From Clostridia bacterium (lineage in GTDB: Bacteria > Bacillota > Clostridia > Monoglobales > Firm-18), in NCBI GenBank assembly GCA_017397315.1, contig JAFQJA010000008.1:1-47343 (forward strand): a stretch of DNA of 47,343 nt, read 5' to 3'. The number at the start of each line of letters is the position of its first letter. Within the stretch, counting starts at the first letter, position 1. Below the pieces are notes generated by a model that saw only the letters and a program-made list of their open reading frames with translations, was not told the DNA's origin and ran no database searches. The translations under genes and the position numbers were made by a program. Shown here in pieces: positions 1 to 47,343 of the stretch.

Positions 1-2
1 GT

Positions 3-1346
3 GGTGAAACAAACACGCACTGTTGCCCTATCTGCACAGGTATGCCCGGTGTTTTACCCGTTCTTAACAAAACTGTTGTTGACTATGCAATAAAGGCAGG
101 TCTTGCAACAAACTGCGAAATCACTAAAGTTGGTAAGCAGGACAGAAAGAACTACTTTTACCCCGATTTACCAAAAGCATACCAGACATCTCAATACGAT
201 ATGCCAATTTGCAAGAACGGTTATATCGAAATAGATGTTGACGGCGTAAAGAAAAAAATTGGTATCACAAGAATTCATATTGAAGAAGATGCAGGAAAAT
301 TACTTCACGAAGCATCAGACGGAATTACCCTTGTTGACTATAACAGATGCGGTGTTCCATTAATAGAAATCGTATCAGAGCCCGATATGAGAAGTGCAGA
401 CGATGCCAAAGCATTTTTAGAAGCACTAAAAGCCATTCTGGAATATACTGAAGTTTCTGACTGTAAAATGCAGGAGGGCTCTTTAAGATGCGACGTTAAC
501 GTTTCAGTTAGACCTGTAGGTCAAAAAGAATTCGGTACAAGAACTGAAATGAAAAACGTAAACTCATTCAGAGCCGCATACAGAGCAATCCAGTACGAAG
601 TAAAAAGACAGATTACAGAAATATCTGCGGGCAATGAAATCGTTCAGGAAACAAGGCGTTGGGATGATGAAAAAGGCATCACAACTTCAATGAGAAGTAA
701 AGAAGAAGCACACGATTACAGATACTTCCCCGAGCCTGACCTTGTATCAATCGTAATCGACGAAGACTGGGTTAACAAAATCAAAGCAGAAATGCCTGAA
801 CTTCCTGCTTCAAGAGTTGCAAGATATATTAAAGAATATAACTTGTCAGAATACGATGCAGAGCAGATTACATTAAGTAAACCATTGTCCGACTACTTCC
901 AGAAATGTGTTGACGTTGGTGCAACACCAAAGGCAGTAAGCAACTGGATTTTAAGCGACATTTCAAAAATGCTTAACGAAAAGAACTTAACACCTGACCA
1001 GATACCATTTAAAGCGGAAAATCTTGCGAAATTAATTGCTTTGATTGAAAAAGGCACAATCAGCAACACCGCAGGTAAAAAGGTCATAGAAGCGTTATTT
1101 GAACAGGATCAGGACCCTGAAGAAATAGTTAAAAAGTTAGGACTTGTTCAGATTAGTGACGAAGGAGAACTTGCAAAAATAGTTGCAGAAATTATTGATG
1201 CAAATCCGCAGTCTGTTGCAGACTACAAAGCAGGTAAAGACAAAGCGGTAGGCTTTATTGTAGGTCAGACAATGAGAGCAACAAAAGGCAAAGGAAATCC
1301 CCAGATTATTAACAAATTAATTCTTGAAGAATTAGCAAAAAGATAA
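3..1346 (+). CDS. gatB: Asp-tRNA(Asn)/Glu-tRNA(Gln) amidotransferase subunit B, 5'-truncated
   Basis: GatB belongs to the GatCAB complex, which transamidates mischarged Glu-tRNA(Gln) or Asp-tRNA(Asn) in the cytoplasm. The reading frame is already open at base 3, and the in-frame residues before the first visible Met (base 42) contain a CCPIC cysteine cluster followed by TGMPGVLPVLN. This is the characteristic GatB N-terminal region, so the true start lies outside the window. The body carries typical GatB blocks: RCGVPLIEIVSEPD, SLRCDVNVSVRP, GTRTEMKNVNSF, and EAHDYRYFPEPDL. The C-terminus is the GatB/YqeY helical tail (VGQTMRATKGKGNPQ). It ends on TAA directly before an intrinsic terminator, so it is the last gene of a plus-strand operon, presumably gatCAB. 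Product identity is certain; only the N-terminus is missing. Confidence 0.97.
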   Translation, partial: GETNTHCCPICTGMPGVLPVLNKTVVDYAIKAGLATNCEITKVGKQDRKNYFYPDLPKAYQTSQYDMPICKNGYIEIDVDGVKKKIGITRIHIEEDAGKLLHEASDGITLVDYNRCGVPLIEIVSEPDMRSADDAKAFLEALKAILEYTEVSDCKMQEGSLRCDVNVSVRPVGQKEFGTRTEMKNVNSFRAAYRAIQYEVKRQITEISAGNEIVQETRRWDDEKGITTSMRSKEEAHDYRYFPEPDLVSIVIDEDWVNKIKAEMPELPASRVARYIKEYNLSEYDAEQITLSKPLSDYFQKCVDVGATPKAVSNWILSDISKMLNEKNLTPDQIPFKAENLAKLIALIEKGTISNTAGKKVIEALFEQDQDPEEIVKKLGLVQISDEGELAKIVAEIIDANPQSVADYKAGKDKAVGFIVGQTMRATKGKGNPQIINKLILEELAKR

Positions 1347-1347
1347 T

Positions 1348-1378
1348 AAAAGAGGAGTTACAATGTAACTCCTCTTTT
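1348..1378 (+). terminator. intrinsic terminator after gatB
   Basis: A 14-bp perfect stem (AAAAGAGGAGTTAC pairing with GTAACTCCTCTTTT) with a 3-nt loop and a T-run starts 2 nt after the gatB stop codon. It marks the end of the plus-strand operon. The A-run on its other flank means it could also work from the minus strand. Confidence 0.9.
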
Positions 1379-1427
1379 TATATTATTCAGTTAACATAAT
1401 ATATGATTTTATATGAATATACACGAG

Positions 1428-1488
1428 TTATCAACAATTCTAACGTGCATTTTATGGGTTATCAACAGATTTATTAACTTTATCAACA
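1428..1488 (+). repeat. three TTATCAACA direct repeats, helically phased
   Basis: TTATCAACA occurs at 1428-1436, 1459-1467 and 1480-1488, all in the same orientation. The start-to-start spacings are 31 and 21 bp, close to three and two helical turns. The sequence differs from the DnaA box TTATCCACA at one position. It lies in the 194-bp gap between the convergent gatB and copA genes, so it is not an upstream operator of either. The repeats and spacing are seen directly; a DnaA-binding role is only inferred. Confidence 0.55.
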
Positions 1489-1495
1489 GGTAAAA

Positions 1496-1534
1496 TATAC
1501 ATTATTTGATAAAATTTATGTAAACTAATGTATA
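1496..1534 (-). terminator. possible weak terminator of copA
   Basis: An AT-only inverted repeat TATACATTA / TAATGTATA (1496-1504 and 1526-1534) lies just after the copA stop codon when read on the minus strand. It has a 21-nt loop and only a short T-run, so its strength is doubtful. Confidence 0.3.
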
Positions 1535-1540
1535 AAAAGT

Positions 1541-3688
1541 TTACTTCATTCTGTTAAGTCGAAGAGCGTTTGTAACTACGCAAACTGACGAAAGACTCAT
1601 TGCCCCTGCGGCAATCATAGGGCTTAAAAGCGGACCTCCGAAAAGGTACAAAATACCTGCCGCAATGGGAATTCCAAGACAGTTATAACAAAATGCCCAG
1701 AACAGATTTTGTTTAATATTAACCATAACTTTGCGGCTGATTTTTATTGCCTCTGCCACATCGCTGATACTGTTTTTAACAAGTACAACGTCTGCACTTT
1801 CAATTGCAACGTCTGTACCGCTTCCTATGGCAATTCCCACATTCGCCTGTGTAAGCGCGGGAGCGTCGTTAATTCCGTCACCTACCATAATAACTGTCTG
1901 CCCCATATCCATATACTTTTTAACATACTTTGCTTTATCCTGAGGCAAAACACCTGCATAGACTGAGTCGATTTTTAATTTATCAGCAACTGCAGATGCA
2001 GTTACCATATTGTCACCTGTAATCATTACAGTTTTAAGTCCCATATTTTTTAACTTTGCAATTACTTCAATGCTGTCCTCTTTAATATCATCTGCAATCG
2101 CAAAAATACCTTTTAATTCTTCATTTACTGAAACATACACTAATGTTTTTCCCTGTTTTGCCAAATCATTGTTTTCGGTTGCATTTGTAAATGTGCTGTT
2201 TCCTATTGTTACTTTGTCACCATTTACAACACCGGAAATACCAAGACCTGACGAAACTGTAACATCTGTTGCATCTTCATACTTTATGTTTTTTTCGTCA
2301 GCAAATTTTACAATGGCTTTAGCAAGAGGATGAGTTGAAAACTTTTCGACAGAAGCAGTAAGTTTAATTAACTCCTCTTCTTCTATGTCTTTAGAAATCA
2401 CATCAGTAACAACTGGCTCACCTTTTGTTAATGTGCCTGTTTTATCAAGTACAATGGTAGTTGCCTTGTTTGCCGTTTCAAGGCTTTCTGCATTTTTAAA
2501 CAAAATTCCCATTTTAGCGGCTCTGCCTGTGCCCACCATAATTGCAGTAGGTGTTGCAAGTCCTAATGCACAGGGACAGGCAATTACAAGTACAGATATA
2601 AATATTTTAAAAGAAAAATATAAATCACCTGTGCTTAAAAGCCATACACAAAATGATATTAAAGCAATAGCAATAACTGTGGGCACAAATACAAGGGAAA
2701 CTTTGTCCGCAAGTCGTGCAATAGGTGCTTTAGACCCCTGCGCATCTTCAACAAGTTTTATAATCTGGGAAAGTACAGTATCTTTTCCCACTTTTGTTGC
2801 TTTCATTTTAAGGTATCCGTTTACAACAATAGTTCCGCCTGTGACATTATCGCCCGACATTTTTTCAATGGGCATACTTTCCCCTGTAAGCATACTTTCG
2901 TCAACAGATGGCTCTCCCTCCACTATTTCACCGTCAACAGGGATACTGTCCCCTGTTTTAACAAGTAAAATATCCCCTGACTTAATTAGTGAAACATCAA
3001 CTTCTTTTACTTCGTCGCCTATACAAAGCACGGCGGTTTTAGGAGCAAGTTTCATAAGGGATTTTATCGCCTCACCCGTTTTACCTTTGGCACGTTCTTC
3101 AAGCATATTACCTAAAAGCACCAAAGTTATAATAACGGCACTGCTTTCAAAATAAAAATGATGAGCGCCAAGTACCAGTTCAATTACGCTGTATATAAAC
3201 GCAACAGAAGTACTGACAGCAATTAAAGTATCCATATTAGGACGAAAATTTATAAGATTTCTAAAACCGTTTTTATAAAAATCAAAACCGGTTATAATAA
3301 CAGGAATACACAGCAACAACTGAATAAGACCGTAAATAGTATGGTTTTCCGACACAAGGCCGCTGCCAGGTCCAAGCATTGGAAGCATAGAAAACACAAG
3401 CAGCGGGAAAGAAAATAATGCCGAAAAGATAAACTTCTTTTTTAACGTGTTAAATCTGTTTTTTTTTACGTCCTGTTCTTCTTTTTCAACAAAGAATCCA
3501 AGACTGTTTACGATTTTTTCAACGTCGTTTAAACTTACGGCGTTTTCGTCGTAAGTAAAAGTTGCCTTACCGGTAGCAATAGATACTACTGCATCAGTTA
3601 TACCTTCTGTACCATTTAGTTTCATTTCCAGAAGAGCGCTACATGATGCACAATGCATACCGCCGATTTTTAATGTTTCCTTTTTCAT
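1541..3688 (-). CDS. copA: Cu(+)-exporting P1B-type ATPase
   Basis: This is a heavy-metal P-type ATPase that pumps Cu(I) out of the cytoplasm. The protein is 715 aa, with one N-terminal heavy-metal-associated domain (GMHCASC, residues 10-16) rather than the two found in many CopA proteins. Further motifs are the actuator TGES, the transmembrane CPC metal site near residue 370 ([11 protein letters not shown]), the phosphorylation site DKTGT (Asp about 415), the HP motif in STHPLAKAI and GDGINDAP. The CPC and the HP motif place it in the Cu/Ag subgroup. The start follows AAGGAGG at good spacing. It lies 12 bp downstream of htpG and probably ends that transcript. No copZ or csoR is adjacent in the window. 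Confidence 0.95.
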
Positions 3689-3700
3689 ACTTCCACCTCC

Positions 3701-5446
3701 TTATTTGTCTGCCAACATTTCTAAAATTTTTGTACTTCTCTCTATAAATTTAGCCAACTGGTCAACCTCTAAAGGTGCATGGCAAATTCTGGCAATATCG
3801 TAAATCTGTTTGCAGATGTCCTTTTTGATTTCCTCGTCTTTTATTGTTTTAACCTTTTCCGTTAACGGACTGTCGGTATTAACAATTAAAGTATAAGTTT
3901 TCGGTGCAGTATATCCTCCGCCGAACATTCTTGTAATATCCGCCATACGTCTTGTCTGTTCGTCTTCAGACAAAATAGCAGGAACGTTGGTTTTTAGTGA
4001 TGCAGTAGTAACTTTAAGGCTTTCATCACCTAAAATATCTGAGAACAGTTTTGAAATTTCTTCGTCACCCTCATTATTTTCGGGAGTGGAGTCAATTCTT
4101 GTAAACTTGTACCCCTCTTTCATTTCAAGAAAACTTATGAAATGAGTGTCTATAATGTGGGGCAGAATAATGGCATTTTTGTCTGCCTCTTTTAAAATCT
4201 TAATGTACTGCACCTGCATTTTCGGGTCAGACACATAGGTAATTTCTTTGTTGTTTTCCTCTGCATATTTTGTGATTTCAACAAAATTACCGTCTAAATC
4301 TTTTGCCTGAAGACATGGCTTTAATTTGTCATAAAACTTTTCGTCACGCAAACATCCGTACTCGATAAACGGTGCTATATCGTCGTAATAAGTGTCATAC
4401 TGTTCCTTTTCCGTGTTGTGAAGTGACACAAGTTTGTCCGCAACTTTCTTGGTAATGTGAACTGAAATTTTATTTACCTGACCGTCGTTTTGCAAGAAAC
4501 TTCTTGAAACGTTAAGAGGTAAATCGGGGCAGTCAATAACGCCTTTTAAAAGCATTAAGTATTCGGGAATTACCTCTTTAATGTTATCTGCAACAAACAC
4601 CTGATTGTTAAATAATTTAATTTGTCCTTCCGCCGACTCAAACTCGTGTGTAAGTTTGGGGAAATATAAAATTCCTTTCAAAGAAAACGGATACTCAACA
4701 TTTAAATGTATCCAGAAAAGAGGGTCGTTTATATCCGAAAAAATCCTGTGATACAATTCCTTATACTGTTCTTCACTGCAATCTGCGGGATTTCTTGCCC
4801 AAAGAGGACAAGTATCATTTACAGGGTTTTCTTCATTATCCTGAAAAATTGGATATGGCAAAAAACCGCAGTATTTAAGAAGAATACTTTTTAATCTGTA
4901 CGGTTCTAAAAATTCCGATTCGTTTTCAGAAATATGTAGGACAATAGTTGTTCCTCTTTCTTTTCTTTCACCATCGCCCATTTCATACTCCGTGCCACCG
5001 TCGCACACCCATTTTACCGCATTTCCGCCTTTATAAGAAAGTGTATCAATTTCAACCACATCAGCAACCATAAATGCCGAGTAAAAGCCCAGACCAAAAT
5101 GACCGATAATTTGGCTTTCCTCCTCGTTGCTTTTGTACTTCTCCAAAAATTCTTCCGCACCCGAAAACGCCACTTGGGTAATATATTTTTCGACTTCTTC
5201 CGCAGTCATTCCTATTCCGTTGTCAGATATGGTAACAGTTTTTGCCTCCTTGTCGCAAACAACACAAAGTTTAGGCTGGTCGTTCATCTCTGCCTCACCT
5301 AATGATGACAGTTTTTTCATTTTTGTAATTGCATCGCATCCGTTTACTACAAGTTCTCTTAAAAATATATCCTTATCTGAATAAAGCCACTTTTTAATTA
5401 CAGGAAAAATATTTTGTGTGTGGACCTTAATATTTCCTTTTTTCAT
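3701..5446 (-). CDS. htpG: molecular chaperone HtpG (Hsp90 family)
   Basis: This is a cytoplasmic ATP-dependent Hsp90 chaperone of 581 aa, somewhat shorter than E. coli HtpG (about 624 aa), as I expect for clostridial forms. The GHKL ATP-binding motifs are present: ELVVNGCDA with Asn35 and Asp38, DNGIGM at 75-80, and GHFGLGFYS at 115-123. The middle domain includes LNVSRSFLQND, the catalytic-loop Arg region. The usual SNASDA motif reads VNGCDA here, keeping the ligand Asn and Asp. The start is 5 bp after the M18 peptidase stop, with AAAGGA as ribosome-binding site. Conserved position in a peptidase-htpG-copA run suggests co-transcription. Confidence 0.94.
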   Translation of the reverse strand: MKKGNIKVHTQNIFPVIKKWLYSDKDIFLRELVVNGCDAITKMKKLSSLGEAEMNDQPKLCVVCDKEAKTVTISDNGIGMTAEEVEKYITQVAFSGAEEFLEKYKSNEEESQIIGHFGLGFYSAFMVADVVEIDTLSYKGGNAVKWVCDGGTEYEMGDGERKERGTTIVLHISENESEFLEPYRLKSILLKYCGFLPYPIFQDNEENPVNDTCPLWARNPADCSEEQYKELYHRIFSDINDPLFWIHLNVEYPFSLKGILYFPKLTHEFESAEGQIKLFNNQVFVADNIKEVIPEYLMLLKGVIDCPDLPLNVSRSFLQNDGQVNKISVHITKKVADKLVSLHNTEKEQYDTYYDDIAPFIEYGCLRDEKFYDKLKPCLQAKDLDGNFVEITKYAEENNKEITYVSDPKMQVQYIKILKEADKNAIILPHIIDTHFISFLEMKEGYKFTRIDSTPENNEGDEEISKLFSDILGDESLKVTTASLKTNVPAILSEDEQTRRMADITRMFGGGYTAPKTYTLIVNTDSPLTEKVKTIKDEEIKKDICKQIYDIARICHAPLEVDQLAKFIERSTKILEMLADK

Positions 5447-5451
5447 TTGTA

Positions 5452-6834
5452 TCAGTTCCTTTCGCAGTTGTAAAATGCCTTGTATGCTTTGTATGTCATG
5501 TAAACATCAAGTTTTGAAGTAATTTCAAAGGGTGAATGCATTGATAATACGGGCACACCGCAGTCAATAGTTTCAACATTCAAGTTGGCAACATACTGCG
5601 CAACTGTACCGCCTCCTCCTGCATCTACTTTTCCAAGTTCACCGATTTGCCAATTAACATCCGCATTATTAAATAAGTTTCTCACAAATCCCACAAGTTC
5701 GGCACTTGCATCGTTTGAACCGCCTTTACCTCTTGACCCCGTGTATTTTGTAATCAAAACGCCATAGTTTAAAAGAGGAGAATTGTTAATTTCATAAACC
5801 TCTTTGTAATTAGGGTCAACCGCTGCACCTACATCTGCAGACAGACATACCGAATTAGCAAGGGCTTTTCTTATTAATAAATCGTTGTATTCGCAAGTCA
5901 TACTAATCATAATCGCCAAAGTATCCTGGAAGAATGACGAACGCATACCTGTATTTCCCATACTGCCTATTTCTTCCTTGTCAACTAAAAGGCACACTGC
6001 CGTCTTTTGCGGTTTTTCCGTTTCCAAAATACCTTTTAAGGCGGTATATGAGCAAACTCTGTCATCCTGTCCGTATGCACCAATTAGGCTTCTGTCAAAG
6101 CCGACATCACGGGCTTTGACTGCAGGAACCACTTCGATTTCACCGCTTATAAAATCTTCTTCAACAATTCCGTATTTATCATAGATAATATCCAAAACAG
6201 CAGTTTTTACTTTGTCTTTTTCCTTATCACCGCAGATACTGCCTATTAATACATTTAAGTTTTCTCCGTCAATTAGTTCTCTGCCTGTTTTCTTCATCTG
6301 GTTATCTGCAAGATGGGGAAGTAAATCAGTTACGCAAAATACTGGGTCTTTTTCATCTGCACCTATTGAAATGATTATCTTTTCGCCTTTGCTGTTAATA
6401 AGTACTCCGTGAATTTCAAGAGGAACCGCTGTCCACTGATACTTTTTAATTCCGCCGTAATAGTGTGTTTTAAAAAGTGCAAGTTCGGTATCTTCATATA
6501 ACGGATTTTGTTTTAAATCAAGTCTTGGTGCATCCATGTGAGCAGCAACAAGGTTAATTCCGTTTGCAATAGGCTCTTTACCAACCACTGCAAGCATTAC
6601 TCCTTTGCCCTTGTTTTCGACATACACTTTGTCGCCCGGGCTTAATGTAGCAAACTCATCTATGCTTTTAAAACCGTTGTGGCGTGCTATTTTTATTGTA
6701 TTTTCGCAACAAAGTCTCTCCGTTTTGCCATTGTCAAGGTATTCTTTGTAGCCCTCGCAAAAGTCCATTATCTGTTTTTTAGTTTCGGCTTTTATATTTT
6801 CCCAGCCGTTTTTTCTTACATACATTTTATTCAT
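5452..6834 (-). CDS. M18-family zinc aminopeptidase
   Basis: This is a cytosolic dinuclear-zinc aminopeptidase of the M18 family (ApeB/aspartyl aminopeptidase type), 460 aa as usual for the family. Metal and catalytic motifs are visible in order: HMDAPR near residues 99-104, the bridging-Asp segment QDDRVCSY, DKEEIGS with the catalytic and metal-binding glutamates, a later Asp segment around LSADVGAA, and the C-terminal MHSPFEI histidine. The start ATG is preceded by GGAGG at 8 nt. It overlaps the 3' end of the lytic transglycosylase gene by 8 nt, implying translational coupling. Peptide substrate preference cannot be read from sequence. Confidence 0.92.
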   Translation of the reverse strand: MNKMYVRKNGWENIKAETKKQIMDFCEGYKEYLDNGKTERLCCENTIKIARHNGFKSIDEFATLSPGDKVYVENKGKGVMLAVVGKEPIANGINLVAAHMDAPRLDLKQNPLYEDTELALFKTHYYGGIKKYQWTAVPLEIHGVLINSKGEKIIISIGADEKDPVFCVTDLLPHLADNQMKKTGRELIDGENLNVLIGSICGDKEKDKVKTAVLDIIYDKYGIVEEDFISGEIEVVPAVKARDVGFDRSLIGAYGQDDRVCSYTALKGILETEKPQKTAVCLLVDKEEIGSMGNTGMRSSFFQDTLAIMISMTCEYNDLLIRKALANSVCLSADVGAAVDPNYKEVYEINNSPLLNYGVLITKYTGSRGKGGSNDASAELVGFVRNLFNNADVNWQIGELGKVDAGGGGTVAQYVANLNVETIDCGVPVLSMHSPFEITSKLDVYMTYKAYKAFYNCERN

Positions 6835-7378
6835 TTGTCTTACCTCCGTATATTAAATTATACATTTTATAATTAAATTTAATTTTATTTATGTATGCTG
6901 TAGTTTCTCCAAATGGTGTTGTGTCGATTGTTTTTCCGTCTTTGGAATAAGTTTCATCCTTGAGCCATTTATCAACATTTCCCATACCTGCGTTGTAAGC
7001 GGCCACCGCACAGGAAAGTTCGTTGTCATATCGCTTTAAAAGGTAACCAAGATAAAATGTACCTATTTTTATATTAGTGTCGGTATCAAATAACATATCC
7101 GTATCAAATTCTGAAATTCCGATTTTCTCAGCACACCATTTTGCCGTATCTCCTGTTATCTGCATAAGTCCTTTTGCGGATTTTTTTGACACAGCATCAT
7201 CTTTAAAACCGCTTTCTGTTTTTATGATTGACATAACAAGCAATGGGTCCAACTGCTGTTCTGTGGCATATTTTGAAACTGTGTCATAATGCTTCATAGG
7301 AAACAATAAGTTTAAATTATTGTACCCTACAACAACAAATATTACAACAACAAGTAGTACGAAGTTTCGTATTTTCAT
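6827..7378 (-). CDS. membrane-anchored soluble-lytic-transglycosylase-like protein
   Basis: A short (183 aa) Slt/GH23-type peptidoglycan lytic transglycosylase. An N-terminal hydrophobic segment (VLLVVVIFVVVGY) serves as signal anchor and puts the enzyme outside the membrane. The catalytic Glu lies in IIKTESGF, followed by the family blocks KSAKGLMQIT and VAAYNAGMGNVDKW. I chose the ATG at 7378 over the upstream in-frame GTG at 7393 because it forms an ATGA overlap with the coaE stop. The coaE-slt-aminopeptidase chain has overlaps at both ends. The family is known for wall remodelling; the actual role here (division, sporulation, turnover) is open. Confidence 0.9.
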   Translation of the reverse strand: MKIRNFVLLVVVIFVVVGYNNLNLLFPMKHYDTVSKYATEQQLDPLLVMSIIKTESGFKDDAVSKKSAKGLMQITGDTAKWCAEKIGISEFDTDMLFDTDTNIKIGTFYLGYLLKRYDNELSCAVAAYNAGMGNVDKWLKDETYSKDGKTIDTTPFGETTAYINKIKFNYKMYNLIYGGKTNE

Positions 7379-7944
7379 AATGTTTCCAAGCACTCCCTTG
7401 CTTTGTTTTTAAATTCTTCTTCAGTGCCGTTATTTTCTATTACAATATGTGCCAAATTCTTGTACTGTTCATTTGACAGTTGTGAGTTAATTCTGTCAAG
7501 TGCAGTCTTTTTGTCCAAATTATCTCGTGTCATTATTCTCTTTAGTCTTATCTCTTTATCTGCAACGACCGCCACAATTTTTGTGCATTTATTAAAAACG
7601 GGCGTCTGGTGCAAAACTGCAGCGTCAATTACGCACTTGTCTGTAATTCTGTTTTCAATTTCAGTTTCTATATATTTATGCATTATTGAATTTAATGTTT
7701 TAAGTTTTTCGGCATCTGCAAAAACAATACCTCCCAAAACCTTTCGGGAAATAGTTCCGTTATTATCTGAAATCACTTCACCAAAAGCCTTAACAAGTTC
7801 GTCTTTTGCGAGAGTTTGCAATACTTCGTGAGAAATCCTGTCCCCGTCAATTACAGTATAACCCATATCTTCTGCAACTGTGCAGAAAAGGCTTTTACCT
7901 GTACCGCTTCCGCCGATTATTCCGATTATTCTATTTCGCATCAT
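7375..7944 (-). CDS. coaE: dephospho-CoA kinase
   Basis: CoaE phosphorylates dephospho-CoA in the last step of coenzyme A synthesis. The P-loop is GIIGGSGTGKS close to the N-terminus, and the substrate-binding and lid segments are present (VIDGDRISHEVL, GGIVFADAEKLKTLNSIMH, RIMTRDNL). The ORF stays open to an ATG at 7962, but the family normally begins only a few residues before the P-loop. The ATG pair at 7944/7941 inside the end of polA is therefore more likely. None has a strong ribosome-binding site, so translation probably depends on coupling to polA. The polA-coaE order is a common Firmicutes arrangement. Confidence 0.92.
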   Translation of the reverse strand: MMRNRIIGIIGGSGTGKSLFCTVAEDMGYTVIDGDRISHEVLQTLAKDELVKAFGEVISDNNGTISRKVLGGIVFADAEKLKTLNSIMHKYIETEIENRITDKCVIDAAVLHQTPVFNKCTKIVAVVADKEIRLKRIMTRDNLDKKTALDRINSQLSNEQYKNLAHIVIENNGTEEEFKNKARECLETL

Positions 7945-10429
7945 ACCAAGTTTCACCAACATTCATATCAACCTTAAGAGGAACATCTAATTTATATGCA
8001 TTCTCCATCTGATTTTTTAATATTTCTTTAACCTGATTAACCTCATCTTTATATGTTTCTATAATAAGTTCGTCGTGAATTTGAAGAACGAGTTTTGATT
8101 TAAGCCCTGCTTTTTTCAGTTCGTTATACACTTTTACCATAGCAAGTTTAATAATATCTGCGGCACTTCCCTGAATAGGTGTGTTCATAGCCACTCGTTC
8201 ACCAAACGAACGCGTCATAAAATTATCTGCATTAAGTTCAGGCAGATACCTTCTTCTGTTTAAAAGAGTAGTTACAAATCCGTCGTTTTTCGCCTTTTCC
8301 ACAATTTCATCTAAATACTTTTTAACACCGCTGAATTGTTTGAAATAATTTGCAATATAATTTTTCGCTTCGAATATAGGTATTTTTAAGTCTTTTGCAA
8401 GACTAAATTCACCCATGCCGTATACAATGCCAAAATTAACGGTTTTCGCTCTTGACCGCATTGTGGGGGTAACATCTTTTTTGTCGACATTAAATATCTG
8501 TGTTGCAGTTGCAGTATGAATGTCTGCATCATTTATAAACGCATCAGTCATAACGGTGTCGCCTGCAATATGTGCAAGAACACGAAGTTCAATCTGTGAA
8601 TAGTCCGCATCAACAAGCACACAGTCCTCTTTTGCAACAAACATTTTTCTGATTTCTCTTCCCAGTTCAGTTCTTACGGGTATGTTTTGCAAATTGGGTT
8701 CAGTACTGCTTATTCTACCCGTAACAGTTACCGTCTGGTTGAAACTTGAATATATACGATGAGTTTCTTTGTTGACTACACAAAGCAAACCATCAGCATA
8801 AGTGCTTTTTAATTTGGCTATATGTCTGTACTCAAGGATTTTTTCAACAATAGGGTGCTCGTCTTTTAATCGTTCCAAAACATCGGCACTTGTTGAATAT
8901 CCGCTTTTTGTCTTTTTCCCTGCAGGCAGTTTTAATGTTTCAAAAAGCACTGTTCCAAGTTGTTTTGGTGAATTTATGTTAAATTGTTCCCCTGAAATAC
9001 TGTATATTTCCTGTTCAAGAATAATTAAGGTGTCTGCTAATTTCTCTCGGAACTTTTCAAGTTCTGAAATATTTATCTTTACGCCCTCCGCTTCCATACT
9101 TGCAAGTACAGTTACCAAAGGCAGTTCCATATTGTAATACAGTTCGTGCTGTCCGTTCTTTTCTATTTCATCACTAAAATATTTATACAACTTAATTATT
9201 GCCAAAACTGCGTTTTTCGTACTGTCAATTTCTGCAATCCCCAAATATTTAAATGATATTCTCTCCAAATCATATGAACTTGCAGAAGGGTCAGAAATGT
9301 AAGCAGATATCATTGTATCAAACGCCACATTGGGAAAAATGCCGAATTTTACAAGATGCTCTTTTATATTGTGGCTTATTTTTTTAATCCCGATTTCAAA
9401 CAGCAATTCTTTAAATTGCTCTTCGTTAACTTCCGCAATACTGTTTTCGTCAGATGCAACAACTATACTGTCATTTACATAATAATACATCGTGCCCTTT
9501 GCTTTAATGTTTTTTATAACATCACTTGCGGTTGATAATGAAATTTCGTCAGTTTTTTGTGCAAGACCAAGTTTTTTAATAAATGACTGAAAATTAAGAC
9601 GAGTAAACAGTTCAAGCAATTTTTCGCCGTCATATTGTTTTATACCGCACTCTTTTATTTTAATATTAACAGGGACAAACCTGTCAATAGTCGCAAGTTT
9701 TTTGCTTAAAAACGCATTCTCTTTGTCAGATACAAGTTTTGTTTTAACACCGGCTTTTAGGTCGCCCTGTTCGATATTTTCATATATTTTTTCAATGCTT
9801 CCGAATTGCTTTATAAGTGAAAAAGCAGTCTTTTCTCCGATACCGGCAACGCCAGGAATATTGTCAGAACTATCGCCCATAAGACCCTTTACATCAATAA
9901 ACTGTGCAGGAGTTATTTCGTACTCTTTTACAAAACAGTTGTAATCGTAGTCAGCAGTTGTAGTTGTTCCTCCTTTAGTGGTTATAAGTTTGATTGTAGT
10001 ATTATCAGACGCTAATTGCAAATCATCTTTATCACCTGTTAGAACAACACATTTTATGCCTTGCTCACCGCACATCTGCGACACAGTCCCTATAAGGTCA
10101 TCCGCTTCGTAGCCCTCTTTTGAAATCATACTTATATTCATAGCAGAAAGTACTTCTTTTAAAATAGGCATCTGTTGTCTTAATTCGTCAGGCATACCTT
10201 TTCTGTTAGCCTTGTACTTGTCATACTGCAGGTGTCTGAATGTAGGTGCGTGCAAATCAAAAGCCACCAACAGACCGTCAGGCTTTTCTTCTTCCATGTA
10301 TTTTAAAAGTATATTCAAAAAACCATAAACAGCATTGGTGTATAAGCCTTCGTTGTTTGTAAGCAGTCTTATTCCGTAAAAGGCTCTGTTAACTATACTG
10401 TTTCCGTCTAATACCATTAATTTTTCCAT
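7931..10429 (-). CDS. polA: DNA polymerase I
   Basis: DNA polymerase I fills gaps and removes RNA primers. Domains in order: an N-terminal 5'-3' nuclease (starts MVLDGNSIVNRAFYG; GDKDDLQL and GVAGIGEKTA helix-hairpin-helix follow), a middle exonuclease-like domain, and a family A polymerase domain with motif A (DADYSQIELRVL), motif B (RSRAKTVNFGIVYG) and motif C (QIHDELIIE). The proofreading domain lacks the Exo I DxE motif and has HNIKEH where Exo II expects NxxxD, so 3'-5' exonuclease activity is probably absent, as in several Firmicutes Pol I enzymes. The start is the ATG at 10429 behind GAGGTG; the longest ORF would need a TTG at 10441. About 832 aa. Confidence 0.96.
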   Translation of the reverse strand: MEKLMVLDGNSIVNRAFYGIRLLTNNEGLYTNAVYGFLNILLKYMEEEKPDGLLVAFDLHAPTFRHLQYDKYKANRKGMPDELRQQMPILKEVLSAMNISMISKEGYEADDLIGTVSQMCGEQGIKCVVLTGDKDDLQLASDNTTIKLITTKGGTTTTADYDYNCFVKEYEITPAQFIDVKGLMGDSSDNIPGVAGIGEKTAFSLIKQFGSIEKIYENIEQGDLKAGVKTKLVSDKENAFLSKKLATIDRFVPVNIKIKECGIKQYDGEKLLELFTRLNFQSFIKKLGLAQKTDEISLSTASDVIKNIKAKGTMYYYVNDSIVVASDENSIAEVNEEQFKELLFEIGIKKISHNIKEHLVKFGIFPNVAFDTMISAYISDPSASSYDLERISFKYLGIAEIDSTKNAVLAIIKLYKYFSDEIEKNGQHELYYNMELPLVTVLASMEAEGVKINISELEKFREKLADTLIILEQEIYSISGEQFNINSPKQLGTVLFETLKLPAGKKTKSGYSTSADVLERLKDEHPIVEKILEYRHIAKLKSTYADGLLCVVNKETHRIYSSFNQTVTVTGRISSTEPNLQNIPVRTELGREIRKMFVAKEDCVLVDADYSQIELRVLAHIAGDTVMTDAFINDADIHTATATQIFNVDKKDVTPTMRSRAKTVNFGIVYGMGEFSLAKDLKIPIFEAKNYIANYFKQFSGVKKYLDEIVEKAKNDGFVTTLLNRRRYLPELNADNFMTRSFGERVAMNTPIQGSAADIIKLAMVKVYNELKKAGLKSKLVLQIHDELIIETYKDEVNQVKEILKNQMENAYKLDVPLKVDMNVGETWYDAK

Positions 10430-10450
10430 TTTGCACCTCAATCCATAACT

Positions 10451-10480
10451 TTACCATTATATTATATAATATAATGGTAA
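10451..10480. repeat. perfect 30-bp AT-rich palindrome in the polA promoter
   Basis: The 15-nt half-site TTACCATTATATTAT is followed by its exact reverse complement with no spacer. The palindrome covers the proposed polA -10 box and most of its spacer, and lies 21 bp upstream of the polA start. It has neither the GC-rich stem nor the T-tail expected of a terminator, so an operator or a cruciform-prone site is more plausible. Confidence 0.7.
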
Positions 10481-10489
10481 TTTATTCAA
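10461..10489 (-). promoter_or_regulatory. sigma-A-type promoter of polA
   Basis: Read on the minus strand: TTGAAT (10489-10484), a 17-bp spacer, and TATAAT (10466-10461), about 32 bp upstream of the polA ATG. Spacing and -10 are ideal; the perfect palindrome 10451-10480 overlaps it, which suggests regulation. Confidence 0.6.
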
Positions 10490-10505
10490 GGTTTTTACAT
10501 AATAA

Positions 10506-10528
10506 AAAAATCCCCATAGGGGATTTTT
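10506..10528 (-). terminator. intrinsic terminator of the ssb-like gene
   Basis: On the minus strand, AAAAATCCCC pairs with GGGGATTTTT around a 3-nt loop and runs into more Ts. The hairpin starts inside the ssb stop codon, so the SSB gene is separated from polA, which has its own promoter. Confidence 0.8.
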
Positions 10529-11144
10529 ATTCAATAATGTCTATTTTGTTTACTGAAATTTCATAAGCGGTCTTTGTAACTACATTGTTTTCATCAATTC
10601 TTTTCTGATACTGTCTGCTTTGCATTCGTCCTAAAACATTAACATGACTGCCTACAACAAAATCTTTTGTTGTTCTTGCATTTTTACCCCAAGCAATGCA
10701 GGGAATATAATCAGACTTATTATGTGTTCTGTTAACCGCAAGTAAAATATCGGTAATCTCCCTGCCGAAAGGTGTGGTGCGGTACACAGGGGGCTTACAG
10801 ATATATCCGTCAAGTTCCACCTGATTTACATAATCAGCATCAGGGGGTGCTAAATAAATTGATTTTGCAAACAATGTCAAAACAAGTTTACTGCCTACTC
10901 CCGAGTAATTGTTGTATGAACGAAACTGACCGCAAATATGAAGTAAATCGCCGATTTTATAATCACATTCAGCAAGCAAATCAGCAGGCGAAGTTACATT
11001 TATGTAATCAACACAGTCGGACAATCTGGGAACTTTAACTGTGAAACAATAAAAACTTTCTCCAAAACTTTCATGACTGTATAAAAATTCGCCCACTAAT
11101 TCTCCGGTTAATTCCGCCTTGTTACTCATAAGTAAATTTTCCAA
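10527..11144 (-). CDS. two-OB-fold single-stranded DNA-binding-like protein
   Basis: About 205 aa. It contains two consecutive OB-fold-like halves: the first begins AELTGELVGEF and continues through the DYKIGDLLHICGQ segment, and the second begins NQVELDGYICKPP and contains TDILLAVNRT, YIPCIAWG and GSHVNVLGRMQSR. The second half closely resembles bacterial SSB. There is no glycine/proline linker and no acidic DDDIPF-like tail; the protein ends KIDIIE, so it is unlikely to recruit partners like the main SSB. Start choice is uncertain: GTG (11153) is too close to AGGAG, TTG (11144) is 10 nt away, and ATG (11129) is 25 nt away. I chose TTG on spacing. A role in replication or repair is inferred. 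Confidence 0.75.
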   Translation of the reverse strand: MENLLMSNKAELTGELVGEFLYSHESFGESFYCFTVKVPRLSDCVDYINVTSPADLLAECDYKIGDLLHICGQFRSYNNYSGVGSKLVLTLFAKSIYLAPPDADYVNQVELDGYICKPPVYRTTPFGREITDILLAVNRTHNKSDYIPCIAWGKNARTTKDFVVGSHVNVLGRMQSRQYQKRIDENNVVTKTAYEISVNKIDIIE

Positions 11145-11159
11145 AACCTTCACTCTCCT

Positions 11160-11198
11160 GTTATAATCTTATAGTTAATACTATTCTTAGATTATAAC
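11160..11198. repeat. 39-nt hairpin between mscL and the ssb-like gene
   Basis: GTTATAATCT (11160-11169) pairs with AGATTATAAC (11189-11198), and an inner ATAGT/ACTAT stem has a 4-nt loop. It ends directly before the AGGAG ribosome-binding site of the ssb-like gene on the minus strand and contains TATAAT-like sequence. No T-tract follows, so it is more likely a leader or operator structure than a normal mscL terminator. Confidence 0.55.
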
Positions 11199-11211
11199 AA
11201 TTAGAACAAAG

Positions 11212-11595
11212 TTATTTTGCGAGCAAATCGCGGATTTGGGTTAACAATTCCTCTGTTGTCGGGGCCTTTGGTTTTGGCGGTTCAGGTTCTTTTTTCGGTT
11301 TAAGTTTGTTCATAAATTTCACAAATATAAACACGCAAACCGCAATAATTAAAAAGTCGACAATGTTTTGAATAAAATTGCCGTAAAGAATTGTGGCGCC
11401 TTGTTCTTCATTAAGTACAAGTTGAAGATTGGCAAACTGTTTTCCTGAAGTCAGGCTTCCAAATACCGGCATAATTACATCATTAACCAAAGAAGTTACT
11501 ATTTTTGAGAAAGCAGTACCGATAATAACGCCGACTGCCATATCAATTACATTTCCTTTAAATGCAAACTCTTTAAACTCTTTAAATATTTTCAT
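11212..11595 (-). CDS. mscL: large-conductance mechanosensitive channel
   Basis: MscL is a homopentameric membrane channel that opens under high membrane tension to release solutes during hypo-osmotic shock. The product is about 127 aa, normal for the family. Visible parts are the N-terminal amphipathic helix ([23 protein letters not shown]), TM1 with the glycine-rich gate, an external loop, TM2 ([21 protein letters not shown]) and a charged cytoplasmic helix with [14 protein letters not shown]. The ATG at 11595 follows GGAGG at ideal spacing; the longer ORF begins at a TTG (11613) within the mreB end and lacks such a site. It lies 15 bp downstream of the mreB homologue and is probably co-transcribed with it. 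Confidence 0.95.
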
Positions 11596-11609
11596 ATTTA
11601 CCTCCAAAA

Positions 11610-12641
11610 TCAAACCTGATATTTGTCAATTCGTACTTCTTGCAAACTGTTCATAAACGACAACGCTTTTCCGGTACCAAGAGCAACGCACGAAACAGCG
11701 TCAGAAGCAATTCTGCAGGAAATTCCCGTATGCAGACTGATTAATTTGTCAAGACCTTTCACCAACGAGCCACCACCTGTTAATACGATACCGTTAGTGC
11801 TTATGTCTCCAACAAGTTCAGGCGGTGTTTTTTCTATAACACTTTTAATTACTTCTATAATAGCATCTACGGATTCCTCAAAAGCAGCTCTTGTTTCCTC
11901 TGAACTTATTGTAATGGTTTCCGGAAGCCCTGTAACAAGACTTCTTCCCTTGATTTGCATTTCTTTTATTTCGTGGTCGTATGAGTTAAACACACTTCCC
12001 ACTTCTTTTTTCAGTTCTTCCGCAGTGCGTTCACCGATTAACACATTATAATTCTTTTTAATATATTTAATCAGTGCCTCATCGAACTTGTCCCCTGCAA
12101 CTTTAATAGATGCTGATTCAACAATACCGTCTAAAGAAATTACTGCAACATCTGTTGTGCCTCCTCCAATGTCTACCACCATATTTCCCTCCGGAAGAGA
12201 AATATTTATGCCTGCACCAATAGCGGCAGCAATAGGCTCTTCAATCAAAAATGCTCTGCTTGCACCTGCCTGCATTGATGCTTCTCTTACGGCTCTCGCC
12301 TCTACCTCTGTTACACCGCTTGGCACGCAAATCACTACTCTTGGTCTGAACAAACGCTTTTTACAAATTTTGGTCAAGAAGCATCTTAACATTTTTTCTG
12401 TCATATTGTAGTCAGAAATAACGCCGTCTCTAAGCGGTCTTATAGCAACAATGTTTTCGGGAGTTCTTCCCAGCATTTTCTGGGCATCTGTTCCTACAGC
12501 CATAATTTCCTTTGTTTCTGCATTAATTGCTACAACTGACGGCTCCTCAAGTACTATTCCCTTTCCTTTTACATAGGCAAGCACAGAGGCAGTACCAAGG
12601 TCAATTCCCACATCATTTGCAGTTTTAAAAAATCCAAACAT
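11610..12641 (-). CDS. rod shape-determining protein, MreB/Mbl family
   Basis: This is a bacterial actin homologue of about 343 aa that forms membrane-associated filaments and guides lateral wall synthesis. The N-terminus shows the ATPase phosphate-1 motif [20 protein letters not shown] and the family blocks EPSVVAIN and [21 protein letters not shown]. Phosphate-2 is [16 protein letters not shown] and the adenosine motif is [16 protein letters not shown]-like ([11 protein letters not shown]). The ATG at 12641 follows GAGGTG; the 12650 codon is a GTG inside that ribosome-binding site. No mreC/mreD is next to it, so this is likely an Mbl/MreBH-type paralogue rather than the mreBCD copy. It lies 21 bp downstream of the glycosyltransferase/pyruvyltransferase gene, which fits an envelope role. 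Confidence 0.93.
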
Positions 12642-12662
12642 AACTTTCACCTCATACCTTTA

Positions 12663-14873
12663 TTACATCATACTTGCTGCTCTTTGTGCATCCTCGTATG
12701 CTTTTTTGGAAAGCACTTCAGAAACAACAAGATTGTTTTCTACAATTTCTCTTCTGTTTGCAATAATGTTGTCAACTGCTGAAGTCAACTCCATTACATC
12801 AATTTTTTCAACATCAAAAGTAATATTTTTGCTGTGGCTCTTAATGATACTGTCAACCTTGGGGTCGTAAGAAATACCAAGAATAGGTGTTCCCACAACC
12901 AGAGAATAAATAAGAAGGTGAAGCCTCATCCCCACAACAAACTCGCTTTTTTCAACTAAAGCCATAATCTCCGACGCAGTCAGTCTTTCTTTAATCATAA
13001 CAGTTTTAAAGGAAAGTTGTCGCCTTATTCTTGAGCAAATACTAAAATCAAATTTCTTGTGCATAGGAATAAAGACGGGAGTTAAATCGTATCTTGCATT
13101 TACATATCTGCAAAGTTTTACAACATTATCCTCAAACTGTTCTCCGCTTTTGTCCCATTCTCTTAAAGACACCATAAAATACTTTGTTCCGCCTTTAAGA
13201 CCGATTTTTTTGCATATTTCTTCATACTGCCCGTCCTGTGGCAAAATTGAATATGCAGGGTCAGCAGATAATATACAAGAGGGGTTTTCAACGCCCATTT
13301 CCTTTAGTTCGGAAAGTGAAATTTCATCACGCAATGTTATTAAATCAACACGCTCTAAAACTTCTCTTACTTTTTGACGGTTTTTAGCATTAATCAGAGG
13401 TCCTATACCATTAGCATAAACCATAACTTTGGCACCGTTTTTAAGTGCTGTTTTTATAATTCTTAAGTAATAATCAAGAGATTTGGTGCTTGTAATGTCC
13501 TGAAGCAGACTTCCTCCTCCGCTGATTAAAAGTTTAGTCTTTTTGAGAAGTGAAGAAATTTTAAAAATATTGAAACGGAATACGCTGTCAATTCCGTACT
13601 TTTCTTCTGTTTCTTTCGGCACCTTCGAAAGAGCCACTATTCTCAAATCAGGATTAATATCTTTTAAATTTGTAACAATAGCCTGCAAAAGCGAATCGTC
13701 GCCTATATTTCTGTAACCGTAATAACCTGAAATCATAACATCATACTTAAAGTCAGTACGCATATCTATTAAATTGCTGTATGCATTGATATAATCGTCG
13801 GTCATCTTGTCTATTGAATAATTTTCAGCAATTACTTTTCTGTTGTATTTTTTCAAGTGTGCAAGTTGCTCGCTGTCCATATCAAAAATGGTTTTTATAT
13901 CATCAAACAATCTGCCCGTAGTAGAGGGCACACAGCCTCTGCAACAAAAATTAGTCTGTATTGCTTCGTTTAAAACTCCTGCGTGAAATGCACCTATATA
14001 TCCCTCATTACCTGCAATAATTACAGGTTTTGCAGCAGACATGGCTTCAAGTGCGGCACGAGAAACACCAACAAATAAATCAGCAACTGCAACGAATTTG
14101 TCAATGTCAGTTCTTGCACCTGCTATAATCACCGCGCGTCTGTCAACCGAGTTGTTTGCAGATTTGGCTTCCTGCATTATGTTTTTCAAATCGTTACCGC
14201 CACCAACAATTATTATCTGCAAATCGGGATACAAACTGTTAAGTTTAGGCAAAGCCTCAATCAGTTGGTGTGCCACAAGGCTTCTGTCCGTATCCATTCT
14301 GCTTACATAAACAATGGTAGGTGCGTTTTTGTCAAGATTAAATTCCTCATATATTTCATCTGCGGTAACAGACATAGAAAACTTTTCCATATTTATTCCG
14401 TTAACTGTTACTGCAATGCTTTCTGCACTCATCCCGTAGTTGTCAATCAAATACTGTTTTATATCATCACTAACAGCAACGGAATACTGCCCCCAGTTGG
14501 TAAGCCTGTTGAGCATTGGACCTGTCCTGAAAACCCAGTGTGCAGAAGTAATAAACTTAAATTTCAGTCTTTTTTGCAACAGTCCACATATAAATCCGGG
14601 TATTCTTGCATGGGCGTGAACAATATCATATCTGCCTTTGGAAATTATCTTATTAAGACCAAAATATGATTTTACAAAACTACCCACACTCTTTTTGTGA
14701 AGCGGCAATTTATAATGAGTAATATTAAACTTTGCAAGTTCTTCCTCGTAAACCCCGCCGTTTGATGCGACCTCAACGACAAATCCTCTTTTGGAAAGAG
14801 CAACAGCCAACTCAACAACATGAGTTTCTGCTCCGCCGATTTCCAAGCCCATCAGCACCATTAAAATTTTCAT
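12663..14873 (-). CDS. fusion of family-4-type glycosyltransferase and CsaB-type polysaccharide pyruvyltransferase
   Basis: A 736-aa two-domain protein. Residues about 1-370 form a GT-B glycosyltransferase with the N-terminal loop GLEIGGAETHVVELA, VHAHARIPG, IVYVSRMDTDRS and an EAMSAAKPVI-type donor-binding segment. Residues about 377-736 form a polysaccharide pyruvyl transferase with SGYYGYRNIGDDSLLQAI, LLISGGGSLLQD, GIGPL and GMRLHLLIYSLVVGTPILGISYDPK. CsaB enzymes transfer pyruvate from PEP to secondary cell-wall polysaccharide, creating the anchor for SLH-domain proteins. A fusion suggests that one polypeptide both extends and pyruvylates that polymer; this is inference. No signal peptide or membrane segment is visible, so it acts on the cytoplasmic face. 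Start ATG follows a weak AGGGTGA. Confidence 0.88.
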   Translation of the reverse strand: MKILMVLMGLEIGGAETHVVELAVALSKRGFVVEVASNGGVYEEELAKFNITHYKLPLHKKSVGSFVKSYFGLNKIISKGRYDIVHAHARIPGFICGLLQKRLKFKFITSAHWVFRTGPMLNRLTNWGQYSVAVSDDIKQYLIDNYGMSAESIAVTVNGINMEKFSMSVTADEIYEEFNLDKNAPTIVYVSRMDTDRSLVAHQLIEALPKLNSLYPDLQIIIVGGGNDLKNIMQEAKSANNSVDRRAVIIAGARTDIDKFVAVADLFVGVSRAALEAMSAAKPVIIAGNEGYIGAFHAGVLNEAIQTNFCCRGCVPSTTGRLFDDIKTIFDMDSEQLAHLKKYNRKVIAENYSIDKMTDDYINAYSNLIDMRTDFKYDVMISGYYGYRNIGDDSLLQAIVTNLKDINPDLRIVALSKVPKETEEKYGIDSVFRFNIFKISSLLKKTKLLISGGGSLLQDITSTKSLDYYLRIIKTALKNGAKVMVYANGIGPLINAKNRQKVREVLERVDLITLRDEISLSELKEMGVENPSCILSADPAYSILPQDGQYEEICKKIGLKGGTKYFMVSLREWDKSGEQFEDNVVKLCRYVNARYDLTPVFIPMHKKFDFSICSRIRRQLSFKTVMIKERLTASEIMALVEKSEFVVGMRLHLLIYSLVVGTPILGISYDPKVDSIIKSHSKNITFDVEKIDVMELTSAVDNIIANRREIVENNLVVSEVLSKKAYEDAQRAASMM

Positions 14874-14882
14874 TTTATCACC

Positions 14883-15740
14883 CTATTTATTAAAAATAAC
14901 ACCCACAACTCCGGGGCCTGTATGAGTTCCTATAACACAACCTAAATCATATTGTGTAATGCTTTTTGGTGTAATATATTTTAATAGCATTTCCTTTACA
15001 AGTCGGCAATCTTCGTCAGCATTACCGCTTGCAATCCATATTTCATTCGCACTCGGGTCTGACATTTGTGAAACAACATTTTTAACAATAGTATCCAGTG
15101 CCTTTATTTTCCCTCTTTCTTTTCCGTATAAATCAACAAGTCCGTCGCTAAGCGTGAGCACCGGTTTAATTCCGAGCAAACTGCCAATTAAAGCAATCCC
15201 CGGTTTTATTCTTCCCCCTTTTTGAAGGTGGTCTAAATCATCTACCATAAAATATGCTGTTTTTTTAGGCATGGTTTCATTAAAATAATCTATAAGGCTT
15301 TGGTAACTTTCACCATTCTTTGCCATCTCTGCCATTTTAACAACAACGCTACCGTAAACAATCGAAAAGGCACCGCTGTCTAAAATAGTCAGATTTAAGT
15401 CTTTGCCTGTTTCCTCCTCTATCTGTGCTTTTACAAGGTGTGCAGCCTGATACCCTCCGCTTGATTTTGAAGAAATAGTAACATATATTAATTTATCAAA
15501 TTCTTCGCTGTATTTAATAAACGCTTCTTTCATAATTTCAACAGGAACCATCGAAGTAGTGGGTATCTGTTCGTATTCTTTGATTTTTTTAAGATACTCT
15601 CTGCCGTCCAGAGTTACTCCGTCGTAAAACACTTCTCCGTTTATGATTACGCATATTGGCAATACAGCAATGTCAAATTTTTTCACTAAATCTTTTGGAA
15701 TGTCGGAACCGCTGTCGACTAAAATTTTAATTCGTTCCAT
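14883..15740 (-). CDS. DegV family fatty-acid-binding protein
   Basis: A 285-aa DegV-family protein. These bind a fatty acyl chain between two domains, and FakB members present it to the kinase FakA. Visible features: the N-terminal IKILVDSGSDIPKDL, the TTSMVP motif near residue 62, ISSKSSGGYQ, LDSGAFSIVYGSVV, DDLDHLQKGGRI (the KGGRI block) and the C-terminal IGTHTGPGVVGVIF. All are standard for the family. The start follows GGAGGGG at 7 nt and overlaps the 3' end of trmL by 14 nt. No fakA is in the window, so a phospholipid role is inferred from family alone. Confidence 0.92.
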   Translation of the reverse strand: MERIKILVDSGSDIPKDLVKKFDIAVLPICVIINGEVFYDGVTLDGREYLKKIKEYEQIPTTSMVPVEIMKEAFIKYSEEFDKLIYVTISSKSSGGYQAAHLVKAQIEEETGKDLNLTILDSGAFSIVYGSVVVKMAEMAKNGESYQSLIDYFNETMPKKTAYFMVDDLDHLQKGGRIKPGIALIGSLLGIKPVLTLSDGLVDLYGKERGKIKALDTIVKNVVSQMSDPSANEIWIASGNADEDCRLVKEMLLKYITPKSITQYDLGCVIGTHTGPGVVGVIFNK

Positions 15741-16212
15741 GCAAATGCCCCTCCTGCAACAAGTAATTAAAATTATGCTGTCTTAAAACTTCATACGCAG
15801 CAATCGCTACTGCGTTTGATAAATTAAGACTGCGTGCATCTGAAATCATTGGTATTCTTACACAATCATCATAATTTTCATGCAAAAGTTTTTCGGGTAG
15901 CCCTTTTGTTTCTTTGCCGAACAATAAATACGCATCATCGGGATAACTTACTTCCGTATGATTTCTTGGCGCCTTTGTTGTATAATAAAACATAGGACAA
16001 CCTTTCTTCTTTTCCATAAATTCATCAAGATTGTCGTAATAGTGTATATCAAGCAAGTGCCAGTAATCAAGTCCTGCTCGTTTTAATTTTTTATCATCTA
16101 TCTGAAATCCCATAGGCCCTACGAGATGTAAGGACGCTCCCGTTGCGGCACATGTTCTTGCTATGTTCCCTGTATTTTGGGGAATTTCAGGCTCAACCAA
16201 TACTATATTCAT
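15727..16212 (-). CDS. trmL: tRNA (cytidine/uridine(34)-2'-O)-methyltransferase
   Basis: A minimal SPOUT-class methyltransferase of 161 aa, the usual TrmL/YibK size, which 2'-O-methylates the wobble nucleotide of leucine tRNAs with SAM. The three trefoil-knot motifs are visible: PEIPQNTGNIARTCAATG near the N-terminus, LLFGKETKGLPEKLL in the middle, and IPMISDARSLNLSNAVAIAAYEVLRQ at the end. The start follows AAGGAG at 7 nt. It lies 11 bp after comM and overlaps degV. Confidence 0.94.
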   Translation of the reverse strand: MNIVLVEPEIPQNTGNIARTCAATGASLHLVGPMGFQIDDKKLKRAGLDYWHLLDIHYYDNLDEFMEKKKGCPMFYYTTKAPRNHTEVSYPDDAYLLFGKETKGLPEKLLHENYDDCVRIPMISDARSLNLSNAVAIAAYEVLRQHNFNYLLQEGHLHGTN

Positions 16213-16223
16213 TACAATTCTCC

Positions 16224-17759
16224 TTATTGAAGCCAGTATTTTCTGTCTAAACTTCTGTAACCTATTGCTTCTGCAATATGATTAAAATCAATCTCTTTCA
16301 CGCCCTCTAAATCAGCAATAGTACGAGCAACTTTAAGTATTCTGTCATGAGCCCTTGCAGACAAACCAAGACTTTCAAAAGCAGTCTTTAATATTTCTTT
16401 TGCATCATCGGTAATTACACAGTACTTCCTTATCATAGCCGGTGTCATTTGAGAATTGCTGAAAATACGCTCGTTTTCAAATCTTTTGGATTGTATTTCG
16501 CGGGCTTTTTGTACTCTGGCTCTTATGTCAGCACTGCTTTCTGCTTTTGTATCACCTTGCAACATATCATATTGAACCGCAGGAACATCTATGTGAATAT
16601 CAATTCTGTCTAAAAGCGGTCCGCTTATTTTTCCTACATATTTTGAAATATCGTTTGGACTACAGGTGCATCTGTGTTTTACATCTCCGAAATATCCGCA
16701 CTTGCACGGATTCATTGATGCCACGAACAAAACATTAGCGGGGAAGGTGTAACTTGCATTGGCGCGGGCGATTGTAATACTTCCGTCCTCCAACGGCTGT
16801 CGCATTACTTCAAGACTTTGCCTTGTAAATTCGGGCAACTCGTCTAAAAACAATACGCCGTTATGAGCAAGAGAAATTTCGCCCGGTTTTGGAATAGCCC
16901 CTCCTCCAACAAGTCCTACAGCAGAAACACTGTGATGAGGGCTGCGGAAAGGACGGTTTTTTAGGATTGAAACATTTTCAGGAAGAACTCCTGCGATAGA
17001 ATGGATTTTGGTAGTTTCCAAAGTCTCCTGAAAAGCGGGTTCGGGTAAAATGCTTGGTATTCTTTTGGCAATCATAGATTTTCCGCTACCGGGGCTGCCA
17101 ATCATAATAATGTTGTGCCCGCCTGCTACTGCAACTTCTACGGCCCTTTTTACACTTTCTTGTCCTTTAACATCTTCAAAGTCAAATTCATAGTAGTCTT
17201 TGTCTGAAAATATTTCTCCTTTATTAACCGAAACAGGCTCAACTACCTGTTCCCCTGTCAAGTGTTTAACAACCGAATATAAATCTGTAGCAGGGTAAAC
17301 ATTTATTCCGTCAACAATCCCTGCTTCTAAAGCATTTGCTTTAGGTACAATAATGTTTTTAATTCCTTTATCTCTTGCGATTATTGCCATTGGCAAAACA
17401 CCGTTTACACGCCTTATCTCACCGTCTAATGACAACTCACCGCAAATCATATAGTCATCCAATGAAGACTGAGGAATAATTCCTGTTAATGATAAAAGTG
17501 CAACCGCTATTGGCAAATCATACACCGCACCCTCTTTTTTAACATCGGCAGGTGCTAAATTTACAATAATATGCTTAACAGGCAAAGAGTATCCGCAGTT
17601 TTTAATGGCTGCTTTAACACGCTCTTTGCTCTCTTTTATACCTGTATCGGGCAACCCCACAATATCAAAAGCAGGCAGACCTGAAGACAAGTCCACCTCA
17701 ACATCTATTATTATGCCGTCAATGCCGGCTAATGCACAAGACTTTACTTTTGAAATCAT
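16224..17759 (-). CDS. comM: YifB/ComM-family Mg-chelatase-like AAA+ ATPase
   Basis: A 511-aa protein with an N-terminal Lon-protease-like/S5 fold segment (GLPAFDIVGLPDTGIKESKERVKAAIKN), a central AAA+ domain with Walker A GSPGSGKSMIAKRIPSILP, an SPHHSVSAVGLVGGG block, Walker B VLFLDELPEF, and a cysteine cluster (NPCKCGYFGD through CTC) typical of the Mg-chelatase-like subfamily. The C-terminal helical region has GLSARAHDRILKVARTIADL. In transformable bacteria ComM is a branch-migration helicase that helps integrate incoming DNA; here that role is an assumption. It sits 23 bp after galK, and its ribosome-binding site is an unusually G-rich run. Confidence 0.92.
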   Translation of the reverse strand: MISKVKSCALAGIDGIIIDVEVDLSSGLPAFDIVGLPDTGIKESKERVKAAIKNCGYSLPVKHIIVNLAPADVKKEGAVYDLPIAVALLSLTGIIPQSSLDDYMICGELSLDGEIRRVNGVLPMAIIARDKGIKNIIVPKANALEAGIVDGINVYPATDLYSVVKHLTGEQVVEPVSVNKGEIFSDKDYYEFDFEDVKGQESVKRAVEVAVAGGHNIIMIGSPGSGKSMIAKRIPSILPEPAFQETLETTKIHSIAGVLPENVSILKNRPFRSPHHSVSAVGLVGGGAIPKPGEISLAHNGVLFLDELPEFTRQSLEVMRQPLEDGSITIARANASYTFPANVLFVASMNPCKCGYFGDVKHRCTCSPNDISKYVGKISGPLLDRIDIHIDVPAVQYDMLQGDTKAESSADIRARVQKAREIQSKRFENERIFSNSQMTPAMIRKYCVITDDAKEILKTAFESLGLSARAHDRILKVARTIADLEGVKEIDFNHIAEAIGYRSLDRKYWLQ

Positions 17760-17782
17760 CTGTTGCTCCCCCCCACTTGAAA

Positions 17783-18967
17783 CTACAATATTTCGTGTCC
17801 GCCGTTTCCTATTTCCGTAATATAAAATGACGGCTCGTAACCAATTTTTTCAGTATATGCAGTTTTGCAACAGTTAATGTAATTGTCAACTGCATCATCT
17901 CTTATAATGCTTACAGTACAGCCGCCAAAACCTGCACCCGTCATTCTTGAGCCTATTACTCCGTCAACTTTAAGTGCTTCTTCTACCAAAGTGTCAAGTT
18001 CAACGCCTGTTACTTCGTACAAATCACGAAGAGAATTATGAGACTGTATCATATACTGTCCAAAAGCAAATATGTCGTTATTCTTTAGTGATTCCACACT
18101 TTTTAAAACTCTGTCGTCCTCATAAACAACATGCTGTACTCTGTTTTTTATAATTTCGTCTTTAATAAGGTCTTTGTGCTTTTCAAACTCTGAAACTGAA
18201 ATATCACCAAGACAGGTTTTGTCAGGCATAGCAGTTTTTAATATTTCAAGACCTGTTTCGCATTGTGAACGCCTTTCGTTGTATTTTGAATCAGCAAGAC
18301 TGCGTTTTTTGTTTGTGTTTGTAACTACGATTTTATAACCGTCCATTTTTATAGGCACTAAATCGTACGATAAGTCTTTGCAGTTTAAGAATATAACTTT
18401 GTTTTCTTGACCCATAGCAGAGGCAAACTGGTCCATAATTCCGCAATTAACGCCAACATAGTTGTGCTCTGCCATCTGGCTTATTTTCGCCATTTCTATC
18501 ATATTTACGGGTGTATCAATGTTCTTCGCTTCGTTTGAAAAAACTGCAAAAGTAAGGGCTGTTGCAACTTCAATTGCCGCAGATGAAGATAAACCGCCTC
18601 CATGAGGTGTGGTATCATCATACAACATATCACATCCTACAATCTCATAGCCTTTCTTTTGCATTTCCGCAATTATACCTGCCTGATAGTTGCCCCACCA
18701 CAAGTCTTTGTATGCGTTAATATCATCTGTGTTGATACTTACTCTGTCAGGCAAGTCAGTTGCCGCCATATTTACAATTTTGTCCTGCCTCTTTCTTGCA
18801 ACTATTGTTGTTTTCATCGTAAGTGCGGCAGGGAAAACAAAGCCACCGTTGTAGTCTGTGTGTTCACCGATTAAGTTTACGCGTCCGGGGGAAGCAAAAA
18901 CTCTTAAATCGTCCTCTGTACCGCCATATATCTCAATAAATTTATCTTTAATTTGTTGTAGTTCCAT
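17783..18967 (-). CDS. galK: galactokinase
   Basis: Galactokinase phosphorylates alpha-D-galactose at C1 as the first committed step of the Leloir pathway. The product is 394 aa, normal length. GHMP-kinase features are clear: the galactokinase signature GRVNLIGEHTDYNGG near residue 28, ATP-binding GGGLSSSAAIEVA, a catalytic Asp in the NCGIMDQFAS segment, and the C-terminal RMTGAGFGGCTV loop. The start follows AAAGGCGGAG. It lies 16 bp after galT and is surely co-transcribed with it. No galE or galM is in the window. Confidence 0.96.
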   Translation of the reverse strand: MELQQIKDKFIEIYGGTEDDLRVFASPGRVNLIGEHTDYNGGFVFPAALTMKTTIVARKRQDKIVNMAATDLPDRVSINTDDINAYKDLWWGNYQAGIIAEMQKKGYEIVGCDMLYDDTTPHGGGLSSSAAIEVATALTFAVFSNEAKNIDTPVNMIEMAKISQMAEHNYVGVNCGIMDQFASAMGQENKVIFLNCKDLSYDLVPIKMDGYKIVVTNTNKKRSLADSKYNERRSQCETGLEILKTAMPDKTCLGDISVSEFEKHKDLIKDEIIKNRVQHVVYEDDRVLKSVESLKNNDIFAFGQYMIQSHNSLRDLYEVTGVELDTLVEEALKVDGVIGSRMTGAGFGGCTVSIIRDDAVDNYINCCKTAYTEKIGYEPSFYITEIGNGGHEIL

Positions 18968-18983
18968 ATTCTCCGCCTTTCTG

Positions 18984-19949
18984 TTACTTGGTTAAAAATT
19001 TCTTGTATGCTTGCCTTAATTCTTCTGCCACATCTTCAGGGCAAGTGGGATTACAATGTGCCCACGCTCCTGTTTCGCTTGATGCGTTAAACTTTTGCTT
19101 GTCTTTTGAACGCATAGGTGGGAAAAATTGTATCTGAAAATGAAAATTGCTTACATCTCCGCAGTTAACAGGTGCATTTTGCATACACATCATGTAGGGG
19201 AATTTGTAATCGAATAAACTGTCCAGCGTTCCCGCTACTTCACGGATAATTACTGCAAGATTTCTCTTTTCGTTTTCATCAAACTGGTCTATGGACTGTT
19301 TGTGTTTTTTTGACATAATATACATACCATACGGATACTCTGTAAAAAAAGGCAAAAATGCTACGAAATCATCATTTTCAATAATTACTCTTTCGCCGTA
19401 TTTCATTTCGTCTGTTAACATATCACAAAACATACAGTTCCCCGTTTTTTCCATATACTTTTTGCTGTTTTCCATTTCAAGAGCAATCTTTTTAGGAACA
19501 AAAGGATAACCATATATCTGCCCATGAGGGTGAGGCATAGTTACTCCAACTACTTCGCCTCGGTTTTCAAAAATGAAGATGAATTTTATGTTTTCATCTT
19601 TTTTAAGTTCCGTATATCTTTCTTCCCATAAATTAACAAGTTTTACAATGTGGTCAACAGGAAGTTCAGGCAAAGTAACTGTGTGTTCGGGAGAATAAAG
19701 AATTACCTCGCATTTGCCGTATGAGGGTGCAGTCTTGTAAAAGTCAGTTTTAACATCATCAGGCATAGGCGGTGTCTGCGACAACGCCGGGAAATCATTA
19801 TCGTATTTTAAAACATCAAAGTGATCTGGCACCTGTCCTGAACCCGGACAAAAAGGGCACCAATCTTTAGGCATCTGTGGTCTGTTTTGTCTATGCGATG
19901 CAATCATTACCCAATCATTTGTAAGTGGATTGTATCTTAATTCTGACAA
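18984..19949 (-). CDS. galT: galactose-1-phosphate uridylyltransferase
   Basis: GalT exchanges UMP between UDP-glucose and galactose-1-phosphate in the Leloir pathway. The protein has CPFCPG (zinc ligands) near the N-terminus, the active-site motif MPHPHGQIYGYPF with the nucleotidylated histidine, a second cysteine pair NCMFCDML, and HFQIQFFPP at the C-terminal zinc/histidine site. The longest ORF begins at a TTG (19964), but GGAGG lies between that codon and a second in-frame TTG at 19949. The latter is therefore the likely start, giving MSELRYNPLTNDW and about 321 aa. It leads the galT-galK transcript from the promoter described at 19981-20009. Confidence 0.95.
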   Translation of the reverse strand: MSELRYNPLTNDWVMIASHRQNRPQMPKDWCPFCPGSGQVPDHFDVLKYDNDFPALSQTPPMPDDVKTDFYKTAPSYGKCEVILYSPEHTVTLPELPVDHIVKLVNLWEERYTELKKDENIKFIFIFENRGEVVGVTMPHPHGQIYGYPFVPKKIALEMENSKKYMEKTGNCMFCDMLTDEMKYGERVIIENDDFVAFLPFFTEYPYGMYIMSKKHKQSIDQFDENEKRNLAVIIREVAGTLDSLFDYKFPYMMCMQNAPVNCGDVSNFHFQIQFFPPMRSKDKQKFNASSETGAWAHCNPTCPEDVAEELRQAYKKFLTK

Positions 19950-19980
19950 ACTTATTACCTCCAAACATTACAGATATTAA

Positions 19981-20009
19981 ATTATATCATATTTTTACCA
20001 ATTTGTATA
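19981..20009 (-). promoter_or_regulatory. candidate promoter of galTK
   Basis: Minus-strand TATACA (20009-20004), 17-bp spacer, TATAAT (19986-19981). It is 32 bp upstream of the galT TTG start in the 67-bp gap after nadE. The -35 matches TTGACA at only four positions. Confidence 0.45.
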
Positions 20010-20016
20010 TAGTTTT

Positions 20017-21915
20017 TTAAAAATCTGTCCATAAATCACTATAGCAATCTGATGACATTTTGAAATCTGCTCTTGGCGATAATGAAACAGAACCGATTTT
20101 AGGTCCGTCAGGCACACAGTTCCTCTTAAACTGATTGTTAAAAAACCTCTTGAAGAATGTTCTCATACAATCTTTTAGCTGTTCTTCCTTGTACTGCTCG
20201 CCAAAAGCAATAGTCAAAAGATACAGTATTTTCTCAGGCGTAAAACCAAAACGAAGAAAATAATATAAAACAAAATCGTGGACTGCGTAGTCGCCGATAA
20301 TATCTTCCGTTTTTTGTGCAATGTTTCCGCTGTTGTCGGCAGGAAGCAGTTCCGGAGATATGGGTGTGTCAACTATATCCTTTAATATTTCACTTTCAGC
20401 CCCCTGACAGTCTTCTGTTATCCATAAAACAAGATGACGCACCAGAGTTTTAGGAACTCCGCAGTTTACACAGTACATTGAAATATGGTCTCCCGAGAAG
20501 GTGGACCAGCCGAGAGCCATTTCTGACAAATCCCCTGTGCCTACTACTATTCCGCCCACTTTATTTGCAACATCCATTAAAATCTGCGTTCTTTCCCTTG
20601 CCTGTGCATTTTCGTATGTCAAATCAAAAACATCGGGGTTGTGGCCAATGTCTTCAAAATGTTTAAGGCATGCTTCTTTTATGTTTATCTCCTTAAAAGT
20701 TACACCAAGTTCTTTAATTAACTTTACTGAATTGTTATAAGTTCTGCCTGTCGTTCCAAATCCGGGCATAGTTATTGCAATAATATTTTCCCTGGGCAAT
20801 TTAATTATATCCATTGCTTTTGCAATAACCAAAAGTGCCAGCGTGGAATCAAGCCCTCCCGAAACACCAATTACCGGGTGTTTTGAGCCTATGTGTTTTA
20901 ACCTTTTGGCAAGAGCATTTGCCTGAATGTTAAATATTTGCTCCATTCGTTTGTCTTTTTCATTGGATGACGGCACAAATGGCATTTTATTGATTTTCCT
21001 TGAAGTTTCAGTAAATATGTTGGCAAAATCTTCGCATTTTATAAAGTGAGGATTAAAACTGCAACTACTGTTGAAACTGTTTATTTTTCGTCTGTCGCAT
21101 CTTACTCTGTCTATGTCAACATCACAGTAAAACACTTTACTTTCAAAATCATAGGAAGTTTCGTTTGAAATCACCGTTCCGTTTTCTGCGACAATACAGT
21201 TACCGCAATAAACAGTATCAGTTGTAGATTCTCCTAATCCGCAAGAGGAAACCGCATATACGCAGTGATTTTTAAAAGAACTTGTTTTTACAAGCATTTC
21301 TCTGTGTTTGTCCTTGCCCACCACATCGTTGCCTGCAGTTAAATTTAAAATCAACTCTGCTCCTGCAAGAGCAATGTTTACAGCAGGGGATTTCGGCACC
21401 CACATATCTTCGCAAATTTCTATACCGAAACTGAAATCAGAAGTTTTAAAAATCAATTTCTCGGAAATTGGTACTTCCTGACCGCAAAGGGAAACTGTTT
21501 CGTCAATACCTGTGCCTTCGGTAAACCATCTTTTTTCATAATAGTCGTTATAATTAGGCAAAAACATTTTAGGTACAACACCTAATATTTTACCTTTTTG
21601 AATTACGACGGCACAATTATAAAGCCTGTCGTTGCTTAAAACAGGCATACCCAAAACGCCGATGGTTTGTATGTTTTTTGTTTTCTGCAATATATCCGAC
21701 AAACCCTTTTCTGCACCTTTTATCAAAGTTTCTGTCAAAAACAAATCCTGACAAGTATACCCTGTAACACAAAGTTCGGGGAACAAAGCAATGTAAGCAC
21801 AATCTTTTTGTGTTTCTTTCATTATCTTTGCTATTTCTCCGCAATTAAATTTTGTGTCTGCCACCTTTACTTCAGGAACTGCAGTTGCAAGTCTTATAAA
21901 CCCATATTTATTCAT
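20017..21915 (-). CDS. nadE: glutamine-dependent NAD(+) synthetase
   Basis: This enzyme amidates nicotinic acid adenine dinucleotide to NAD(+) with ammonia from glutamine. The protein is about 632 aa and has two domains. The N-terminal nitrilase-type glutaminase has a Glu in FPELCVTGY, a Lys in VVPKMFLPN and the nucleophilic Cys in FGIEICEDMWVP. The C-terminal ATP-pyrophosphatase synthetase has the P-loop VSGGLDSTLAL and GTGDLSEMALGWST. The size fits the long glutamine-using form. The ATG at 21915 follows GGGGAG at 7-nt spacing; the longer ORF starts at a TTG two codons earlier. Not closely linked to its neighbours, so probably its own transcript. Confidence 0.95.
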   Translation of the reverse strand: MNKYGFIRLATAVPEVKVADTKFNCGEIAKIMKETQKDCAYIALFPELCVTGYTCQDLFLTETLIKGAEKGLSDILQKTKNIQTIGVLGMPVLSNDRLYNCAVVIQKGKILGVVPKMFLPNYNDYYEKRWFTEGTGIDETVSLCGQEVPISEKLIFKTSDFSFGIEICEDMWVPKSPAVNIALAGAELILNLTAGNDVVGKDKHREMLVKTSSFKNHCVYAVSSCGLGESTTDTVYCGNCIVAENGTVISNETSYDFESKVFYCDVDIDRVRCDRRKINSFNSSCSFNPHFIKCEDFANIFTETSRKINKMPFVPSSNEKDKRMEQIFNIQANALAKRLKHIGSKHPVIGVSGGLDSTLALLVIAKAMDIIKLPRENIIAITMPGFGTTGRTYNNSVKLIKELGVTFKEINIKEACLKHFEDIGHNPDVFDLTYENAQARERTQILMDVANKVGGIVVGTGDLSEMALGWSTFSGDHISMYCVNCGVPKTLVRHLVLWITEDCQGAESEILKDIVDTPISPELLPADNSGNIAQKTEDIIGDYAVHDFVLYYFLRFGFTPEKILYLLTIAFGEQYKEEQLKDCMRTFFKRFFNNQFKRNCVPDGPKIGSVSLSPRADFKMSSDCYSDLWTDF

Positions 21916-21956
21916 AGGCAATCTCCCCTTTTGTATAGTATATCACATAATTTTGA

Positions 21957-21998
21957 TAAAAAAAAGAGCAAATCACATAATTTTTATGAAATGCTCTT
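21957..21998 (-). terminator. intrinsic terminator of spoVT
   Basis: Minus-strand stem AAGAGCA/TGCTCTT with an inner CATAA/TTATG pairing, followed by a run of eight Ts. It lies 46 bp after the spoVT stop codon and within the upstream region of nadE. Confidence 0.75.
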
Positions 21999-22043
21999 AG
22001 TAGGCGTCTTCGCATAGTAATAAATCGTCTTAAGACACCATTT

Positions 22044-22583
22044 TTATTCTTCCATTTGTTTGCCCAAAAATATAGATGCAGATTTTGCTACTTTTTCTTC
22101 CGTCTCCCCAAAAGTACCGCCATTTTCGCTGAAAATGATTACTGAACCTATGCAGTCTCCCTCAGAAATGATAGGATATACAATCCCTGCAACATACTTG
22201 TCCGCACCCTCAACAATTCCTACAGATTTGGAAGTGTTTTTAGAAACATAAGGTGTTTTTTCATCTAATATTTTTTCTATATCACCAGAAATTTTTTTTT
22301 CAAGAAACTCTTTTTTTGGTGCGCCTGAAACGGCTATTACATTATCTTTATCAGAGATGCACACAGGAAATGCGACAGCTTTGTTAATGGCCTCCGCATA
22401 CTGTCCTGCAAAACTGCTCAACTCACCTATAGGTGAATATTTTTTAAAAATTACTTCTCCATCTCTGTTTGTAAATATCTCTAAAGGGTCGCCCTCACGA
22501 ATTCTCATCGTTCTTCTGATTTCTTTGGGGATTACAACTCTTCCCAAATCGTCTATTCTTCTTACAATTCCTGTTGCTTTCAT
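22044..22583 (-). CDS. spoVT: stage V sporulation protein T, AbrB-family regulator
   Basis: SpoVT is a forespore regulator that tunes sigma-G-dependent genes late in sporulation. The protein is 179 aa, like B. subtilis SpoVT (178 aa). The N-terminal AbrB/SpoVT swapped-hairpin DNA-binding domain is textbook (MKATGIVRRIDDLGRVVIPKEIRRT through EGDPLEIF). It is followed by a GAF-like ligand domain from about residue 55 (SSFAGQYAEAINKAVAFPVCI through SVIIFSENGG). Presence of the GAF half separates it from AbrB/Abh. The start follows AAGGAG. A sigma-G-like promoter is visible upstream, and a terminator follows, so it is monocistronic. Strong evidence that the organism forms endospores. Confidence 0.95.
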   Translation of the reverse strand: MKATGIVRRIDDLGRVVIPKEIRRTMRIREGDPLEIFTNRDGEVIFKKYSPIGELSSFAGQYAEAINKAVAFPVCISDKDNVIAVSGAPKKEFLEKKISGDIEKILDEKTPYVSKNTSKSVGIVEGADKYVAGIVYPIISEGDCIGSVIIFSENGGTFGETEEKVAKSASIFLGKQMEE

Positions 22584-22615
22584 ATATACATTCTCCTTAA
22601 AACAATTTGTGATGT

Positions 22616-22644
22616 TAGTATTTGTAAATCAAGGAGATTTATAC
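22616..22644 (-). promoter_or_regulatory. sigma-G-like promoter of spoVT
   Basis: Minus-strand GTATA (22644-22640), 17-bp spacer, AATACTA (22622-22616), 33 bp upstream of the spoVT ATG. The match to the B. subtilis sigma-G consensus GHATR / CATWHTA is full at -35 and 6 of 7 at -10. B. subtilis spoVT is transcribed by sigma G. Confidence 0.4.
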
Positions 22645-22701
22645 TGAAAAATAATCGAAATAACAGATTAAATAATATTATTTCCCCGATAAACTAATTG
22701 T

Positions 22702-22737
22702 AAAAAGCAATCCGATGTTTGTGTCGGATTGCTTTTT
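22702..22737 (-). terminator. intrinsic terminator of the sodium symporter gene
   Basis: A 14-bp stem (AAAAAGCAATCCGA with TCGGATTGCTTTTT) and 8-nt loop, starting 6 bp after the symporter stop on the minus strand. It is flanked by A and T runs on opposite sides, so it can act in both directions. Confidence 0.85.
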
Positions 22738-22742
22738 TGTAA

Positions 22743-24116
22743 TTATTTTATAAAAGATGAAGTAAATATTAAAACCAGTAATACAGGGCATAAAATTTTA
22801 ATCATAAACTTATATATTCCCTCTCTTGAAAACTTTTCGCCATTGCATTTTACTTCGTCTATTATCGCTTTTGGTTTAATCACCCAACCAACCAGAATGC
22901 AAGTTGCAAACGCAACTATCGGCATCAATAAATTGTTTGAAACATAATCGAGTATGTCAAGAATTTGTGCTATTGCACCATTTGGTAATGTATATTCAAA
23001 ATACCAGATGTTATAACCAAGACAAGTTATCAAAGCAATAATGGCGGAAATTATCATTACAACGGTACAGGATTTTTTTCTCCCCCATGAAAACTTGTCC
23101 ATAACCACAGAAGTAATTGCCTCAAGTAACGAAATGGACGAGGTGAGTGCTGCAAAAAGTACAAGCAAAAAAAACAAAGAACCGATTATATGTCCTGCAA
23201 AGCCCATTGTTTCAAAAACTTTAGGAAGAGAAACAAATAAAAGTCCTGATCCTGACGCTTCCAGCCCTTCATAGCCTTGGAAAGCATATACTACAGGAAC
23301 CATAATCATTCCCGCTATAATAGCAACTAAAGTGTCGCAAATTTCAATCTGATTTACAGATTTCGAAAGATTTGTTTGTTTTTTTGTGTATGATCCGTAT
23401 GTAATCATAATGCCCATAGCAATGCTCATAGAGTAAAATATCTGTCCTGTAGCATCTAAAAGAATGTTTAAAAATCTTCTGACAGTCATTCCCGTAAAAT
23501 CAGGAATAATGTAAATTTTCAGTCCTTCTATCGCCGAGCCAAAAGGTCCTTTTATAGTTAATGTGAAAACCGCAATTCCTATAATAAGAACAAACAGCAA
23601 GGGCATAAGCACTTTCGAAATCTTTTCTATTCCCTTATCAACGCCTTTGTATACTGAAAAGGCACTAAGTCCCATAAATACCGCACACCACAAAATCGGC
23701 GACCATTGAGATGTTATAAATGTTTTAAAATATCCGTCAGCAACTGTTTGCATTCCGTTGCCAATAACAAAGGCGGCCATGTATTTTGTAATCCAACCGC
23801 CTATTACACAGTAATAAGGAAAAATAATAATAGGAACAACTGATGCAATATATCCTAAAAATCCAAATTTCTTATTCAACTCAGAATATGCTTTAATCGG
23901 ACTTAATTGTGTTTTCCTTCCAATTGCAACTTCTGTTATCATCAAAGCAAACCCAAATGTCAGTGCCATTATTATGTATACCAACAAAAATATTCCGCCG
24001 CCATTCTTTGCAGCAAGATATGGGAAACGCCATAAGTTGCCCAGTCCTACGGCAGAGCCGGCCGCTGCAAGTACAAAACCGATATTTCCTGTAAACGAAC
24101 CTCTTTTCTTCTCCAT
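22743..24116 (-). CDS. neurotransmitter:sodium symporter (NSS/SNF family) transporter
   Basis: A sodium-coupled membrane transporter of about 457 aa, homologous to LeuT, TnaT and MhsT. The family hallmark is the TM1 unwound segment: FVLAAAGSAVGLGNLWRFPYLAAKNGGG, with the sodium-site residues. About 11-12 hydrophobic segments follow, including the TM6 region LDATGQIFYSMSIAMGIMITYGSY and TM8 with FAALTSSISLLEAI. The ATG at 24116 lies behind GGAGG and yields MEKKRGSFTGNIGF, the usual start; the longer ORF adds an unrelated 25-residue leader without a ribosome-binding site. Bacterial members mostly carry amino acids; the substrate here cannot be told. It is transcribed alone. Confidence 0.93.
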   Translation of the reverse strand: MEKKRGSFTGNIGFVLAAAGSAVGLGNLWRFPYLAAKNGGGIFLLVYIIMALTFGFALMITEVAIGRKTQLSPIKAYSELNKKFGFLGYIASVVPIIIFPYYCVIGGWITKYMAAFVIGNGMQTVADGYFKTFITSQWSPILWCAVFMGLSAFSVYKGVDKGIEKISKVLMPLLFVLIIGIAVFTLTIKGPFGSAIEGLKIYIIPDFTGMTVRRFLNILLDATGQIFYSMSIAMGIMITYGSYTKKQTNLSKSVNQIEICDTLVAIIAGMIMVPVVYAFQGYEGLEASGSGLLFVSLPKVFETMGFAGHIIGSLFFLLVLFAALTSSISLLEAITSVVMDKFSWGRKKSCTVVMIISAIIALITCLGYNIWYFEYTLPNGAIAQILDILDYVSNNLLMPIVAFATCILVGWVIKPKAIIDEVKCNGEKFSREGIYKFMIKILCPVLLVLIFTSSFIK

Positions 24117-24178
24117 ATTCACACCTCCAAAAATGCATTCGATATATTTTATCATACAAATCATATTTATGCAATAAA

Positions 24179-24205
24179 AAAAACGGTGCACATAACACCG
24201 TTTTT
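24179..24205 (-). terminator. intrinsic terminator after hpf
   Basis: Minus-strand stem AAAAACGGTG / CACCGTTTTT with a 7-nt loop and a long T-run, 9 bp after the hpf stop. It ends the dacF-cdaA-cdaR-fum-hpf gene run. Confidence 0.9.
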
Positions 24206-24213
24206 ATATCATT

Positions 24214-24735
24214 CTATTCAAGTTCTATAAGACCGTAATTTCCGTCTTTCCTTTTATACACTATACAAGGGTGCTCGTTTTCTGCATTTATATAAACAAA
24301 AAATTCGTGCTGTAGTAAATTCATTTGCAAAATTGCTTCTTCAGTGCTCATAGGTTTTGCAGAAAAAACTTTTTTCTTAACAACAGAAAATTCTTTTTCT
24401 TCTGCAGGTTCAGCACTTATATTGTAACCGTCAAGAGCACCGCTTCTTAAGCGTTTTTCTAGACGGGTTTTGTTTTTTCTTATTTGTCGTTCAACATCTG
24501 ATATAGCCTTGTCTACAGAGGCATATATATCCTCTGTAACAGTTTCAACCCTGAAAATAGTGTTATGATAAAAAATTGTCAATTCAGCCTTTTGTCTGTC
24601 CTTTTCTACAGAAAACACTAACTTTGCATCAGCACTGTCGTCAAAGAATTTATCAAGTTTCTGCATTTTCTTTTCTGCATAATCTTTCATTCCCTGTGTC
24701 AATTCAATTTTCCTGCACGCCATACTAATCTTCAT
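24214..24735 (-). CDS. hpf: long-form ribosome hibernation promoting factor
   Basis: Long HPF dimerises 70S ribosomes into inactive 100S particles in stationary phase or stress. The product is 173 aa. Residues 1-100 form the S30AE domain (ACRKIELTQGMKDYAEKKMQKLDKFFD, AELTIFYHNTIFRVETVTEDIYASVDKAIS). After a linker, residues about 120-173 form the dimerising C-terminal domain (FSAKPMSTEEAILQMNLLQHEFFVYINAENE and GNYGLIELE). Its start codon lies inside the last codons of the fumarase alpha gene, and GGAGG lies 9 nt before it, so it is coupled to that gene. It is the last gene of its run and is followed by a strong terminator. Confidence 0.95.
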   Translation of the reverse strand: MKISMACRKIELTQGMKDYAEKKMQKLDKFFDDSADAKLVFSVEKDRQKAELTIFYHNTIFRVETVTEDIYASVDKAISDVERQIRKNKTRLEKRLRSGALDGYNISAEPAEEKEFSVVKKKVFSAKPMSTEEAILQMNLLQHEFFVYINAENEHPCIVYKRKDGNYGLIELE

Positions 24736-25594
24736 AAACTACTTCCTCCTTTGAACTGATAATTGCCGTTTTATGCCTTGTAACATGACAGCCGACATTT
24801 ACAGCCACGGGTAAACCTGCAATATGAGTAGGATAGGTCAGAATATTTACACCAAGTGCAGTTGTATCTCCTCCCCAACCCATAGGGCCGATTTTACTTT
24901 CATTAATAAGTTGTAAAATCTCGTGCTGCATATTGTCGTAGTACGGATTTGTGTTTTGGTAATCAACAGGTAAAAGTAATGCTTTTTTAGAAAGTATCGC
25001 TGCTTTTTCCATTGTTCCGCCAATCCCTATTCCTACTACAACGGGAGGGCACGGGTTTCCTCCTCCCTTACTTATTAATTCTATAACAAAATCTAAAATT
25101 CCTTTTTTTCCGTCTGACGGTTTAAGCATTTTTATACCGCTCATATTTTCACTGCCAAAGCCTTTTGGAGCAACAGTAATTTTGATACTGTCTCCCTGAG
25201 TGATTTCATAGTGAATAACCGCGGGTGTATTGTCATTTGTGTTTACCCTGTCAAGAGGATCTTTCACAACTGATTTCCTTAAATATCCATCACGGTATCC
25301 TATCCTCACACCCTCATTAATGGCATTTTCAAGATTGCCTGTAATATGCACATCCTGTCCTATTTCAATAAATACCACTGCCATTCCTGTGTCCTGACAA
25401 ATAGGCATTTTTTCTTCTTTAGCAATCTCAGAATTTTCGAGAATTTTGCCCAAAACCTCTTTTGCAAGAGGGTTTGTTTCGATATTATAACCGCATTTTA
25501 CAGCATTTTCAACATCATTTCCTATATAGAAATTTGCATCAATACAAAGTTTACTTACCACTTTGGTAATAGTTTTTGCGTTAATTTCTGTCAT
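24725..25594 (-). CDS. fumarate hydratase alpha subunit (class I, Fe-S)
   Basis: This is the alpha subunit of a two-subunit, iron-sulfur class I fumarase or closely related tartrate dehydratase, 289 aa. Seen motifs: KMPICQDTGMAVVFIEIGQ with a cluster cysteine, FGSENMSGIKML, GGNPCPPVVVGIGIGG with the second cysteine, GPMGWGGDTTALGVNI, and VGCHVTRHKTAI with the third. These enzymes interconvert fumarate and malate in partial TCA routes of anaerobes. The beta subunit that usually follows directly is absent: the next gene downstream is hpf. It overlaps both neighbours (14 and 11 nt). The beta chain must be encoded elsewhere or the enzyme is incomplete. Confidence 0.9.
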   Translation of the reverse strand: MTEINAKTITKVVSKLCIDANFYIGNDVENAVKCGYNIETNPLAKEVLGKILENSEIAKEEKMPICQDTGMAVVFIEIGQDVHITGNLENAINEGVRIGYRDGYLRKSVVKDPLDRVNTNDNTPAVIHYEITQGDSIKITVAPKGFGSENMSGIKMLKPSDGKKGILDFVIELISKGGGNPCPPVVVGIGIGGTMEKAAILSKKALLLPVDYQNTNPYYDNMQHEILQLINESKIGPMGWGGDTTALGVNILTYPTHIAGLPVAVNVGCHVTRHKTAIISSKEEVVYED

Positions 25595-27110
25595 ATACGC
25601 TCATTATCCTTTCTGCAGCTTTTATGCCGTCTATCGCCGCACTCATAATGCCACCTGCATATCCCGCGCCTTCGCCAATGGGCATAAGTCCGCATACATT
25701 TATGCTTTCCATAAGCTCATTTCGTAAAATCCGAAGTGGTGCGGAAGTTCTGGTTTCCACCCCTGTCAATACCGAACAGGTAGTAAAATTTTTAATTTTT
25801 CTGTCAAAACTTTTAAGACCTTCCCTCAAAGTTTTAACAGCCTCCGCGGGCATAAGTTTACCTAAATCTGCAAACTCATAACCCAAAGGATATGATGGAA
25901 CAACGCCATTTAACTTTTTGGAAACCTTACCATTTATAAAGTCCTCTGTATTTTGTATTGGTGCAACAAAGGAATTTGTAGCACCGTACGCAAGACTTTC
26001 GTATTTTCGTTGCAATTCTATACCGCCCAAAACACCCTCGTAGTCATTAGGTGTTATCTGGGCAACTATTGCACTGTTTGAATTTTCTCCGTTACGGCTG
26101 TTTTCGCTCATACCGTTTACAGTAATTCCGCCGTTTTCACTTGCTGCGGCTACAACATATCCGCCGGGGCACATACAAAAAGAAAAGCAACTTCTGTCTT
26201 TGCCGTTATATGTAAGTCTGTAATCTGCAGAGCCAAGGTTTTTGTGCCCTGCATATTTTCCGTACTGGCTATAGTCGATAAATTCTCTTTTGTGTTCTAT
26301 ACGATAGCCCATAGCAAAAGCTTTTGCCTCCATCGCAATACCCTTTTTATACAGCATAGAATATGTGTCGCGTGCCGAATGACCAATTGCAAGTATTACT
26401 TTTTCCGCAGGTATTTCTCCTCTGTTTGTTATCACAGAATACACTTGGTTATTCTTAATGACAACATCAGAAACGGTGGTATCAAACAAAACAACACCGC
26501 CGTTTTTTATTATTTCTTTTCTCATATTTGCCACAATATCTTTTAACATATCCGTACCGATATGAGGCTTTTGTGCATATAAGATATCTTCTTTCGCACC
26601 GTTTTCAACAAAAGTTTCGAGAACAATTTTACTCCGGGCATCTCCAACACGCGTAGTCAGTTTTCCGTCCGAAAAAGTCCCTGCACCGCCCTCGCCGAAC
26701 TGCACATTGGAATTAATGTTCAAATTTCCGCTTTTGTAGAAACTGTCGACAGATTTTACCCTTTCATATACGCTTTGTCCGCGTTCTGCCAATACGCATT
26801 TATAGCCGTTTTTTGTCAAAGTGTATGCACAAAAAAGCCCGGCAGGACCCGCACCTACAATTACAATATCTCCTTTGAGTTTTTTTGTGCCAAAAGTAAA
26901 TTCATTTTTTTCTTTCTCAACAGGCAGATACTCTATTTCTACAGCATATACCAGATTTATGTCGCCACGCCTTGCATCTACTGAGCGTTTTACCACCTTG
27001 GCTGAAGTAATAATGCTTTTATCTATTTTTGAATTGTTAAGTGCATATTCAACCGCATCATTGTTGGTACAGTCAACGGACATCAATATGTTACTGATTA
27101 TTTTCTTCAT
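25581..27110 (-). CDS. FAD-dependent oxidoreductase of the COG2509 type
   Basis: A 509-aa flavoprotein. A short N-terminal domain of about 75 residues (with SVDARRGDINLVYAVEIE) precedes the Rossmann FAD-binding motif DIVIVGAGPAGLFCAYTL. Later blocks typical of the family are FGEGGAGTFSDGKLTTRV, VILAIGHSARDTY, KAFAMGYRIEH, CMCPGGYVVAAASENGG and the C-terminal PIGEGAGYAGGIMSAAIDGIKAAE that closes the FAD site. No physiological reaction is established for this family as far as I know, so none is assigned. It overlaps cdaR by 20 nt and fumarase alpha by 14 nt, which puts it in the c-di-AMP gene run. Confidence 0.88.
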   Translation of the reverse strand: MKKIISNILMSVDCTNNDAVEYALNNSKIDKSIITSAKVVKRSVDARRGDINLVYAVEIEYLPVEKEKNEFTFGTKKLKGDIVIVGAGPAGLFCAYTLTKNGYKCVLAERGQSVYERVKSVDSFYKSGNLNINSNVQFGEGGAGTFSDGKLTTRVGDARSKIVLETFVENGAKEDILYAQKPHIGTDMLKDIVANMRKEIIKNGGVVLFDTTVSDVVIKNNQVYSVITNRGEIPAEKVILAIGHSARDTYSMLYKKGIAMEAKAFAMGYRIEHKREFIDYSQYGKYAGHKNLGSADYRLTYNGKDRSCFSFCMCPGGYVVAAASENGGITVNGMSENSRNGENSNSAIVAQITPNDYEGVLGGIELQRKYESLAYGATNSFVAPIQNTEDFINGKVSKKLNGVVPSYPLGYEFADLGKLMPAEAVKTLREGLKSFDRKIKNFTTCSVLTGVETRTSAPLRILRNELMESINVCGLMPIGEGAGYAGGIMSAAIDGIKAAERIMSVYDRN

Positions 27111-28050
27111 CTGTTTTAAGTTGTTCCTCTGTAATCTTTTCTTTTATTGTAACTTGTACTTTTTGAACATTGCTTTTAATGTTTTCGGGATATTGTATTT
27201 CTATTTCCGCCTGCATTACACCCGTATTAAAAGTGTAGTTCTTAAGCGGTAATTCTGATACTTCAGTCAAAACATCTCTTTTACCTTTTAATGTAATATT
27301 TGCAGGTGATACTTCGCTTATTTCATAACCGTCCGGTACAATTACCCGGTCATAAGTTAACGGAACAGACTTTTGGAAAAGTACAGTACCGCTTATTGTA
27401 ACTTGCGGACTGTCTATGTCAATAAGATGGCTTACGATTATTTCGTTTTCGCCATTATAAAGCATAACATCAAAATCCTTGGCGAAGTCAGAATCTATGC
27501 CTGTTACATCAACAACAACCACAGATTTTTTAATGTTTCCTATAAGTTCACTTGGACCTTTTACCGAAATCTCGCTTATATCGCTCTCTAATGTATCGAT
27601 TACAAAATCTTTTTTTAGTTCTCCGTCGGGAACAATTTCTACGCCGAATTTATTGGTTGTAACTTTATCAACTTCGACAGAAATATTATAAGGGCTTTTG
27701 TCAACGATAGATAATTCGTCATGGGGCAGAGTTATATGCACAGGCAAAGTATATGTGTTTTTCCCTGAACAGCCCGACAAATCAACATACGCGGAAATGT
27801 TATTTTTATTAACATTGGAAAGCATATTTCTTGACCCTCGTAATTTCAAAGTAACCGAGTTCACGGTGTCGTTTGTTATAACAAACCCGTTTCTTGATAA
27901 GTTTGCCTGGTCTTTAAAAGTTATGGGTATATTAGTAATTGTAGTTTCAATCTGCGGATTTAAGAGCACCACCAGGTACACCCATAAAAATATTGCAATT
28001 ACTAAAGATAAAATTTTGGTAGAAATATCTGTAGCAAAAAATTTTTTCAT
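27091..28050 (-). CDS. cdaR: YbbR/CdaR domain protein, regulator of diadenylate cyclase
   Basis: CdaR is a membrane-anchored extracytoplasmic protein that binds and modulates CdaA. About 319 aa: one N-terminal membrane segment (ILSLVIAIFLWVYLVVLL) and then several YbbR repeats of about 80 residues, with recurrent patterns such as VTLKLRGSRNMLSNV, ISVKGPSELIGNI and ITLKGKRDVLTEV. The ATG at 28050 overlaps the cdaA stop as ATGA and is preceded by AGGGG at 8 nt; the longer ORF would need a TTG at 28068. The C-terminus is Glu/Asp/Asn-rich. Direct coupling to cdaA is the standard arrangement in Firmicutes. Confidence 0.92.
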   Translation of the reverse strand: MKKFFATDISTKILSLVIAIFLWVYLVVLLNPQIETTITNIPITFKDQANLSRNGFVITNDTVNSVTLKLRGSRNMLSNVNKNNISAYVDLSGCSGKNTYTLPVHITLPHDELSIVDKSPYNISVEVDKVTTNKFGVEIVPDGELKKDFVIDTLESDISEISVKGPSELIGNIKKSVVVVDVTGIDSDFAKDFDVMLYNGENEIIVSHLIDIDSPQVTISGTVLFQKSVPLTYDRVIVPDGYEISEVSPANITLKGKRDVLTEVSELPLKNYTFNTGVMQAEIEIQYPENIKSNVQKVQVTIKEKITEEQLKTDEENNQ

Positions 28051-28892
28051 TTCTTCAACCCCTTCCAAAACTTTAATCCGTTGCGTTTTTCCTTTGCACT
28101 GTCAGCCATCAAGACCTTAACAAGTGCTTTTTGTAAAGATGCATAAGTAAGATTTCGCGTCAAAGAACCATCAAGTGCCAGTGAAATCTTTCCTGTTTCT
28201 TCAGAAACGACAACTACCACAGCATCAGAGGCTTCTGATATTCCAAGAGCCGCACGGTGCCTTGTTCCAAGGTCTATGCTCAACTCGTCGTTTTGTGTAA
28301 GAGGTAAAAAGCAGGACGCAGCAACTATTCTGTTTTGTCTTATCACTACTGCACCGTCGTGAAGAGGTGTGTTAGGTATAAAAATATTAACTAAAAGTTC
28401 TGCACTTACTGCAGAATCAATAGTAACGCCTGTTCTTATAATGTCCCCGATTTTAGTTTCTCTTTCGCAAACAATAAGTGCTCCCACATTATTGTTTGAC
28501 ATACTTTCAGCTGCATCGCAAATGGATTTTGCGGTTGTTTCTATTCGCTCGGGAGCATTTTCATCTACCCCTGTAAACAACGAACTGAATCTGCTTCTGC
28601 CTATCTTTTCAAGGGCATTACGAAGTTCCGGCTGAAACACAATAATAATTGCAATTACTCCCACCTGAACAGTGTTAAGTAAAATATAATTAATCATATG
28701 AAGTCCAAACCACGAACTCAACTGAAGTGCAACCAAAAGCATAATAATACCTTTTATCAGCTGAATTGCTCTTGTGTCTCTTATCATCTTAATGCCTTTG
28801 TAAATCACATAAGCAACAATAAGAATATCAATGTAGTCCTGAATCCGTATAAACTTAAATGCACCTATTACCTGCTGAAATGAACTTACCAT
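28047..28892 (-). CDS. cdaA: diadenylate cyclase (c-di-AMP synthase)
   Basis: CdaA makes c-di-AMP from two ATP; this messenger controls potassium and osmolyte transport and wall homeostasis. The product is 281 aa with three N-terminal membrane helices (within about residues 20-88), then a DAC domain. Catalytic motifs are intact: DGA at 179-181 in TPLHDGAVVIR and RHR at 211-213 in GTRHRAALGISE. Its start overlaps the last codons of the dacF-like gene by 7 nt and uses AAGGAGGGG inside that gene, so expression is tied to it. The usual downstream glmM is not here; COG2509, fum and hpf follow cdaR instead. Confidence 0.95.
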   Translation of the reverse strand: MVSSFQQVIGAFKFIRIQDYIDILIVAYVIYKGIKMIRDTRAIQLIKGIIMLLVALQLSSWFGLHMINYILLNTVQVGVIAIIIVFQPELRNALEKIGRSRFSSLFTGVDENAPERIETTAKSICDAAESMSNNNVGALIVCERETKIGDIIRTGVTIDSAVSAELLVNIFIPNTPLHDGAVVIRQNRIVAASCFLPLTQNDELSIDLGTRHRAALGISEASDAVVVVVSEETGKISLALDGSLTRNLTYASLQKALVKVLMADSAKEKRNGLKFWKGLKK

Positions 28893-30175
28893 CTGTTGCC
28901 CCTCCTTCTTTTCTGCCTTTTCTTTTCTTCCTGTACTTTAAGACTGTAAACAATAAAACTTGCCATAATTAAAAACAAAATAACTATTACTGCAATTACT
29001 GCTTTAACCGCCTTTAATCCAAAAAACCATAAAATTCCGTTGCCGATATATTTAAGTACATTAAACCCGATGTCCTGCCCCACTACAAGGTCAACACTGC
29101 CAAGCGTCATACCATTATATATGTAATTCGCCTTTCCCACTACATCGCCTTTTTTAAGAGGTGCACTTATGTATTCCGGCATATCAACTTCGCATAAAAT
29201 CCTGTCTGTGCTATCCGTGTTTTTTATAATACCATTAAGTCTTGAATTGGTATTTACCAAGGTATGCTTAACAGAAGATGAATTTTTAACCTTTGCCTCG
29301 CATACCAACTGATTTTCCTTAACTGCAATTACCGATTTGTAGTTTTCAAAAATGTAGTCGAATATGTTAGTGCAGTCGACTAAAGCGTAGTTTACATTCT
29401 GGTCATACTGAGAATTAAACACAACCGCAACTATGTTCATTTTACCTTTTGAGGCATATTCAATAGCAGAATAACCGCCTTCTGATGACGAACTTATTTT
29501 ACCGCTTATGCAGTTTGGATAATAATATTTCAAATCATAGTATCCACTTCGCATATGATTGTTAGTCCAAAATACTCTTTTTTTCGAGAGGTTGGTTGGT
29601 GCGATTTCCCAATTCTGACATTTTACCAACTGATTTAAACTGTCCGTCTTGCAAAAAGTCTTATACATTATGAGCATGTCGTGAGGAGTTGTGTACTGGT
29701 TTTTGTCATACACGCCTGTAGGGTTTGTAAAGTGGGTGTTGTTCATACCAAGTTCTTTTGCCTTTTTGTTCATCTCTTCTACAAAAGCATCAACGCTTCC
29801 GCTGCATGTAAATGCAATCTGGTACGCCGCATCGTTTGCTGACGCTACAACAGCCGCACCTAACAAATCGTATAAAGTAAGAGTTTCCCCCGGTTTTAAA
29901 TTCACAGTTATGTCGAGCCTGTTAACATAATCTGTAATTTCCTCAGATACTGTAACTGTTTCATTGATGTCTTTTAACCCGTACGCTACAAGTGCGGTGA
30001 AAATCTTTGTAAATCCCGACGGCGAAACCTTTTGGTCGGGATTATTTTCCATAATTATCTGCTCACCGTCCATTAAAGCCACTATGTATGACTCGGCTCT
30101 GATTTCAGGCCCGGCATATACCACCATTTGAAGCACTATCATTATCATAAGTAACAGACAAATAAACTTTCTCAT
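28886..30175 (-). CDS. DacF-like D-alanyl-D-alanine carboxypeptidase homologue, catalytic motifs degenerate
   Basis: A 429-aa S11/PBP5-family protein with signal peptide (MRKFICLLLMIMIVLQMVVY), penicillin-binding domain, C-terminal beta domain and a final membrane helix with an Arg/Lys-rich tail (ending KKRQKRRRGNRW), like DacF. Active members trim pentapeptides and need SxxK, SxN and KTG. Here the SxxK position reads GFTK (Gly54, Lys57) in the context PSGFTKIFTALVA, so the nucleophile is missing. SAN (112-114) is kept, and KTG reads KIS (226-228) before SSSSEGGYSA. I read these codons directly from the DNA. It is probably a catalytically dead, sensor-like or scaffold protein. It heads the cdaA-cdaR run; start follows AGAGGAG. 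Confidence 0.88.
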   Translation of the reverse strand: MRKFICLLLMIMIVLQMVVYAGPEIRAESYIVALMDGEQIIMENNPDQKVSPSGFTKIFTALVAYGLKDINETVTVSEEITDYVNRLDITVNLKPGETLTLYDLLGAAVVASANDAAYQIAFTCSGSVDAFVEEMNKKAKELGMNNTHFTNPTGVYDKNQYTTPHDMLIMYKTFCKTDSLNQLVKCQNWEIAPTNLSKKRVFWTNNHMRSGYYDLKYYYPNCISGKISSSSEGGYSAIEYASKGKMNIVAVVFNSQYDQNVNYALVDCTNIFDYIFENYKSVIAVKENQLVCEAKVKNSSSVKHTLVNTNSRLNGIIKNTDSTDRILCEVDMPEYISAPLKKGDVVGKANYIYNGMTLGSVDLVVGQDIGFNVLKYIGNGILWFFGLKAVKAVIAVIVILFLIMASFIVYSLKVQEEKKRQKRRRGNRW

Positions 30176-30360
30176 ACTTTTCTCCTCTGTTTAATATCAT
30201 AAACAAAAATGTCGTGTTTTTACCATTTCTCTTTTTTATAAAACATTCATCAGTGTTGCAAATATAAACTCGGCTTAAATACACCACATATCCATGCTTA
30301 TTTTGCAGACAATTTCTAAAGAAATTAAACTTTTAACCTTTCGCATACAAATATTAATTT

Positions 30361-30402
30361 TCATATAACACAACCGACTGATTGTATTTTAGAATTTTTC
30401 AC
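30361..30402 (-). other. possible 13-codon leader ORF in the dacF 5' region
   Basis: A GTG start 4 nt after AGAGGAG, then 12 more sense codons and TGA, lies just downstream of the proposed dacF promoter. The predicted transcription start would fall at or inside the AGGAG, so translation would be nearly leaderless. Low confidence. Confidence 0.15.
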
Positions 30403-30416
30403 AATACTCCTCTTCT

Positions 30417-30445
30417 ATTATAACACAGAAAATATCAATTTGCAA
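30417..30445 (-). promoter_or_regulatory. sigma-A-type promoter upstream of dacF-cdaA
   Basis: Minus-strand TTGCAA (30445-30440), 17-bp spacer, perfect TATAAT (30422-30417). It would give an untranslated leader of about 235 nt before the dacF-like ATG (30175). Apart from an AATTTC/GAAATT hairpin and the mini-ORF, I recognise no riboswitch in the leader. Confidence 0.6.
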
Positions 30446-30473
30446 CAATTAGAACAGAGCATTTTGGGGATAG

Positions 30474-30682
30474 AAAAAAAGAGGCAGAATGAACAAACTG
30501 AGCCCGAAGGGGTTACCCGAAGGCGTACAAAGGTACGTCGAGCGGCGAAGTTTGTTTATAGCAAAAAGGCAATAAAACAAAAGAAAAAGGTCAGAGAGAC
30601 CTTTTTCAACATTCACATTAAAACACTATAAAGTTATCGACTACTTTTCCTATACATATTATCATTTTCTCTGCCTTTTTGC
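30474..30682. repeat. structured, MITE-like intergenic element
   Basis: The 536-bp gap between the dacF-like gene and spoIVFB holds no convincing gene. Its core is bounded by imperfect inverted ends (AAAAAGAGGCAGAATGA at 30476-30492 and, inverted, AAAAAGGCAGAGAAAATGA at 30663-30681). Inside, AACAAACT (30492-30499) pairs with AGTTTGTT (30549-30556), enclosing CCCGAAGGG and a CGTAC/GTACG hairpin. The core is clearly more GC-rich than its flanks. It may be a non-autonomous mobile element or a structured RNA. The 63-codon ORF through it has no ribosome-binding site and is not called. Confidence 0.5.
30584..30606 (-). terminator. likely terminator downstream of spoIVFB
   Basis: AAAAAGGTC / GACCTTTTT stem with a 5-nt loop, A- and T-flanked so usable from both strands. 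It is about 105 bp after the spoIVFB stop on the minus strand and lies inside the structured element. Confidence 0.6.
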
Positions 30683-30711
30683 GGTCCGCACTTTTTTTAC
30701 ATCCCCGTTTT

Positions 30712-31596
30712 TTACAACAGTGCCTTTGCATTAATTCGTATTCCCTTGTCTATCAGTTTTTCAATAAGTTTCGTTTCTGTTACCGTGCCTATTATATTCA
30801 TATCACTGTCCACAACATTGATGTTGTAATACTTGTTGTAGGTAAGTATTTTTAAAGCCTTTCGGGCAGGAGAGTCTGCCAAAATAGTAATAAGACCACT
30901 GTTTTTTGCGCCTATTTCCGACAACTTCTGCCGACTGTATAAAATTTCACGCATTAAAATCATACTTTTCCCCCGTTGTTCACTTAAAGTGTTTGCAATC
31001 AAAAAAGCACCTATCAGCAAAACAGAAAAATTGAACTTGGTAATATAAACCACAAAAATCCCAAGAAGCGAAAGGACCACTGCCGTAATTTTTGTTATAA
31101 GCATTGTTAGGTTATACGCCTTTATATATCCGTATTGTATGGTAACATAACATTTTAACATCCGTCCTCCGTCAAGGGGCAAGGCAGGGAAAATATTAAT
31201 AACAAAAATTCCGAGGTTTACTGCAACTACATACAGCAAAAAGTCATTATTACTCCCTGTTTTTCTGTATAAAATCAAAAAAATGGTTGCCATTATAATG
31301 TTGGACAACGGTCCCGCCAATGCAATTTTAAATTCATCCGCAGGCGAATTTAAAGTACTGTTTTTAAGTTTCATAGTAACGCCAAATGGCAGAATTTCAA
31401 ACTTGTCCGTTTCCACACCAAGATGCCTAGCAGTAAAAAAATGTGCAAATTCGTGAATTATAACAATTATGTATGTAACAATTATTTCCTGTGCAAAATC
31501 AAAAATTAAAGACATGCAAAAAAGAATTACCGCAGAAATGTGTATTTCAAGGTGTTTCCACAGAACTATCGGTCGCAGAAGTTTCTGTTTTGTCAT
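30712..31596 (-). CDS. spoIVFB: SpoIVFB-like M50 site-2 metalloprotease with C-terminal CBS region
   Basis: A 294-aa intramembrane zinc protease. SpoIVFB cleaves pro-sigma-K in the mother cell during sporulation. It has HEFAH (residues 48-52) in IIHEFAHFFTARHLGVE, the second metal motif NIFPALPLDGGRML with Asp142, six or so membrane segments, and a C-terminal region resembling a CBS pair (SPARKALKILTYNKYYNINVVDSDMNIIGTVTETKL). This is the SpoIVFB type. Start ATG with AAAGGA at 9 nt; it overlaps the upstream small membrane-protein gene by 50 nt, implying tight coupling. That neighbour and a sigma-E-like promoter upstream support the sporulation assignment. Confidence 0.85.
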   Translation of the reverse strand: MTKQKLLRPIVLWKHLEIHISAVILFCMSLIFDFAQEIIVTYIIVIIHEFAHFFTARHLGVETDKFEILPFGVTMKLKNSTLNSPADEFKIALAGPLSNIIMATIFLILYRKTGSNNDFLLYVVAVNLGIFVINIFPALPLDGGRMLKCYVTIQYGYIKAYNLTMLITKITAVVLSLLGIFVVYITKFNFSVLLIGAFLIANTLSEQRGKSMILMREILYSRQKLSEIGAKNSGLITILADSPARKALKILTYNKYYNINVVDSDMNIIGTVTETKLIEKLIDKGIRINAKALL

Positions 31597-31831
31597 CAGT
31601 TTCAGTCCTTTCGCTAAATATTGCCGTTACTCTTTCTTTAATGCTGTCCCAAGTCTTTTGATAGTCAATAGATGTGTGAAGATTGTATTTAATGTTACTT
31701 ATAAACACATTGGTGGGGTTTTTGTTAACCGAATTTATGCACATTACAGCGATAATAAGCACCACACAAACAATGCTTTGGTTAACAATTTTAGTTTTAA
31801 ATCTGCTCTTTGTTTTTTTTACTTTTCTCAT
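31547..31831 (-). CDS. short SpoIVFA-like membrane protein lacking the LytM domain
   Basis: A 94-aa protein: basic N-terminus (RKVKKTKSRFKTK), one membrane helix at about 15-35, an extracytoplasmic segment (FISNIKYNLHTSIDYQKTWDSIKE) and an acidic Thr/Ser-rich tail. The order and the segment after the helix resemble the N-terminal part of SpoIVFA, which holds SpoIVFB in an inactive complex; SpoIVFA normally continues into a LytM/M23-like domain of roughly 120 residues, absent here. The longest ORF begins at 32032, but the ATG at 31831 has AAAGGTG in front of it and the extension would cross the divergent gene. The SpoIVFA link rests on topology, position and weak similarity. Confidence 0.65.
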   Translation of the reverse strand: MRKVKKTKSRFKTKIVNQSIVCVVLIIAVMCINSVNKNPTNVFISNIKYNLHTSIDYQKTWDSIKERVTAIFSERTETDDKTETSATDSSVETP

Positions 31832-31851
31832 ACAATCACACCTTTCATTAA

Positions 31852-31879
31852 TAATTATGAGATAAGTCTTTAAAATATG
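31852..31879 (-). promoter_or_regulatory. sigma-E-like promoter of the spoIVFA-like/spoIVFB pair
   Basis: Minus-strand CATATT (31879-31874), 14-bp spacer, CATAATTA (31859-31852), 21 bp before the ATG at 31831. It resembles the B. subtilis sigma-E pattern (-35 ending CATATT, 14-15 bp, CATACAAT). The B. subtilis spoIVF operon is sigma-E-dependent, so this match is meaningful, though short. Confidence 0.45.
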
Positions 31880-31908
31880 TTGCCAAAAGGGTATTTTTAG
31901 TATATAAT
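31880..31908 (+). promoter_or_regulatory. sigma-A-type promoter of the radical SAM block
   Basis: TTGCCA (31880-31885), 17-bp spacer, TATAAT (31903-31908), 24 bp upstream of the ATG at 31932. It is divergent from, and adjacent to, the sigma-E-like promoter. Confidence 0.65.
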
Positions 31909-31931
31909 TTACAATGAAAGGATTTGAGTTT

Positions 31932-33758
31932 ATGACAGATTTAAATATACTTTTGAATAATGTAGAGCACCCCGGTCGGTATACAGGCGGGGAGTGGGGA
32001 ACAGCAGAAAAAGACACAGACAAAATCGACATTCGTTTTGCTTTTTGTTTTCCCGATACCTACGAAGTGGGTATGAGCCACCTTGGAATGAAAATACTGT
32101 ACGGCGTACTGAATAACAGGCCTGATACCTACTGCGAAAGAGTTTTTGCACCATGGGTAGATATGGAACAGCAAATGAGAGAACACAATGTTTTGTTGTT
32201 TTCTTTAGAAACAAAAACTCCGCTAAATCAGTTTGATTTTGTGGGCTTTACCCTGCAGTACGAAATGAGTTTTACAAATGTTTTGAATATGCTTGACTTG
32301 GGCAACATACCATTAACTTCAAAAGAACGCGGGGAAGATGACCCCATTATTTGTGCAGGCGGGCCCTGTGCGTCAAACCCCGAGCCGTTAGCCGACATCA
32401 TTGACTTTTTTATGATGGGTGAAGGCGAAGAGATAATCGACGAGGTTATGTCCGTATATGCCGTATGCAAGAAAAACGGGCAGAAAAAAATCGAATTTTT
32501 AAGAGAAATTGCAAAAATAGACGGCATATATGTTCCTATGTTTTACGATGTAACTTACAACACAGACGGAACGATAGAAAACATAAAAAAGAACGAAGAA
32601 AATGCAAAAGATACAATTACTAAAAGAGTTATTCTTGATATGGACAATGTTTACTATCCCGAAAAATTTATAGTACCAAACATTGACATAGTTCACGACA
32701 GAATTATGCTTGAAGTATTCAGAGGGTGCACAAGAGGTTGCCGTTTTTGTCAGGCGGGAATGATTTACCGTCCCGTGAGAGAAAAAAGCCCCGACAGGCT
32801 TTTGAAATCAGCACAAAAACTTATTGAAAATACAGGTTACGAGGAAATGTCTTTGACCTCATTGTCAACATCTGACTACAAAGGACTTGCCGAAACATTC
32901 GACGGACTTCTTGAAATTACAAAACCAAAGCACATTAATTTGTCGTTACCCTCACTTCGTATTGATAATTTTTCACTTTCTATAATGGAAAAGATAAAAA
33001 AAGCAGGGCTTACATTTGCACCTGAAGAAGGTACGCAAAGACTTCGTGATGTTATTAATAAAAATATTACAGAGGACGACATTGCATCTTCTACCTACAC
33101 CGCATTCATGGGCGGTTACAACGGTGTCAAACTGTACTTTATGATGGGGTTGCCGACAGAAACAGACGAGGACATAATGGGAATAGCAGACCTTGCCTCC
33201 CTTGTGGCTGACCAGTACTTCAAAGTACCCAAAGAAAGCAGAAACAAAGGTCTTACAATAACGGTAAGTACCTCCTGTTTTGTTCCGAAACCACACACTC
33301 CGTTCCAATGGGAGCCAATGGACAGTATTGAGGAACTTGAAAGAAAACAACACATATTGCAAAACTCGATTAACAGGCGTTTTATCAAATACAACTGGCA
33401 CGATGCCGATTTAAGTTATATGGAAGCAGTTTTTGCCCGTGGCGACAGGAAGTTAGGGAAAGTATTGATTGAAGCACAAAAATCAGGAATTAAATTTGAT
33501 GGCTGGAGCGAGTTCTTCAGTCTTGAAAAATGGAGAGAAGTATTCAAAAAATGTGGCATAGACCCCGATTTTTATGCAACAAGAAAACGCGAATATTCAG
33601 AAATACTGCCCTGGGGACACATTAACGCAGGTGTTACGGCTGACTTCTTAAAACGCGAAAACGAAAAGGCGAAAAAAGGCGAAACAACCGTTCGTTGCGG
33701 AGAGCATTGTTCCGGATGCGGGGCAAATACTTTTGGCGGAGGTGTGTGCTATGAGTAA
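31932..33758 (+). CDS. TIGR03960-type B12-binding/radical SAM protein
   Basis: About 608 aa. The N-terminal 200 residues look like a cobalamin-binding-type domain (FCFPDTYEVGMSHLGMKILY, GFTLQYEMSFTNVLNMLDLG, ICAGGPCASNPEPLADIID). The radical SAM domain has the cluster motif CTRGCRFCQAGM (CxxxCxxC) and FAPEEGTQRLRDVINKN. The C-terminus ends in a cysteine-rich segment CGEHCSGCGANTFGGGVC. The family is widespread in Firmicutes, typically next to a TIGR03936 partner, as here. The reaction is unknown to me; a link with RNA modification is often suspected from synteny. The ATG at 31932 has AAAGGA at 9 nt; the ATG at 31914 has none. Confidence 0.9.
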   Translation: MTDLNILLNNVEHPGRYTGGEWGTAEKDTDKIDIRFAFCFPDTYEVGMSHLGMKILYGVLNNRPDTYCERVFAPWVDMEQQMREHNVLLFSLETKTPLNQFDFVGFTLQYEMSFTNVLNMLDLGNIPLTSKERGEDDPIICAGGPCASNPEPLADIIDFFMMGEGEEIIDEVMSVYAVCKKNGQKKIEFLREIAKIDGIYVPMFYDVTYNTDGTIENIKKNEENAKDTITKRVILDMDNVYYPEKFIVPNIDIVHDRIMLEVFRGCTRGCRFCQAGMIYRPVREKSPDRLLKSAQKLIENTGYEEMSLTSLSTSDYKGLAETFDGLLEITKPKHINLSLPSLRIDNFSLSIMEKIKKAGLTFAPEEGTQRLRDVINKNITEDDIASSTYTAFMGGYNGVKLYFMMGLPTETDEDIMGIADLASLVADQYFKVPKESRNKGLTITVSTSCFVPKPHTPFQWEPMDSIEELERKQHILQNSINRRFIKYNWHDADLSYMEAVFARGDRKLGKVLIEAQKSGIKFDGWSEFFSLEKWREVFKKCGIDPDFYATRKREYSEILPWGHINAGVTADFLKRENEKAKKGETTVRCGEHCSGCGANTFGGGVCYE

Positions 33759-34392
33759 ACTTCGTGTTACTTTCAGAAAAGGTGAAAATATGAGATATAC
33801 AGGACATTTAGATGTATTGCGTACATTTTCACGAGTATTACGACGATTTGATTTTCCCCTTAAGTATTCCGAAGGTTTTAATCCTCACCCTGTTATGACA
33901 TTTATTTTACCGACAGGTGTAGGCGTAACGAGCGACTGCGAAATGGTTGATGTAGGTATTACCGGAGATGTTAATACAGAAGAATTTATAAAAAATTTCA
34001 ACTGTTTTTCACAAAAAGATTCTCTTGTTGCGGTAAGTGCCGAAATTACCGATGCTCCTATGCCTGCAATTGAAAAAGCAAATTACATTGTAAAAATTTT
34101 AAACGATAATAAAATTACTGCTAAAGAAATCATAAACTGCATACAACTGCCCGAAATACTAATAGAGAAAAAGAGCAAAAAACAAACCAAAGAAGTAAAC
34201 TTAAAGGACTTTCTGTTTGATTATTCTGTCGAGGTAGTAAACGAAAAAGAAGTGTTTTTAAACCTTACAATTTCAGCAGGTAATACAAGCAATCTTAAAC
34301 CTGCATTGTTTGTGGAAGGTCTTGCGAAAGTATGCGAAAACTTAAACCCTCTTTATGTTTTGCCTCACAGAACAAGGTACTTTTTCGAATAA
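33751..34392 (+). CDS. TIGR03936/DUF2344 radical SAM-associated protein
   Basis: About 213 aa. Starts MSKLRVTFRKGENMRYTGHLDVLRTFSRVLRR, with the family segment FPLKYSEGFNPHPVMTFILPTGVGV. This protein almost always accompanies the TIGR03960 radical SAM enzyme, sometimes fused to it, and probably works with it on one substrate (inference). The ATG at 33751 lies within the last codons of the upstream gene, with GGAGG 8 nt before it; the longer ORF starting at 33733 would use a non-ATG codon further inside that gene. In many Clostridia this pair precedes rng, rplU and rpmA; those are not here. Confidence 0.9.
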   Translation: MSKLRVTFRKGENMRYTGHLDVLRTFSRVLRRFDFPLKYSEGFNPHPVMTFILPTGVGVTSDCEMVDVGITGDVNTEEFIKNFNCFSQKDSLVAVSAEITDAPMPAIEKANYIVKILNDNKITAKEIINCIQLPEILIEKKSKKQTKEVNLKDFLFDYSVEVVNEKEVFLNLTISAGNTSNLKPALFVEGLAKVCENLNPLYVLPHRTRYFFE

Positions 34393-34641
34393 ATGATATA
34401 CCTAATAATATGGAATATGTTAGTATTTCTGTTTTTTGCAGTCGACAAATTTCTGGCAAAAAATGATATGTGGCGGATAAGTGAAAAATTCCTTTTGACT
34501 GCAACTTTTCTTATGGGAAGTGTAGGCGCAGTAGCGGGTATGGTTATATGCCGGCATAAAACAAGAAAACAAAAATTCGTTACACTTGTACCTTTTGCCG
34601 TCGTTTTAAATTTTGCAGTTTTGATTCATTTTTTAAGATAA
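34393..34641 (+). CDS. DUF1294 family small membrane protein
   Basis: An 82-aa protein with three probable membrane helices. The family pattern is visible: FFAVDKFLAKNDMWRISEKFLLTATFLMGSVGAVAGMVICRHKTRKQKF, i.e. an Asp-Lys pair after helix 1, an Arg-x-x-E in the loop, and a His-Lys-Thr-x-Lys motif after helix 2. Function unknown. It starts immediately after the stop codon of the previous gene without a visible ribosome-binding site, so translation is presumably coupled. It is the last gene of the plus-strand block. Confidence 0.85.
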   Translation: MIYLIIWNMLVFLFFAVDKFLAKNDMWRISEKFLLTATFLMGSVGAVAGMVICRHKTRKQKFVTLVPFAVVLNFAVLIHFLR

Positions 34642-34675
34642 AAAAGTGATAGTTCTTTTGAACTATCACTTTTTT
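34640..34675. terminator. bidirectional terminator between the convergent DUF1294 and DUF378 genes
   Basis: A perfect 16-bp stem (AAAAAAGTGATAGTTC with its complement) and a TTTT loop, with T-runs in both directions. It begins at the DUF1294 stop and ends 2 bp before the DUF378 stop. Confidence 0.95.
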
Positions 34676-34676
34676 G

Positions 34677-34898
34677 TTAATTGATATGATGTTTTTCCGG
34701 TGAACTGTTTGTTTCTCTGAACAACAGTGTTATACACCATAGCCCCGCAAGTCCTACGAGGGTAAATATTATTCTGCTGACAACTGCTGATGTGCCTCCG
34801 AAAATAGAAGCCACAAGGTCAACATTAAATATACCCACAGAACCCCAGTTAAGCGCCCCTATAATTACTAATATTAACGCTATTGTATCTACAATCAT
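34677..34898 (-). CDS. DUF378 family small membrane protein
   Basis: A 73-aa protein with two membrane helices: MIVDTIALILVIIGALNWGSVGIFNVDLVASIFGG and ISAVV-type segment followed by IIFTLVGLAGLWCITLLF. The GALNWG motif and FNVDLVA segment are the DUF378 signature. Function unknown. The ATG at 34898 follows AAGGAG; the longer ORF to 34952 adds residues translated from a hairpin and lacks a site. The ribosome-binding site is part of a near-perfect hairpin (34908-34938) that could limit translation. Confidence 0.85.
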   Translation of the reverse strand: MIVDTIALILVIIGALNWGSVGIFNVDLVASIFGGTSAVVSRIIFTLVGLAGLWCITLLFRETNSSPEKHHIN

Positions 34899-34907
34899 AC
34901 TCTCACT

Positions 34908-34938
34908 CCTTGAAAATAATTTAAAATTGTTTTCAAGG
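34908..34938 (-). promoter_or_regulatory. hairpin covering the DUF378 ribosome-binding site
   Basis: On the minus strand, CCTTGAAAA pairs with TTTTCAAGG, and an inner AATT/AATT pairing leaves a tiny loop with a single mismatch. The AAGG of the AAGGAG ribosome-binding site (34911-34906) is inside the 3' arm. It lies 16 bp after the phosphohexomutase stop codon and could also act as a weak terminator, although no T-run follows. Confidence 0.5.
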
Positions 34939-34954
34939 ATATTATTTGTCATTT

Positions 34955-36682
34955 TTATTTAATTATACACTCGCCGATACAAGCCTTTGCTTTTTCCAAA
35001 ATAACATCTGCTTTGTCTTTTGTTGCACTGTTTACCAAATAATACAATTTAATTTTTGGTTCAGTTCCTGAAGGTCTTGCAACAAAGTCCACACCGCCTG
35101 ATAAACAAAAATACAAAACATTTGATTTCGGGTACAAAAGTTCTGTTACTGTATTGGTTTTAAAATCAGTTGCAATACCTTTCTTGAAGTCCTTTAAACA
35201 AAGTACTTCAAATTCACCAAAATTTTTCGGAGTATTTTTTCTCAAATTTTCCATAATTTCGCCGATTTTCGCAATACCATCGCTACCCGGCAATGTTATG
35301 CTTACTGTCTCTTCTGAAAAACCACCAAATTTTTCATACATTTCTACAAGACCGTCATAAAGTGTCATATTTTTTGCACTGTATGTTGCCGCCATTTCTG
35401 CAATTAACATACTTGACACTACGCCGTCTTTGTCGCGTGCATGAGTTCCGGCAAGGTAACCGAAACTTTCTTCAAATCCAAGCAAAAATTCGTAATCATT
35501 TTTAATTTCGAATTCGCGAATTTTCTCGCCGATAAACTTAAAGCCCGTTAATGTAGAAAAATATGTCATACCATAACTCTCAGCAATTTTTTTGGCAAGC
35601 GGTGTTGAAACAATTGTTGATACAACCGCACCATTTTTAGGCAGACAATTATTGTTATATTTCGCCGAAATTATATAATTTGTAAGAAGTGAGCCTATCT
35701 GATTGCCCGACAAAGTAATGTAATCACCTGATTTTGTTTTTATAACTACACCCACTCTGTCGCAATCGGGGTCAGTACCTATTATCAAATCAACATTCTC
35801 TTTTTTCGCAAGTTCTATAGCAATGTTAAATGCTTCTTTGTTTTCAGGATTAGGTGATTTAACCGTAGAAAAATTGCCGTCTGGCAATTCCTGCTCTTTA
35901 ACAACAAGCACATTTTTAAAACCGCTTTTGTCTAGGATTTTTCTTACCAGTTTGTTTCCGCTCCCGTGAAGAGGTGTGTATATCATTTTAAACTTGTCAG
36001 CAACAGATTTTACAATATCTTTATTAATAGCCTGTTTGTATACCTCGTTGATATACGCTTCGTCAACCTCTGCACCGATTATTTCCAAAAGTCCTTTTTC
36101 CAATGCAGTATTTTCATCTGTTAATTTAGTATTAAAAAATTCGACTTTATTAATGTCTGAAAGTATCGCATCAGAAACATCGGGCGGAACCTGACCGCCG
36201 TCTTCCCAATAAACCTTATAACCATTGTACTCTTTTGGATTGTGAGATGCAGTAATAACTATTCCTGCGATAGTTTTCAAATACCTTACAGCAAAAGAAA
36301 GTTCAGGCACAGGTCGAAGTTCATCAAACAAATACGCTTTAATACCGTTGGCACAAAGAGTAAGTGCCGTTTCCATTGCAAACCTTGAAGAATAGTTCCT
36401 TGAATCGTAAGCAATAACAACTCCTCTGTTCTTATAAGAAAGGTTTTGTCTTAAAATATAGTTCGCTATACCTTGGGTTGCACGGCGTACAATATAAATA
36501 TTCATATTGTTTATACCTGCTCCTATTGTTCCCCTTAAACCTGCTGTACCAAACTCCAATTCCTTGTAAAAGTGCTCTTTAATTTCTCCGTCATTATCTT
36601 TCATATTCAATAATTCTTTTTTTAATGACGGCTCCATATCCGCATAATTAAGCCATTTCTCATACTGCAATTTATAATCCAT
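34955..36682 (-). CDS. phosphohexomutase (phosphoglucomutase/phosphomannomutase, PgcA-like)
   Basis: An alpha-D-phosphohexomutase of about 575 aa, the long form found in Firmicutes, interconverting glucose-1-P and glucose-6-P (or mannose phosphates). Four family motifs are present: the phosphoserine loop GIVITASHNPKEYNGYKVY, the Mg-binding IGTDPDCDRVGV, the sugar-binding LLGFEESFGYLAG and the phosphate-binding RPSGTEPKIKLYY. The ATG at 36682 follows GAGGTG; the upstream ATG at 36694 overlaps the ftsK stop and has no site. It could supply UDP-glucose precursors for the wall and feed Leloir products into glycolysis. Confidence 0.94.
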   Translation of the reverse strand: MDYKLQYEKWLNYADMEPSLKKELLNMKDNDGEIKEHFYKELEFGTAGLRGTIGAGINNMNIYIVRRATQGIANYILRQNLSYKNRGVVIAYDSRNYSSRFAMETALTLCANGIKAYLFDELRPVPELSFAVRYLKTIAGIVITASHNPKEYNGYKVYWEDGGQVPPDVSDAILSDINKVEFFNTKLTDENTALEKGLLEIIGAEVDEAYINEVYKQAINKDIVKSVADKFKMIYTPLHGSGNKLVRKILDKSGFKNVLVVKEQELPDGNFSTVKSPNPENKEAFNIAIELAKKENVDLIIGTDPDCDRVGVVIKTKSGDYITLSGNQIGSLLTNYIISAKYNNNCLPKNGAVVSTIVSTPLAKKIAESYGMTYFSTLTGFKFIGEKIREFEIKNDYEFLLGFEESFGYLAGTHARDKDGVVSSMLIAEMAATYSAKNMTLYDGLVEMYEKFGGFSEETVSITLPGSDGIAKIGEIMENLRKNTPKNFGEFEVLCLKDFKKGIATDFKTNTVTELLYPKSNVLYFCLSGGVDFVARPSGTEPKIKLYYLVNSATKDKADVILEKAKACIGECIIK

Positions 36683-36693
36683 TTCGCACCTCA

Positions 36694-39039
36694 TTATTCT
36701 GTAAAATCTTGTTCGTCATTTTTTTCAGTATCAACATTCATAAACATTTCATACCACTGTGCTTTTGTAATTAAAACCTCTCTTGCTTTAGTACCGTCAA
36801 ACGGTCCGATAATACCTCTTGCTTCCATCTGATCAACAAGACGGGCCGCTCTTTGATAACCGACTTTTAAGCGTCTTTGATACATAGCAACGGAAGCCTG
36901 CCCTGCATCAATAGCCATTTCAACTGCCTGAGGCAAAAGTTCATCTGCATCTCCGCCTCGTTCTTCTTTCGCTGACGGTCGTTCGCCTGCGTTTTCAATC
37001 TGTTCAATAACATCCTGATTGTACTGAACTTCGTCATGCCCTTTAACAAAATTAACTATTGTTTCCACTTCTTTGTCCGTTACAAATGCACCCTGAACTC
37101 TTGCAGGTTTTGATGAGCCTATAGGACTGTAAAGCATATCGCCTCGTCCTAACAGTTTTTCTGCTCCGCCCATATCAATAATAGTTCTGCTGTCAACATA
37201 AGAGGAAACCGCAAACGCAATTCGTGATGGAATGTTAGCCTTGATAATACCTGTAATTACATCAACAGACGGACGCTGTGTAGCAATTACAAGATGCATA
37301 CCTGCCGCACGAGCCATCTGTGCAAGTCTGCAGATGCTGTCTTCTACATCGTGTGGCGCAACCATCATAAGGTCGGCCAACTCGTCTATAATAATAACAA
37401 TCTGAGGTAATTCCTCCATATCGTTTTCTTTTGCAAATGTATTATAACCTTTTATATCTCTAACATTGTTGTCTGCAAACAGTTTGTATCTGTTTGTCAT
37501 TTCGTTAACCGCCCACTGCAAAGCACCTGCGGCTTTTCTCGGGTCAGTAACTACGGGAATTAAAAGATGAGGAATTCCGTTATACACGCCAAGTTCAACA
37601 ACTTTCGGGTCAATCATAACAAGTTTAACCTCATTGGGTGTGGCTTTATATAATATGCTTGTTATAAGTGTATTAATACATACAGATTTACCTGAACCTG
37701 TAGAACCTGCAATTAAAAGGTGAGGCATTCTTGCAATATCGCCTATAACAGGTTTGCCCGAAATGTCTTTACCAAGGGCAAACGCAAGTTTGCTTGGGAA
37801 CGCTGCAAATTCTTTTGTTCCCAATACTTCTCTTATATAGACAGCACTTAAAATCTCGTTTGGCACCTCAACCCCTATCGCTGATTTTCCCGCAATAGGC
37901 TCAATTCTTACGCCTGATGCCGCAAGATTTAACGCAATATCATCTGCAAGGTTTGTAATTTTTGAAATTTTTACTCCTGCACTTGGTTGCAACTCATACC
38001 TTGTAACTGTAGGACCTTTGCTGTAGTCCACAATTTTTGCATCTACACCGAAAGACTTTAGTGTATCAATAAGTCTTCTTGCAGTACGCTCTAAAGCTTC
38101 CTGAGTTGAAGCAGATTGTCTTTCCCCTTCGCGAAGCAGTGATAAATCAGGAAAAACATAATCAATGTTTTCGTGTTTTACTTCTATTTCAACTGTTTCA
38201 GTTTCATCTTTCTTTTTACCTTTTGGCAATAATGAAGTTTCCGTTGCAATATCTATTGCTTCATTAATTGCATTCTGGTCCGGTTCTTTCGTGCCCATAA
38301 CCTCATCAAAAGCAGGAACCGGTTCCTCCTTTTGTTTCATTTTGGCTATTTTTTCTACTTCTTCAAGTTCTTTTTCAAAATCAAAGATTTTCTTTTTGAT
38401 TTCTTTATACTCTTTTTTTATTTCTTTAGGCAGTTTAGCAGGTACTTCTTTTTCGTCCTCTTCATAAATATCATCATCTTCATAGAATTTTTCCGCAATT
38501 CCATCATATACAGTCTTTGCCACTTTTGAAACTGAAATTTCAAAAATAACAATAACAAATATTATGATTAAAGTTAAAAAAACTATTATTCCGCCCCAGT
38601 AACTGCATAATGCATATATAGGTTGCGATAAATATCCGCCTATTATTCCTCCGCCAACCGCCTCTTTGCCGAGAGCCCAGTAGTTGCCATCAAAACATTC
38701 TTGCGTAGTATTCCAGAAAGCGCTTATAAACGCCAGTAAAAAACAAAGCATTACATATTTGCTTTTATATTTGGTTATATTTCTTTTTACAAAAAAGTGA
38801 ATACCAGCTCCAAGGAGAACAAAACTGAACAAATATGCAGGTGCGCCAAAAAGGCCCATAAAAAAACTTTTTATGTATGAGCCTAACGGGTCAATAGCGT
38901 TTGTGAAAAAACTAAGTCCCATAAGTATGGAAGTAGCAATAATCACAAGACAAACAATCTCATAATTCACTTTCTTTTCTTTTCTTCTCGGTGTGTTTCC
39001 CGAAGTTTTTCTTATTTTTTTACCTGCTTTACGAGCCAT
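36694..39039 (-). CDS. DNA translocase FtsK/SpoIIIE
   Basis: A 781-aa hexameric DNA pump that clears chromosomes from the closing septum and, as SpoIIIE, from the sporulation septum. The N-terminal part (about 25-175) has four membrane helices; a highly charged linker (about 180-300) follows; then the alpha/beta motor with Walker A AGSTGSGKSVCIN and Walker B IVIIIDELADLMM. The C-terminal winged-helix gamma domain (AIDAGQASVAMYQRRLKVGYQRAARLVDQME) recognises orienting sequences. Start ATG behind GGAGGG. In a spore-former a single SpoIIIE-type protein usually serves both tasks; I cannot decide from sequence. Confidence 0.95.
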   Translation of the reverse strand: MARKAGKKIRKTSGNTPRRKEKKVNYEIVCLVIIATSILMGLSFFTNAIDPLGSYIKSFFMGLFGAPAYLFSFVLLGAGIHFFVKRNITKYKSKYVMLCFLLAFISAFWNTTQECFDGNYWALGKEAVGGGIIGGYLSQPIYALCSYWGGIIVFLTLIIIFVIVIFEISVSKVAKTVYDGIAEKFYEDDDIYEEDEKEVPAKLPKEIKKEYKEIKKKIFDFEKELEEVEKIAKMKQKEEPVPAFDEVMGTKEPDQNAINEAIDIATETSLLPKGKKKDETETVEIEVKHENIDYVFPDLSLLREGERQSASTQEALERTARRLIDTLKSFGVDAKIVDYSKGPTVTRYELQPSAGVKISKITNLADDIALNLAASGVRIEPIAGKSAIGVEVPNEILSAVYIREVLGTKEFAAFPSKLAFALGKDISGKPVIGDIARMPHLLIAGSTGSGKSVCINTLITSILYKATPNEVKLVMIDPKVVELGVYNGIPHLLIPVVTDPRKAAGALQWAVNEMTNRYKLFADNNVRDIKGYNTFAKENDMEELPQIVIIIDELADLMMVAPHDVEDSICRLAQMARAAGMHLVIATQRPSVDVITGIIKANIPSRIAFAVSSYVDSRTIIDMGGAEKLLGRGDMLYSPIGSSKPARVQGAFVTDKEVETIVNFVKGHDEVQYNQDVIEQIENAGERPSAKEERGGDADELLPQAVEMAIDAGQASVAMYQRRLKVGYQRAARLVDQMEARGIIGPFDGTKAREVLITKAQWYEMFMNVDTEKNDEQDFTE

Positions 39040-39072
39040 TTTATCCCTCCGTTAAGTATATTATTGGTAAAA

Positions 39073-39414
39073 TCAACCCGGAGGCCATTGTAAATTTCTT
39101 CCGCCAAGCATATGAAAATGCATATGACCTACTGTTTGTCCGCCGTTTTTTCCTACATTGGTTACAAGTCTGTACCCGTCTTGTGCGATGTTGTGCTCAC
39201 AGGCAATATCTGCCGCAACTTTGAAAATATGACCTACAATATCCTTGTTTCCGTCGTTTATTTCAAGCGCAGATGTAATGTGCTTTTTAGGTATTATCAA
39301 AATATGAAAGGGTGCCTGAGGCTCAATGTCATAAAAAGAATATACCAAATCGTCTTCGTAAACAATTTTGCTGGGTATTTCACCGTTTACAATTTTGCAA
39401 AATAAACAGTCCAT
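39073..39414 (-). CDS. HIT family protein (HinT-type nucleotide hydrolase)
   Basis: A 113-aa histidine-triad protein; HinT-type members hydrolyse purine nucleoside phosphoramidates such as AMP-lysine. It starts MDCLFCKIVNGEIPSKIVYEDD with the zinc-type CxxC, continues AFHILIIPKKHITSAL-like, and ends with the triad VGHMHFHMLGGRNLQWPPG (HxHxH). Start behind AGGAGG at good spacing. It lies 12 bp downstream of alaS; the pairing with an aminoacyl-tRNA synthetase is suggestive because synthetases make the aminoacyl-adenylates that HinT proteins clear. Confidence 0.94.
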   Translation of the reverse strand: MDCLFCKIVNGEIPSKIVYEDDLVYSFYDIEPQAPFHILIIPKKHITSALEINDGNKDIVGHIFKVAADIACEHNIAQDGYRLVTNVGKNGGQTVGHMHFHMLGGRNLQWPPG

Positions 39415-39426
39415 TTAACATACCTC

Positions 39427-42060
39427 CTATATTGAGCCGATAATGTCATCAACTTTTGCAAGTGCATCGTCAATTTTTTCAGGCTCTGTTCCGCCACCCT
39501 GTGCCATATCAGGTTTCCCTCCGCCTTTACCGCCTGCAATGGCAGTTATTTCTCTTATAATGTTTCCGCAATGAACGCCTTTTGCAACTGCCTCTTTTGA
39601 TGCCATAGCAACAAAAGTGATTTTTCCGTCAGTATTTGATGCGATTACTACAACGCTGTTTTCTGTTTCCGCTTTTACTTTGTCAGCCATTGATTTAATT
39701 TCGTCAACAGCCATACCGTCAATTTGTGCAGTCAACACATTTAACTCACCAATATGTTTTATACCTGTCATAATGTTGTTTGCTTTTGCCGCAGCCATTT
39801 TAGCCTTAAATGCTTCTATTTGTTTTTCGTGGTCCTTTAATTGTGTCATTAAAGCATCTGCTTTTTTGTCAATTTCATTAATAAGATTTGTTTTTAGTGC
39901 TATTGCAGTATCAACAATCAATTTGTCATTTTTGGCAATGTAGTCAAGCACGCCTCTGCCTGTTACCGCCTCAATTCGTCTTACACCTGCGGCAACGCCG
40001 TTTTCGGATAAAATTTTGAACAATCCGCACTGTGCAGTATTTGTAAGATGTGTGCCTCCGCAAAATTCAATACTGAAATCACCCATTGATACAACGCGAA
40101 CAATATCACCGTATTTTTCACCAAACTGTGCTGAAGCACCAAGTTTTTTAGCCTCGTCTATGGGAAGTTCTGCAACTTTGATTGGTAGTGCGTCTAAAAT
40201 TGCGGTATTTACTATTTCCTCTACACCTTTAATTTCATCAGGCGTCATTGCCTCAAAGTGTGAAAAGTCAAATCTTAATCTGTCTGCAGTAACTAACGAC
40301 CCCGCCTGGGCAACATGAGTGCCAAGGACATTCTTTAACGCCTTGTGCAAAAGATGTGTGGCACTGTGGTTTCTTGCAATTGCTGTTCTGTTTCTGTGGT
40401 CAACAACAAGTGTGACTTTGTCATTAAGTGAAAATTCTCCATCTGTAACTGTTACTTCGTGAAGATAAATTCCGTCACCTGTCTTTTTAGTGTATGTTAC
40501 TTTGGCGTTGGCTTTTGCGGTGTAAATTTCACCAATGTCGCCTGCCTGTCCGCCCATTTCGGCATAAAATGGTGTTTCTTTTGTAACAATGATTCCGTTT
40601 TTACCTTTTGCCATTACAGAAGAAACTTCGCCGTCGCAAACAATTCCTAAAATAAGGCTGTCTGCAGTGAGGTTTTCATATCCCACAAACGCTGTAGGCT
40701 CTGTTACAAGTTCAAATTCATATACAATATCTCCGTCCCAACTTGAACCGTCTTCTCTGGCATTTCTTGCAGTTTCTTTTTGCTCTTTCATTGCTTTGTT
40801 AAAACCATCAATATCAACAGTCAAACCCTGCTCTCCTGCCATTTCAACAGTTAAGTCAAGAGGGAATCCGTATGTGTCGTGAAGTTTAAACGCCTGTTCG
40901 CCTGAAAGCATTACATTGTTATTTTTCTTTGCATCTTCAATATATCCTGTAAGAACAACAATACCGTTATCAATAGTGGCGTCAAAGCGTTCTTCCTCTT
41001 TTTTAATAATCTTTTTAATGTATTCTTTCTTTTCTTCAAGTTCGGGATACGCACATTTTGAACATTCAATAACTGTATCTGCAACCTCGTTTAAGAATTG
41101 TCTGTTGATGTTTAACAGTTTTCCATGACGAGCGGCACGGCGAAGCAGACGTCTTAATACATAGCCCCTGCCTTCGTTCGAGGGAATTACGCCGTCTGAA
41201 ACCATCATAACAGTGCTTCTTATGTGGTCGCTTATTACACGAAGTGAAATATCTTTCTTTTCATTATCCTTATACTTAACTCCTGCAATTTTACAAATGT
41301 GATTTATAACATCTCTGACAGTATCAACTTCAAATAAATTGTCCACACCCTGCATAACAACTGCAAGTCTTTCGAGCCCCATACCTGTATCAATGTTGGG
41401 GTTTGGAAGTCTGTTATAGTTTCCGTCTTCGTCTTTGTCAAACTGTGTAAATACAAGGTTCCACACTTCCATAAATCTGTCGCACTCACAACCTACTCCG
41501 CAGTTGGGGTCTCCACAACCGTACTGTTCTCCTCTGTCAAAGTAAATTTCAGAGCAGGGACCGCAAGGACCTGTGCCGTGTTCCCAGAAGTTGTCCGCTT
41601 TGCCAAGTTTAACAATGTGAGCGGGATTTATTCCTACATGGTTAATCCATATTTCTCGGGCTTCTTCATCTTCTTCGTAAACAGAAACCCAAAGTCTGTC
41701 TTCAGGAATTTCCATAACTTTCGTAAAAAATTCCCACGCCCATGATGTAGCCTCTTTTTTAAAGTAATCACCAAAAGAAAAATTACCCAGCATTTCAAAA
41801 TATGTACCGTGGCGAGCAGTTTTGCCAACATTTTCAATGTCGCCTGTTCTTATACATTTCTGACAAGTTGTAACTCTCCTTTTAGGTGCAGTTTCGGGGT
41901 TTTGGAACCATGATTTCATTGGTGCCATACCTGAATTTATCAAAAGCAAACTTGCGTCATTTTTGGGCACAAGAGAAAAACTGTCTAATCTAAGACATCC
42001 TTTTGTTTCAAAAAAACTCAAGAACTTTTCACGAATTTCATTTAATCCTAATTTTTCCAA
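39427..42060 (-). CDS. alaS: alanyl-tRNA synthetase
   Basis: Full-length AlaRS, 877 aa. Class II catalytic core at the N-terminus (MEKLGLNEIREKFLSFFETKGC, NSGMAPMKSWFQ, RHGTYFEMLGNFSFGDYFK), tRNA-recognition domain, editing domain with zinc-type motifs HSATHLLHKAL and CGGTHLTNTAQCG, and C-Ala domain ending GGKGGGKPDMAQGGG. All parts needed to charge and proofread tRNA(Ala) are present. The short 74-bp upstream region has a promoter but no T-box leader. It is the first gene of the alaS-hinT-ftsK-pgm-DUF378 run. Confidence 0.97.
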   Translation of the reverse strand: MEKLGLNEIREKFLSFFETKGCLRLDSFSLVPKNDASLLLINSGMAPMKSWFQNPETAPKRRVTTCQKCIRTGDIENVGKTARHGTYFEMLGNFSFGDYFKKEATSWAWEFFTKVMEIPEDRLWVSVYEEDEEAREIWINHVGINPAHIVKLGKADNFWEHGTGPCGPCSEIYFDRGEQYGCGDPNCGVGCECDRFMEVWNLVFTQFDKDEDGNYNRLPNPNIDTGMGLERLAVVMQGVDNLFEVDTVRDVINHICKIAGVKYKDNEKKDISLRVISDHIRSTVMMVSDGVIPSNEGRGYVLRRLLRRAARHGKLLNINRQFLNEVADTVIECSKCAYPELEEKKEYIKKIIKKEEERFDATIDNGIVVLTGYIEDAKKNNNVMLSGEQAFKLHDTYGFPLDLTVEMAGEQGLTVDIDGFNKAMKEQKETARNAREDGSSWDGDIVYEFELVTEPTAFVGYENLTADSLILGIVCDGEVSSVMAKGKNGIIVTKETPFYAEMGGQAGDIGEIYTAKANAKVTYTKKTGDGIYLHEVTVTDGEFSLNDKVTLVVDHRNRTAIARNHSATHLLHKALKNVLGTHVAQAGSLVTADRLRFDFSHFEAMTPDEIKGVEEIVNTAILDALPIKVAELPIDEAKKLGASAQFGEKYGDIVRVVSMGDFSIEFCGGTHLTNTAQCGLFKILSENGVAAGVRRIEAVTGRGVLDYIAKNDKLIVDTAIALKTNLINEIDKKADALMTQLKDHEKQIEAFKAKMAAAKANNIMTGIKHIGELNVLTAQIDGMAVDEIKSMADKVKAETENSVVVIASNTDGKITFVAMASKEAVAKGVHCGNIIREITAIAGGKGGGKPDMAQGGGTEPEKIDDALAKVDDIIGSI

Positions 42061-42098
42061 TTAATTCACTTCCCAATTCTCATAAATATACAAATTAT

Positions 42099-42127
42099 AT
42101 TTTATTATTTTTCTTGCAAAATGTCAA
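42099..42127 (-). promoter_or_regulatory. promoter of alaS
   Basis: Minus-strand TTGACA (42127-42122), 17-bp spacer, TAAAAT (42104-42099), with a TATAAT 5 bp further on. It is 39 bp upstream of the alaS ATG. Confidence 0.6.
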
Positions 42128-42134
42128 GATTTAA

Positions 42135-43082
42135 TCAATTGTTTGCATTTAAGTGTTCATTAAATGTTTTTGTAAAAATATGTGTGCCGTCTTTTTTGTT
42201 TTCGTCAGTTCTGTAATAAAGATAGTCGTGGCTCTGGGGATTTTGTGCCGCCACAATTGACTGTATGTCAGGATTGCTTATAGGTCCGGGTGGCAAGCCT
42301 TTAAATTTATAAAGATTATAGGGCGAGTTGCTTTTTAAGTGGCTGTTATAAACGGCAGTTATATCATACATACCATCTGTTACCCCGTAAACAACAGAAG
42401 CGTCTATCTGCAAAAGCATATCAATTTTTAAGCGGTTATATATTACCCCTGCAATTGTAGGCTTTTCACTTTGCACCTTGGCTTCTCTTTGCAAAAGCGA
42501 AGCAACCGTAACTTTTTTATACAAATTCTCAGTAGTAACTCCGTTATAAGTAATTTGCTTTTGGAATTCAGAAAGCATAATTTTTACGACTTGTTCAGCC
42601 TGCATATTCAGAGTGAAATAATATGTGTTGGGATACAAAAAACCCTGAAGTTTGTAATTGCCCTTAGGATTAATCCCTTTTAAGAAATCAAAATCATAGT
42701 CAGTTTTATTGCACGCATCCAAAAATTCATTTTGACTGCAAACACCTGCGTCCTCAAGAGTTTTTGCAATCATTTCCACCGAATACCCCTCAGGAATTGT
42801 AACTGGTACATTTTCACTCACACCTGCTTTTAAAATTGCAATTATTTCTTTTTGAGAAGTGCCTTTTTTAATGGTGTATTGTCCCGGTTTTAAATACCCG
42901 TCGGTATCGTCAACTTTTAATTTAAACAGTAATTTACTGTTTATCAGTCCGTTGTCTTTTAGTGTTTGTGCAATAATGCTTACGCTTTCTCCCTCCGCTA
43001 TTTTAACAGTAACCGCTTCATTGTTGTTTCCGCAAGAACAAAGCATAATTGCAACCAAAACTATAAATAATAACTTTTTCAC
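42135..43082 (-). CDS. mltG: MltG-like endolytic transglycosylase, probable lipoprotein
   Basis: A 315-aa YceG/MltG-family enzyme that cuts nascent glycan strands and sets their length. Regions: a LysM-like first half (VKIAEGESVSIIAQTLKDNGLINS, YTIKKGTSQKEIIAILKAG, VTIPEGYSVEMIAKTLEDAGV) and the catalytic segment ASLLQREAKVQSEKPTIAGVIYNRLKIDMLLQIDASVVYG with the conserved Glu. Most MltG proteins have an N-terminal membrane helix; here the N-terminus ends in the lipobox-like LCSC at residues 14-17, so lipid anchoring is likely. It starts with GTG overlapping the stop of the upstream ATPase gene (GTGA), with GAGGTGG before it. Confidence 0.92.
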   Translation of the reverse strand: MKKLLFIVLVAIMLCSCGNNNEAVTVKIAEGESVSIIAQTLKDNGLINSKLLFKLKVDDTDGYLKPGQYTIKKGTSQKEIIAILKAGVSENVPVTIPEGYSVEMIAKTLEDAGVCSQNEFLDACNKTDYDFDFLKGINPKGNYKLQGFLYPNTYYFTLNMQAEQVVKIMLSEFQKQITYNGVTTENLYKKVTVASLLQREAKVQSEKPTIAGVIYNRLKIDMLLQIDASVVYGVTDGMYDITAVYNSHLKSNSPYNLYKFKGLPPGPISNPDIQSIVAAQNPQSHDYLYYRTDENKKDGTHIFTKTFNEHLNANN

Positions 43083-44491
43083 TGACCCACCTCATTACAT
43101 GAAAACAGAATTATCTGATTGTCCGTATTTATAAGATATTCCAATGCTCTTTTAAGACGGGTTTTGTCATATCTTACAAAGGCATCGTCCAAAATCAAAG
43201 GCATATCGGGGAATAACATTTTAACAAGTGCCATTTTAAGAGAAAAATAAATCTGGTCAAAAGCACCATCGCTTAAATACTCTGCTGACTGCCAGCCGTC
43301 GACTGTGTTGTGTGCCATCATCTCGTACTGTCCCGACACCTTTACGCCGTCATATTTGTCGTCCGTAATCACTGACAAAATTTCCGAAACATTGTTGTTA
43401 AGCTCGACGCCGAAACCTTGTTGTAACTGCGTAAAAGCATCGTCAAGACACTTTTTTGCATACAGCAAATCATTTAGTTTTCCGTTATATTTTTCAATTT
43501 CTGAATTGACATAATCTATTTCGCCTTTTGTATTTCCAAACTCAGCACTTTCAAGCATCTTTATCTTTTCTTCGTAACGGGCAATATGCTCCGTAATTGC
43601 CATAAGGCGTTCTATATGTGTATTATCCTCTTTCTGACGGGATATAGACACTATCAGCATACCCAAAAAAACTACAGGCAAACCTACAAGTGCAGGGTGG
43701 ATAAAGGCAAAAACGACAGCACACGCAACAAGCAAACAATAAATTATGATTAATTTTGGGGATAAATACCTGTTTTCCTTTTTGTTTTCATTTGAAGTTA
43801 ATAATTTTTGCTGTGCTTTTAATTCCTGCACAGTTTTCTTTAATTCCTGTGCCGTCGCATAGTCTTTTTGCACATTATTTATTTTTATATACAGCAAATC
43901 CAGCTTGTCCTTTAACTGTTTAATTTTTCCCGTTCTTCCGTTCAGTTCTTTAATAGACTTGTCAAGAATTTCTGTGGCACGGTTGTAAGAAATATTCTCT
44001 TCACCCGTTTGCGTCAGGTTTATAAGTCTGTCCATAATTTCGTCAGAACCCTGAGCCATATCAATATAAAAATGATTAATGTAAAGTACTTTTAAAAAAG
44101 CATCTGCACCGACGCCCGTCATTGCAAACATAGGTTCGTCTGTTTCATACGCGGATATTCTTTCACCGGTAATTTCGTCAATAACAGATACGGTGTCGTC
44201 TCCCTTTTTTGCACCGAATTTTCTTGTGATAATATAACTTTTGCCGTCGTGGGAAACAGTTATTTCCCCATCCATACTCTTTTCGCCCCACGGCAAATAG
44301 CGTTTTCTTGTGTTTTCCCTTATATTTCTGGCATTTTTCTTCATACCGTAAAGCATTGCAAAAATGAATTCAGCAATGGTAGTTTTTCCATACTCGTTTT
44401 GTTTGTTTACAATATTAAAACCTTCTCGGAATTCCATTCGGTATTCTTTTAAGCAACCAAATTGTTTAACATATATACTTTTAATCTTCAT
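43079..44491 (-). CDS. membrane-anchored SbcC/YhaN-like ATPase
   Basis: A 470-aa ABC/SMC-type ATPase. N-terminal half: MKIKSIYVKQFGCLKEYRMEF and a Walker A-like NEYGKTT at 32-38. Then a coiled coil (about 175-245), two adjacent hydrophobic segments (IIIYCLLVACAVVFAFI and LVGLPVVFLGMLIVSI, about 248-285), a returning coiled coil, a signature-like LSDGAFDQIYFSLK and Walker B MPLILDDAFVRYD. The membrane hairpin takes the place of the SbcC zinc hook, as in YhaN-type proteins, but the protein is much shorter than YhaN or SbcC. It follows the SbcD-like gene with an 11-nt overlap, so the two should form a nuclease complex, possibly at the membrane. Confidence 0.85.
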   Translation of the reverse strand: MKIKSIYVKQFGCLKEYRMEFREGFNIVNKQNEYGKTTIAEFIFAMLYGMKKNARNIRENTRKRYLPWGEKSMDGEITVSHDGKSYIITRKFGAKKGDDTVSVIDEITGERISAYETDEPMFAMTGVGADAFLKVLYINHFYIDMAQGSDEIMDRLINLTQTGEENISYNRATEILDKSIKELNGRTGKIKQLKDKLDLLYIKINNVQKDYATAQELKKTVQELKAQQKLLTSNENKKENRYLSPKLIIIYCLLVACAVVFAFIHPALVGLPVVFLGMLIVSISRQKEDNTHIERLMAITEHIARYEEKIKMLESAEFGNTKGEIDYVNSEIEKYNGKLNDLLYAKKCLDDAFTQLQQGFGVELNNNVSEILSVITDDKYDGVKVSGQYEMMAHNTVDGWQSAEYLSDGAFDQIYFSLKMALVKMLFPDMPLILDDAFVRYDKTRLKRALEYLINTDNQIILFSCNEVGQ

Positions 44492-45518
44492 CTGTATATA
44501 TCCTTTCTCCGTTTAGGGCCTTAAGTCCGTAGTCAAGGGCCTGTTGGTTGTTCATAGCATTTTTCACAAAGTACCCTACAAGATTTTGTCCTTTTGCCAA
44601 TTCTTCAATGTCAACCTGCACTTTTGTCTTGTCAACAACTTTTGCGTAAAACAGTTTTTCCTGTAAAACTGCACTTAATGTTTCGGGATTTATGTGCCCT
44701 GATGGTGTGCCTGTTAACACTATTTTGTATAAATCTTTGTCGTTGACGCTCTCCATAACCTTGTCCGCAACTTCTATGTAGTTGGATAGTCCGTCGCAGT
44801 CAACGGAAAGTTCTACGAATTTTCTTGAGCCCAAAGGCACAAATTCCGTTTCAACGGTGTTTTCATATATGTCTGCTATGATTACGCCTTTTTCTCCAAG
44901 TTCGTCAAAGCCTCTGCCCATCGGAACACCGCTGTAACAGTAATATGTATTTCCTTTTTTATCTACTCCATCGTGGCTGTGATTATGACCTAACGCAAGA
45001 TAATTAAGTTCCGATTTTTCAATGTCGCTTGACAAAAATGGATTGTCTGTAGTGCCGTTTAAAGTTCCGTGGCAAAGCATTATGTTGATTTTGCCGTTGT
45101 CTTTTATCACTAAATCTTTAAGTGGTGAAACATCTTTTTCGAAATTAAACCCTGCACCGTAAATGTCTGCATCTTTTAAAGATACAAAGTTAAGATCCGT
45201 GCCAAACAAGTGCACATTCTCGGGGAAAGTGTAATTAAATCCGAAGTCGTGATTGCCTAAAATGGCAAACACGGGAATATGGCAGATTTTATCAAAAGCA
45301 TCGCACATATATTTGTATGACGCCTGAGACATTGTGCCGTTGTCTGTAATGTCCCCTGAAATAAGTATTGCATCAACATTTTTCTCTTTCGCTATATTAA
45401 CTATTTTGCCGAAAGTTTCTAACAGTTCGTGCTTTAAAAGTTCTGCTTTTTGTGAAACAGAAAAAAATGTTGTGTCTATGTGCAAATCTGCCGTATGCAG
45501 TATCCTTATATGTTTCAT
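44481..45518 (-). CDS. SbcD/Mre11-like metallophosphoesterase (YhaO type)
   Basis: A 345-aa DNA repair exonuclease-type phosphoesterase. Metal-binding motifs in order: ILHTADLHID (Asp11, His13), ISGDITDNG, ILGNHDFG, MLCHGT and the LGHNHSHD histidine pair. The C-terminal ~100 residues form a cap-like region (ETLSAVLQEKLFYAKVVDKTKVQVDIEEL). Together with the overlapping ATPase gene it makes an SbcCD/YhaON-like pair likely to process DNA ends; polarity and substrate are unknown. The start follows AAGGCGG. Downstream genes run from here to mltG; upstream lies the accessory tail of the window. Confidence 0.9.
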   Translation of the reverse strand: MKHIRILHTADLHIDTTFFSVSQKAELLKHELLETFGKIVNIAKEKNVDAILISGDITDNGTMSQASYKYMCDAFDKICHIPVFAILGNHDFGFNYTFPENVHLFGTDLNFVSLKDADIYGAGFNFEKDVSPLKDLVIKDNGKINIMLCHGTLNGTTDNPFLSSDIEKSELNYLALGHNHSHDGVDKKGNTYYCYSGVPMGRGFDELGEKGVIIADIYENTVETEFVPLGSRKFVELSVDCDGLSNYIEVADKVMESVNDKDLYKIVLTGTPSGHINPETLSAVLQEKLFYAKVVDKTKVQVDIEELAKGQNLVGYFVKNAMNNQQALDYGLKALNGERIYTDED

Positions 45519-45540
45519 TTTTCCACCGCCTTATTTTAAT

Positions 45541-45598
45541 CTCGTTGCCGCAAGGCAACATATCGAGAATTCGCAAGAATTCATATCGATTAGGTTGC
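45541..45598. repeat. chain of GCAA-capped hairpins with ATATCGA linkers
   Basis: GTTGCC-GCAA-GGCAAC (45544-45559), linker ATATCGA (45560-45566), GAATTC-GCAA-GAATTC (45567-45582), linker ATATCGA (45583-45589), and a later GTTGC (45594-45598) that can pair with the GGCAAC arm. Each hairpin has a different stem but the same GNRA-type tetraloop. It lies 23 bp upstream of the sbcD-like gene. It looks like a short dispersed repeat; I believe similar chains occur in other gut Clostridia, but this is from memory. Confidence 0.6.
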
Positions 45599-45611
45599 TT
45601 TTATAAATCGC

Positions 45612-45731
45612 TTAAAGACAATAGAACCGTCCCCTTGTCTTTTGCTCATTAGTTTGTAACTCTTTTTCTATCATTTGAACCTTTCGTGGTAATTCCATAA
45701 GCATAGACAAAAGATATTCAGTTTTGTTCAT
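45612..45731 (-). CDS. 39-codon hypothetical mini-ORF ending in a palindrome
   Basis: ATG with AAGAGGTG 7 nt upstream, then 38 further sense codons to TAA, giving MNKTEYLLSMLMELPRKVQM followed by IEKELQTNEQKTRGRFYCL. The last eight codons are translated from the inverted repeat at 45614-45642, so the C-terminus may be a scar of an inserted palindromic element on an older, longer gene. The amphipathic, charged sequence has no family I recognise. It is just below the usual length limit of gene finders. It may be a degraded remnant. Confidence 0.3.
   Translation of the reverse strand: MNKTEYLLSMLMELPRKVQMIEKELQTNEQKTRGRFYCL
45614..45642. repeat. REP-like palindrome
   Basis: AAAGACAA (45614-45621) pairs with TTGTCTTT (45635-45642) around a 13-nt loop, TAGAACCGTCCCC. 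The sequence resembles short palindromes with an AACCGTCCCC core that I recall from many Firmicutes genomes, often near Y1/RAYT-type transposases. That association is from memory; no transposase gene is in the window. Confidence 0.45.
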
Positions 45732-45830
45732 AATATTCACCTCTTGCTTATACTTTACCATACAGACTGCACATTAAAACGGACTGTTTTCGTATCATTC
45801 ATCAATTTTAACATAATCAAACTCGTATTA

Positions 45831-45986
45831 GGACCTACTATTTTTGCCCTGTTTTTTCACTGTGTTTTTCTTAAACACTTTTCCTTAGAACCCGCGAGAA
45901 TACTGGATTTTCTCGCATCCGATAGTATATGTAAATATTATAAATCGGCAAACTAATCTTTTAAATTGTATGGACTTGACACAGTC
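45831..45986. repeat. structured repeat, copy A
   Basis: This copy shares with copy B (47064-47182) the start GGACCTACTATTTT, the centre TTAGAACC, a hairpin (GCGAGAA/TTCTCGC, 45894-45916), a second hairpin (CCGAT/ATCGG, 45919-45948) with TATGTAAATAT in its loop, and the end CGGCAAACTA. After that an AT-rich stretch leads to a GACAGT-type sequence in both. It occupies the gap just downstream of the lipoprotein gene on the minus strand. A further GTGTTT/AAACAC hairpin (45862-45878) is only in copy A. Nothing else of note is visible in 45732-45830. Confidence 0.6.
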
Positions 45987-46013
45987 TTAAAGCGTACCCT
46001 GTGTTTAAATTTT

Positions 46014-46916
46014 TTATTCACTTTGAGCATTCATAATTAATCTCAGTATTTTATTATATCTCTCACGATCAACAAAATCTGACTCAATCATAACAATTCC
46101 TTCATTGGAATGCACATAATACAAAAACACACATTGCTTTATTTCCCCTGTTTTAAAGTTTCTGATATCATATAACATAAAGTGAGCCTTTATTCCTACT
46201 CCCTGATATTTCCCAATATCATTTGGAAGTTGTTCACTAATTATAGCAAAATCTGATTCATTATAATTATCTAATTCTATTTCTGCACCTATACTGCTGT
46301 TTACCACGATTTCACAATCATCACCAATGAATTCATAGACTTTATTTAAAAAGCCTCTATCAGGCTCTGCAACCTTAGTAGCCATAATTGTTTTATAATA
46401 TTCTTCAAATATTTGAATTGTATCAGTTGATTTTTCAATGTAATCAGTAGTTATTTTATCTGACGATATTCTTTCGCACAGATTTTCCTTTGTATAATAA
46501 GAGCCTGAAAAAGCATTCTCCGGATTACCTCTATCTGCAAAATCGTCATAAAAATAATATGATATTTCATCCGCATTTTTTACTAAAGCAAAAATAAAAC
46601 CTGACATTCTATTTAACCCATTATTATCTATGTATCTATAATTAGCACGATCATCTACTGCAAAATTAACAGTCAGGCGAAATGGCTTTGTATCCGTCTT
46701 TAACTCAATATTTTCAACCTTATATTCAGTATTATTGGCTAAATCTATAATTGCACGTACTTTTGATGCATCTCCTATATACGCATCTTTTAACTTAAAC
46801 AGTTTATTAACAACATCTATTTCGCTAACATCATTCTTTTCTAATGCAGAATTACATCCGTTAAATATAAAAATCGCTAAAAGTAAAATAAAAATTATAA
46901 CTGATTTCTTTTTCAT
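46014..46916 (-). CDS. DUF4825-like lipoprotein with unrecognised C-terminal domain
   Basis: A 300-aa secreted lipoprotein: lysine-rich start, hydrophobic core and lipobox-like FNGC with Cys21. Residues about 35-115 resemble DUF4825 (NKLFKLKDAYIGDASKVRAIIDL, then KTDTKPFRLTVNF), a domain I associate with BlaR/MecR-type sensor proteins and small lipoproteins. Residues about 150-300 contain no domain I know; it is rich in acidic and aromatic residues. The start ATG follows AAAGGAG. The gene is more AT-rich than its neighbours and stands alone between two related structured repeats, which suggests acquisition or a mobile context. No function is assigned. Confidence 0.7.
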   Translation of the reverse strand: MKKKSVIIFILLLAIFIFNGCNSALEKNDVSEIDVVNKLFKLKDAYIGDASKVRAIIDLANNTEYKVENIELKTDTKPFRLTVNFAVDDRANYRYIDNNGLNRMSGFIFALVKNADEISYYFYDDFADRGNPENAFSGSYYTKENLCERISSDKITTDYIEKSTDTIQIFEEYYKTIMATKVAEPDRGFLNKVYEFIGDDCEIVVNSSIGAEIELDNYNESDFAIISEQLPNDIGKYQGVGIKAHFMLYDIRNFKTGEIKQCVFLYYVHSNEGIVMIESDFVDRERYNKILRLIMNAQSE

Positions 46917-46938
46917 TATTATAATCTCCTTTCAATAT

Positions 46939-46967
46939 TTTCTAGACACAATTCTCACTCGTGTCAA
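46939..46967 (-). promoter_or_regulatory. candidate promoter of the DUF4825-like gene
   Basis: Minus-strand TTGACA (46967-46962), 17-bp spacer, TAGAAA (46944-46939), 23 bp upstream of the start. The -10 is weak (4 of 6). A GACAC/GTGTC inverted repeat spans the spacer. Confidence 0.4.
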
Positions 46968-46999
46968 GACAGGAGAACAGTGAATAATAAGAACCATCA

Positions 47000-47029
47000 C
47001 CCAACACGAAATCACAGATTTCTGTTGGG
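47000..47029. repeat. strong 12-bp hairpin upstream of the lipoprotein promoter
   Basis: CCCAACA pairs with TGTTGGG and, after one bulged C, GAAAT pairs with ATTTC around a 5-nt loop. GAACC occurs on both sides (46991-46995 and 47036-47040), and a TTATGC/GCATAA hairpin follows at 47045-47060. It lies between the zinc-binding-protein gene and the lipoprotein gene. No T-run follows, so it is not a standard terminator. Confidence 0.5.
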
Positions 47030-47063
47030 TACCCGAGAACCTTGTTATGCTAAAGCATAATAT

Positions 47064-47182
47064 GGACCTACTATTTTCACTCTAACATTTTTCATTAGAA
47101 CCTGCAGAAATAATAGATTTTCCTGCCCGATATGTAAATATCTATTATCGGCAAACTATTATATTAAATTTTGAGACAGTTC
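47064..47182. repeat. structured repeat, copy B
   Basis: Second copy of the element at 45831-45986, same orientation. Hairpin 1 is GCAGAAA/TTTCCTGC (47104-47126) and hairpin 2 is CCGATA/TATCGG (47127-47151); the stem of hairpin 1 differs from copy A but keeps pairing. It is just downstream of the Cys/His-rich gene on the minus strand, as copy A is downstream of the lipoprotein gene. Confidence 0.6.
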
Positions 47183-47188
47183 AAAAAA

Positions 47189-47343
47189 TCATTTGTGTCT
47201 GTAACAATATACGCTATTGAAAGCTTGTGAAGAATTACAGTTTGATACTGCACATTTGTGATTAACACAATAAATACAAAAATCATTCGCCCTTCGATTG
47301 TGACAGCCTACATCCATACATTCGTGGTTAAAACAATAAAAAC
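47189..47343 (-). CDS. C-terminus of a Cys/His-rich, probably zinc-binding protein (partial)
   Basis: An open minus-strand frame enters at the window end and stops with TGA at 47191-47189, giving the last 50 residues. They contain two related units of 22 residues: YCFNHECMDVGCHNR and YCVNHKCAVSNCNSS, each C-x2-H-x-C-x4-C, followed by a third YCYRHK at the very end. Spacing of Cys and His is regular, so tandem zinc-ribbon-like metal sites are likely. Similar tails occur, as I recall, on small extracytoplasmic proteins of Clostridia. The N-terminal part and therefore the function are outside the window. The 66-bp DNA period reflects the protein repeat. Confidence 0.7.
   Translation of the reverse strand, partial: FYCFNHECMDVGCHNRRANDFCIYCVNHKCAVSNCNSSQAFNSVYCYRHK

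Follow-up and report, generated by a model that had tools for sequence, protein, structure and literature searches.

The stretch of DNA analysed here, referred to as the window, comprises 47,343 nt of contig JAFQJA010000008.1. Towards its end lie two elements, A and B, that alternate with minus-strand genes (Table 1). Element B precedes the leader of an accessory gene, the end motif of A lies 27 bp from the stop codon of that gene, and an SbcD-like exonuclease gene, whose region is 86% conserved in the congener G001, comes after A. A and B are real elements of one family. Both contain GGACCTACTATTTT (at 45831 and 47064) and a 41-nt repeat with 80% identity (at 45927 and 47130), they match each other at an E-value of ~2e-10 in a search of the genome, and further copies lie on contigs C15 and C19. 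With a covariance model, five copies are found in the source metagenome-assembled genome (MAG; 917 kb), two of which form a second array, on C15.

The blocks that an initial annotation of this DNA had described as common to A and B are all present at their positions. Element B is longer than it had indicated and extends, on the minus strand, from around 47182 to 46958. Two hairpins had been assigned to each copy; B holds two more, those of its optional module, that A has lost. The stem given for hairpin 1 of B has one A-C mismatch when written on the plus strand, which on the minus strand becomes a G-U pair. Finally, a minus-strand gene was proposed ahead of each copy; ahead of A this is the 300-aa gene, and ahead of B the gene is cut by the contig end, with only a 50-aa open frame remaining.

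Table 1. Elements A and B and the neighbouring genes in the window.
Feature	Position	Strand	Description
Element A	45819–45986	−	Runs from 45986 to 45819 on the minus strand; far end, toward the SbcD-like gene, truncated
A end motif	45973–45986	−	GACTTGACACAGTC on the plus strand; family consensus GACTTGACACGAGTAA
A core	45919–45955	−	Hairpin 2: CCGAT 45919–45923 / ATCGG 45944–45948
A hairpin 1	45894–45916	−	GCGAGAA/TTCTCGC
A GGACCTACTATTTT block	45831–45844	−	Gene strand reads TAGTAGGTCC
Element B	46958–47182	−	Full length, with optional module
B core	47127–47158	−	Hairpin 2: CCGAT 47127–47131 / ATCGG 47147–47151
B hairpin 1	47104–47126	−	Gene strand GCAGGAA/TTTCTGC, one G-U pair
B optional module, first hairpin	47045–47060	−	TTATGC/GCATAA; variants in other copies
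B optional module, second hairpin	46999–47030	−	Gene strand ACCCAACA GAAATC TGT GATTTC G TGTTGGGT
B conserved end block	46976–46989	−	Gene strand TATTATTCACTGTT; complementary to the spacer AACAGTGAAAAAATA of most copies
B end motif	46958–46968	−	Gene strand CTTGACACGAG; followed by the leader of gene 46014–46916
Accessory gene between B and A	46014–46916	−	300-aa lipoprotein-like protein with DUF4825
SbcD-like exonuclease gene after A	44481–45518	−	Native; identified by sequence

The element is longer than first described (130–330 bp) and is built from modules, in the order promoter-like core with hairpin 2, hairpin 1, spacer, optional module, and conserved end. On the gene strand, most copies begin with TTTACTCGTGTCAAGTCCATACAATTTAAAAGATTAGTTTGCCGAT, a spacer of 3–5 nt, and ATATTTACATATACTATCGG, which corresponds to the core and hairpin 2, and then continue with hairpin 1, of which there are two main types, GCGAGAA/TTCTCGC and GCAGGAA/TTCCTGC. 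Hairpin 1 is followed by GGGTTCT, an A-rich spacer, TAGTAGGTCC, the optional module (74 nt with two hairpins, present zero, one, or two times per element), and, at the end, TATTATTCACTGTTC-CC-GACTTGACACGAG. Measured from one end motif to the other, the copies form length classes of around 156–187, 260, 325, and 385, spaced about 74 nt apart. When single copies are folded, the end motifs are predicted to pair with each other across the element, and the spacer with TATTATTCACTGTT. We treat this predicted pairing as unproven because the ends do not covary: the consensus ends are complementary, with a mean of 10.7 of 13 positions, and the match within a copy is no better than that between copies.

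Other repeats occur in or near some of the copies. A hairpin repeat, AGACAATAGAACCGTCCCCTTGTCTTTTG, is located at 45615–45650 of the window, and repeats of a similar kind adjoin elements in L106, L118, L120, and L124. In L088 and L130 (cores at 5141 and 4968), as well as in L150, a multi-hairpin repeat, GCAACAAGCCTTGCGATGCAAG...GCATTTTTACTCCTGGTA, is found between the core and hairpin 1, and a dispersed repeat, AAAGCCTTCCCCTTGAGGGGAAGG, and its variants lie directly behind the element ends in L103, L139, L096, L105, L076, and L112.

The initial annotation had argued that pairing is kept while bases change, and this is borne out for hairpin 1. Across 52 copies, 99.1% of the cells of hairpins 1 and 2 are paired, with two-sided changes in 35 cells compared with 13.4 in shuffles and a covariation score of 0.187 compared with 0.115, a value that none of 500 shuffles reached; related sequences can beat such shuffles without any structure, while slid controls fall to 33–52% paired. 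The two-sided changes belong to hairpin 1, as hairpin 2 is 100% paired yet never altered on both sides, so the compensatory change suggested for it was not found. Across copies, no fewer than three complementary stems with unrelated sequences (ACCCAACA/TGTTGGGT, GAAATATA/TATATTTC, and ACCCGGTC/TACCGGGT) form the second hairpin of the optional module. They enclose an inner stem shared by the copies, and this also changes, from GAAATC/GATTTC to GCAATC/GATTGC; two further rows in the table of these stems are unrelated chance matches. Compensatory changes beyond those of shuffles, in both hairpin 1 and the optional hairpin, argue that this is a structured RNA under selection. The wobbles favor an RNA on the gene strand: hairpin 1 has 12 G-U and 3 A-C cells on that strand in the 52 copies (p = 0.035) and hairpin 2 has 3 and 0, few wobbles on which to base a strand test.

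After the removal of duplicates, the family comprises 89 distinct core copies. A covariance-model search, a check that the initial annotation had suggested, found between one and five copies per genome in 16 of the 51 genomes of the order. Among 60 relatives, 17 yielded copies in similarity searches, and a search with the core pattern found 64 stretches in named records, which are Clostridia MAGs, mostly from the guts of sheep, goat, deer, buffalo, and yak. No copy was found in the viral contigs searched with the same pattern. The carriers are draft MAGs, with many of the copies close to the end of a contig. Element A is 85 to 94% identical, over around 156 bp, to copies from other genera and families. 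The closest of these, in another family, is 94% identical, whereas the congener G001 is only 83 to 89% identical in coding DNA; thus, the element either moves between lineages or is very strongly constrained. Comparison with Rfam, also suggested initially, gave nothing at the gathering score in the window, nor a credible sub-threshold match at relaxed E-values, and we found nothing relevant in the literature on cassette or repeat systems of such a kind in these bacteria. The proposal of a dispersed structured RNA element under selection for pairing is supported.

The position of the element relative to genes is strikingly regular. A copy was scorable if it lay in a gap of 120 to 900 bp whose flanking frames had 90 aa or more, and in all 48 such copies the element follows the stop codon of an upstream gene with which it shares the strand, in agreement with the proposed location at gene 3′ ends; in a looser count, the upstream gene is on the same strand in 82 of 83 copies. 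The downstream gene is co-directional in 45 of the 48 copies and convergent in 3, and no copy lies between divergent genes, whereas other gaps of this size in the same loci are co-directional in 79 cases (68%), divergent in 23 (20%), and convergent in 14 (12%). Random orientation of the copies is therefore excluded. The alternation of genes and elements seen in the window recurs in other genomes, with arrays of fixed polarity in L083, L104, L138, L143, and L063. Further small genes in the same direction are found in L063:5600-8050 (G033:C2), and between them lies another intergenic repeat, shorter than the first (AAAGGTTTGCATCTAAACCTTATGTGTCGCAAT and then TGTCGAATGTTGTCGAAAGG), that could be a sister family in the same kind of array.

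An inspection of the genes that precede the copies, which had also been suggested, shows that they are mostly accessory. They include an EcoRI-type restriction enzyme, a YhcG-type nuclease, DUF4435-AAA and Schlafen AlbA_2 proteins, DKNYY proteins with SLH, a beta-lactamase fold, LRR proteins, and many proteins without a family, and elements also occur behind core genes. The downstream genes are a mixture that includes housekeeping-type enzymes and have no common function. A need for transcription from the upstream gene would explain the polarity, and so would co-inheritance with that gene.

Given these observations, we favor, with roughly even credence, the reading that the element is an intercistronic RNA repeat, modular and dispersed, which serves as punctuation in accessory-gene arrays and offers homology for gene exchange. 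Transcripts of the upstream gene may run into the element, and a start site may lie in its core. The hairpins would then punctuate the array: the 3′ end of the preceding message would be protected or processed by them, and they would define the leader of the message that follows. With copies in direct repeat on either side of genes, homologous recombination could swap the genes between them, possibly with the help of conjugative elements, and recombination of this type would leave the orientation fixed and the copies mosaic.

An unlikely alternative is that the element is a MITE of the BOX type, delimited by an inverted repeat (CTCGTGTCAAG/CTTGACACGAG), that a transposase acting in trans has spread and that is tolerated in only one orientation. 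BOX, from Streptococcus pneumoniae, is an intergenic repeat with a variable number of inner modules that forms extended RNA hairpins and likely affects co-transcribed genes (PMC3049150, Croucher et al. 2011). The modular build, variable inner module number, inverted ends, and size range of our element are similar, and in 26 of 42 copies TA directly precedes the first end. Nevertheless, there is no target duplication, as TA is found on both flanks in only 8 of the 42 copies and none of them has a direct repeat of at least 4 bp, and the two ends diverge independently, without covariation between them. Moreover, one to five copies per genome contrast with around 125 BOX elements in a pneumococcus, and BOX is enriched between convergent genes and present between divergent ones (PMC3049150), neither of which applies here. 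No autonomous relative with these ends was seen.

The promoter-like core brings in a second alternative, which we regard as quite improbable, namely that the element supplies the promoter and leader of the gene downstream of it, as a cis-regulatory RNA whose polarity relative to the upstream gene is only a by-product of co-directional arrays. Hairpin 2 of A overlaps the usual core, TTGCCG-N16/17-TATACT, whose promoter-like score of 8.07 is barely above the 7.77 of shuffled DNA. The divergent copies L081, L068, L112, and L050 have near-consensus promoters at the position of the core, with scores of 9.5 to 11 and hairpin 1 directly behind; in L081, for instance, the core reads TTTACA-N18-TATAAT. 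A transcription start site in the core is plausible. Also in line with a leader function, the downstream gene is mostly co-directional, a related promoter, with no element, precedes the SbcD gene of G001, and TGTCGAA occurs within 60 nt behind the element end in 27 of 63 leaders, compared with 0.7% expected. These boxes lie immediately ahead of the ribosome binding site, in some cases as two boxes with a 3-bp gap (e.g., L063:10030-10130). TGTCGAA is the 0A-box sequence of Spo0A, and the leader boxes are possible Spo0A boxes, which we mention as a lead. On the other hand, a pure downstream-leader role is disfavored, because about a fifth of the copies (around 22%) should then fall between divergent genes, where we observed none of the 48. 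In addition, three copies have no downstream gene to serve, and the downstream genes share no function. As for the G001 promoter itself, we considered it as a promoter of the whole group and rejected it, as it has no match in 60 genomes at up to three mismatches.

Several comparisons between genomes indicate that genes are shuffled between species along the elements. One gene is 94 to 98% identical in four species, with different neighbors on both sides; its flank is alike up to the core and changes there, and in L115 homology stops within the core. The 3′ boundaries of other copies fall at several module borders, not only in the core, and the L141 copy is a mosaic whose hybrid hairpin 1 has one arm of each type. 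Such spread boundaries and a hybrid hairpin are the outcome that homologous recombination between copies would give. Comparison with the closest congener gave one informative indel: the interval between the dnaI-like and ygjV-like genes is 36 bp in G001 and 2.3 kb in the source genome, where it holds an element at its upstream end, a YitT-family gene, and a transporter-like gene; this could reflect an insertion in the source genome or a deletion in the congener.

The core is, moreover, the site at which a conjugative-type element has inserted in other genomes, at the position equivalent to the core of A. In JAFVPB010000039.1 (G118:C14), a core is interrupted after its first half, at 17092, and gives way to a ParA/ParB-type region; a second half, with its own hairpin 1, resumes around 117163, 100 kb further on. 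Joining the flanks across this insertion (G118:C14:17093-117163; L234-L239) restores an intact element, which indicates a precise insertion with a half site at each end. At the end around 117163, opposite the ParA/ParB end, there are, at 110854-115696, three tandem large serine recombinases, all with Resolvase and Recombinase domains and two of them also with a zinc ribbon. Ends of this 100-kb element are also found in L131, L082, L180, and L148. In G045, a core that follows a different gene is joined to the ParA-side end, in G050 a related far end precedes hairpin 1, and in G066 the ParA-side end sits in a coding repeat; the core is thus preferred as a target without being the only one. Two candidates for native loci were rejected on these grounds: the ParA-side flank of L146 and L131, considered as an attI-like site, proved to be the end of the conjugative-type element in a core, and the 98% identical flank of L082 and L141 is the other end of the same element. 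A further serine recombinase (L144:3271-4191) lies 3 kb from a core whose hairpin side is unrelated DNA, and it possibly belongs to a second mobile element that uses the core.

These data bear on the proposal of the initial annotation that the element is a recombination site that assembles accessory cassettes. The shuffling of genes between elements and the use of the core by an element with serine recombinases agree with it; the lack of an integron integrase and of attC boxes, and the near lack of recombinases beside the arrays, do not. In its attC-like form, the element would be the 3′ recombination site of mobile cassettes, gene and element being moved together, through crossover in the core, by a recombinase whose gene lies elsewhere, and we consider this rather doubtful. 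It would account for the fixed polarity behind stop codons, the single gene per interval, the accessory cargo, the appearance of the same gene with new neighbors, and the end of the shared homology in the core of L115. Against it, the integron integrase model TIGR02249 stays below its curated cut-off in all 13 carriers, whose MAGs are incomplete and whose sub-threshold matches are paralleled in all 14 control genomes, and RYYYAAC...GTTRRRY boxes occur on either strand in 3 of 62 copies compared with 1.5 expected from shuffles. Likewise, there is one tyrosine-recombinase motif in all the neighborhoods scanned, the breakpoints are not confined to the core, and the dnaI indel has its element at the upstream end. 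A bolder version, in which gut Clostridia would have an integrase-less cassette system whose mobile unit is a gene with its structured 3′ element and whose recombinase is yet to be found, and in which recombination at the promoter-like core would assemble accessory arrays and re-form a promoter at each join, strikes us, taken as a whole, as very unlikely. We reject the end of an IS200/IS605 unit, also proposed initially, or a RAYT-mobilized REP, since the Y1 transposase (PF01797, Y1/HUH) is absent from the source genome and six other carriers and none of its matches in the remaining carriers is on a contig with a known element, and likewise an integron attC site proper, for which boxes and integrase fail and only the fixed polarity behind genes in arrays fits.

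If the favored reading of an intercistronic RNA repeat is right, uncultured gut bacteria would use a portable RNA punctuation mark that both influences the expression of accessory genes and sits at the joints where these are exchanged, with a cargo that includes a restriction enzyme, a nuclease, and surface and unknown proteins. The core, TATGTAAATAT-N2-6-ATCGGCAAACTA, together with the covariance model, would provide a handle for finding accessory-gene arrays in ruminant-gut metagenomes, and the same core would be a hotspot for the entry of a large conjugative-type element.

Several known systems resemble this element in part. REP/BIME and the neisserial NEMIS (Correia) elements are intercistronic or 3′-UTR hairpins on the gene strand that may affect message processing or stability. 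As in these systems, the hairpins of our element are on the gene strand, between or behind putatively co-transcribed genes. Its sequence and architecture are different, since its polarity is fixed and it combines a promoter-like core with an optional module of two hairpins. Conjugative elements with large serine recombinases, such as those of the Tn4451/Tn5397 type, have attachment sites to which the core can be compared, as it hosts a precise 100-kb insertion in one MAG and is joined by the end of the same element in a second; unlike a dedicated attachment site, it shares this role with the coding repeat in G066. In contrast to integron cassettes and their attC sites, including the integrase-less CALIN (PMC9024848), our family has no integrase or attC boxes, is also found behind core genes, and has breakpoints throughout the element, and yet it shares with them a folded structure directly behind the stop codons of accessory genes, arrays of a single polarity, and shuffled genes. 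It is not known to be related to BOX in sequence, Rfam giving no match, and it differs from BOX in the lack of a target duplication, in its one to five copies, in being neither found between divergent genes nor enriched between convergent ones, and in being common to several bacterial families together with its flanking genes. Like BOX, nonetheless, it is a short intergenic modular repeat with variable inner modules and RNA hairpins, whose copies probably vary by recombination. The family, although previously undescribed, belongs to a kind of modular structured repeat that is already known.
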